Positions 1 to 39,067 of a DNA stretch of 39,067 bases are shown here, piece after piece. The notes below the pieces were generated by a model. The model had not been told where the DNA came from, did no database searches, and saw only the letters and a program-made list of their open reading frames with translations. A program made the position numbers and the translations under genes. Every line of letters begins with the position of its first letter. Position 1 is the stretch's first letter. Origin of the DNA: Chloroflexota bacterium (lineage in GTDB: Bacteria; Chloroflexota; Dehalococcoidia; Lucifugimonadales; UBA3495); contig JAPPCX010000085.1 in assembly GCA_028875655.1 (NCBI GenBank), forward strand, positions 73,887 to 112,953, read 5' to 3'.

Positions 1-22
1 CCACGCTACGCTCGCAATGACA
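1..22. repeat. Truncated copy of a hairpin repeat cut by the window edge
   Basis: Bases 4-22 match the right arm of the long hairpin at 24971-24989 with one mismatch, and the preceding CCA also matches. The left arm would lie outside the window. This is a dispersed palindromic (REP-like) element, not a gene. Confidence 0.75.
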
Positions 23-93
23 GCTTAAGAACGTGGGTACTCGTAAAGAGCAGCGCGAGATTAGCGTCCGCGCCTAACGGCTCCTGACCTGCC

Positions 94-2565
94 ATGCGGC
101 TGGTACCCGATCTGATCCTGGCCGCCCTGGTTGCCGGAGTTGGGGTTGGCGTTTGGTTCGACTGGCCGCAAACCTCGGCGTTGCCGTTGCTTCTGCTGGC
201 GCTGGCGGCGTTAGGCTTCGCGCTCGCTTCCAGGTTGCTCGGGCTGCCGGCCGGGCCGATGCTGCTGGCCGGCGTATTGATCTTCGGGGTTTGGCGAGCC
301 GAGTCAGCGGATGCGTCGCCGCTGCCCTTGATCCCGACCGGATCAAGCATCGCCGCCACCGTGCAGGTAGCCGACGCGCAGGAAACCTCGGGCAGCAGGT
401 ACCGCTTTCGGGGCCGGGTAGTGGCGGACGCCGGCGGCGAGGCAAGTGGCCTTCCGGTGGGCGCCAACCTGCTGGTCTATGCATTGCCGCCGGATGCACT
501 GGTGGCGCAGCGGAGCCGGCCATTTCTGCGCTACGGCGATACCCTGCGCGTGTCCGGCAGCGTGGAGCGTCCGGAACCCATTGGCGATTTCGACTACGCT
601 GCGTGGCTGGAATCCCAGGGTATCGCCGGCGTGATGTGGGCGCGACAGGTCGAGTTGGTGGCAACGGACGGCGGGTCAGCAGCAACGGCGGCGCTTCATC
701 GCATCCGGACTTCGCTGGCAGCGGCGATCCAGCGGTCGATACCGGAACCACAGGCCGGTTTGGCGCAGGCGTTGCTGTTGGGCATCAGGTCGGAACTGCC
801 TCAGCCGGTTAAGGAGTCCTTTCGCACGGCGGGAATGTCGCACCTGCTGGCGATTTCGGGCCTGCACGTGGGCATCGCCATGGCGTTGACGATGGCAGCG
901 GGGTCTGCACTGGCGGGTCGGAACAATCCGGGAGCGATTTTGTTCGCCGCGCTGGTGGTATGGGCTTACGCTGTCCTATCGGGATTGGACCCGCCGGTGG
1001 TGCGGGCCGCGATTATGGGCAGCCTGTTTTTGCTTCAAGGGCTGCTGGGGCGAGGGATGCGCGGCTTGACGGCGCTGCTGCTGGCCGCGATGGTGATGCT
1101 GATGATCGACCCGCACCTGTTCAGCAGCCTGTCGTTCCAACTCAGCTTCACGGCCATGGCCGGCGTGATCCTGGGTTTGCCGCTGATAACGGCTCTGACC
1201 GCCGCCGTGTCCGCACCGCTGTCTGGTTCGCAATCGGGGCCGGCGCGCTGGGGAGGTTATGGGTTGTCGCTGCTGATTGCGTCGGTGGTGATCTCAACCA
1301 CAACTACCCTGGCGACGCTGCCGCTGGTGGCGTGGCATTTTGGCGAAATCCCGGTGATGAGTGTTCCGGCGACTGTCCTAGCGATGCCAGCAATGGCGGC
1401 TGCGCTGTTGGGCGCCGCGGCTACGTCCGTTGCGGGGCTGTTTGCGCAACCGCTGGCATCGGTCCTGGGCACGCTGGCCTGGGCGCCGTTGGCGTGGATG
1501 ATCTGGGTGGCTGACGCGATGCCGCCGATGCTGTTGCCGGCGCCGTGGCTGACAGCCCCGGTGGCGGCAGGCTGGTTGGGTATGACCGGGCTGTTGGCGG
1601 TTCTGGCGGCGTCGGGGCGGACGCGCCGCGCCGTTGCGGGCTTGCGGAGGCGCCCCCGTTGGCGTCCGACCGGATTGCCGGCTTTACTGGCCGGCGTGGT
1701 TCCAGCAACGGCTATCGCGGCTCTGCTGCTGTTCGGTCAATTCGCAAGCGCCAAATCCGACGGCTTGCTGCACGTGTATGCGCTGGACATTGGCCAGGGC
1801 GACGCGATATTCGTGGTCACTCCCCGGGGGCATCAGATGCTGGTGGACGGCGGCCCTGACGCCGAGACTACGCTGGCGGCCGTGTCATCTCTGATGCCTC
1901 CGGGGGATCGCTCGCTGGACGTAGTGGCCGCGACGCACCTGGACGGCGACCACGTGGGCGGGCTGCTGGGCGTGCTGGATAGATACCAGGCCGGGGTCGT
2001 GCTACAGGGTGCGGACACACCACAAGGATCCGCTTTACGTCCGCAGTGGGAGGCGGTATTGAGAGATCGGGAGCATCCGACGGCGGGGATCCATGCCGGC
2101 CATAGCATCGAACTGGGGGCGAACGTGACGTTGGAAACGCTATACCCACCGCCGGAAGGGTTGCCGGCCGGGATAGAAAAGAACGCCAACAACGGCAGCC
2201 TGGCGCTGCGGCTGGACTACGGGGAAGTGTCCTTTCTGCTGACGGGCGACATCGAGGCGGACGCGGAAAGGCATCTGGTAGCGGTCGCTGGAGACAAACT
2301 GCGGGCAGACGTGCTCAAAGTCGGCCATCACGGGAGCCGGACTTCCACGACGCAGTCTTTTCTGGAGTTGGTGAATCCCCGCAGCGCGGTTATATCGTCG
2401 GGACGCGAGAACCAATACGGTCATCCGCACGGCGATGTGTTGCAGCGGCTGGAATCGTCAGTAGGAGCGGAGCAAGTGTTTCTGACGGCCCGGGACGGGA
2501 CGGTGGAGTACATCAGCGACGGCGAATCGTTATGGGTGAAGACACACGGGGAGGGAGAGCAGTAG
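94..2565 (+). CDS. comEC: ComEC/Rec2 DNA-uptake channel protein
   Basis: Inner-membrane protein expected to carry single-stranded DNA into the cytoplasm during natural transformation. It is 823 aa, a full-length three-part ComEC. The N-terminus has hydrophobic segments and an OB-like DUF4131 region (about residues 1-190). A polytopic Competence domain (about 205-520) contains the family hallmark HLLAISGLHVG at 250-260. The C-terminus is a metallo-beta-lactamase-like domain (about 560-815) with a metal-binding HLDGDH at 615-620, a GD pair at 718-719, and a following GHHGS motif. The ATG at 94 is the first plausible start; no strong ribosome-binding site is visible. No other competence gene is nearby, which is common for comEC. 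The family assignment is secure. Whether the host is competent is unknown, since ComEC is often kept in bacteria never shown to transform. Confidence 0.95.
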   Translation: MRLVPDLILAALVAGVGVGVWFDWPQTSALPLLLLALAALGFALASRLLGLPAGPMLLAGVLIFGVWRAESADASPLPLIPTGSSIAATVQVADAQETSGSRYRFRGRVVADAGGEASGLPVGANLLVYALPPDALVAQRSRPFLRYGDTLRVSGSVERPEPIGDFDYAAWLESQGIAGVMWARQVELVATDGGSAATAALHRIRTSLAAAIQRSIPEPQAGLAQALLLGIRSELPQPVKESFRTAGMSHLLAISGLHVGIAMALTMAAGSALAGRNNPGAILFAALVVWAYAVLSGLDPPVVRAAIMGSLFLLQGLLGRGMRGLTALLLAAMVMLMIDPHLFSSLSFQLSFTAMAGVILGLPLITALTAAVSAPLSGSQSGPARWGGYGLSLLIASVVISTTTTLATLPLVAWHFGEIPVMSVPATVLAMPAMAAALLGAAATSVAGLFAQPLASVLGTLAWAPLAWMIWVADAMPPMLLPAPWLTAPVAAGWLGMTGLLAVLAASGRTRRAVAGLRRRPRWRPTGLPALLAGVVPATAIAALLLFGQFASAKSDGLLHVYALDIGQGDAIFVVTPRGHQMLVDGGPDAETTLAAVSSLMPPGDRSLDVVAATHLDGDHVGGLLGVLDRYQAGVVLQGADTPQGSALRPQWEAVLRDREHPTAGIHAGHSIELGANVTLETLYPPPEGLPAGIEKNANNGSLALRLDYGEVSFLLTGDIEADAERHLVAVAGDKLRADVLKVGHHGSRTSTTQSFLELVNPRSAVISSGRENQYGHPHGDVLQRLESSVGAEQVFLTARDGTVEYISDGESLWVKTHGEGEQ

Positions 2566-2606
2566 AAAGCGTTCCACGGGTGACACGTGCCCGCACTAAC
2601 CCGTTG

Positions 2607-2810
2607 CTAAATTACGCGAATGAAATCATGATCCTGGTCGTACCACAAATCGCCCCGCGTGCCACCGAGGGCCAGAAATTCTCCGACCGTCATACCTTCT
2701 CGGTAAAGGTCGAAACGATTGTAAGCAGTTCCCCACCGGCGTTTTGGGTTAGATTCGACCAACATGGTAATGACCATGCCATCTGCCAGAGGTTTACGTT
2801 TCTTGACCAT
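2607..2810 (-). CDS. Small hypothetical protein, 67 aa
   Basis: A short basic N-terminus (MVKKRKPL) leads into a mixed-charge sequence ending in DHDFIRVI. I do not recognise a family. It lies 69 bases downstream of the amidase on the same strand and could be the last gene of that operon. Its composition looks like a real small globular protein rather than an antisense shadow: it has balanced Asp, Arg, Tyr and Trp and no long Pro/Arg runs. No Shine-Dalgarno sequence is seen before the ATG, which lowers confidence. Confidence 0.55.
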   Translation of the reverse strand: MVKKRKPLADGMVITMLVESNPKRRWGTAYNRFDLYREGMTVGEFLALGGTRGDLWYDQDHDFIRVI

Positions 2811-2879
2811 GTCAAACTGATCGAAGGGGGAGTTGGGGGAACACCAAGCAGAGCCCTTTCAACTGCACCGCGCGGACCG

Positions 2880-4319
2880 CTACACCGGCGCGCGGCGGGT
2901 GTGCCAGTCGGTGGCCTGCTGGTAGGCGTAGGCGGCGCGGAGGATAGTTGCTTCGGCGAACGAGTCGCCGCCCAATTGCAGGCCGATGGGCAGCCCGCCG
3001 TCGGTGAAGCCGCCGGGGATGGATACGGCCGGCATACCGGCCAGCGGGTAGCATCCGGTGTAGGAGCGGCGGAAGAAGAAACGTTGGCGCACATCGTCGG
3101 CCGATTCGAAGGGCGCGGTGAGCGCGTCGTGGCGCGGCGCGGGATATGGAGCCGTAGGACACACCAGCACGTCAACCTGACGGAACGCTTCTTCGAACTG
3201 CCGGCGGAGCAGGACGCGGGCCTTCATGGCCCGGTTCTCCGCCTTGGCCGGCACCAGGGCGGCGGACTGGAGGCGGGTGCGGGAAGCGCGATCGAGCAGC
3301 TCGGGCGCGCGGCGCATGAGATCGTCGCGGGCGCCGGCTCCCTCGGTGTCGGCGATGCCCACGAAAATCGCGCCGGCGATTTCGGTCAGTGGCAGGGATA
3401 CTTCCGAGACCTCCGCCCCCAGGCCGGCCAGTGTTTCCAGGGCGGCGTCGGTGGCGCGGCGCACGTCGGGGTGCATATCGGGAGCGTCGCAAAGCTCGGT
3501 CATGCGGCCGATGCGCATACCGCGGATATCACCGTCCAGCATCCCGTGGTAGTCGGGCACCGGCCGGTGGCTGGTGGTGGGGTCGAGGGGGTCGTAGCCG
3601 GCGACGGCTCCCAGGACGAGGGCGCAGTCCTCCACGGTCTTGGTCATAGGCGACGCGGCGTCCAGGAACCAGCACATGGGGGTGATGCCGTGGCGACTGA
3701 TGCGGGTGAAGGTGGGACGCAGTCCGACGGCGTTGCAGTAGGAGGCGGGGCCGCGTCCGCTACCGCCGGTGTCCTCGCCGACGGATGCGGCGCAGAGGTG
3801 GGCGGCCAGGGCCGCGCCGGAACCGCTGCTGGACTCGCCGGGGGTGTGTCCGAAGCGCCAGGGGTTGTTGGGCGTGCCGTAGGGCGGGTCGGCGGTGCCG
3901 CCCATGGCCAGCTCGCTGAGGTTGAGCTTGCCCAGCAGGATAGCGCCGGCGGCCTTCAGGCGCGCTACGACGGTGGCATCGTCCGATGGGACGTTTTCAG
4001 CGTAGGCGCGGGAGCCGTTGCTGGTGAGGATGCCGGCGGTGTTGAACTGGTCCTTGATGGCTACCGGCGCGCCGAACAGTGGGGCGTTGATCAGGTTGTC
4101 GTCGCCGCGACGCAAGGCGTCGTCGATATCGGACGCGGCGCCCAGGGCCTCTTCTCGCGTCACGGTTATGTAAGCTTTTATGTCACCGTCGATGGCGTCG
4201 ATGCGGTTCAGGTAGGCGTTGACCGCATCGGTGGCGGTGAACTCGCCGGCGCGGATGGCGGCGGAGGTGGCGGCGGCGGAGAGGAAAACGATGTCGTCGG
4301 GGACAGAATTTGTTGCCAT
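2880..4319 (-). CDS. Amidase-signature (GatA-like) hydrolase
   Basis: Cytoplasmic amidase of the amidase-signature family, which hydrolyses amide bonds with a Ser-cisSer-Lys triad. With the chosen start it is 479 aa, normal for the family. The triad is read as Lys89 (VAIKD), Ser163 (GESSSGSG) and Ser187 (EDTGGSG). Spacings of 74 and 24 residues match the known family pattern. The start is the ATG at 4319 because it overlaps the stop of the upstream nucleotidyltransferase gene by one base (TAATG); a longer reading frame adds 29 residues unlike the family. A GatC-like protein is encoded three genes upstream, so this may be a GatCA/AtzE-type amidase. Without gatB nearby, a role in charging tRNA is not implied. 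The substrate is unknown. Confidence 0.9.
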   Translation of the reverse strand: MATNSVPDDIVFLSAAATSAAIRAGEFTATDAVNAYLNRIDAIDGDIKAYITVTREEALGAASDIDDALRRGDDNLINAPLFGAPVAIKDQFNTAGILTSNGSRAYAENVPSDDATVVARLKAAGAILLGKLNLSELAMGGTADPPYGTPNNPWRFGHTPGESSSGSGAALAAHLCAASVGEDTGGSGRGPASYCNAVGLRPTFTRISRHGITPMCWFLDAASPMTKTVEDCALVLGAVAGYDPLDPTTSHRPVPDYHGMLDGDIRGMRIGRMTELCDAPDMHPDVRRATDAALETLAGLGAEVSEVSLPLTEIAGAIFVGIADTEGAGARDDLMRRAPELLDRASRTRLQSAALVPAKAENRAMKARVLLRRQFEEAFRQVDVLVCPTAPYPAPRHDALTAPFESADDVRQRFFFRRSYTGCYPLAGMPAVSIPGGFTDGGLPIGLQLGGDSFAEATILRAAYAYQQATDWHTRRAPV

Positions 4320-4636
4320 TAGACAGCTCCAATACGTTGGCTGGCCTGGATGACTGCGTACTGTTGGGCAATGATGGCCTGGAAGTCGGGCGACGTATCG
4401 TGCCAATCCAGCACGTCAACGCGGAAGGGCAAGGTGGACTCCTGGAATGCCTCGATCAACAACCCCAAGCGTTGGAACCCCAACTCTTTGGGGCCGATCA
4501 CTGCCAGGTCCAGGTCCGACCACGGTTTCGTCCGGCCGGTTACCCGGGACCCGAAGGCGCGAACTTCGCATTCCGGGACATGTTCCCGGAGTATGCGTTC
4601 CACCTCTGCCAATTGCGTGGAGGTCATCTCAATCAT
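4319..4636 (-). CDS. mntA: MNT-type minimal nucleotidyltransferase (MntA-like antitoxin)
   Basis: Protein of 105 aa with the nucleotidyltransferase signature GS-X10-DXD: Gly29, Ser30, Asp41 and Asp43. A third acidic residue lies in the later RVDVLDW strand. In type VII toxin-antitoxin systems MntA-like proteins neutralise their HEPN partner by adding AMP to a tyrosine near its active site. The HEPN partner is the overlapping upstream gene. The ATG at 4636 overlaps that gene's stop by eight bases; another in-frame ATG at 4627 follows the stop by one base. The gene's own stop overlaps the amidase start, so all these genes are probably co-translated. Family assignment is firm; the toxin-antitoxin role is inferred from the pair. 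Confidence 0.85.
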   Translation of the reverse strand: MIEMTSTQLAEVERILREHVPECEVRAFGSRVTGRTKPWSDLDLAVIGPKELGFQRLGLLIEAFQESTLPFRVDVLDWHDTSPDFQAIIAQQYAVIQASQRIGAV

Positions 4637-5084
4637 TTCGGGCCTCCAAGGCGGCCAGCAACAGCCTGGCATCAGTCAGGAACGAGGGTATGGCAGCGTA
4701 CACAGCGTCCGCCGTTTCCTTCCGGTAGGTATGCGACGTGTCATTTCGCGCGAGGTGGTATTTCATCCACTGATCCACGCTTTGAATCAGCTGATGCTCG
4801 TATCCGTGGCGGAAAAGTTCGCGTCGGGTAACGCCGTCCGCCGTATTCGGGCTAACGTTGATTTCCAGCCATCGCTTGATGTACTTCCATGACATTTCGT
4901 AGGTGAACTCGAACCTTTTGATCACGCCTGCCTGTATCACCGTCTTCAAAGCGCCGTCCAGGTCCGGGTCCTGGCTGATCAACATCGCCTCGTCGAGACT
5001 GGCGATGGCGTCCTGAAAATTTATCAAGTCTAGGGGCATCGGTTTACGCGCCGTTGGGAAATAACCGAAGCGATCGGTCCTCAC
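4629..5084 (-). CDS. hepT: HEPN-domain protein (HepT/HI0074-like toxin, nucleotidyltransferase substrate-binding family)
   Basis: An all-helical HI0074-type HEPN protein, 151 aa from a GTG at 5084 or 136 aa from an ATG at 5039. It carries the HEPN ribonuclease motif RX4HXY as Arg113, His118 and Tyr120 (RNDTSHTY, longer numbering). In known HepT/MntA pairs, the HEPN protein cuts RNA and MntA AMPylates the tyrosine of this motif. The GTG start overlaps the GatC-like gene's stop as GTGA, which favours coupled translation. The ATG at 5039 gives an N-terminus (MPLDLINFQDAI) that looks more like the family, so the first 15 residues are uncertain. All key motif residues are intact, so it is probably active. 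Confidence 0.85.
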   Translation of the reverse strand: MRTDRFGYFPTARKPMPLDLINFQDAIASLDEAMLISQDPDLDGALKTVIQAGVIKRFEFTYEMSWKYIKRWLEINVSPNTADGVTRRELFRHGYEHQLIQSVDQWMKYHLARNDTSHTYRKETADAVYAAIPSFLTDARLLLAALEARND

Positions 5085-5272
5085 TCCCCCGTATCGGGGA
5101 AGATGGCGACGGGTTCGATGCCCTCGAGGTCGAGGTCGCGGAGACGGTCCAGCTCCTGCATGAGGCTGGTAAAGCGGTTGGCGACTTCGGGGACTTCAGC
5201 GTCGTCAATAGGTATGCCTACCAGTTCGGCGAGCATCTTGACCTGCATCTCCGATGCGTTTGTTTCAGGCAT
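5081..5272 (-). CDS. GatC-like small amidotransferase subunit
   Basis: Protein of 63 aa resembling GatC and the AtzG-type small subunits that wrap around an amidase partner. It has an N-terminal helix (VKMLAELVGIPI), a second helix (VANRFTSLMQELDRLRDLDL) and the characteristic LEGIEPVAIFPD tail. It is shorter than typical GatC (about 95 aa), as AtzG-type proteins are. A purine-rich GGGAG lies about eight bases before the ATG. The amidase partner is encoded downstream on the same strand, separated by the HEPN/MNT pair. It is the first gene of this minus-strand operon. A role as amidase small subunit is more likely than a tRNA-dependent amidotransferase, because no gatB is visible. Confidence 0.75.
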   Translation of the reverse strand: MPETNASEMQVKMLAELVGIPIDDAEVPEVANRFTSLMQELDRLRDLDLEGIEPVAIFPDTGE

Positions 5273-5369
5273 AGGAAGGCTCCCTTTCGGGGTTGGCGGT
5301 TGTTGGTGGAGGTACGATACGGATTGACGCCGGCAGTGTCAAACCGGGAACCCAAGGACAATTCGACTA

Positions 5370-7436
5370 CTAAAGCCAGTGCTGGAACCAGCCCAGCATC
5401 CGTTCCAAATAGGCTTGGCGCAAGGCAACGTGTCCGGTGCGGAGGAAGCCGTGGGAGCAGCCGGGGAACCGGACCATTTCGACCTCCTTGCCGAGGCGTT
5501 TCATAACCTGGAAGTACTGCTCGCTCTGCCCGATGGGGCAGCGGGCGTCGGCCTCGCCGTGCAGCAGCAGGACGGGCGTCTCCACCCGGGGAGCAAAGGT
5601 GATGGGCGAGCGCTGGAGCAGGCGGTAAGCGAGGCTGTCCACGCCCTCGGCCAGTTCGTTGACCAGGGGGCGGCTGATGGACATGCCGCCGGCCAGACGG
5701 TTGGCCCACTGGGTTTCGCCGAAGCTGGTGGCGATGTCGGACGTGCCGTACATGCTCCACAGGTCGATGCAGGGCGCGCCAGCGACGGCGGCGCGGAAAC
5801 GGGTGGTGTGGCCGATGGCCCAGGTTGTCATGTAACCGCCGTAGCTATAGCCGTGGATACCCAGGCGGTCCGTGTCCACGTAGTCGCGCTGGCATACGGA
5901 GTCAACGGCAGCCATGAGGTCGCGGTAGTCGTCGCCGCCCCAATCGCCGAGGACGGCGTTGACGAACTCCTCGCCATAGGTGGAGGACCCACGTGGATTC
6001 ACCGCAAGAGCCAAGTAGCCGGCGCCGGCCAGAACCTGGTGCCAGGGCACGAACGAATCGTAAAAGGCTCCGTTGGGGCCGCCGTGAATCTCAAGCACCA
6101 AGGGATACTTCAGGGTTGGGTCGAAATCGGGCGGGTGATAGAGGCGACATTCGATGTCATATTCGGCGGTTTCGATGGTGAACTTTTCCATGGGAGCCGC
6201 CCTGCGGTCAGCAAGCCAGGCATCGTTATGGGCCGTGAGCCGCCGGCGGTGGGTCCCAGCCACGTTCACGAGATGCAGGTCGGACGGCGCGGTTGGGCTT
6301 GAGGCGACGAGAGCGACGCGCTCTGCCGACGAGTCCATGGCGATGCCGGACAGCAATTCGCCGCCATCGGTGAGCGGTGCGGGTTGCGCCGGATCGCAGT
6401 TGTCAAGAACATCCAATGTGTACAGCCTGGTCTCACCGGAGGCATCGGCCAGAAACACGATCCGGTCGTTGTCGCCGTCTTTACTTCGCGTCCAGCGCAG
6501 TTCAAGGGGCGGAAAGATGCCGGGGTAGCCGAGGCACGGCCGGATGGCATCGTCGGTCAAGCGACGGGGCGGTTCGTTTTCCTCAAGGACGTACAGGTAC
6601 GCCTGCCACAGCACCATCAACCCCTCGCCTTCCCCACCGGCGGCGAGCAGACGATTGCCGTCGGGCGACCAAGCCACCGCGGCGGCGTCGGTCAGGCCAT
6701 GCGACCACAGTTCCGGTTCCGGCAAGGCATCGTCGGTCAGGTCAATCTCCAGGACGTACACTTCGTTGGTGGCGGCAGCGTCGCGGGAACCGGACCGGCC
6801 GGATATGAACGCGATGCGGTTGCCATCCGGCGACCAGGCGGGAGCCATGTCGTCCCAGTCGCCGTCCGTAACCTGGGTCGCTTCACCCGATTGCACGTCC
6901 ACCAGGAACAGGTGGAAGTGAGCATCGCCGCGCCACCCGATGGCGTCATGGCGGTAGCGGATGCGGCGCACGTTTCTCGCTCTGGGTTCATCGATGGTGG
7001 ATGCAGTTTGGTCAGCGCCAACGTCGGCCACCACCGCCAGCCGGGATGAATCGGGAGACCAGACGAATTCGCGCGCGCCGGAGGGGAGAGTAGTTAACTG
7101 CGCAGCCTCACCGCCGTCGGCCGGCATGAGCCAGACCTGGCGCTTGGTTTCCGGCGACTCATCGGCACGGAGGAATGCGAGCAGGGCGCCATTGGGGGAG
7201 TAGCGGGGATGGGTGTCGGAGTTGCCGCGGGTGAATGGCCGGGGTTCCGGGCGGTCGCCGCCACCGGGCAATTTGACCTGGTAGATGCGGGAGCGGCTAT
7301 TGGATGTTTCCGCGTCAATCCAGGAAAGGACGTACGCGCACCGGCTGCCGTCCGGCATAACGGTAGGGTCGGCCACACCGGTCAGGTGGCGAAACAGATC
7401 AGGGCCAATCGGCTTTGTCCCTATCGACTCTGTCAT
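5370..7436 (-). CDS. S9 family peptidase (prolyl oligopeptidase / acylaminoacyl-peptidase type)
   Basis: Serine peptidase of 688 aa. The N-terminal part is a beta-propeller with PD40-type repeats (WSPDSSRLAV, WSPDGNRIAF, WSPDGNRLLA). The C-terminal alpha/beta-hydrolase domain holds the triad Ser531 (GYSYGGY), Asp630 (GEADARCP) and His662 (CSHGF). The family removes peptides or acylated residues from the N-termini of short peptides. No signal peptide is seen, so it is probably cytoplasmic. I start at the ATG at 7436, with an AGGAG nine bases upstream, rather than the TTG one codon earlier. It is transcribed divergently from the MFS gene. Confidence 0.93.
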   Translation of the reverse strand: MTESIGTKPIGPDLFRHLTGVADPTVMPDGSRCAYVLSWIDAETSNSRSRIYQVKLPGGGDRPEPRPFTRGNSDTHPRYSPNGALLAFLRADESPETKRQVWLMPADGGEAAQLTTLPSGAREFVWSPDSSRLAVVADVGADQTASTIDEPRARNVRRIRYRHDAIGWRGDAHFHLFLVDVQSGEATQVTDGDWDDMAPAWSPDGNRIAFISGRSGSRDAAATNEVYVLEIDLTDDALPEPELWSHGLTDAAAVAWSPDGNRLLAAGGEGEGLMVLWQAYLYVLEENEPPRRLTDDAIRPCLGYPGIFPPLELRWTRSKDGDNDRIVFLADASGETRLYTLDVLDNCDPAQPAPLTDGGELLSGIAMDSSAERVALVASSPTAPSDLHLVNVAGTHRRRLTAHNDAWLADRRAAPMEKFTIETAEYDIECRLYHPPDFDPTLKYPLVLEIHGGPNGAFYDSFVPWHQVLAGAGYLALAVNPRGSSTYGEEFVNAVLGDWGGDDYRDLMAAVDSVCQRDYVDTDRLGIHGYSYGGYMTTWAIGHTTRFRAAVAGAPCIDLWSMYGTSDIATSFGETQWANRLAGGMSISRPLVNELAEGVDSLAYRLLQRSPITFAPRVETPVLLLHGEADARCPIGQSEQYFQVMKRLGKEVEMVRFPGCSHGFLRTGHVALRQAYLERMLGWFQHWL

Positions 7437-7523
7437 CAAGACAAGCTCCTGTCGGTCAGTTGGAAACAGTCGCGCAGAGGCGGTTTATCGGTTAGTAGTG
7501 TAGCGCACAATCGAATCGGTCGT

Positions 7524-7529
7524 ACTATA
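7524..7529 (-). promoter_or_regulatory. Possible -10 box for the S9 peptidase
   Basis: The minus strand reads TATAGT about 88 bases upstream of the peptidase ATG, in the divergent intergenic region. No good -35 hexamer is visible at the usual spacing. Confidence 0.3.
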
Positions 7530-7560
7530 ACGATTAATGATAGTAGCGCCGCGATTTTTC

Positions 7561-7590
7561 TTGACATGGCGTTGATGCCGGGCGCATACT
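7561..7590 (+). promoter_or_regulatory. Sigma70-type promoter for the MFS gene
   Basis: A perfect TTGACA at 7561-7566 and CATACT at 7585-7590 are separated by 18 bases. A GGGAGAGG ribosome-binding site and the ATG at 7613 follow at suitable distances. This is one of the clearest promoters in the window. Confidence 0.65.
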
Positions 7591-7612
7591 GCGCAAATTC
7601 AGGGAGAGGAAC

Positions 7613-9154
7613 ATGGCGGCCATCAATCTTCGCCCCAGCGAGTTCGCACTTGCCGGGCAACGTATCCACTACGCGTGGGTGATCGTAGCAATTACGTCGG
7701 TGATGCGCCTGGTATCGTCGTCGTTCCGGATGGGATTCCCAGCGCTGATTCCGCTGATTGCGGTGGAGTTCGGGTGGCAAGTGTGGCTGGTGACCCTTGC
7801 GTTCTCGCTGCAGTGGGTGGTCTCAGGGGCGTTTGGTCCGGCGGCAGGTTGGCTGGGCGACCGATACGGCGCACGGGTGACCATGACGATCGGAGCGGCG
7901 CTCTACCTGGTCGGGATGATTCTGACCGGGGCGATGAGCCAACCCTGGCACCTGATCCTGTTCTTCGGCATCATTCTCAGCGCGTCGATGGGTATTTTCC
8001 AAGTGCCGCTGACGGTGTCCGTAACCTCGTGGTTCCGCAGGCACTTGGGCGTGGGCATGGGACTGCTGCAAGGGTCGCAGGGCCTGGGTCCCGTGATCGC
8101 AATCCCGATCATGCTGGGAATTGCGGCGTGGTTCACAGTGGGCGCCGGCGGCCAGCTTCTCAATTGGGGCGCGCTGAGTTCGCCGCTGCTGAGCTGGATA
8201 CCGCTGGGCACTCCTGAAATCCTCGGCATCCGGATGGCGTTCTGGATCCCCGGCGTGGTGGGCGGGATCATCCTCCTGCTGTTGATCCGCATCTTCTACA
8301 ACACGCCGGAGGATATCGGGCTGCGCCAGTTGGGCGCCGACGCCAATTCGCCGCCCCGCCGGGCTCCGGCCACGGGGGCGACGGCGAAGGTGCGCGCCAG
8401 CGTGTTTCTGAAGCAGGTGCGCAAGACGCCCGCATTCTGGAACCTGATCGGCATTCACTACTGGGGTTGCGCCGGACACAGCATCGTGATCGTTTTCCTC
8501 CCCGCGATGATTATCAGTTCGCTGGCTCCGGAAGGCGGGTGGGATAGCATCACCGACGATTCTGCGCGTTCGGCGGCATTGCTGAAGGCATCGGCGATTG
8601 GCGGCGGCGCGGCGGCCGTGATGAGCCTGGTGAGTACCTTTACGAGGTTCGGCGTGCCGATCGCCGCCGACCTGCTGGGCAGCAAATGGGTGATGGCGGT
8701 CTGCTTCTTCCTCCAGGTGGCGCCGGTGTTGATCCTGCTGTTTGGAATCCTGTTCCACCCCGTGATCTGGATGTTCTACCTTTTCGCGGTGCTGTTTGGA
8801 ATAGGGTTCGGCGGAGAGATGTCCGCGTTCCCGATCATCAACCGGCAATACTACGGCAACGCGCCGATCGGCACCTCGTATGGATTCCAGATGATGGGGG
8901 CCGGCGCAGGAATGGCAAGCGGCGCGCTGGTGGGGAGCCTGCTGCTGGCGGTCACCGGCGGTTACGCGGCCACGGCGGCGCTGTCGTTCGTGATGAGCCT
9001 GATTGGCGTGGTCTCCATCCTGTTCCTGCCCACGACGCACCGGCACCAACTGCCCGAATGGGAGAACGAACTGCCGACCGAAGCGAGCCCGGACGCGTCG
9101 CCTGCGCCGGCCGGCGCGTCGCCGGCTCCGGCTACTTCAGGCAACGACGACTGA
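7613..9154 (+). CDS. MFS transporter (monocarboxylate/OFA-like)
   Basis: Inner-membrane major facilitator transporter of 513 aa with about twelve hydrophobic segments. The N-terminus (YAWVIVAITSV) and the loop GDRYGARVTM after the second segment match MFS proteins that carry monocarboxylates or oxalate/formate-type anions. An extended loop of about 40 residues between segments 5 and 6, and an Ala/Pro/Ser-rich tail (last 30 residues), are unusual decorations. GGGAGAGG lies just before the ATG. It is divergent from the S9 peptidase and is followed after 35 bases by the fused MNT-HEPN gene. The substrate is unknown; the local abundance of CoA-transferases suggests an organic acid. Confidence 0.88.
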   Translation: MAAINLRPSEFALAGQRIHYAWVIVAITSVMRLVSSSFRMGFPALIPLIAVEFGWQVWLVTLAFSLQWVVSGAFGPAAGWLGDRYGARVTMTIGAALYLVGMILTGAMSQPWHLILFFGIILSASMGIFQVPLTVSVTSWFRRHLGVGMGLLQGSQGLGPVIAIPIMLGIAAWFTVGAGGQLLNWGALSSPLLSWIPLGTPEILGIRMAFWIPGVVGGIILLLLIRIFYNTPEDIGLRQLGADANSPPRRAPATGATAKVRASVFLKQVRKTPAFWNLIGIHYWGCAGHSIVIVFLPAMIISSLAPEGGWDSITDDSARSAALLKASAIGGGAAAVMSLVSTFTRFGVPIAADLLGSKWVMAVCFFLQVAPVLILLFGILFHPVIWMFYLFAVLFGIGFGGEMSAFPIINRQYYGNAPIGTSYGFQMMGAGAGMASGALVGSLLLAVTGGYAATAALSFVMSLIGVVSILFLPTTHRHQLPEWENELPTEASPDASPAPAGASPAPATSGNDD

Positions 9155-9189
9155 TTCGGACTGCACTGTTATCATCGTATGCAGGTGCG

Positions 9190-10005
9190 ATGATGGCCAC
9201 TCCAATCGAATCGACAGCGCTGACAGTGCCTGCTGCTCATGCGAGCGTTATCCGGGAGATAGGGGGCGCCATAGGGCGGGCGTTGGACGCTCAGTGCGTC
9301 ATCCTGTTCGGGTCCCGAGCCAGAGGGGATCACCGCCCTGACAGCGACCTAGACCTGGCGATGATTGCCACGCAAACGGATCTGGACGCGCAGCAGCGAT
9401 TCGACCTCCGAGAGCGGGCTCACTCCGTAGCTGCCGAAGTGGCCGACGGACGTTTCCGTCGCATAGACCTCATCGTATGGACGGAAAGCGAATACCGTAC
9501 CAAGAAGCGCTCCATAAACCACGTGGCCGGGCGGGCCTGGCGGGAAGGAGAAATAATCTACGGAACTCACAAAACGCTGCCGGGAGAGGAAACAGTGTCG
9601 GAGCGGGAAAACGCGCACGAGTTGATGCGGATGTGTCGAGGGCAAGTCAGCGCCCTGATCGGCATGGCCACCGATGTCGAAACATTCAATGAGAATATAT
9701 TCGGATTTCACGCACAACGCGCCACCGAATTGGCTCTCAAAGCGTGGATCAGCCTGGCGGGGAAACGATATGAGCGCACGCACAGCGTTCTCGATCTGCT
9801 GACAATTCTCGTTGACGCCGGCGTAGCCGCCATCCAGCCCTATGCTCATCTCGCCAGCTTGACGCCATACGCCGTGAAGTACGTTTACGAAGAGATCGAA
9901 AACCCGACCATGGACCGGCAATACATTGCCGGTGAGGTCAACACATTGGCTGACTTGGTGGAATCGCTGATACGACAAGCGGAGGGGGACGCGACTGCCG
10001 GCTAG
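9190..10005 (+). CDS. Fused MNT nucleotidyltransferase-HEPN protein
   Basis: A single 271-aa chain joins an N-terminal nucleotidyltransferase (about 15-125) to a C-terminal HEPN domain (about 137-260). The MNT half has GS-X10-DXD at Gly41-Ser42 and Asp53/Asp55, with a third acid at Asp93. The HEPN half has FHAQRATELALKA and RX4H at Arg193 and His198 (RYERTHS), typical of PF05168. In two-gene systems these domains act as AMPylating antitoxin and RNase toxin. A GTG at 9595 (codon 136), preceded by GGGAGAGGA, could also start a free HEPN protein. ATG codons at 9190 and 9193 are both possible starts. It is unrelated in sequence to the separate HEPN/MNT pair at 4.3-5.1 kb. Confidence 0.82.
   Translation: MMATPIESTALTVPAAHASVIREIGGAIGRALDAQCVILFGSRARGDHRPDSDLDLAMIATQTDLDAQQRFDLRERAHSVAAEVADGRFRRIDLIVWTESEYRTKKRSINHVAGRAWREGEIIYGTHKTLPGEETVSERENAHELMRMCRGQVSALIGMATDVETFNENIFGFHAQRATELALKAWISLAGKRYERTHSVLDLLTILVDAGVAAIQPYAHLASLTPYAVKYVYEEIENPTMDRQYIAGEVNTLADLVESLIRQAEGDATAG
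9582..9597 (+). promoter_or_regulatory. Internal ribosome-binding site and GTG start inside the MNT-HEPN gene
   Basis: GGGAGAGGA ends four bases before an in-frame GTG at 9595-9597. Translation from here would give a 136-residue protein holding only the HEPN domain. The site falls exactly at the domain junction. Confidence 0.5.
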
Positions 10006-10073
10006 CCATCACTCCCTCCCGGCGGTATGATAGCAGCAATCGTACCAAACCCCCAACTTGAGGAGGCGTTACC

Positions 10074-11063
10074 ATGGCAGACGGAATCACTATCCTGGTC
10101 GGCACCGCCGGGCAGGGCGTAATGCGCAGCATCGACAGCGGCCAGTCCTGGCGGCGCGTCGGTATTACACAAGGCATCCACTCGGACGCAGTGGTGCGTT
10201 GTCTGACGCCGATACCCGGCGCGGGGGGCAGCGTGCTCGCCGGCTGTGACCGGGGCATCATCCGCAGCGATGACAACGGCGACACCTGGCGCAGCATCAG
10301 CACACCCATGGACGGGACGGCGGTGTGGGCCATCGCATTTGACCCGTCCAACCCGCTGATCGCCTTTGCGGGCACCGGCACGCCGGACCCGTGCCAGATC
10401 TACCGCTCGAAGGACGGCGGCGCGACGTGGGAATTGCGCCCGGTAGAAGTGGCCGCGGAGTGTCCCGCCGTGGGCGTCCCGCGCGTGACCGGAATCGCCA
10501 TCGACCCCACCAACGGCAACAGCGTGTGGGTGGGCATTGAGGTGGACGGCCTGCGCCACAGCTCCGACGGCGGCGATACTTGGGAAACCGTGCCGCACCA
10601 GGACATTCCCAACCTGGACATCCACAACGTCACCGTGACCTCCGGGCCGCCGCACCGGGTAGTGGTGATGGTCAACGACGACGTGTTCCTGACCGACGAC
10701 GACGGAAGCACCTGGCGCAACCTGGACGTGCGGCAGAACTTCCCGCTAGGATACCCGCGCGGCATCAAGGTGAAAGCCGACGACCCCCAGACTATCTTCA
10801 CGACGTTCGGCGACACTACGCCCGGATCCACCGGAGTGGTGATGCGGTCGGACGACGCCGGCGCGACGTGGAACAGCCTGGACCTGCCGGTGGCCCCGAA
10901 CACGGCGATGTGGGTGGTGAACTCACAGCCGCAGAACCCCGACTTCCTGCTGGCGGGCAGCCGGTACGGCTACCTGTACCAGTCGGACGACGCCGGCAAT
11001 TCCTGGAACAAGTTTGACCGGGAGTTCAGCGAGATCTCATCGGTGATGTGGTTCCCCAACTAA
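10074..11063 (+). CDS. BNR/Asp-box beta-propeller protein
   Basis: Protein of 329 aa built of seven Asp-box (BNR) repeats of the form S-x-D-x-G-x-T/S-W: DSGQSW, DNGDTW, DGGATW, DGGDTW, DDGSTW, DAGATW and DAGNSW. These repeats sit in beta-hairpins of sialidase- and Vps10-like propellers. There is no signal peptide and no sialidase catalytic set that I can identify, so a glycosidase function should not be assumed. An AGGAGG lies just before the ATG, implying strong translation. The gene is monocistronic, ending against a convergent dehydrogenase gene. It resembles the propeller proteins often annotated as glycosyl hydrolase or exo-alpha-sialidase in environmental Chloroflexota. Confidence 0.85.
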   Translation: MADGITILVGTAGQGVMRSIDSGQSWRRVGITQGIHSDAVVRCLTPIPGAGGSVLAGCDRGIIRSDDNGDTWRSISTPMDGTAVWAIAFDPSNPLIAFAGTGTPDPCQIYRSKDGGATWELRPVEVAAECPAVGVPRVTGIAIDPTNGNSVWVGIEVDGLRHSSDGGDTWETVPHQDIPNLDIHNVTVTSGPPHRVVVMVNDDVFLTDDDGSTWRNLDVRQNFPLGYPRGIKVKADDPQTIFTTFGDTTPGSTGVVMRSDDAGATWNSLDLPVAPNTAMWVVNSQPQNPDFLLAGSRYGYLYQSDDAGNSWNKFDREFSEISSVMWFPN

Positions 11064-11100
11064 CGCGCAAAAATACCTTCATTCCCGCGAAAGAACGTCA

Positions 11101-11119
11101 CCCCGTACTTGATACGGGG
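11101..11119. repeat. Short hairpin between convergent genes
   Basis: CCCCGTA at 11101-11107 pairs with TACGGGG at 11113-11119 around a five-base loop. It has no T-run, so it is not a canonical terminator. It lies beside a half copy of an ATTCCCGCGAAAG-type repeat at 11081-11093. Confidence 0.5.
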
Positions 11120-11137
11120 CGGGAACCCAGAAACTGA

Positions 11138-11165
11138 GTAGGGGCGAATAGTTATTCGCCCCTAC
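11138..11165. repeat. GTAGGGGCGA palindrome between convergent genes
   Basis: Two 13-base arms, GTAGGGGCGAATA at 11138-11150 and its complement at 11153-11165, almost abut. The outer arm sequence is shared with the palindrome at 13751-13776. It lies between the stops of the convergent propeller and dehydrogenase genes and could fold in transcripts from either side. Confidence 0.7.
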
Positions 11166-11172
11166 CGCTGAA

Positions 11173-12126
11173 TCAGAACCAGTTGGCCTTGTCCACCACG
11201 TTGCGTAGCTCCCGCCCCTCGTTGAAGCGCTTGCAGTTGTCGATGAATAGCTCGGTACGCCGCTGTTCGAGGTAAGGGCCGTTGCCGGCGACGTGGGGTG
11301 TGATCAGCACGTTGGGTATGCTCCACAACGGATGCCCCTCTGGGAGCGGTTCCACTTGGAACACGTCGAGGCCGGCGCCGGCGATTTCGGCGTCCCGCAG
11401 CGCACCCACCAGGTCGTCGAGAATGACGGTTGCGCCGCGCCCGATGTTGATGAAGAAGGCGCTGCCTTTCATCGCCCGAAACTGCTCCAACCGGAACATT
11501 CCCTGGGTCTCGGGAGTTTCGGGCACGGTTACGATTACGAAATCGGCGCGGGGGAGCACGTCCAGCAGAACGTCAGGCCGGTGCAATTCGGCCACACCTT
11601 GCGTGGGTTCCGGTAACCTGGGATCAACGGCGAGGACGGTCATGCCGAACTCGGAGCAGAGGCGGGCAGTTTCGCCGCCGATGCCGCCTACCCCGACAAT
11701 TGCGGCGGTGGCCTCGGGCAAGTAGATAGTCGGGTAGCCTTGCTGCCAGACTCCGGCGACCTGCTGGGGGATGTACACCTGCAATCCGCGGGCGAAGGCC
11801 AGCAGCAGGGACATGATGTGCGCGCTGATGTGGTCGTTGTAGATCTCCCGCGTGTTGGTGACCACCACGTCGCTGTCGATCAGGGAGTCATGGTAGTAGC
11901 CGGCGCGGGGGCCGGCCTGAGGGCAGGCGATCCACTTGAGGTTGTGGGCGCGTTCCAGCAGCTCCGGCCTGATGTCGCCGAACGCGGCGTCAGCGTCACC
12001 GATGACTTCCATTGCCTCGCCGACGGTGGGGCAGAGTTGCACGTCGATGTCGGGTATTTCCTGGCGCAGCAGGTCGGGCCAGTGTTCCTGGTAGTTGGGT
12101 GGGCAGATCACCAGCTTGAATGCCAT
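11173..12126 (-). CDS. D-isomer-specific 2-hydroxyacid dehydrogenase
   Basis: Cytoplasmic NAD(P)-dependent oxidoreductase of 317 aa that interconverts 2-keto and D-2-hydroxy acids. The Rossmann nucleotide-binding motif is GVGGIG at 145-150. The catalytic trio is Arg230 (NIGRGA), Glu259 (FQVEPLP) and His278 (TPHVAG), with usual family spacing. The N- and C-terminal segments form the substrate-binding domain. A GGAGG lies about seven bases upstream of the ATG. It is divergent from the hydantoinase gene. The exact acid is not predictable; glyoxylate/hydroxypyruvate-type or branched 2-keto acids are all possible. Confidence 0.92.
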   Translation of the reverse strand: MAFKLVICPPNYQEHWPDLLRQEIPDIDVQLCPTVGEAMEVIGDADAAFGDIRPELLERAHNLKWIACPQAGPRAGYYHDSLIDSDVVVTNTREIYNDHISAHIMSLLLAFARGLQVYIPQQVAGVWQQGYPTIYLPEATAAIVGVGGIGGETARLCSEFGMTVLAVDPRLPEPTQGVAELHRPDVLLDVLPRADFVIVTVPETPETQGMFRLEQFRAMKGSAFFINIGRGATVILDDLVGALRDAEIAGAGLDVFQVEPLPEGHPLWSIPNVLITPHVAGNGPYLEQRRTELFIDNCKRFNEGRELRNVVDKANWF

Positions 12127-12219
12127 GAGATAGCCTCCGGTTGTTGTCTTGTTTCGTATCCGGCATTGTAAACCGATATTGTGTTAGCGGTTAGCCCCAT
12201 GGCTGCGGCGAATTTGCGC

Positions 12220-12225
12220 TATACT
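12220..12225 (+). promoter_or_regulatory. Possible -10 box for the hydantoinase
   Basis: TATACT followed by GCGGC lies 74 bases before the hydantoinase ATG. No matching -35 hexamer is seen. The same TATACTGCGGC string recurs at 15187 before the first fused CoA-transferase. Confidence 0.35.
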
Positions 12226-12299
12226 GCGGCCATCCAACCGGCGTAACCGTCGTGTGCGCAATTTGCACCGGCAGAGCTGATTACGGAGGGACATAAACT

Positions 12300-13724
12300 A
12301 TGCTGGACTTGATTATTCGCGGCGGCCAGGTGGTCACGCCCTGGGGCGTGGGCGATTGGGACGTCTGCATCCAGGGCGAGAAGATCGTCGCCATCACTGC
12401 GCCCAACACAATGACGGACGACGTGGGGAGGGTAATTGACGCCACGGGCAAGATCGTCGTGCCCGGCGGCATCGAGCCCCACGCGCACATCGACGCGCCG
12501 ATCATGGGGCCAGGCAACCTGCGCACCGCGCCGCCAGAGCAAGTAAGCAGGGCCGCGCTGTTCGGCGGTACCACGACGCTGCTGGACTTTGCCATCCATC
12601 ACCCCGGCAACACCATTGACGAGGCCATCCAGGAACGCACCAACTCCTGGCGGGGCAACTCCTACGCCGACTACGCCCACCACCTGATGCTGCTGGGCGA
12701 GATTCCCCAGCGCACTCTGGAATCTCTGCACGAGTACATCGAGGGCGGCTGGTCCAGCGTCAAGATCTTCACCACCAACATCAGGCCGCCGGAGATGTCC
12801 GGCGAGCCGCGCAAGGTGGGCATGGGCCACCTGCACGACCTGATGGAAGTAATCCAGCGCAACGACGCCATGCTGCTGGTCCACTCCGAGGACGACGACA
12901 TGGTGCAGTACATGTACGAGAAGCTCCAGCGCGAGGAGCGCAACGAGTGGTGGAACATGCCGCAGGTGCACAGCAACGAGTCGGAGGACGTGTCCTTCCG
13001 CCGGGTGCTGCGGGTTGCCGAGTGGACCGGGGCGCCCGTCTATTTCGTCCACGTCAGCGCGCGCGAGGGCATCAACGCCATCGGCGAGGCGCGCAACCGG
13101 GGCGTGCCGGCCTACGGAGAGACGCTGCACAACTACGCCTGTTTCAACGCCAACAATTACAAGGAAGAGGACGGGATGAAGTACCACACGTACCCGTCCC
13201 TCAAGTCGCCGGAGGATGCGGCCATGCTGTGGAAGGGCATAGCGTGGGGCGGGCTGCACACGATGGCGACGGACGAATACTGCACCGATTGGAACCTGAA
13301 GATACAGGGCAAGACGGTGCGCGACGTAACCGGCGGACACAACGGCGCGGAGACGCGGGTGGGCATCACCTACAGCGAGGGCGTGTCCAAGCGCGGGATG
13401 TCGCTGCAACGGTTCGTGGACGTTACGTCGGCCAACTGCGCGCGCATCATGGGGCTGTACCCGCGCAAGGGCGCGCTGGCGCCGGGCAGCGACGCCGACA
13501 TCACGCTGATTGACCCGTCCATCAAGAAGCGCCTCACCATGGACGACTTCCACATCAGCGACTACAGCATCTGGGAAGGCTTCGAGATCGAGGGCTGGCC
13601 GGTGATGACGATCATGCGAGGCCAGGTCGCCGTGGAAGACGGCCAACTGACTGCACAGGCGGGCCGCGGCCAGTGGATACCGCGCAAGATCGACCGGGAG
13701 GTTACGAACCGGCCGATTGGGTAA
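12300..13724 (+). CDS. Dihydropyrimidinase / D-hydantoinase-type amidohydrolase
   Basis: Cytoplasmic binuclear metal hydrolase of 474 aa that opens cyclic amides such as dihydropyrimidines or hydantoins. All metal ligands are present: His61 and His63 (HAHID), carboxylated Lys155 (SVKIF), His195 (LVHSED), His251 (FVHVSA) and Asp325 (ATDEYC). The C-terminal beta-sandwich segment closes with a GxxAPGSDADITLIDP-like strand. A GGAGGG precedes the ATG. It is divergent from the D-2-hydroxyacid dehydrogenase. Allantoinase and dihydroorotase are less likely, because the segment lining the active site (YGETLHNYACF) is of dihydropyrimidinase type. The true substrate remains open. Confidence 0.92.
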   Translation: MLDLIIRGGQVVTPWGVGDWDVCIQGEKIVAITAPNTMTDDVGRVIDATGKIVVPGGIEPHAHIDAPIMGPGNLRTAPPEQVSRAALFGGTTTLLDFAIHHPGNTIDEAIQERTNSWRGNSYADYAHHLMLLGEIPQRTLESLHEYIEGGWSSVKIFTTNIRPPEMSGEPRKVGMGHLHDLMEVIQRNDAMLLVHSEDDDMVQYMYEKLQREERNEWWNMPQVHSNESEDVSFRRVLRVAEWTGAPVYFVHVSAREGINAIGEARNRGVPAYGETLHNYACFNANNYKEEDGMKYHTYPSLKSPEDAAMLWKGIAWGGLHTMATDEYCTDWNLKIQGKTVRDVTGGHNGAETRVGITYSEGVSKRGMSLQRFVDVTSANCARIMGLYPRKGALAPGSDADITLIDPSIKKRLTMDDFHISDYSIWEGFEIEGWPVMTIMRGQVAVEDGQLTAQAGRGQWIPRKIDREVTNRPIG

Positions 13725-13750
13725 TTTGGCCGATACAACTCCAATCGCGC

Positions 13751-13776
13751 AGGGGCGACCGGCCGGTCGCCCCTAC
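13751..13776. repeat. Perfect 24-base palindrome of the GTAGGGGCGA family
   Basis: Bases 13751-13774 are identical to their reverse complement (AGGGGCGACC, GGCC, GGTCGCCCCT). TAC follows at the right end as in the 11138-11165 copy. It sits between the hydantoinase stop and the GIY-YIG gene. Confidence 0.75.
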
Positions 13777-13804
13777 TTCGCGCAAATGCACGTGGATTGC
13801 TGAC

Positions 13805-14317
13805 ATGACTACACCAAACGAAAATTTCCAAACTTGGGAATCGGTATCGGAAAGAATGCCGGAGCTTCTCGCAACGCTAAAGTCCTGCGAACTTTTGCAT
13901 CGAGACCGACGCGGGCAACTGCCGCAGGTTCCTGAACGCGGCATCTATGTTTTTTACCACGGAGATAGGCCCTTTTACGTGGGAAGGACTGACCGGATGC
14001 GTCAGCGATTGCAGGAACATGGCCGGCCTAGCTCCGGACACAATTCCGCCACCTTAGCTTTTGCGATGGCTTTCCGTATTGCAAAAAGCCAGGGGATGGA
14101 CTCAATTGATGCCTCCTCCAGGGGCGCGTTGCAGGATGATCCAGAATTTGAAAAATGGTTTGATACGACGAAGGAGATCGTGAGCAAGATGGGCATCCGC
14201 GTCGTTGAAGTAACCGACCCGATAGAGCAAGCGGTATTTGAAGTCTATGCCGCTCTGGAGTTGGGAACGATACGGGGTCGAGGTCAAGTCGGCTTTAATG
14301 ACTTCGAGAACCACTGA
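13805..14317 (+). CDS. GIY-YIG domain protein
   Basis: Protein of 170 aa with a GIY-YIG nuclease-type core. GIYVF at 46-50 and FYVGRT at 57-62 are spaced as in the family. Conserved arginines follow (RTDRMRQRLQEH), and a candidate metal-binding Glu lies in the helix EQAVFEVYAAL. There is no extra DNA-binding domain, unlike UvrC or homing endonucleases. The ATG at 13805 is chosen because upstream codons in this frame run through the palindromic repeat. Stand-alone GIY-YIG proteins occur in DNA repair, restriction and mobile elements. Its place just before a Phd/VapC pair is suggestive but does not define a role. Confidence 0.75.
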   Translation: MTTPNENFQTWESVSERMPELLATLKSCELLHRDRRGQLPQVPERGIYVFYHGDRPFYVGRTDRMRQRLQEHGRPSSGHNSATLAFAMAFRIAKSQGMDSIDASSRGALQDDPEFEKWFDTTKEIVSKMGIRVVEVTDPIEQAVFEVYAALELGTIRGRGQVGFNDFENH

Positions 14318-14358
14318 TCAAGGCGGCGTTCCTACCGAAAGGTTTCACAGGAGGGCAT

Positions 14359-14619
14359 ATGAGCGAAACGTGGCAAGTTCAGGAAGCGAAAGCCAGATTC
14401 AGCGAGTTTCTGGCGGCGGCGGAACGTGACGGCCCGCAAATCGTCACCAGGCGGGGAGTGGAAACTGCCGTACTGGTCCCCATCGCCCAGTGGCGCAGCA
14501 TGGAGAAGAGAGCCAAACGCAACATCAAAGAGCTGTTGCTTGCTCCGGAAGCACGGACCGAAAATTTGACGCCGCCCCGCTCGGAGATGGCGTTCCGAGA
14601 GCCGCCCACGCTGGATTAG
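14359..14619 (+). CDS. Phd/YefM-family antitoxin
   Basis: Antitoxin of 86 aa. The Phd/YefM N-terminal domain (WQVQEAKARFSEFL, then PQIVTRRGVETAVLV and PIAQWRSM) is the dimeric DNA-binding part. The C-terminal tail, from about residue 55, is expected to wrap the toxin. AGGAGG lies six bases before the ATG. The toxin gene starts four bases after the stop, the usual arrangement for an autoregulated type II pair. Confidence 0.9.
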   Translation: MSETWQVQEAKARFSEFLAAAERDGPQIVTRRGVETAVLVPIAQWRSMEKRAKRNIKELLLAPEARTENLTPPRSEMAFREPPTLD

Positions 14620-14623
14620 CCTG

Positions 14624-15031
14624 ATGCACTTGCTTGAGACGAACGTCGTCTCGGAGCTTCGTCGCAGCCGTCCCAATCCGGCAGTTTTGAGGCGGATCGG
14701 GGGGATTCCACACGATCAGTTATTTCTGTCAGCGGTGACCATCGGAGAGATACAAGCCGGCATAGAGATAACCCGTGAGCAGGATTTGGAGAAGGCCATC
14801 GAAATCGAGACGTGGCTCGCCGAATTGATGGATGCTTACAACGTTTTGCCAATGGACGGGCCCGCTTTCCGGGAGTGGGCCCGTCTGCAACACCGTCGGT
14901 CGAATACGTTGGCGGCGGATGCCATGTTCGCAGCCACGGCCATCGTAAATGAACTCATAGTTGCCACTAGGAATGTGCGCGATTTTGAGCAATTCCACGT
15001 GGAATTGCTCAATCCATTTCTCAGTCAGTAA
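14624..15031 (+). CDS. vapC: PIN-domain toxin (VapC/FitB-like) with a Glu at the first catalytic position
   Basis: PIN-domain RNase of 135 aa, partner of the upstream antitoxin. Three of the four acidic residues match VapC/FitB: Glu42 (TIGEIQAG), Asp99 (AADAMFAATA) and Asp120 (RNVRDF). The first, normally Asp in LLDTNV, is Glu5 here (LLETNVVSEL). The carboxylate remains but is one methylene longer, so activity may be changed or reduced. Total length and motif spacing are normal. The last 15 codons overlap a perfect 24-base palindrome. Confidence 0.88.
   Translation: MHLLETNVVSELRRSRPNPAVLRRIGGIPHDQLFLSAVTIGEIQAGIEITREQDLEKAIEIETWLAELMDAYNVLPMDGPAFREWARLQHRRSNTLAADAMFAATAIVNELIVATRNVRDFEQFHVELLNPFLSQ
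14987..15010. repeat. Perfect 24-base palindrome inside the 3' end of vapC
   Basis: GAGCAATTCCAC at 14987-14998 is followed directly by its exact complement to 15010. It encodes part of the toxin's C-terminus. It could be a protein-binding site or an RNA hairpin; there is no following T-run. Confidence 0.7.
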
Positions 15032-15066
15032 GCGGCAAATTGCCTATGGGCAACCATTAAATGCGT

Positions 15067-15114
15067 AACCGCCCAAGGGGGCGGTTCGCTGCCCACCCCG
15101 CGAAGTAGGGTGGG
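15067..15114. other. Two hairpins after the toxin-antitoxin pair
   Basis: AACCGCCC (15067-15074) pairs with GGGCGGTT (15079-15086) over an AAGG loop. CCCACCC (15092-15098) pairs with GGGTGGG (15108-15114). Neither ends in a T-run; they may slow or end transcription from vapC. Confidence 0.4.
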
Positions 15115-15162
15115 GGGGTCAACAGGAATGCTACGCTAGTCCGCCCATGTCGTCAACCTGCC

Positions 15163-15192
15163 TTGCGCCCACGCCGCCGCCAAGCCTATACT
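15163..15192 (+). promoter_or_regulatory. Candidate promoter for the fused CoA-transferase/MFS operon
   Basis: TTGCGC at 15163-15168 and TATACT at 15187-15192 are 18 bases apart, 60 bases before the TTG start. The -35 box is only a partial match. Confidence 0.4.
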
Positions 15193-15251
15193 GCGGCAAC
15201 GTCATCATTGCCGGCGCGGCAGCGTCGGCCCTTTGCCGCTCAGGGTGATAA

Positions 15252-17786
15252 TTGCCGGATACGGGTACATCAGCGCCGACTATTTCAACGTTGCCCTCTG
15301 CGCCATTGGAGGGCATTCGCGTCGTTGAGTGGGGCGAGATGGTCTCCGCTCCGTTCTGCGCCAAGCTGCTGGCCGAACTGGGCGCCGATGTCGTCAAGGT
15401 TGAGCCGCCAGACGGCGATCCGGCCCGGCGACGCGGCCCATTCCCCGATGGCGTTTCCCATACTGAAAGCAGCGGCCTGTTCCTGTTTGCCAACCAGGGC
15501 AAGCGTAGCATAACCCTGGACACGGCCACCGACGCCGGCGTCGTCCGGCTGCATCGCCTGCTGGAAACCGCCGATGTCTTCGTCGAAAACCAGCCCTACG
15601 CCGGCCTGCACAAAGTCGGCATTTCCGCCGAGCAGTTGGCGGAACGCCACCCGCACCTGATCGCGGTTTCGCTATCTCCCTATGGCCGTACCGGAGACTA
15701 CCGGGAGTACGCCGGTTACGATCTGCAAGTGAACGCGCTGAGCGGCATGAGCTTTGGCACGGGCCACACTCACCGGGAACCGCTGACCACGCCGGACCAA
15801 CAGGCGGCGTTCCTGTCCGGCGTGGGTGGCGCGTTCGCCGCCATCGTTGCGCTGTTGGCCCGCGATGCTGCTGACGCGGATGGGCGTGGGGATGCCGGAC
15901 AGTACATCGACGTTGCGGACTCCGGCATCATCGCAACGCTGCTCACCGGCTACCACCTGCCCACGTTTATCTATCGTGGCATTGCCGGCTCCCGTTCTGG
16001 AAACCGGATGCGTTTGGGATTATTTCCCAACTGCGTGCTGCCCTGCCGGGATGGCTACGTGTGCATCGACGCTCCCCAACTGGAGCAGTATCAGCGATTC
16101 CTCAACCTGCTTGGCAACCCCGACTGGATGGACAACCCCCACTACCGGGACCGCCGCGCCATGAGCGACCAGTACCCCGAGGAAGCCGAAAGCCTGATCG
16201 CGCCCTGGTTCAAGGAGCACGACAAGGACGAAATCCTGCAACTGTGCCTGGAAAACCGCATCCCTTGCGCGCCCGTGCTGACCATGGATGAAGTATTGCA
16301 GTCGCGGCACCTCCTTGCCCGGCACTGGTTCCGGGAGATTGATCATCCGCGGGTTGGGACACTGAAATATCCCGGGCCGCCGATGCGTCTGCACGGTTCG
16401 CCCCTGAGAGTATCCGGCCCGGCCCCGATGCTGGGAGAGCACAACGATGACGTGCTGGCCGATCCGGCAGCTCGCTGTCCACCAAAACCGAGAGCCGCTC
16501 GGAGGGAATCGTCCGACGATTGCATTCCGCCGGCCGCTCTGCACGAAGTCCGCATCGTTGACCTGGGTTCCGCGTGGGCCGGGCCGATGGCCGGGCAACT
16601 GCTGGCCGATATGGGCGCAGAAGTCATCAAGGTGGAGAGCCGCGCCCGCGTGGACGGGATGCGCCTGGGCCGGCCCATGATACCCATTCCCGATCATGGG
16701 GAGGACCTGTCCGGCGGCGACCGGGGGCTGTGGCCGGAACTACAGCCGGTGTTTCACGGGTTAAACCGCAACAAGCTCAGCGTTACCCTGAACCTGCGCA
16801 CCGAAGAAGGCCGTTCCCTGTTGAGACAGTTGGTGTCGGTGAGCGACGTGGTGTTGTCGAACTTCTCGCCCGGCGTCTTGCAACGCCTGGGGATGGACTA
16901 TGACAGCCTGAGCCGGGTTAATCCGGACATCATTGTGGCGGCCATGCCGGCTTTCGGGGACACCGGGCCGTTAAGCGATATGGTAGCCTACGCGCCCATC
17001 ATACAGGCCATGTCGGGCATGATGAGCCTGGTGGGATATCGGCCGGAGGAGGGCGAGCCGCTGGTGGGAGAATTGCAGGCGGCCTGGAGCGACACGGTGG
17101 CGGCCATGTGCGCCGCGCTGGGCGTCGTGGCTGCCCTGCGCTACCGCAACCGCACCGGCTGCGGCCAGTACGTGGAAGCGGCGCATCTGGAGGGAACGGC
17201 GGCCCTGCTGGGCGTTCCGATGTTGCAGTACCAGATGACGGGCGATGTCCCGACACCCCTGGGCAATGACGACCCGGATTTCGCGCCGCACAACAACTAC
17301 CCATGCGCGGGCGAGGATGCCTGGGTGTCCATCGCGGTGGGCAATGATTCGGAATGGGACGCGCTGGTTGACGTTTTAGGACGCGAAGAATTGAACACAG
17401 ATCCCAGATTCTGCAACTCAGCATCCCGCTCGCAGCATCGGCGGGCATTGGATGATCTCGTCGCAAAGTGGACCCGAACCAGGACGCCGGAGGAAGCGAC
17501 CCGCCTGTTGCAATCCGCCGGCGTCGCCGCCATGCCGGTGATGAACATTGCCGACCAGTTCGCCGACCCGCACCTGAACGCGCGCGGTACTTACGTGGAG
17601 ATCGACCACCCGCGCGTGGGCGCGGAGATGCTGTACGGAGTGCCCTGGTTGTTCAGCGGGACGCCGGGCTCGGTTCGCGCGCCGGCCCCGCTGCTCGGTC
17701 AGCATAACGAATACGCGCTGACCGAACTGCTCGGCATGGATGACGCCACGGTGCGCCGGCTTTCCGACGAGCAGGTGGTGTACTGA
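15252..17786 (+). CDS. Fused tandem CaiB/BaiF family III CoA-transferase
   Basis: Protein of 844 aa made of two complete family III CoA-transferase domains (about 18-395 and 433-835); normal members are about 400 aa and form interlocked dimers. These enzymes move CoA between carboxylic acids through an aspartyl/glutamyl-CoA intermediate. At the position of the catalytic acid (Asp169 of formyl-CoA transferase), domain 1 has Gly225 (VADSGII) while domain 2 has Glu647 (AHLEGT). So probably only the second site is chemically active. The TTG at 15252, preceded by CAGGG, is the only reasonable start upstream of the conserved LEGIRVVEWGEM. The stop overlaps the next gene's ATG by one base (TGATG), linking it to an MFS transporter. 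Confidence 0.9.
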   Translation: MPDTGTSAPTISTLPSAPLEGIRVVEWGEMVSAPFCAKLLAELGADVVKVEPPDGDPARRRGPFPDGVSHTESSGLFLFANQGKRSITLDTATDAGVVRLHRLLETADVFVENQPYAGLHKVGISAEQLAERHPHLIAVSLSPYGRTGDYREYAGYDLQVNALSGMSFGTGHTHREPLTTPDQQAAFLSGVGGAFAAIVALLARDAADADGRGDAGQYIDVADSGIIATLLTGYHLPTFIYRGIAGSRSGNRMRLGLFPNCVLPCRDGYVCIDAPQLEQYQRFLNLLGNPDWMDNPHYRDRRAMSDQYPEEAESLIAPWFKEHDKDEILQLCLENRIPCAPVLTMDEVLQSRHLLARHWFREIDHPRVGTLKYPGPPMRLHGSPLRVSGPAPMLGEHNDDVLADPAARCPPKPRAARRESSDDCIPPAALHEVRIVDLGSAWAGPMAGQLLADMGAEVIKVESRARVDGMRLGRPMIPIPDHGEDLSGGDRGLWPELQPVFHGLNRNKLSVTLNLRTEEGRSLLRQLVSVSDVVLSNFSPGVLQRLGMDYDSLSRVNPDIIVAAMPAFGDTGPLSDMVAYAPIIQAMSGMMSLVGYRPEEGEPLVGELQAAWSDTVAAMCAALGVVAALRYRNRTGCGQYVEAAHLEGTAALLGVPMLQYQMTGDVPTPLGNDDPDFAPHNNYPCAGEDAWVSIAVGNDSEWDALVDVLGREELNTDPRFCNSASRSQHRRALDDLVAKWTRTRTPEEATRLLQSAGVAAMPVMNIADQFADPHLNARGTYVEIDHPRVGAEMLYGVPWLFSGTPGSVRAPAPLLGQHNEYALTELLGMDDATVRRLSDEQVVY

Positions 17787-19210
17787 TGCGCCTGCGCCGG
17801 CCCAACATCTTCTACGGCTGGTATATCGTACTGGTCAGCCTGATCGCCGACGGGATGAAGCACGGCAGTTTCAACCGGGGCTTCACCGTGTTCTACGTAC
17901 CCGTTGAAAACTCCATCGTGTTTCCCAACAGCGTCCTGGGATTCAACGCCCAATCCAGGACGATGCTGGGACTGGCCGAGGGCCTGGGTCGCTTGATGGG
18001 CGGCATACAGGGCCCCCTGATGGGGTACTGTACCGACCGATTCGGGCCGCGCGTCATGCTGGCCTTTGGCGGGTTGATGTCGGGCCTTGGGTTCATCCTG
18101 CTGGCGCGCACCACCAACTTCTGGTGGTTCCTGCTGGTGTTTGTGGTGTTCCTGTCGGTGGGGTTCCGGTCTGGCTACAACAACGCTTCCATCGCGGCGG
18201 TGAACAACTGGTTCCGGCGGCGGCGCGGGCTGGCCATGTCAGTGGTCAGCATGGGCAACGGGTTGGGTGGAGCGTCGGCGTACCTGGTGGGGTTGCTGAT
18301 ATTCGTGGTGGGCTGGCGGGATGCCTGTACCATCCTGGGGTTCTGCATCCTGGCGGTGGTCATCCCGCTGTCGTACTTTTTGCGCCGCGCGCCGGAGGAT
18401 ATGGGCCTCCTGCCCGACGGTGACCCGCCAGAGTCCGCTGCGGCGGTGTCCGACAATCAGGCGAGACTCCAGCGCCGTCGCGGCAGCCAGGTTGGGGAAA
18501 CCGATTTCCTGGCCGGGGAGGCAATGCGGACACCATCCTACTGGCTCCTGGTCATGGCTACCGGGTTCCGCAACATCGTCCACTCCGGGGCGTCGTTCCT
18601 GATGGCCCCGTTGATAATCTGGTTTATGGAAGCCGGCGTGCCGGTTGACCCGCTGTCGGAACAGGGGCAACGATTCATCATTATCGCGGCCGCATTCGTC
18701 AGCGGGTTTTCCTTCCTGAACATGGTGTTCAACCCGTGCGTCGGATGGCTGGGCGACCGGGTGGATCGGCGCAAGCTGAGCGCGGCGTGCATGGTGTCGG
18801 GAGCGCTGGCGTTGGGTTCCCTGATTACCCAGAGCGGGGAGATGTGGCAGGTGGTGCTGTTCGTCCTGCTGCTGGCCTTCGCCGAGAGCGCCAACCCGCT
18901 GAACTGGGCGATCATGGGTGACTTCTTCGGCCGGCGGGCCTACGCCACGCTGCGCGGCTGGCAACATCTCCCGGACCAGCTGGCGTCGATGTGGACGGCC
19001 ATGTGGATGGGAGCGGTTTACGACTACACCGGCAGCTTCTACTGGGCACTTTTCCCGCTGGTGGTTTTGTACATCGCCGCGGCCATCGGCTACTGGTTCC
19101 TGCCTCGTCCACCCCTTCCTAGGCGGCTGCGGCTACAGCAGGAACGCGAAAGCGCCCGGCAGGCTCGGGCTGCGCAGGGAGGAACGGTCGCGCCGGAGCC
19201 GGCTGATTAG
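17786..19210 (+). CDS. MFS transporter coupled to the CoA-transferase
   Basis: Inner-membrane transporter of 474 aa with about twelve hydrophobic segments. It begins FYGWYIVLVSLIADG and has the MFS loop motif in GYCTDRFGPRVML and again in GWLGDRVDRRKL. It belongs to the same monocarboxylate-type group as the transporter at 7.6 kb. Its start overlaps the CoA-transferase stop (TGATG). This coupling suggests that it imports the acid that the enzyme then activates to a CoA thioester. The tail is Arg/Ala-rich and cytoplasmic. Confidence 0.88.
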   Translation: MRLRRPNIFYGWYIVLVSLIADGMKHGSFNRGFTVFYVPVENSIVFPNSVLGFNAQSRTMLGLAEGLGRLMGGIQGPLMGYCTDRFGPRVMLAFGGLMSGLGFILLARTTNFWWFLLVFVVFLSVGFRSGYNNASIAAVNNWFRRRRGLAMSVVSMGNGLGGASAYLVGLLIFVVGWRDACTILGFCILAVVIPLSYFLRRAPEDMGLLPDGDPPESAAAVSDNQARLQRRRGSQVGETDFLAGEAMRTPSYWLLVMATGFRNIVHSGASFLMAPLIIWFMEAGVPVDPLSEQGQRFIIIAAAFVSGFSFLNMVFNPCVGWLGDRVDRRKLSAACMVSGALALGSLITQSGEMWQVVLFVLLLAFAESANPLNWAIMGDFFGRRAYATLRGWQHLPDQLASMWTAMWMGAVYDYTGSFYWALFPLVVLYIAAAIGYWFLPRPPLPRRLRLQQERESARQARAAQGGTVAPEPAD

Positions 19211-19223
19211 CAGTCTTTTGCCT

Positions 19224-19823
19224 CTACGGGAGGCCGTACCGCATCGCCAGTCGGGCGATCCAGTTGCGGGGGCGATTTTCCAGAGGGCCGCGCACCACGC
19301 TGAACCCGGCCCGGCGGAACATCGGCTCGGTGCCAAAGTAGGCGTTGTCGTCGCCGGTGCGCTCGCCGCCGGCTCGCGGATACGCCTCAACGGCGGGGGC
19401 GCCGTGCTGCGCGGCATATTGCACCGCTGCTTGTATCAAGGCCACGGCAATCCCGCGTCCGCGCGCGTCTTTTCTGACGGTCACGCACGGAATCACCCAC
19501 ACGTCGGTGTCGTCAACTCGCGGAGTGGCGCGGGAACGCTCGACGCGGTTCAGCTCGTAGCGTGGCGCGACGGCAACCCAGCCCACGGGTTCATCGCCAT
19601 CGTAAGCCAGCAGGCCCGGCGCCGGATCCCGCTCGGCCAGCTCCGTCATCACCGCCCGGCGTCGTCGGCTAATGGAACCTTCACCCGGCAGCGCGCGGGT
19701 TTCGGCCTCCGTAATGCGGGGGAACATACACCAGCAGCCGGCGCCGAAGTTGCCCCGCAGGACGGTTCCGAAGTCATCCATCAACTCCGGGGTCAAAGGG
19801 CGGAAAATAAGGTTGTCAGTCAT
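19224..19823 (-). CDS. GNAT-family N-acetyltransferase
   Basis: Cytoplasmic acyltransferase of 199 aa using acetyl-CoA. The CoA-binding motif A is seen as VRKDARGRGIAVALIQ (R-x-x-G-x-A type), after a strand with WVIPCVTV. An N-terminal segment (GAGCWCMFPR) and the downstream AYFGTEPMFRRAGF are typical of a GNAT subgroup found in actinobacteria and Chloroflexota. The ATG at 19823 is preferred, with GGGAG about seven bases upstream; a longer frame to 20012 overlaps the methyltransferase gene on the other strand. The acceptor is unknown. It converges on the MFS gene with a 13-base gap. Confidence 0.85.
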   Translation of the reverse strand: MTDNLIFRPLTPELMDDFGTVLRGNFGAGCWCMFPRITEAETRALPGEGSISRRRRAVMTELAERDPAPGLLAYDGDEPVGWVAVAPRYELNRVERSRATPRVDDTDVWVIPCVTVRKDARGRGIAVALIQAAVQYAAQHGAPAVEAYPRAGGERTGDDNAYFGTEPMFRRAGFSVVRGPLENRPRNWIARLAMRYGLP

Positions 19824-19909
19824 GGGCAGCTCCCTAACCTGCGCTATGGTAGCATCGTACCGGATATCCGTGCCGCTTTCCCACTCGAACACAGCCATTG
19901 TAATTTGCA

Positions 19910-21223
19910 TTGACTTCCACGTCCTTGACAACACACGAGCGCCTTGCCGACCTGCTCTACGGCAATCTTGCCTTTCAAGCGCCAGCGGGCGAAGCGCACC
20001 CGCTGCACGCATTGCACCCCTTCGCGGCGCGCTTCCCGCACGGTTTGGCCGGCTATTTCATCAACAGCCTGACCCAACCCGGAGACACCGTACTGGACCC
20101 GATGTGCGGCTCCGGCATCACCCTGCTGGAGGGCTGGCAGGCCAGCCGCTTCGTTATCGGCGTTGACCTCGATCCGCTGGCCCGACGCCAGAGCGCTGCC
20201 CGCACCATGGCGCTAGACGCCGAGGCAGCGCAAGCGGCTGGCCGCGCCGCGCTGGAACGCGCCGCTGAGCTGCACGCCGGCGCCAGCCATCCGGCAAATC
20301 CTCTCGACGTTATCCGCGGCGGCATGGATGACGCTACACGGAAATTTCTGGATTACTGGTTTCTGCCGGAAACTCAACGGGAGCTGGCCGCTCTCATTTT
20401 AGCCATCCGCGCCGAGCCGGATGACAACCTACGAAACCTGCTGGAGGTGGTTTTTTCCTCCACCATCGTGACCAAGTCCGGCGGGGTTTCGCGCGCCCGG
20501 GATCTGGCGCACACGCGACCCCACCGCGTCGCCGACAAAACGCCAAGACGTCCCATCCGTGTTTTCGCAAACCTCGTGGGCCGCGCTGCCAACGCATACG
20601 CCGCTGTCAATCCCGACGCCGTGGGCGAAAGCCGCATTGTTGCCGGCGACGCCCGCGACCTACCCTTGCCCACCGACAGCGTTGACCTGATCGTAACGTC
20701 GCCGCCCTACGCCAACGCTTTGGACTATATGCGCGCGCACAAGTTTTCGCTGGCGTGGCTGGGGGATCCGATTCCCAGCCTTACCGACCTGCGGGCACAG
20801 TACATCGGCTCGGAATCAACGGGCAAACGGGCCGAGCAGTCCGCTCCCGCCGAATTGCCCGCACTCGTTCAGGCCGTGGTTGACGACCTGGCCGAGAAAG
20901 ATGCGCCCAAGTCCCGCGTCCTGCGCCGCTACTTCGTCGATATGCACGCTGCAATTGGCGAGATGACCCGCGTACTGCGGCCCGGCGCGGCGGCGGTCAT
21001 CGTAGTCGGTCCCTCCATGATGCGGGGCATGTTGATCCCAACCCACCAATGCCTGGCCGACATCGCCGCCGCCGCCGGTCTTGGTGTAGTGGACGTCAAG
21101 CCCCGTAATCTGGACCGCGACCGGCGGATGATGCCGGCCCGACGCGGCAGCCAGGCCGAAACCGCCAGCGGCATTGAACTGCGGCAATACACCGAATACG
21201 TGATCGGCGCGGTAAAGCCCTGA
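19910..21223 (+). CDS. Orphan DNA methyltransferase (N4/N6 type)
   Basis: Adenine-N6 or cytosine-N4 DNA methyltransferase, 437 aa. The SAM-binding motif I is DPMCGSG at 63-69 and the catalytic motif IV is TSPPY at 263-267. Motif I precedes motif IV, with about 190 residues between them, so this is not a beta-class enzyme. No restriction endonuclease is next to it, so it looks like a solitary methylase. The only start before the conserved region is a TTG (19910), with another TTG five codons later. It lies directly upstream of dnaA in the same direction, 320 bases away. An RNA or protein target cannot be excluded from the motifs alone. Confidence 0.82.
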   Translation: MTSTSLTTHERLADLLYGNLAFQAPAGEAHPLHALHPFAARFPHGLAGYFINSLTQPGDTVLDPMCGSGITLLEGWQASRFVIGVDLDPLARRQSAARTMALDAEAAQAAGRAALERAAELHAGASHPANPLDVIRGGMDDATRKFLDYWFLPETQRELAALILAIRAEPDDNLRNLLEVVFSSTIVTKSGGVSRARDLAHTRPHRVADKTPRRPIRVFANLVGRAANAYAAVNPDAVGESRIVAGDARDLPLPTDSVDLIVTSPPYANALDYMRAHKFSLAWLGDPIPSLTDLRAQYIGSESTGKRAEQSAPAELPALVQAVVDDLAEKDAPKSRVLRRYFVDMHAAIGEMTRVLRPGAAAVIVVGPSMMRGMLIPTHQCLADIAAAAGLGVVDVKPRNLDRDRRMMPARRGSQAETASGIELRQYTEYVIGAVKP

Positions 21224-21543
21224 CTCACCCTCCCGCGTACCCGGAAACCTACCGCCAAACAGCAACCCGGATTAGCCCGGAACGGCTATCTACCAGATGT
21301 TGTTATGTCGCCCTCGGAGAGACCGGGGCGGGTTGTCCCGGAGTTCCCCTCAGGGTTTTGGAACTCCCTTCCGCCATGCGACGAACCGGTCGGGCGCTAC
21401 GATTGCGGCGTACACGAATTTTCAAATCGCGCATGAAATTGGTCATTTCAATAAATTAAGGCGGAACGGGATATCTAGAAAGCCGCCTAGCGGTTGGACT
21501 AATCACCCCTCTAACATAGTCGGCTATACGACTGGAGAACTCA
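21224..21543. other. 320-base intergenic region before dnaA
   Basis: No gene is seen. It holds a hairpin, GAGTTCC (21341-21347) with GGAACTC (21360-21366). A segment at about 21411-21458 is clearly AT-richer than the surrounding DNA and contains TGAAAT/ATTTCA inverted arms (21434-21450). I found no TTATCCACA-type DnaA box by eye. It could carry the dnaA promoter and possibly an origin with diverged boxes. Confidence 0.5.
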
Positions 21544-23040
21544 TTGATTATGGCCAACCTTCCCGACCCAGCGTCAGTCTGGCAAGCCGTGCTCGGCAGG
21601 CTGCAAATGGAGATGCCAAAGGAGCATTTCAATACGTTCCTGCGTCCCTGCATCGGACACAGTTGGCATGACGCGAACTCCGCATCAGGAGCGGGCCCGG
21701 CCCTGGTGGTAGCCGCCGCCAGTTCATTCGCCGTGTCGTGGCTTGAGTTGCCCCTGCACCTGGCGATGGCCCGGGAAGCCCTGACCAAAACGCTGGGCCG
21801 GGAAGCGGCCATTCACTACCGGGCAATGCCGTCAGTAGCGTCGAGCAACGGGACTGCGGAGGAGGTTGACCGCGTTCGAGTCCAGTCTGTAACCGCAGCG
21901 CCGGCGCGCCGGACGCGGGCGCCGGTGCCTGACGGCTATGACTTGGGACGGAGCGCTTCGACTGCCGGCGAATATGACTGGGATTTCGTGAACGCGGCCA
22001 CCTGCAACCCGCGCTACACGTTTGAGAACTTTGTGGTGGGCGAGAGCAACCAGTTGGCGTACCACGCGGCCAGCGCCGTCGCCGGTGTGGGCAAAGCGGC
22101 GGGGGACGGCGGATCGTCCGGGGGATACAATCCGCTGTTCATATACGCCGGCTCGGGCATGGGGAAAACCCACTTGCTCCATGCCGTGGGCAATCGGGCG
22201 CTGGAACAGAACCGCTCGGTTCTTTATGTTACTTCCGAGCAGTTCACCAATGAGTTCGTATCTGCCATCCACCGCCGGGCGATGCGCGAATTCCGCGACC
22301 GCTACCGGGGGCTGGATCTGCTGCTGATGGACGACGTGCAGTTTCTCGCCGGCAAGGAACAGACGCAGGAAAGCCTCTTTCACACCTTCAACGACCTGCA
22401 CCAGGCCGGCGCGCAGATTGTGCTGACCAGCGACCGGGCGCCCCATTCCATCGCGCCCCTTGAGGAACGGTTGCGGTCCAGGTTCCAGTGGGGTCTGCTG
22501 GCGGACATCCGGCCGCCGTCGCCGGAGATGCGGCTGGCCATCCTGCGCGCGTGGGCTGCCGCTCAAAGGGCGAATGCGCCGGATGCGGTTCTGGACCTCA
22601 TCGCCCAGCGAGTTAACCGCAACATCCGCCAGTTGCGGGGAGCCTTCAACCGGGTCATGGCGATGGCGCAGTTGATGAACGCGCCGCTCACGCCCGAATC
22701 CGTTGCGGAGCAGCTGGACGGCATCGCGGGCCCTGATCCGCGCGCCGACATAACGCCGGAGCAGGTCCTGGACACGGTGGCGCGGCATTTTGGCGTGAGC
22801 GTTGAGCAGATTCTGGGGCGCGGGCGCACCGCCACGGTGGCGCAGGCGAGGCAGGTTGTCATGTATCTGCTCGCCGTAGAATTGGGAATGCCTCCCACTA
22901 CCATCGGCCGGGCGCTCTCGGGGCGCAACCACAGCACCGTGATTCACGGCGTGGAGCGGATACGCAACGGCGTCGCCGGCGACGAACGCCTCCGCCAATC
23001 GGTCAACAACATCAAAGCCGCGCTATTGGACCGCTCCTGA
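21544..23040 (+). CDS. dnaA: Chromosomal replication initiator DnaA
   Basis: AAA+ initiator that binds DnaA boxes and opens the origin. It is 498 aa. Domain I is about 8-95 (VWQAVLGRLQMEMPKEHF); a variable linker covers 96-150. The AAA+ core has Walker A GSGMGKT at 203-209, Walker B LLLMDD at 259-264 and arginine-rich EERLRSRFQWG at 307-317. Domain IV (about 400-498) ends with the DnaA signature, here GRNHSTVIH at 460-468. In most DnaA proteins this reads GRDH, so Asn462 replaces a base-contacting Asp. A Gly/Ser-rich insert (about 182-194) precedes Walker A. GGAG is six bases from the TTG at 21544 and 12 from the ATG at 21550; either could be the start. There is no dnaN alongside. Confidence 0.95.
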   Translation: MIMANLPDPASVWQAVLGRLQMEMPKEHFNTFLRPCIGHSWHDANSASGAGPALVVAAASSFAVSWLELPLHLAMAREALTKTLGREAAIHYRAMPSVASSNGTAEEVDRVRVQSVTAAPARRTRAPVPDGYDLGRSASTAGEYDWDFVNAATCNPRYTFENFVVGESNQLAYHAASAVAGVGKAAGDGGSSGGYNPLFIYAGSGMGKTHLLHAVGNRALEQNRSVLYVTSEQFTNEFVSAIHRRAMREFRDRYRGLDLLLMDDVQFLAGKEQTQESLFHTFNDLHQAGAQIVLTSDRAPHSIAPLEERLRSRFQWGLLADIRPPSPEMRLAILRAWAAAQRANAPDAVLDLIAQRVNRNIRQLRGAFNRVMAMAQLMNAPLTPESVAEQLDGIAGPDPRADITPEQVLDTVARHFGVSVEQILGRGRTATVAQARQVVMYLLAVELGMPPTTIGRALSGRNHSTVIHGVERIRNGVAGDERLRQSVNNIKAALLDRS

Positions 23041-23124
23041 TCGAAAGTCAGGGCAAAGGGGCTGTTATAGTAGCAGCGACTCGCGCCGATACCATCTTTG
23101 AACCCGGATTCTGCGGAGGCAGAC

Positions 23125-24159
23125 ATGACAACCGAACAAACCCGAACCATCCGCACCGTCGTAGGCACCGGGGAGGCCGGCTACGCCGGCGACGGCGGCC
23201 TCGCTACGGAGGCTACGCTGCGGGAACCTTTCCTTTGCGCCTTTGATCCGGCCGGCAACCTGTTCTTTTGCGAGGCCCGCAACCACGTCGTGCGGCGGGT
23301 GGACGCCGCCAGCGGCATCGTTGCCACGGTAGCCGGCAACGGCGAGCAGGGTTATACGGGCGACGGTGGCCCGGCCACTGACGCCACCCTCTACGAGCCC
23401 TACTCGCTGGAGGTTGACGCCGAGGGCACGATTTACATCGTTGACCGCCTGAACGCGTCCGTGCGCAGGGTGGACGGAGCCACCGGGATCATCACCACGG
23501 TGGCCGGCACCGGGGAACCCGGCTATTCCGGCGATGGCGGCCCGGGCAACGAGGCGCAGTTGCGCGAACCCAACGACTGTTTTCTTGACGGAAAAGGCGG
23601 CCTGCTCATCGCCGACATCCAGGACCAGCGCATCCGCCGCCTTGACCTGGCCACGGGGACCATAGACACCTTTGCCGGCAACGGCGAAAAGGTACGCTCC
23701 GGCGACGGGATGCCAGCCAGCCAGGCCAGCATCCTGGGCGCGCGGGCCGTGTGCATGGATAGCCGGGGCAACACGTTCATCGCCGAACGCGAGGGCAACG
23801 GCGTGCGCATCGTGACTGCCGGCGGCATCATGGGCACGGTGGCTGGCGCCAACGCCGAGCGCGGATACAGCGGCGACGGCGGGCCGGCGCTGGCCGCCGC
23901 CTGGGGCGCGCCCAAAGCGCTGCGCTGCGACGCCAACGACAACATCATCGTGGTGGACACGGAGAACCACGCCATCCGCCGTATCGACGCCAACACCGGC
24001 ATAGTTACCACTATCGCCGGCGGACACCTGGGCGGCGACGGAGACGGAGGCCCGGCCACGGAAGCGGGGATGGACCGGCCCCACGGCTGCGGGATCGCCG
24101 CTAACGGCGCGATCTATGTCGCCGACAGCAACAACCACCGGGTGCGGGTAGTGTCCTAG
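23125..24159 (+). CDS. NHL-repeat beta-propeller protein
   Basis: Protein of 344 aa made of about six NHL-type repeats. Each repeat combines GTGEAGYAGDGG-like turns with strands such as IRRIDANTGIVTTIAG. The pattern G-Y-x-G-D-G-G-x-A recurs through the length. NHL propellers are binding scaffolds or, in some families, lyases. No catalytic residues or signal peptide are evident. GGAGG lies five bases before the ATG at 23125; a TTG nine codons earlier is less likely. It follows dnaA by 84 bases but shares no obvious function with it. Confidence 0.85.
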   Translation: MTTEQTRTIRTVVGTGEAGYAGDGGLATEATLREPFLCAFDPAGNLFFCEARNHVVRRVDAASGIVATVAGNGEQGYTGDGGPATDATLYEPYSLEVDAEGTIYIVDRLNASVRRVDGATGIITTVAGTGEPGYSGDGGPGNEAQLREPNDCFLDGKGGLLIADIQDQRIRRLDLATGTIDTFAGNGEKVRSGDGMPASQASILGARAVCMDSRGNTFIAEREGNGVRIVTAGGIMGTVAGANAERGYSGDGGPALAAAWGAPKALRCDANDNIIVVDTENHAIRRIDANTGIVTTIAGGHLGGDGDGGPATEAGMDRPHGCGIAANGAIYVADSNNHRVRVVS

Positions 24160-24196
24160 TTCCGAAGCGAACCGGGATTGGGGCCGGCGGCGTTTC

Positions 24197-24226
24197 TTGA
24201 CAGTTGCGGCCTATGTTGGCTACGAT
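24197..24226 (+). promoter_or_regulatory. Promoter of the tRNA pair
   Basis: TTGACA at 24197-24202 and TACGAT at 24221-24226 are 18 bases apart and lie about 50 bases before tRNA-Ala. Confidence 0.6.
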
Positions 24227-24274
24227 GATTGCGCGGTTTTCGCATCAAGGATGGTGCGATAGCCGGGCGCAAGT

Positions 24275-24350
24275 GGGGATATAGCTCAACTGGGAGAGCG
24301 CGGCGTTCGCAATGCCGAGGTTGCGGGTTCGAGCCCCGCTATCTCCACCA
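24275..24350 (+). tRNA. tRNA-Ala (anticodon CGC)
   Basis: Full cloverleaf of 76 bases with encoded CCA. Acceptor arms GGGGATA/TATCTCC pair with one G-T. The anticodon stem CGGCG/TGCCG encloses loop TTCGCAA, giving anticodon CGC for GCG codons. The T-arm GCGGG-TTCGAGC-CCCGC is standard. Confidence 0.95.
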
Positions 24351-24363
24351 TCATGTTTTGCCT

Positions 24364-24440
24364 GCCCCTGTAGCTCAGTTGGACAGAGCGGCGGCGTCCT
24401 AAGTCGCGCGTCGGGGGTTCGAGTCCCTCCAGGGGTACCA
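24364..24440 (+). tRNA. tRNA-Arg (anticodon CCT)
   Basis: Full cloverleaf of 77 bases with encoded CCA, 13 bases after tRNA-Ala. Acceptor arms GCCCCTG/CAGGGGT pair, with a terminal G-T. The anticodon stem GCGGC/GTCGC encloses loop GTCCTAA, giving anticodon CCT for AGG codons. It is probably co-transcribed with tRNA-Ala. Confidence 0.95.
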
Positions 24441-24514
24441 ATACATCCCACATCTGAACGCCCAGGAACCGTACCGTCGGAGTCGTGTGGGATCTTTTAC
24501 TGTGGAGACAAGGA

Positions 24515-24925
24515 ATGCCCAAGATAATCCCGGTGCCTGATGAACTGAGCCAGCCCTTCTGGGACGCGGTGAACGAACATCGCCTGGTGGTCCAGAACTG
24601 TACTGGCTGCGACAAGCTCCAGTACCCTCCCGGAATGGACTGCCGGGTATGCGACTCCGCCGACGGTCTGGAGTGGAAAGAGGTGGAAGGCAAGGGCCAC
24701 ATCGCTGCCTACATCGTCATCGAGGACGGACGCCTCAACCGCCGTATGCCCGACCAACCCTACAACCTGGCGCTGGTGACGCTTGACCAGGACCCTACCG
24801 TGAACTTCTACTCCAACCTGCCGGGCGTCCCGCCCTACGAGGTGCCGGTGGGCGCGGCAGTTGAGGTGACGTTCGAGGAAGTAGCCCCCGGCCAGTTGAT
24901 ACACGAGTGGCAGGTGGTGGACTAG
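24515..24925 (+). CDS. DUF35 zinc-ribbon/OB-fold acyl-CoA-associated protein
   Basis: Protein of 136 aa with a rubredoxin-like zinc ribbon followed by an OB-fold. Four cysteines, Cys29, Cys32, Cys43 and Cys46, form the zinc site (CxxC-x10-CxxC). DUF35 proteins act as partners of thiolase-like enzymes, for example the ChsH2 DUF35 domain with the Ltp2 aldolase in steroid side-chain degradation. The thiolase-like gene follows in the same direction, which supports this pairing. The ATG at 24515 is preferred over an upstream alternative start, because the sequence PVPDELSQPFWDA after it matches the usual family N-terminus. Confidence 0.88.
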   Translation: MPKIIPVPDELSQPFWDAVNEHRLVVQNCTGCDKLQYPPGMDCRVCDSADGLEWKEVEGKGHIAAYIVIEDGRLNRRMPDQPYNLALVTLDQDPTVNFYSNLPGVPPYEVPVGAAVEVTFEEVAPGQLIHEWQVVD

Positions 24926-24942
24926 CTCACGTGTACCCAATT

Positions 24943-24989
24943 TGTCATTGCGAGCGCAGCGGGATTGCCACGCTGCGCTCGCAATGACA
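24943..24989. repeat. Perfect 19-bp-stem hairpin repeat
   Basis: Arm TGTCATTGCGAGCGCAGCG (24943-24961) is the exact complement of 24971-24989 around a nine-base loop. It resembles widespread REP-like elements. It sits between the DUF35 and thiolase-like genes and has a truncated relative at 1-22. Confidence 0.85.
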
Positions 24990-25020
24990 AGCTGCGGAAA
25001 AAGTGACAAAAGGACGGACT

Positions 25021-26337
25021 ATGACCAGCAGCAATAACTTCCAGTGGCGCAGGGATCGGGACGGCCTGGGCGTGTGGGAACACCGGGGCCAGGTAGCCAT
25101 CGTCGGCTACGGCCATTCGCCGGTGGACCGGCGGTGGGACGAGAAGAACCTCGGCACTTCCCTGGGCGCGTACACCATCATGGCCTGCGAAAAGGCGATG
25201 GAACAGGCCGGCGTCACCATCGACCAGGTGGACGGCATCGTCTGCTGCGACAGCCACATCGCCGGCGGCAGCGGCGGGACCGCCTCACAGTGGGCGCCGC
25301 GGCCCTACTTCGACCCGCCTTACGACTCGGAGTACGGCTTGACCCTGATCAACGCCCAGTGGCTCATCGACACCATGGGCTTCAAGAACGTCAAATTCGC
25401 CCCCACCGGGGTGCCGACCATCGGCGAGATGGTGGGCATGGCATCGCAGGCTGTGGGCGATGGCGTCTGCTCTACTTGCCTGGTCATCTATCCCACCGGC
25501 AACCTGGAAGGCCGCTACCGGCGTGGCGGCGAGAACGCCGACGACTACGCCCGGGGAGCCCGACAGTGGACGGTGCCCTGGGGCAACCACGGCGGCAACG
25601 ACTTCATCAACATCTTTCCCCATCGCCAGTACCTGATGAAGTACGGCGGCGAGCATGAGGACTTGGTCCACTTCGTCCGAAACCAGCACAAGAACGGGCT
25701 GCTGACTCCATGGGGCTACAACGCCACTCACAACATCCAGCCCATAACGGTGGAAGACTACATAGGTTCCCGGCCAATCCTGAATCCCCTGCGCATCTGG
25801 GACTGCGACCGGCCCGTGAACGCCTCGGCGGCCTACCTGTTCACGAGCTCTGAGCGGGCGCAGGATCTGAAATCCCAGCCCGTGTACGTCCTCAACCACT
25901 CCCAGCACAACTTCCGGTTCCGCACCACCCAGCCCGACCTGGACGAAGTGGAGATGTGGACCGACCGGCAGGCCGCCCGGATGTATGAAGGCGCCGGGCT
26001 GGGCCCCGCCGACGTGGACATCTTCAACCCCTACGACGGCTACTCGATAATGACCCAGTTCTTCCTGGAGGGCTTCCAGTGGCACGGGGTCAAGCGGGGC
26101 GAGGCCCTCTCCTTCTACGCCGGGGACATCAGCGTCAAGGGCCCCCACCCCTTCAGTTCCAGCGGCGGCAACCTGGGCAACGGCCGCACGCGCACCGCCA
26201 TGTACACCGACAGCATCGAGCAACTGCGGGGCACCGCCGGCGACCGCCAGGTAACGGTGCGAGCCGAGACCGCTCTGTGCGCCTTTACCACCCCCAGCAG
26301 CGGCGGTTGGCTGATGCTGGGGAAATATCCTTCCTAA
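25021..26337 (+). CDS. Thiolase-like protein (Ltp2-type, lacks the thiolase Cys)
   Basis: Thiolase-fold protein of 438 aa. N-terminal AIVGYGHSPVDRR and EKAMEQAGVTIDQVDGIVC, and C-terminal AGLGPADVDIFNPYDGYS and SSGGNLGNGR, align with the thiolase / lipid-transfer-protein-like superfamily. The nucleophilic Cys of thiolases is absent (APTGVPTIGEMVGMA), and the usual GHP near the C-terminus reads GNG. So it is probably not a beta-ketothiolase. Relatives of this type, such as Ltp2, are aldolases that cut side chains of acyl-CoAs and need a DUF35 partner, as found upstream. The ATG at 25021 follows AAAGGAC. Its stop nearly abuts the convergent ThDP gene. Confidence 0.85.
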   Translation: MTSSNNFQWRRDRDGLGVWEHRGQVAIVGYGHSPVDRRWDEKNLGTSLGAYTIMACEKAMEQAGVTIDQVDGIVCCDSHIAGGSGGTASQWAPRPYFDPPYDSEYGLTLINAQWLIDTMGFKNVKFAPTGVPTIGEMVGMASQAVGDGVCSTCLVIYPTGNLEGRYRRGGENADDYARGARQWTVPWGNHGGNDFINIFPHRQYLMKYGGEHEDLVHFVRNQHKNGLLTPWGYNATHNIQPITVEDYIGSRPILNPLRIWDCDRPVNASAAYLFTSSERAQDLKSQPVYVLNHSQHNFRFRTTQPDLDEVEMWTDRQAARMYEGAGLGPADVDIFNPYDGYSIMTQFFLEGFQWHGVKRGEALSFYAGDISVKGPHPFSSSGGNLGNGRTRTAMYTDSIEQLRGTAGDRQVTVRAETALCAFTTPSSGGWLMLGKYPS

Positions 26338-26339
26338 CG

Positions 26340-26930
26340 CTAATCGGCGCTGATGCCCAACTCGGACTGCAAGTCCCGGATGGTTTCAGCGCGGCTGCGG
26401 GTCGGCGGACGCACCCGCATGCCTATCGGCTCGTTCTCGATCTGCGGCACCACTTTGATGGCGACGAAGACCGGGCCGGTTGCCTGCATTATCTCCTCGA
26501 CGTTGGTGGCGAACTCTTCCAAGTCGTCGAAGCTGTAGGCCGAGGAATAACCGGATTCTTTGGCCACGCCGGCGTAGTTGATCTCCTGCGCGTTGGGAAC
26601 CGGCTGCCCTCCGGTGGTGGCGTAGCACTCGTTGTCCAGCAGGATATGGCAGAAGTTTTGCGGCTTCTTGCCGGCGATGGTCGCCAGTATCCCCATGTTC
26701 ATCAGCAGCGCGCCTTCGGAATCGAACAGCACCACTTTTTCGTCGGGCAGGCCCAGGGCCAGGCCCAGGGCCGCCGAAGTGGTCTGGCCCATTGCGCCGC
26801 CCAAGTTCAGGTCCCGGTTCTCGTTGGTGCTGAATTCCCCCCAGCGGCGACCGGAAGTGCCGGTGGGAATCACGATGGCATCCCCTCGGTGCTCCTGGAA
26901 TACTCGGAATACGTCCTCGGCATGAATCAT
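26340..26930 (-). CDS. ThDP-dependent decarboxylase, pyrophosphate-binding (beta) subunit
   Basis: Protein of 196 aa matching the C-terminal ThDP-binding domain of sulfopyruvate/phosphonopyruvate decarboxylases. The GDG-x-N motif region is FDSEGALLMNMG (69-80) with a later LLDN (97-100). The usual metal-binding Asp of GDG is Glu72 here (SEG). The N-terminus PTGTSGRRW and NLGGAMGQTTSAALGLALGL are family-like. It works with the alpha subunit encoded upstream to decarboxylate a 2-oxo acid. The two genes are 65 bases apart, with a hairpin repeat between them. Whether the substrate is sulfopyruvate, phosphonopyruvate or another oxo acid is not clear. Confidence 0.85.
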   Translation of the reverse strand: MIHAEDVFRVFQEHRGDAIVIPTGTSGRRWGEFSTNENRDLNLGGAMGQTTSAALGLALGLPDEKVVLFDSEGALLMNMGILATIAGKKPQNFCHILLDNECYATTGGQPVPNAQEINYAGVAKESGYSSAYSFDDLEEFATNVEEIMQATGPVFVAIKVVPQIENEPIGMRVRPPTRSRAETIRDLQSELGISAD

Positions 26931-26965
26931 TCTTTGCCTCCGTTATGCTGATCTTGACTCTCGGG

Positions 26966-26985
26966 ATTCCCGCTTTCGCGGGAAT
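26966..26985. repeat. Hairpin repeat between ThDP subunit genes
   Basis: ATTCCCGC (26966-26973) pairs with GCGGGAAT (26978-26985) over TTTC. A half copy (ATTCCCGCGAAAG) is at 11081-11093. It is a REP-like element that could modulate the alpha/beta ratio. Confidence 0.7.
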
Positions 26986-26995
26986 GACGGGAAAC

Positions 26996-27514
26996 CTAGC
27001 GGTTGAACCCGTGGTATTCGTCGCCCACGAGGATGGCAACCGGCCGCTTGGTGGCCCGAGCTTCCTCAAAGGCCGTGGAGATGCGTGGACTGTCGTCGTT
27101 CTGCTCCACCAGGTAATAGTTGATGCGGAAGGCGTTGAGGAACGGCTCGGTATAGCGGGCCGCCGAGTCGGTGATGACGCCGTGGCGGTTCCAACCACGA
27201 TAGCCCACCACCATGACCAGCGGGAACCCGGCGTCCAGGACCATGCCCCGGATGGAGTCGCCCGATTCCATCATGCCGGTGTTCTGGATGAGCACCACCG
27301 GCGTCTGGCCGGCAACCAGCAGACCCAGGGCGATGGCGAAGGTCTCGCCCTCCCGGGAGGCCGGAACGACATCCAGCCAGGGCTGGTCCTTCATCAACTC
27401 GTACAGGTAGTTGGTCTCGCTGTCCGGAATGGTCACCACGTGGGTGACGCCGTTCTTCTGGAACTCCTCGACCATAGCCTCAGGGCTCAGCACTGCTGCC
27501 TGTTGTGTAACCAT
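26996..27514 (-). CDS. ThDP-dependent decarboxylase, PYR-domain (alpha) subunit
   Basis: Protein of 172 aa resembling the alpha subunit of sulfopyruvate decarboxylase. This N-terminal PYR domain supplies the Glu that activates ThDP, here in SREGETFAIALG (53-64). Further family segments are IPDSETNYLYELM, QNTGMMESGDSIRG and MVVGYRGW. The first gene of a two-gene minus-strand operon, it is followed by the ThDP-binding subunit. TATAAT on the minus strand at 27602-27607 is a likely -10 box. The operon faces away from the second fused CoA-transferase. Context suggests decarboxylation of a 2-oxo acid feeding the nearby CoA pathway. Confidence 0.87.
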   Translation of the reverse strand: MVTQQAAVLSPEAMVEEFQKNGVTHVVTIPDSETNYLYELMKDQPWLDVVPASREGETFAIALGLLVAGQTPVVLIQNTGMMESGDSIRGMVLDAGFPLVMVVGYRGWNRHGVITDSAARYTEPFLNAFRINYYLVEQNDDSPRISTAFEEARATKRPVAILVGDEYHGFNR

Positions 27515-27601
27515 GAAAGTTCTCCTCGCGTAGTCAGTGATCCTGGCAGTCGCGGTTTCCGTTGCGTGGGCAAAGACCCGCTACTGTTGTGGACGCTGCC
27601 G

Positions 27602-27607
27602 ATTATA
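27602..27607 (-). promoter_or_regulatory. -10 box for the ThDP decarboxylase operon
   Basis: The minus strand reads TATAAT, 87 bases upstream of the alpha-subunit ATG, followed by CGGCAGC. No clear -35 box. Confidence 0.4.
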
Positions 27608-27763
27608 GTTACGCATACCGAGAGGGTCAATTTTGAGAAGCCGGACTTCTCAACGCTGAACAGTTACGTGTCGTCGCCGGCAGTTGACCGCTCATACCCT
27701 CAGTGTTAGCGTGCGTTCAATCGACGAAGCAAATCTTATGGCAATCAGGCGGAGGGTCCGGAC

Positions 27764-30055
27764 ATGGCGGCAGCGCTGGAACACATTCGGGTAATTGACT
27801 TCGGGCAGTACATTTCAGGGCCGCTGGCAGGAATGTTGTTGGCGGATCAAGGCGCGGACGTGGTGCGCGTTGAACCTCCCGGCGGGCCCCGCTGGGACAC
27901 TCCGGCGAACTCGACGTGGAACCGGGGCAAACGCAGCATAACCCTGGACCTCAAGCGGGCGGACGACGCTGCCATTGCCCGGTCTCTCATTGAGAGCGCC
28001 GACGTGGTGATTGAGAACTTCCGGCCTGGGACGATGGAACGGCTGGGGCTGGGGCACGAGGAAATGACTCGCGCCAACCCGCGCCTGGTGTACTGCTCCA
28101 TACCGGGATTCGCGGCCGACGATCCCAGGGCGGCCATGCCGGCTTATGAGGGAGTTGTGGGCGCGGCGTCGGCCAGCTTCCGCCCGTCAAACCCCGATAG
28201 CAAGCGCCCGGTTTACACGGCCATTCCCATCGCCTCGGTCTATGGGGCCTTCCAGTCCGTGGTGGCCATCACCGTTGCGCTGAATGTCCGGGAACGCGAC
28301 GGCGCCGGGCAGCGCATCGAAGTGCCGCTTTTTGACAGCATGTTCCAGTCCATCGGGCGTTTCGGCGTGCGGGTGCATAACGCTCCGCCGGCGACCCCGA
28401 TGCTGGGAGAGCTGTGGGGCGGCATTTTCCGGTGCAGCGACGGCCAGTACGTGCGATTCGGCGGCCCCGGCAACCAGAACTTCCGGCAGTTTGTCGAAGC
28501 CGCGGGGATCACGTCGTGGGATGACGAGGGCCTGACCGACTTCGACCATCCGCTGGACGAACCCCAATTCCGCGCCGAAGCGCAGAATAGGATTCGCGAT
28601 CTTTTCCTAACCCGTAGCGCGCAGGAATGGGAAGACCTGATCGCCGAGGCGGGCAGCGAGGGAGCAGTCTGTCGCACCAGCGCTGAGTGGTTTGACCATC
28701 CCCACACCCGGGCCTCGCAGATGGTGGTGGAGGTTGACGACCCCACCTATGGCAAGATGCTGCAACCAGGAATCAACGCCCGGATGTCTTTGACGCCGGG
28801 CAAAGTACGCGGCCCGGCTCCCACACCCGACCAGCATCGGGAAGAAATTCTGGCCGAGTTAAAGCCCCGCTCTGCTTCCAGGGCGCCGGCTGCCGGGGCG
28901 TCGGCCCATGAAGACACCATCCGCGCCGCCCTTGACGGGGTGAAGGTGCTGGACCTGTGCATCATCCTGGCCGGTCCGACCATGGGCCGGACGCTGGCTG
29001 AGTACGGCGCCAACGTCATCAAGATTGACAACCCCAGGCGCGGATCCACCGTGGCCCGGCATAATGATATCAACCGGGGCAAGCGCAGCATCCTGTTGGA
29101 CCTGAGATCGGAAGAGGGGCTCGAGGTATTCTGGAAGCTGCTGGAGGATGCCGACGTGGTAGCTCAGAACTACCGGGCCGGCAGCCTGGAGCGGTTGGGC
29201 CTGGGCTACGACGAGGTGAAAAAGCGCAAGCCCGACATCATCTACGCCTCATTGAACGCCTACGGGCACATCGGCCCCTGGGCGGAGCGCCCCGGCCACG
29301 AGGGGTTTGCACAGGCCACCGCCGGCATGACCCGCCGCTTCGGCGGCGAAGGCGTGCCTGAGTCACAACCCAACCCGGTGAACGACTATGGCACGGGTCT
29401 CATGGGCGCCTACGGCGTGGCTTTGGCGTTGCTGCACCGGCAGCGCACCGGAGAGGGCCAGCACATAGACTCGGCCCTGGCTTACACCGCCATGACGCTG
29501 CAATCGCCCTTCATGCAGATGTACGAGGGCAAGGAGTGGAACGAGACCAGCGGGCAGGACGCCCTGGGGACAGGCCCCTTGCATCGGGCCTACCAGGCCA
29601 GCGACGGCTGGTTCTTCCTCGGAGCCCCGGAATCTGCCCTGCCAAAACTGTCAGGCTTGGAGGGACTCTCCGGAATCGACTCCCTTGGCGGGGATGCCCT
29701 GGCTTCGTCGCTGGAAGAGCGGTTCCAGGGGAACAGCGTGGCGTCCTGGGTGGAGCGACTGGCCGCCGCCGGCGTCGGCGCGCAGCGGGTCATCACCAAC
29801 GTCCGGGAACTGATGACCGACCCCTGGGTAGTGTCTCACGGACTCAGCATCACCCGGGAGCACGACGAACTGGGACCAGTGACCACCTGTGGACCCGCGC
29901 CGCGACTTTCGCGAACCCCGGTGCGGCCGGGCATACCCGCGCCCAAGCCCGGCTCCCACGCCCGGGAGATCCTGGACGAACATGGCCTGGGAAGCCGGTA
30001 CCAAACCCTGCTGAATTCGGGAGTGATATTGACCGACGGTGTAGCTGCCGGTTAG
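27764..30055 (+). CDS. Second fused tandem CaiB/BaiF family III CoA-transferase
   Basis: Protein of 763 aa with two family III CoA-transferase domains (about 4-360 and 388-745) joined by an Ala-rich linker. At the catalytic acid position domain 1 keeps Asp191 (VPLFDS), while domain 2 has Tyr574 (ALAYTA), so only the first site is likely active. This is the reverse arrangement of the fused protein at 15.3 kb. Both domains keep the CoA-binding VRVEPPGG/IKIDNPRRG and NRGKRSI segments. GGAGG lies shortly before the ATG. It diverges from the ThDP decarboxylase operon and converges on the MmgE/PrpD gene. The substrate acid is unknown. Confidence 0.92.
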   Translation: MAAALEHIRVIDFGQYISGPLAGMLLADQGADVVRVEPPGGPRWDTPANSTWNRGKRSITLDLKRADDAAIARSLIESADVVIENFRPGTMERLGLGHEEMTRANPRLVYCSIPGFAADDPRAAMPAYEGVVGAASASFRPSNPDSKRPVYTAIPIASVYGAFQSVVAITVALNVRERDGAGQRIEVPLFDSMFQSIGRFGVRVHNAPPATPMLGELWGGIFRCSDGQYVRFGGPGNQNFRQFVEAAGITSWDDEGLTDFDHPLDEPQFRAEAQNRIRDLFLTRSAQEWEDLIAEAGSEGAVCRTSAEWFDHPHTRASQMVVEVDDPTYGKMLQPGINARMSLTPGKVRGPAPTPDQHREEILAELKPRSASRAPAAGASAHEDTIRAALDGVKVLDLCIILAGPTMGRTLAEYGANVIKIDNPRRGSTVARHNDINRGKRSILLDLRSEEGLEVFWKLLEDADVVAQNYRAGSLERLGLGYDEVKKRKPDIIYASLNAYGHIGPWAERPGHEGFAQATAGMTRRFGGEGVPESQPNPVNDYGTGLMGAYGVALALLHRQRTGEGQHIDSALAYTAMTLQSPFMQMYEGKEWNETSGQDALGTGPLHRAYQASDGWFFLGAPESALPKLSGLEGLSGIDSLGGDALASSLEERFQGNSVASWVERLAAAGVGAQRVITNVRELMTDPWVVSHGLSITREHDELGPVTTCGPAPRLSRTPVRPGIPAPKPGSHAREILDEHGLGSRYQTLLNSGVILTDGVAAG

Positions 30056-30093
30056 CGCAGGCGTCATATACGACGCGAATCTAAATTGGTAAA

Positions 30094-31440
30094 TCAGGCG
30101 GAAGGGCACAGCGCCGTCTTCCCTAGAACTTCCATCAGCTGACTCACGTCGTCAAGACGCTCCAGGTTTTCCAGCATGTCCAGCACGCGCTCGGTGTCGG
30201 CCTCGGAGAGTGCGCGGCGGAAGCAGTCGCGTACCTTTGCCAGGCGCTGGTCGCGGGACATGGGGTTGGATGCCGACCCGCTGAAAGCGGAACATTCGGC
30301 GCTGACCGTCCTCCCGTCCTTCAGCACAGCGGTGGCGAGGGTTGCGCCCGATTCGGGACCTTCCGGTTCCACGCCGATGCGACCCAGCATATCCTCCATA
30401 TCCGGGGAGAAGCGGCGGGCGTCGGTGAAGGTGTCGATGCCCACATGCCCGTCCAGCAGGGCGGCGGCGGCGCAGTATTCCACGCTGAACTTGCCGTCCA
30501 GACCGCTGCGAGGCGTCGGCCCGGAATGACCCCGTCCCCGGCGGTGAATGGTAACCTGCTCGATGTCGGCGGGGTCAAGGCCGTTCTGCTCGCGCAGGTT
30601 CAGCGCGGCCTCGATGGCGTTCTGCATATAGACTTGAGCGGGGAATCGCTTGATGTCAAAGCCTGGGTCAACGAGACGCCACGACGCGCCCAGGCCGCCG
30701 GTGGCCACGTCCCAATCGAATTCGCCGCCGAACAGGGCGGCAGCAAACCCCACGGGCGATTCCAGCGCCTCGTCGCTGGCCGTGTAGCCCATGCCGGCCA
30801 GGATGCCGGCCTCGGCTCCCATACGGGCGGCGTTGCCGGGGTGGGTGGACTTGACCATAGTGCCCGTGTTGGCGGTGAGGCCGCCGGTACGCGAGGCGGC
30901 GATGCCCAAGGCCATCAGGGTTTGTTCGGCGTCCAGGTCCAGCGTCTTGGCAGATGCCGCTGCGCCCCCCAAGGGGCCGACCAGTCCCGGCGGGTGATAG
31001 CCGGGTCGAGTGGCCGGTGCTGAAGCGGCACGCAACCGCCCCTGGATTTCCCAGCCCAGCGCGTAGGCCGTGATGACGCGGTTGCCGGGGATGTGATGCT
31101 GTTCCGCCAGGGCCAGGGCCGACGGCAGGCAGGAGGAGGTGCCGTGGGTGGGCGGGAATCCCTGGATCTCGTAGTCCAGGCAGTGGCCGAAGACGCCGTT
31201 GGCGAAGGCGGCGGCCGGCGGATTGGTCCGGTAGCCCCAGCCGATCACAGAGGCCTGGGGAGAGCCGCCGGCGTCCCGCACGTAGCGGCCGATGATGTCG
31301 GCCAGTTCCTGGACCGAACCGGCGACCATGTTGGCCACCCCGTCCAGGATGGCGATTTTGGCCGCTTCCACCACCGGGGAGGGCAGGTTTGTAAAGTCGG
31401 TGTCGGCGATAAACTCGGCCAGGGTGCGGGTTGTGGTCAT
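30094..31440 (-). CDS. MmgE/PrpD family protein
   Basis: Protein of 448 aa of the 2-methylcitrate dehydratase / cis-aconitate decarboxylase superfamily. The N-terminal helical domain has VEAAKIAILDGVANMVAGS and the active-site region FGHCLDYEIQGFPPTHGTSS. The central domain has LDLDAEQTLMALGIAASRTGGL and MVKSTHPGNAARMGAEAGILA. Many members act on hydroxylated or unsaturated dicarboxylates. The gene has no prpBC neighbours, so methylcitrate cycling is not implied. AGAGG lies upstream of the ATG. A repeat carrying a minus-strand TATAAT box lies 46 bases before the start. Confidence 0.9.
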   Translation of the reverse strand: MTTTRTLAEFIADTDFTNLPSPVVEAAKIAILDGVANMVAGSVQELADIIGRYVRDAGGSPQASVIGWGYRTNPPAAAFANGVFGHCLDYEIQGFPPTHGTSSCLPSALALAEQHHIPGNRVITAYALGWEIQGRLRAASAPATRPGYHPPGLVGPLGGAAASAKTLDLDAEQTLMALGIAASRTGGLTANTGTMVKSTHPGNAARMGAEAGILAGMGYTASDEALESPVGFAAALFGGEFDWDVATGGLGASWRLVDPGFDIKRFPAQVYMQNAIEAALNLREQNGLDPADIEQVTIHRRGRGHSGPTPRSGLDGKFSVEYCAAAALLDGHVGIDTFTDARRFSPDMEDMLGRIGVEPEGPESGATLATAVLKDGRTVSAECSAFSGSASNPMSRDQRLAKVRDCFRRALSEADTERVLDMLENLERLDDVSQLMEVLGKTALCPSA

Positions 31441-31471
31441 GGAATGCCTACCTCTTGGAACATCGTCGGAA

Positions 31472-31505
31472 CCAGGATTATGGGGATTATATGATTTACC
31501 GGATT
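31472..31505. repeat. AGGATTA-type repeat, copy 1
   Basis: CAGGATTA, three variable bases, GGATTATA, then GATTT and CGG. It matches copy 2 (35519-35550) at 24 of 30 aligned positions without gaps. Its minus strand contains TATAAT (31486-31491) upstream of MmgE/PrpD. Confidence 0.7.
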
Positions 31506-31523
31506 GAAACCATTTGCACAGAG

Positions 31524-31529
31524 TATAAT
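31524..31529 (+). promoter_or_regulatory. -10 box for the VOC gene pair
   Basis: A perfect TATAAT lies 28 bases before the first VOC ATG, with GGGGG as ribosome-binding site in between. No convincing -35 box. Confidence 0.45.
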
Positions 31530-31557
31530 GCGCTCAACCAATTTTGGGGGTGCCACT

Positions 31558-31968
31558 ATGGCCAAAATCAAGCACGTTGCCATCACCTGTGAGGACCCGG
31601 ATGCGGTGGCGAAATTCTACAAGGAAGGGTTCGACCTGTTTGAAGTCGCCCGCAACGCCCGACAGATCCAGCTTTCCGACGGCGACATCAACCTGACCAT
31701 TCTCAAGTGGAAGACCAACGAGGACGCTGACGTCGGCCCCAACGGGGAGAACTACGATGGCATTCACCACATCGGGTTTCAGGTGGACAGCCTGGAGGAC
31801 ACTGGGGCGAAACTACGGGAAATTAACGGCGAGGAAATCGTCCGCCGTGAAGTGGCAGCGGACGGCCAGCCCCGCCCGCCCCGTGCCGAAGAAAAGTGGT
31901 CCGGCCCCAACGGGCAGGTCCTGGACATTTCGGAGCCGGGCTGGCTGCACAAGCCGCCCATGGACTAG
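31558..31968 (+). CDS. VOC (glyoxalase/dioxygenase-fold) protein 1
   Basis: Protein of 136 aa with the paired beta-alpha-beta-beta-beta modules of the vicinal-oxygen-chelate fold. Metal-ligand candidates are His6 (KHVAIT) and His70/His71 (HHIGFQV), with the C-terminal strand GQVLDISEPGW. VOC proteins include epimerases, lyases and ring-cleaving dioxygenases. GGGGG lies eight bases before the ATG at 31558. The second VOC gene begins 13 bases after the stop, so the two are co-transcribed and may form a heteromer. The specific reaction is unknown. Confidence 0.85.
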   Translation: MAKIKHVAITCEDPDAVAKFYKEGFDLFEVARNARQIQLSDGDINLTILKWKTNEDADVGPNGENYDGIHHIGFQVDSLEDTGAKLREINGEEIVRREVAADGQPRPPRAEEKWSGPNGQVLDISEPGWLHKPPMD

Positions 31969-31981
31969 GAGGCTACCTCAC

Positions 31982-32428
31982 ATGGACGCAACTTGCGTTA
32001 CCCACATCGGGATCTGCGTCAGGGACATGGACCGGTCGCTGGCATTCTACCGGGACACACTGGGAATGACGGTGCTGGGCGACCGCATGACCGACCCCAC
32101 GGAGGGCGGTCGCCTGCACAACTATCTGCGAGAGCGGCAGGCCCGCCGCTGGGTCAGCCTCGCCTACGGCGACGGGGCGACACCCACGCTGACCCTCACC
32201 AGCCATCCGGGCGACGAACCCGACGGGGAGCCCATCAAACTGGACATGGTGGGCATCAGCCACATCTCGTTTGGCGTGGCCGACGTGAAGGAGTTGACGG
32301 AAGAGTTGCTGGGCAAGGGCGTCGAACTGGCCGGGCCCATCGAGTCGTTCACGAACGCCGACGGAGACATCCGCAGCATCTACGTGTACGATCCTGACGG
32401 CATACTGGTGCAGTTCAATACGCCTTAA
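31982..32428 (+). CDS. VOC (glyoxalase/methylmalonyl-CoA epimerase-like) protein 2
   Basis: Protein of 148 aa with two VOC modules: VTHIGICVRDMDRSLAFYRDTLGM at the N-terminus and GISHISFGVADV in the middle. His8 and the middle His are metal-ligand candidates. The C-terminal strand reads DPDGILVQFNTP, where the usual metal-binding Glu is Gln144, so metal use may differ. AGGAGG precedes the ATG. Its stop overlaps the stop of the convergent CapA-type gene. Confidence 0.87.
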   Translation: MDATCVTHIGICVRDMDRSLAFYRDTLGMTVLGDRMTDPTEGGRLHNYLRERQARRWVSLAYGDGATPTLTLTSHPGDEPDGEPIKLDMVGISHISFGVADVKELTEELLGKGVELAGPIESFTNADGDIRSIYVYDPDGILVQFNTP

Positions 32429-33795
32429 ATCCGTATCACTCCCACGACGTCACCGTCCGCTTCCTCGATGGAGATTTCGGTTCCGAAGGGGCGGGAAACC
32501 TCCTGTAGCCAGCGAAGGGTTTCGCGGGCCATGGGTTCCTCCGCCAGCACAGGGCGGCCCCGTTGCGGTATAGGACGGCCGAAGCCCATGTCGATGGGGT
32601 GCAGGATGACCTCTTTCAGGTCTCCGCCGGCGTAGTTGCATACCGCGACTACACTCTGCCAGAACACCGGGTCGGCGGCAAAGGCGCGGGTACCGCCGCC
32701 GGAACGGGTGTCCAGGTAGTCGCCGGGCGTGCTGTTGAAGTCCAGGCCGAACCGGCGGTAGGCTTCGTGGGGCAGCCAGAGGACGCTTTCGTTCTGGAAG
32801 ATGAAGTTGCCCAAGCTGTAGAAGATGGGCCGGTTCTTGTAAATCTCAATGCCGCGCAGGAAGTGGGGGCCGTGGCCGACGAAGGCGGCGCAGCCCTGGT
32901 CGATGGCCCAGTGGGCGAAATCCACCAGGAAGTGGGGCGGCGACAGGCGCGAATGGCCGTGGAAGTCGCCGTCGGGTCCGCTCTCGTGGCAGTGGACGCC
33001 ATAGACCTGCCAATCGGACTGCGTCTGCGCGCCGCGGATCCAGTTGCCGATGCCCAGCCGGTCATCTTCGTTCAGGGCAGTGCGGACGGCGAAGGTCTCG
33101 TCCAGGACGAACTTGTGCTCCAGGAACTCAACCTCGGCGCTGTCGTCGGGCGCGCTCTCGACTCCGCGGAAACCGAAGTGGCGCATGAAGGCGTGTTCTT
33201 CCTCATACCCCAGCTCCAGGTTGGCTTTGCGCAAGGCGTCAAATACATCCTGCTGGACGTGGTGGGTGATGTCGTGGCGAAGGGCGTTGACCCCCGGGCG
33301 GCCGGGGAAGTCGGGCCGGCCGGCGCCGGCGCGGGACTGCTCGCTAAAGGTGCTGGTGGCGCTCATCACGGCGACCCTGCCCCGGGGTGAGTCCACGTAA
33401 GCGGCGGCGCGGGCTTCGTCAAGGTTGCGTCCGCCCCCGGCGTGAGGCAGGTCGAATTCCCGGCAATGTTCAAGCGTGGTCAGGAACCCACCCTCGGAGA
33501 AATCGAAGGAGTGGTTGTTGGCCGTGGTCACCGCGTCGATACCCATCCACTTCAACTCATCCAGGTTGCGGGGGTCGGACCGGGTGTAGGTGTTGCGGCT
33601 CCACTGCCAGCTGCTCTCGTAGTCGTGGAAAAGCATTTCCAGGTTGACCAGCGACACGTCGGCGGCGCGGAGGATGTCCACCAACTTGAGGAAACGCGGC
33701 TCCTGGAAAGCCCGCATCCGGCGGGTAATCATGGCATCGCCGCCAACAGCGATGGATATATCGCGGCGCTCGGCATCGTAGATCGTGGTGGTCAT
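32425..33795 (-). CDS. CapA-family (PgsA-type) metallophosphoesterase-like protein
   Basis: Protein of 456 aa with the CapA/PGA_cap fold. Hallmarks are VGGDAMITRR near the N-terminus, VNLEMLF, TTANNHSFDFSEGG and VGHGPHFLRGIEIYKNRPIFYSLGNFIF. In capsule clusters CapA takes part in poly-gamma-glutamate export or release. Here no capBC gene is present, and no signal peptide or membrane anchor is seen. A soluble phosphatase-like role in the surrounding catabolic cluster is therefore more likely. It converges with the VOC pair, the stops overlapping by four bases, and is transcribed in the same direction as the GMC oxidoreductase upstream. Confidence 0.88.
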   Translation of the reverse strand: MTTTIYDAERRDISIAVGGDAMITRRMRAFQEPRFLKLVDILRAADVSLVNLEMLFHDYESSWQWSRNTYTRSDPRNLDELKWMGIDAVTTANNHSFDFSEGGFLTTLEHCREFDLPHAGGGRNLDEARAAAYVDSPRGRVAVMSATSTFSEQSRAGAGRPDFPGRPGVNALRHDITHHVQQDVFDALRKANLELGYEEEHAFMRHFGFRGVESAPDDSAEVEFLEHKFVLDETFAVRTALNEDDRLGIGNWIRGAQTQSDWQVYGVHCHESGPDGDFHGHSRLSPPHFLVDFAHWAIDQGCAAFVGHGPHFLRGIEIYKNRPIFYSLGNFIFQNESVLWLPHEAYRRFGLDFNSTPGDYLDTRSGGGTRAFAADPVFWQSVVAVCNYAGGDLKEVILHPIDMGFGRPIPQRGRPVLAEEPMARETLRWLQEVSRPFGTEISIEEADGDVVGVIRI

Positions 33796-33868
33796 GTCGG
33801 CTCCTTGCGGCGTTGGGACCAGGGTGGGTCAGTTGGAGGGCATTTTAGCAAACATGGAGCGGGGGCGA

Positions 33869-35491
33869 TTACCGGCCGCTCCGTATAAAGTGCGCCACTC
33901 GTTCCGCTGCCATGATCACCGCCGGGTTGATGGGAGCCCGCACCAGGTCGGGCATAATCGACGCGTCAACGATGCGCAACCCGGTCATGCCGCGCACTTT
34001 GCCAAACTGATCGACCACGGCCAGGGGGTCTTCGAGCGGCCCCATTTTGCAGGTGCAGGAAATGTGGGAAAAGGTAGTCGCTTCCCGCAACAGCCACCGG
34101 TCCAAAGCCTCGTTGCTTGCCAGGTCTTCATCACCGGGCTCAATGCGCTTTCCCAGCATTGGGGCCAGTTCGGGACGGTTAGCCAGGTCCAAGGCCAACT
34201 GGACGCCGGATCTCAGCCGCGCCCGGTCGAAGGATTCGGCCAGGTAGTTGTAGCGCATGGCCGGCTGCACCCGGTAGTCCGACGAGGTCAAGGTCAGTTC
34301 TCCATGACTTTCGGGCAGCAGCAGGGCGACCATCATTTCGACGTACCGAATGGCAGTTCCCTCGTCCCCAGCGAGCGGCCCTTGAACCTGGGACGCCGGA
34401 TCGACCCCTTTGATCCGAGGTGAGACCAGGGCGGAAAAGCTGACGCTCAGATCGTTCCTGAAAGGGGAACCGGGAGCGGTCAGGCGCAGCGCGGCGCTCC
34501 CGGCTCCCCGGTTGGAAGGAGACGCCAAACCGTCGCCGACTTCCCAGGTAACGTAAACCTTCGGGTGGTCTTTCAGGTTCCGGCCCACGCCCGGCGTGTC
34601 ATGAACCACCGGGATGCCGAGGGCCTCCAACTGGGCCGCCGGGCCTACGCCGGAGAGCAGCAGCAGGTGGGGCGAGCCGACCGCGCCGGCGCTGAGGACA
34701 ATCTGCTCGGCTGCAACGGTGAAGGTCTCCCCGCCGCTCTGCACCGACAGGCCGACCGCGCGCTTGCCTTGAAAAATTATCCGTCGAACCTGACAATCGG
34801 ACCGCACCGTCAGGTTGAGGCGATGGCGGGCCTGGCCCAGGTAACCCAGGGCCGTGCTGAACCGGACTCCGTTGTGGTTGTTGGACACGCCCGGGCCGAC
34901 CCCGTTGGCGTCGGGATGGTTATGGTCGCGAGTCTCCGGAAAACCCTCGGCGCGGCAGGCGTTGAAGAACGCGAGTTGGGTGGCGTCCCAGGCGGCCGGG
35001 TTGGAATGATGCACGAAGATGGGGCCTTCGGAGCCGTGATAGTCGCCATCCCGGTCGACGTCCGTTTCCAATTTGCGGAAAAAGGGAAGGACGTTTTCGT
35101 AACTCCACTCGTCGTTGCCACGGGCCGCCCAGGCGTCGAAATCCTCGGGAACCCCGCGGTAAAAAGCCGAGGAATTGATGGCGCTGGACCCGCCGGTAAC
35201 TTTGCCTCGCGGCACCAGCATCGGCGGGGCCAGGTTGGTTGCAGTCGCCGTGAACTGCCAGTTATGGGGGCTGGTCGCCAGAGAGACCGGGTGGCCGCTG
35301 GCTGTGCGAGCCGGCGGTGGCGCGGGAGCGGCGGCGAACCCGTACTTCAACTCATCTGGCAGTCGATCGAAGTCCGGGTAATCCGGCCCCGCTTCCAACA
35401 GCAGTACCGAGCAGTGTGGATCTTCCGACAGCCGGGCCGCCAGGACTGAACCGGCAGAGCCGGCCCCCACAATTGCCACATCGTATTTCAT
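33869..35491 (-). CDS. GMC-family FAD oxidoreductase (choline dehydrogenase-like)
   Basis: Flavoenzyme of 540 aa that oxidises alcohols. The FAD dinucleotide motif is GAGSAG at 9-14, and GMC signature regions PRGKVTGGSSAINSSAFYRG and GAVGSPHLLLLSGVG are present. The catalytic His is His476 (FSHISCTCKMG) and the partner Asn is Asn522 (RAPINPAV). The usual HPxGTCRMG is altered to HISCTCKMG. The ATG at 35491 is preferred: it begins MKYDVAIVG, the normal family start, and has AGAGGA upstream. The longer frame would translate through a DNA repeat. It is divergent from the CoA-transferase at 35.6 kb. Confidence 0.92.
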   Translation of the reverse strand: MKYDVAIVGAGSAGSVLAARLSEDPHCSVLLLEAGPDYPDFDRLPDELKYGFAAAPAPPPARTASGHPVSLATSPHNWQFTATATNLAPPMLVPRGKVTGGSSAINSSAFYRGVPEDFDAWAARGNDEWSYENVLPFFRKLETDVDRDGDYHGSEGPIFVHHSNPAAWDATQLAFFNACRAEGFPETRDHNHPDANGVGPGVSNNHNGVRFSTALGYLGQARHRLNLTVRSDCQVRRIIFQGKRAVGLSVQSGGETFTVAAEQIVLSAGAVGSPHLLLLSGVGPAAQLEALGIPVVHDTPGVGRNLKDHPKVYVTWEVGDGLASPSNRGAGSAALRLTAPGSPFRNDLSVSFSALVSPRIKGVDPASQVQGPLAGDEGTAIRYVEMMVALLLPESHGELTLTSSDYRVQPAMRYNYLAESFDRARLRSGVQLALDLANRPELAPMLGKRIEPGDEDLASNEALDRWLLREATTFSHISCTCKMGPLEDPLAVVDQFGKVRGMTGLRIVDASIMPDLVRAPINPAVIMAAERVAHFIRSGR

Positions 35492-35518
35492 GGTAGTAGT
35501 CCTCTGGGAAAACGTCAG

Positions 35519-35550
35519 AATCAGGATTAGCAGGATTATAAGATTTTCGG
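35519..35550. repeat. AGGATTA-type repeat, copy 2
   Basis: Same orientation and pattern as copy 1 at 31472-31505. Its minus strand contains TATAAT (35535-35540), 44 bases upstream of the GMC oxidoreductase ATG. Confidence 0.7.
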
Positions 35551-35607
35551 GACGGCGCCGACAAAGAGCAAAGGCCCATACCAACCACTGCTATCCCGGA
35601 CCGATGC

Positions 35608-35613
35608 TACAAT
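35608..35613 (+). promoter_or_regulatory. -10 box almost touching the CoA-transferase start
   Basis: TACAAT ends nine bases before the ATG at 35623. Transcription would start at or very near the ATG, suggesting a leaderless message. No Shine-Dalgarno sequence is visible. Confidence 0.35.
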
Positions 35614-35622
35614 GCGCGTCTA

Positions 35623-36864
35623 ATGAACATCCCCGGCGAAATCTCGAATACCGAGCCATCCCTGCCGCTGAGCGGTTACCGGGCGTTGGACCTGGCCGGC
35701 CCCATGGGGGTATATTGCGGCAAGCTGATGGCTGACATGGGCGCGGACGTGATCAAGGTCGAACCGCCGGGCGGCGATCCCATGCGGGATGTTGGCCCTT
35801 TCATCGGCGGGCAGCCCGGCCCGGGCCGCAGCCTGTACTGGCTCCACTTCAATACCAACAAGCGCAGCATTACGCTGGACATCAGTACCCCGGAGGGGGC
35901 GGCGACATTGCGCAAACTCGCACTGGCCTCAGACGTGTTGCTGGAGACCGGCCCGCCGGGGTACATGGATTCCCTGGGACCGGGGTACGGGGGCCTGGGA
36001 TACGAGAGCCTGGCGGCAGAGTCGCCGGAGCTGGTGTACGCATCCATTACGCCCTTCGGGCAGACCGGCCCCTACCGGGACTACAAGGCGTCCGACCTGG
36101 TGGGCTTTGCCATGGGCGGGTACATGTACGTCACCGGCTGGCCTGATGCCCCGCCTAACAAGCTATGGGGTTCGCAGGCGTACCATACCGCCTCGAACCG
36201 CGCCTACATCGCCATCCTCCTGGCCCTGTACCACCGCATGATGACAGGGCAGGGTCAGTACATCGACGTGTCCATGCACGAGGCGGTGGCCGCCACCACC
36301 GAGCACGTCAATACGACCTACAACTACACGGGCGAGTCGGCGGTGCGCTGCGGGTTCCGGCACGGCGGGCAGTTCGTCGCAACGTGGCGGTGCAAGGACG
36401 GCTATGCCAGCATCACCACCAACACGCGCGCGGCGTGGGACGACCTGCGGGCCTGGATGGAGCGGGACGGCATGGCCGGCGACCTGATGGACGCGCAGTA
36501 CAACGACCACTTTGTGCTGCGGGGCGAACATTCGGCGCACATCGAGGAACTGGTGCAAGCCTGGGCGCTGCTGCACACCCGGCAGGAGATAACCGAGTTC
36601 GGCCAGTCCAACCACCACCCATGGGGGCCGGCGGCCACGGCTGATGAAATCCTGGGAAACGAGCAGCTATGGGGCCGGGGGTACTTCACTGAGGTCGTAT
36701 CACCAGACGGGCCGTCACTGGTCTATCCGGGCGATCCGTACCGCTTATCCGAGTTCCCGCTGCCGGTACGTCGGGCTGCGCCTGCCCCAGGGGAGGATAA
36801 CGTCGAGGTGTTGTCAGGCATATTGGGTCTGTCTGCGGCAGATGTGGAACGGCTTTCTGTCTGA
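35623..36864 (+). CDS. CaiB/BaiF family III CoA-transferase (single domain)
   Basis: Protein of 413 aa, normal for the family. N-terminal DLAGPMGVYCGKLMADMGADVIKVEPPGGDP and NTNKRSITLD form the CoA-binding Rossmann part. The catalytic acid position carries Glu220 (DVSMHEAV). It probably forms the usual interlocked homodimer with two active sites, unlike the fused proteins. It is followed after 58 bases by a second single-domain CoA-transferase in the same direction; the two could act as one heteromeric enzyme. A REP-like element lies between them. Confidence 0.92.
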   Translation: MNIPGEISNTEPSLPLSGYRALDLAGPMGVYCGKLMADMGADVIKVEPPGGDPMRDVGPFIGGQPGPGRSLYWLHFNTNKRSITLDISTPEGAATLRKLALASDVLLETGPPGYMDSLGPGYGGLGYESLAAESPELVYASITPFGQTGPYRDYKASDLVGFAMGGYMYVTGWPDAPPNKLWGSQAYHTASNRAYIAILLALYHRMMTGQGQYIDVSMHEAVAATTEHVNTTYNYTGESAVRCGFRHGGQFVATWRCKDGYASITTNTRAAWDDLRAWMERDGMAGDLMDAQYNDHFVLRGEHSAHIEELVQAWALLHTRQEITEFGQSNHHPWGPAATADEILGNEQLWGRGYFTEVVSPDGPSLVYPGDPYRLSEFPLPVRRAAPAPGEDNVEVLSGILGLSAADVERLSV

Positions 36865-36875
36865 TGACCGACAGG

Positions 36876-36898
36876 CATCCTTCGACAGGCTCAGGATG
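36876..36898. repeat. REP-like inverted repeat between CoA-transferase genes
   Basis: CATCCT (36876-36881) and AGGATG (36893-36898) flank TCGACAGGCTC. The core CTTCGACAGGCTCAGGATGA resembles a repeat seen in many bacterial genomes. Confidence 0.55.
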
Positions 36899-36922
36899 AG
36901 CGGGCGATAAGGATTAGGTTGT

Positions 36923-38158
36923 ATGGACTTGAATTGCGAGGCGCATCAGAACGGTCTTGCTCTGCGGGGAATACGGGTGCTGGATTTCACCTGGATTCAC
37001 GCCGGGCCATCGGCGACGCGGATCCTCTCCGACCAGGGGGCGGAGGTGATCAAGGTTGAGTCCAACAACGCGCTGTCGGTGATCGGCGGGCCGGCGTCAG
37101 CCACCGCCCGGGGGCTGGGCCAGCGCCACAACTGGAACGCGGGCAAGCTGTCCATTTCCCTGAACATGAAAACGGCGCAGGGTATCGACATCGCCAAACG
37201 GCTGGCAGCGCTGTCGGACGTGGTTGCCGAGAACTTCAGCGGGCGGGTGATGCTGTCGTGGGGCCTGGATTATGATTCCATAAGGGCAATCAACCCCAGC
37301 ATCATCATGCTGAGCATGTCGGGTTTTGGACGCACGGGACCGTGGCGAGACCGGGTCAGCTACGGCCAGACGCTACAGGCCTGGTCGGGGTTCACGCAGT
37401 TGACGGGGTTCCCGGATACCGATCCCAGCGGGCCGGCCAGCGCGTACAGCGACGCCGTGGGCGGCATGGCGGGCGCGCAGGCGGTGCTCCTCGCCCTGAT
37501 GCACCGGGCCAGGACCGGGCGCGGACAGTGGCTGGACGTTTCGCAATTCGAGTCGCTGTCGTCCCTGCTGGAAACGCTGGTGTTGGACATGAGCGTGAAC
37601 GGAGCCGACGCGGTTTCGACTCGCACGGGCAATCGTCCGCCCCACGGAGGCGGCGCGCCCCACGGCGCGTATCGCTGCCGGGGCGAAGACCGGTGGGTGG
37701 CCATCACCGTTTTCACCGATGAAGAATGGGACGCCTTGGTGGAACTTATGGGCAATCCCCAATGGGCTGACGACCCGCGGTTCGCGACTGCCCAGGGAAG
37801 GGAGCGCAACGCCGACGCGCTGGACGCGTTGGTGGAGTCGTGGACCATCGAGCACGCTGCAGAAGAGCTGATGGGACGACTCCAGGCTAAGGGCGTCGCC
37901 GCCGGGGTGGTGCAGACCGGGGAAGATTTGTCGCGCGACCCGCAGTTGAAAGAGCGAGGGTTCTTCCGACGCGTTCCGGACCACCAGGGCGAGCATCGAA
38001 CGATTGAGAGCGCGCCTTACAAACTGTCTCGGACGCCGGGCAGCGTCACCAGGGGCGCGCCGGCTTTCGCGGCGGACATGACCTACGTGCTGCGGGAATT
38101 GCTGGGCATGCCCGACGAAGAGGTTGAGGATTGCGCCATCGCCGGCGCGTTCGACTGA
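36923..38158 (+). CDS. CaiB/BaiF family III CoA-transferase (single domain)
   Basis: Protein of 411 aa. It has the family N-terminus (IRVLDFTWIHAGPSATRIL, GAEVIKVES) and the acid Glu210 at the catalytic position (DVSQFESL). It is paralogous to, but clearly diverged from, the preceding gene. AAGGATTAGG lies upstream of the ATG. Together with the gene before it and the two fused proteins, it brings the window to six CoA-transferase domains in four genes. The downstream MetE-like gene follows after 50 bases. Confidence 0.92.
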   Translation: MDLNCEAHQNGLALRGIRVLDFTWIHAGPSATRILSDQGAEVIKVESNNALSVIGGPASATARGLGQRHNWNAGKLSISLNMKTAQGIDIAKRLAALSDVVAENFSGRVMLSWGLDYDSIRAINPSIIMLSMSGFGRTGPWRDRVSYGQTLQAWSGFTQLTGFPDTDPSGPASAYSDAVGGMAGAQAVLLALMHRARTGRGQWLDVSQFESLSSLLETLVLDMSVNGADAVSTRTGNRPPHGGGAPHGAYRCRGEDRWVAITVFTDEEWDALVELMGNPQWADDPRFATAQGRERNADALDALVESWTIEHAAEELMGRLQAKGVAAGVVQTGEDLSRDPQLKERGFFRRVPDHQGEHRTIESAPYKLSRTPGSVTRGAPAFAADMTYVLRELLGMPDEEVEDCAIAGAFD

Positions 38159-38208
38159 ACGAGTTTATGCTTTCCGCGGGCCATCGCGGCCGGCGTTCCG
38201 GAGGGACT

Positions 38209-39067
38209 ATGATGACCAGCGGCATCCATCTGGTGGGCAGCATCCCGTTGCCCGACGCCGAATCGGTTTTCAGGACCGTGAGCGCCGCGTTGAACCCATA
38301 CCTCCGCCGCATCACCGACGGCGAGACCGGGCGCCGTGGTCGGTGGATCTGGTTCCAGCGGGAGATGCTGCTGGAGCATCCTGACATGGAGGTGGACACC
38401 GACGAACCTCCTTACGCCTTGCACCAGTGGGATGGCCAACTGCTGCGAGAGACGCCATACATCCGGTTCCGGGCCGGAGTTGACCCGGCGGCCGTTGAGT
38501 TTCCCACAGGTTACGCCGAGGCGGCGCTGGAGTCGTTCGACCGGTACGTTCGCCTGCAGGACGAAGGTGTGATAGAATGGGACACGTTGTTCCAGGTGTC
38601 GCTGCCGACGCCCATGGCCACGGCGTATATGTACGTGAGTCCCGGCGCGCGCGACGATTACATCTCCGCATACGAGCGGTCGCTGTTGGACGGGCTGGCG
38701 GAGATTACGGACTCGGTTCCCCACGACAAGTTGTCCATCCAGTGGGACGTGTGCCAGGAAGTCCTGATCTTTGAGGACTACTTTCCGCACCGGCCGGATG
38801 ACTACAAGGCACGGATATTCGCCGAACTGGGCCGCCTGGGAGCCGCCGTGCCGGAGTCGGTGGATTTAGGTTACCACCTGTGCTACGGATCTCCCCGAGA
38901 CGAGCACCTGGTGATGCCAAAGGACATGGGCATCCTGGTAGAGATCGCCAACGGCCTGTCTGCGGAGTTGGAGCGACCGCTGGATTTCATCCACATGCCC
39001 GTGCCGCAGGACAGGAGCGACAGCAGACAGATCAGCGAGTTCGACAGGAAGTGGCTGACGATCTCGT
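38209..39067 (+). CDS. MetE-like (cobalamin-independent methionine synthase fold) protein, partial
   Basis: The frame is open from the ATG at 38209 to the window end with no stop, so at least 286 residues are present and the C-terminus is missing. HLVGSIPLPDAESVF at the start, and LGYHLCYGSP with His223 and Cys225, resemble the zinc-binding region of MetE C-terminal domains. A GAGGG precedes the ATG, and a second ATG follows directly. Stand-alone MetE-like proteins of this type usually act in methyl transfer other than methionine synthesis. The enzyme's substrate is unknown. Confidence 0.75.
   Translation, partial: MMTSGIHLVGSIPLPDAESVFRTVSAALNPYLRRITDGETGRRGRWIWFQREMLLEHPDMEVDTDEPPYALHQWDGQLLRETPYIRFRAGVDPAAVEFPTGYAEAALESFDRYVRLQDEGVIEWDTLFQVSLPTPMATAYMYVSPGARDDYISAYERSLLDGLAEITDSVPHDKLSIQWDVCQEVLIFEDYFPHRPDDYKARIFAELGRLGAAVPESVDLGYHLCYGSPRDEHLVMPKDMGILVEIANGLSAELERPLDFIHMPVPQDRSDSRQISEFDRKWLTIS

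Follow-up and report, generated by a model that had tools for sequence, protein, structure and literature searches.

Does a gene that joins a nucleotidyltransferase (MNT) domain and a HEPN domain in a single frame give one protein or two? The question is raised by a gene in a 39,067-nucleotide stretch of a Chloroflexota genome (contig JAPPCX010000085.1), the whole of which we refer to as the window. The initial annotation had read this gene as a fusion of antitoxin and toxin of the HepT/MntA type, with an internal GTG at the domain junction from which free HEPN RNase could be translated, so that internal initiation might set the ratio of toxin to antitoxin. Its first element, the fusion itself, was borne out. 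Positions 9190-10005 of the forward strand form one open frame of 271 codons with an MNT half and a PF05168-type HEPN half, and the gene product is a single-chain nucleotidyltransferase-HEPN protein. The features discussed below are collected in Table 1.

Table 1 Features of the MNT-HEPN gene and its domain junction, in window coordinates.
Feature	Position	Strand	Basis
MNT-HEPN fusion gene (271 aa)	9190..10005	+	Single frame; Pfam PF18765/PF01909 and PF05168; syntenic orthologues 66% identical in 3 other genomes
MNT nucleotidyltransferase domain, residues 12-126	9223..9567	+	AlphaFold2 model; fold matches 8xeo, 1no5 and 7bxo
Active-site motif G41 S42 x10 D53 x D55	9310..9354	+	Invariant in 81/81 fused homologues and in alignment A1
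Gly120 codon, GGA in the window gene	9547..9549	+	Gly in 80/81; GGA in 52/81
Codon 123, candidate internal start of the family	9556..9558	+	ATC in the window gene, hence absent there; ATG/GTG/TTG in 71/81
Interdomain linker, residues 127-138	9568..9603	+	AlphaFold2: lower-confidence loop between strand 121-125 and helix 139-161
SD-like GGGAGAGGA ahead of the internal GTG	9582..9590	+	Predicted anti-SD energy -7.4 kcal/mol; CCGGGGGAGGAG in 3 orthologues, -10.4
In-frame GTG, codon 136, candidate start of a 136-aa HEPN-only product	9595..9597	+	GTG in 4/4 orthologues
HEPN domain of PF05168 type, residues 139-270	9604..9999	+	Pfam; fold matches; R-x4-6-H absent
Conserved HEPN residues E180-x3-K184 and H198	9727..9783	+	E180 in 78/81, K184 in 80/81, H198 in 81/81; H198 a possible alternative active-site histidine

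Both domains were recognized by Pfam above the cut-off, with Polbeta (PF18765) at residues 35-99 (E 1.8e-9) and HEPN (PF05168) at residues 169-242 (E 1.4e-7); PF01909 was also matched in the MNT half. The AlphaFold2 model of the complete chain has a mean pLDDT of 90 and consists of an MNT fold to about residue 126, a linker at residues 127-138 and a HEPN bundle at residues 139-270. Thus, a chain that began at residue 136 would comprise one whole HEPN domain. The GSx10DxD motif of the MNT half is intact. Across 81 fused homologues (this alignment excludes four family members that did not pass a strict motif filter), the residues G41, S42, S52, D53, D55, H198 and Y233 are invariant. The nucleotidyltransferase half is probably active. 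PADLOC matches, mainly to the PDC-S09 and PDC-M05A models, fell within residues 16-116, in the MNT part.

The assignment to the HepT/MntA type held for the MNT half, with its GSx10DxD motif, but failed for the HEPN half. We rejected a HepT/DUF86 identity for the latter because Pfam gives PF05168 and not PF01934, and because R-x4-6-H is absent. As no profile placed the RX4HXY columns, the search for the motif relied solely on position, at the end of helix 3; on this basis the canonical R-x4-6-H is not found there in the window protein, and the family has 8/81 chance matches. HHalign of the HEPN half against the HepT-like/DUF86 (PF01934) set returned no alignment. The closest folds to the HEPN half are 4nqf, 1ufb, 2hsb (AF0298), 1o3u and the sacsin HEPN domain (Z 12.5-13.8). 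Since the domain is of the PF05168 type and does not have the canonical R-x4-6-H, the release of a free HEPN RNase, as had been proposed, is unsupported. PMC3710099, which catalogues PF05168 fusions to MNT, describes MNT-fused HEPN domains as typically devoid of the RNase residues and likely to be substrate-binding or regulatory. In AF0298-like proteins, according to the same text, the lost motif is preceded on its N-terminal side by an alternative histidine. This description is matched by H198, and HEPN RNase activity may therefore be conceivable. Superposition of the whole chain gave a match to ANT4''/kanamycin nucleotidyltransferase (Z ~11.7 over 218 residues; for 6p01, Z 11.7 over 218 residues with an rmsd of 4.5). 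By analogy with kanamycin and aminoglycoside nucleotidyltransferases, the HEPN half is most likely a substrate-binding or partner domain.

Three other genomes of the window's genus, among them the one titled SAR202 cluster bacterium bin87, each carry an orthologue of the window gene at ~66% identity. The window gene looks stable and vertically inherited, because the same neighbours, an MFS transporter gene upstream and a BNR-repeat gene downstream, are present at 4/4 loci. The protein of this downstream BNR/sortilin-like gene (window 10074-11063), which follows the MNT-HEPN gene in all four genomes, is ~90% identical across them, compared with 66% for MNT-HEPN. Directly upstream of the MNT-HEPN gene, at window positions 9167-9175, lies an extended -10-like element, TGTTATCAT, for which the orthologues have TGCTATTAT or TGCTATCAT. 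This suggests that the gene has its own promoter and a short leader.

The in-frame GTG at 9595 (codon 136) is present as described, behind an SD-like run and within the modelled linker, and comparison with homologues favoured it as far as the orthologues are concerned. V136 is encoded by GTG in all four genes, and the purine-rich SD-like site is kept in all four. In 4/4 orthologues the internal site has stronger predicted SD pairing than the main start. For the window gene, anti-SD energies are -7.4 kcal/mol (GTG136) as against -1.9 and -3.8 (the two ATGs that could serve as main start); for the three other orthologues they are -10.4 (internal site) as against -5.8 to -5.9 (main start). When the protein was held fixed and its codons were resampled, an equal or better start site at codon 136 arose with a probability of 0.13 for the window gene and of 0.05, 0.03 and 0.04 for its orthologues, four orthologous sequences that are not independent. 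The site thus exceeds chance modestly, not strikingly. Comparison of local folding with synonymous resamples showed no opening of the mRNA at codon 136 (delta -1.9, z 0.00), and a synonymous-divergence scan of the four orthologues did not single out codons 129-148. Codon 136 is not a conserved start column among the 81 aligned members of the paralogue clade. Overall, the sequence evidence for an internal start in the window gene is weak, and we regard use of GTG136 as possible but somewhat doubtful.

A different picture emerged from the sister clade of ~80 fused paralogues in SAR202-type Chloroflexota, in which the candidate start is codon 123, where the MNT fold ends, 13 codons upstream of codon 136. 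Fused relatives are numerous in the window's own genus and in genera related to it. Up to 13 family matches occur in a single genome (13, 10 and 9 in genomes G004, G009 and G010, respectively), and the expansion is strong in one SAR202-type genus. Tandem arrays of two or three copies are found, as at G054:C1:941814-944179 and G007:C1:925427-927095, and the window's own genome holds three fused MNT-HEPN copies. Codon 123 is a start codon in 71/81 members, comprising 62 ATG, 8 GTG (8/8 of the valines) and 1 TTG. Three or four codons ahead of it, at Gly120, the alignment of 81 fused homologues has its most codon-biased column of 316 (z 11.5). GGA is still used at this column in 26/39 representatives of less than 60% identity to one another. 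In control genes (174 ORFs from the window and from ten 20-kb stretches of related genomes), GGA makes up 14% of all glycine codons, 10% of those in the context [DEQYH]G[IV] and 9% of those placed 3 or 4 codons before internal ATGs. GGT, although equally rare, occupies column 120 in 13 members against 52 for GGA. The spacing from Gly120 to codon 123 is 6 or 9 bases, owing to one inserted residue in some members; in those with the extra residue (L051, L054, L056, L058, L059, L061, L028, L050, L071, L084 and L088) both the GGA and the ATG are kept. Predicted SD pairing at site 123 is -5.2, compared with -2.5 at the internal ATGs of control genes. Among the members that have no start, 8/21 likewise use GGA at codon 120. 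Codon 120 did not stand out in a synonymous-divergence scan over 34 independent pairs, where 8 changes were counted and 12.8 expected; the lowest window of that scan, codons 127-133, is no deeper than the active-site window at 36-42 and is not taken as proof.

The same junction is distinguished at the level of mRNA folding. In local 60-nt windows compared with synonymous resamples, the family shows one peak of unstructured mRNA, at codons 119-131, with nothing comparable elsewhere in the gene. The effect is +2.8 kcal/mol at +4 codons (t 10) in the 71 start-bearing members, about zero in the 10 start-less members and negative in 12 distant fusions, while internal ATGs of control genes have a mean folding delta of -1.2 kcal/mol. 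Sequences with and without the start differ in opening by a Mann-Whitney test (p 5e-4, n=96), in a set of mutually related paralogues from which a tree-based test could draw only 4 independent pairs. The opening, the GGA bias and the start codon at 123 are features of a translation-initiation region. They act at the nucleotide level, and conservation of the protein therefore does not explain them. The three together point to two products from the sister-clade genes. On sequence grounds, this clade has strong support for internal initiation at the domain junction, and we think it quite probable that codon 123 is used there. Internal initiation at the junction, as first suggested for the window gene, thus found nucleotide-level support in its relatives at codon 123, but no folding signature at codon 136 in the gene for which it had been put forward.

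Where could such a start have come from? MNT and HEPN are usually separate genes in other Chloroflexota. In these split relatives the MNT protein ends in ..REGxVLYxAA. This end is overlapped by the ATG of the HEPN gene (..TATGA..TGA), whose ribosome site is found inside MNT codons 118-120. Because of this overlap, the internal start of the fused clade is plausibly the old HEPN gene start brought into frame. In the phylogenetic tree, the window group falls together with most of the distant fusions and with L012 and L034 on one side of the starred branch, all of them without a start at codon 123, and the main family falls on the other side. The window gene therefore lies outside the codon-123 clade. 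We also considered a shift of the start from 123 to 136 in the window lineage, and rejected it because the tree groups the window gene with distant fusions that have no start at 123.

All finds of the codon-123 clade come from a single order of a single phylum. Among 400 genomes from across the phylum there were only a few distant fusions, none with the start. In another Chloroflexota family, locus L130 (G396:C5:57990-59563) is a tandem pair of distant fused MNT-HEPN genes, likewise with no internal start. A tblastn search of plasmids gave no match, and matches in viral contigs were mostly confined to the MNT part. The neighbourhoods of five paralogue loci are mixed, with no constant partner. 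At locus L197 (G025:C1:2574000-2590999), a codon-123 paralogue has Mrr/ResIII and a type I specificity gene next to it, and at locus L196 (G004:C1:12000-28999) a weak IS1-like transposase match and a chaperonin occur close to two paralogues. The surroundings of the paralogues look more mobile than those of the window gene.

For the window gene itself, there is about an even chance that the GTG and the SD-like run before it are a coincidence of the linker, in which case only the full-length protein would be made. The conserved peptide LPGEE-x-VSE (GGN GAR GAR .. GTG) could yield both as a by-product, and the per-gene probabilities of 0.03-0.13 given the protein, the closed mRNA, the ordinary synonymous divergence and the absence of a conserved start at codon 136 in the paralogues all agree with this. 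Speaking against it, 4/4 genes keep the GTG exactly at the linker; three of them have a strong SD before it, and in each case the SD is better than that of the main start. Another doubt concerns the sister clade, whose junction GGA and open mRNA might be left over from the ribosome site of the split genes, or mark a pause in translation while a domain folds, rather than a start in use. The HEPN ribosome site of the split relatives does occupy the same codons, and GGA is a rare glycine codon. However, paralogues at ~30% identity should be synonymously saturated, so a relic should have decayed; rarity alone would have favoured GGT equally; and codon 123 is kept as ATG or GTG, with mRNA opening that tracks the presence of the start codon. 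We consider a relic or a pause improbable.

Two further explanations concern what the protein does. It could be a small-molecule nucleotidyltransferase of the aminoglycoside-adenylyltransferase build, with a HEPN domain that binds the substrate and no important second product. The whole-chain match to ANT4''/KNTase/AadA folds, the invariant nucleotidyltransferase motif beside the lost HEPN RNase motif, and the many paralogues, which would suit diverse substrates, are in line with this. We nevertheless judge it unlikely, as the ANT sequence models are all far below their cut-offs (23 bits vs 340) and the codon-123 signals of the sister clade would be left unexplained. The arrangement suggested in the initial annotation, a single-chain toxin-antitoxin system in which the MNT half neutralizes the HEPN RNase in cis and internal initiation frees the toxin, draws on the type VII systems formed by MNT-HEPN pairs (PMC7641770, PMC11586414), on E180-x3-K184 and the invariant H198, which could form an AF0298-like alternative active site, and on the one paralogue, in G025, that lies near restriction-modification genes. 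It appears very improbable. The canonical R-x4-6-H is absent, fused HEPN domains are typically inactive according to PMC3710099, and the window locus keeps its MFS transporter and BNR-repeat neighbours in four genomes and is not an island.

Taken together, we favour with some confidence an explanation in which an MNT gene and a downstream PF05168-type HEPN gene, overlapping as in the split relatives, became fused into one frame. In the sister clade, selection would have kept a second ribosome-loading site at the junction, consisting of GGA placed 6 or 9 bases before an in-frame ATG or GTG at codon 123, in locally opened mRNA. Probably, then, a HEPN-only chain would be made from these genes beside the full chain. 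This second product could pair with or regulate the full chain, and by analogy with RpnL/RpnS and Cas11b it may bind it; it might be a toxin, an antitoxin, a subunit or a target of AMPylation. GTG136 and its good SD may also give the window gene a HEPN-only product, at a level that could be low. We are evenly divided over a broader proposal, that the expanded SAR202-type family encodes two proteins per gene, with the HEPN-only chain paired with or modified by the full chain as an intragenic toxin-antitoxin or enzyme-regulator system, and that the window gene solves the same problem by way of GTG136. If the favoured explanation is true, fusion did not abolish the second (HEPN) product, a subunit may be hidden behind the annotation 'one fused protein', and a second toxin-antitoxin-related superfamily would join the class of genes within genes found for Rpn.

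The closest described relatives are the MNT-HEPN-T (PF05168) fusions of Anantharaman et al. 2013 (PMC3710099), which have the same domain pair and the same HEPN family; they also share the loss of the RNase motif in fused forms, the Ex3K residues and the alternative histidine. The accessible part of that paper makes no mention of an internal start, of the SAR202-type Chloroflexota expansion or of junction codon selection. The type VII HepT/MntA systems (PMC7641770, PMC11586414) likewise place MNT first, with GSx10DxD and a HEPN partner, whose toxicity is neutralized by AMPylation. However, they consist of two adjacent genes, whereas the window gene encodes one chain whose PF05168 HEPN domain does not have HepT's RX4HXY, and the NCBIfam MntA model scores 44.6 bits against the window protein, below its cut-off of 60. 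Kanamycin and aminoglycoside nucleotidyltransferases (1kny, 6p01, 4cs6) are also single chains with the nucleotidyltransferase followed by a helical domain. They match the whole chain in fold (Z 9-12) but not as a sequence family, the best ANT model reaching 23.1 bits against a cut-off of 340. EzeT (PMC4826407) and CapRel (PMC9712102) unite a toxin and its antitoxin within a single polypeptide, as the window gene product would if it had a toxin role, which is a possibility; they are other enzymes, and no internal start is known to belong to their described mechanism. For the proposed second product, the nearest parallels are RpnL/RpnS and Cas11b. RpnL/RpnS (PMC10327210) also derive from one gene, as a full-length protein and a C-terminal domain translated from an internal start that has a ribosome site to itself, but they are built from Rpn nuclease domains and their short product was found experimentally to be an antitoxin. 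Cas11b is made from the cas8b gene (PMC11899642) by an internal in-frame start that yields a C-terminal subunit, as we propose here for the HEPN-only chain, although in an unrelated protein, a subunit of CRISPR Cascade.
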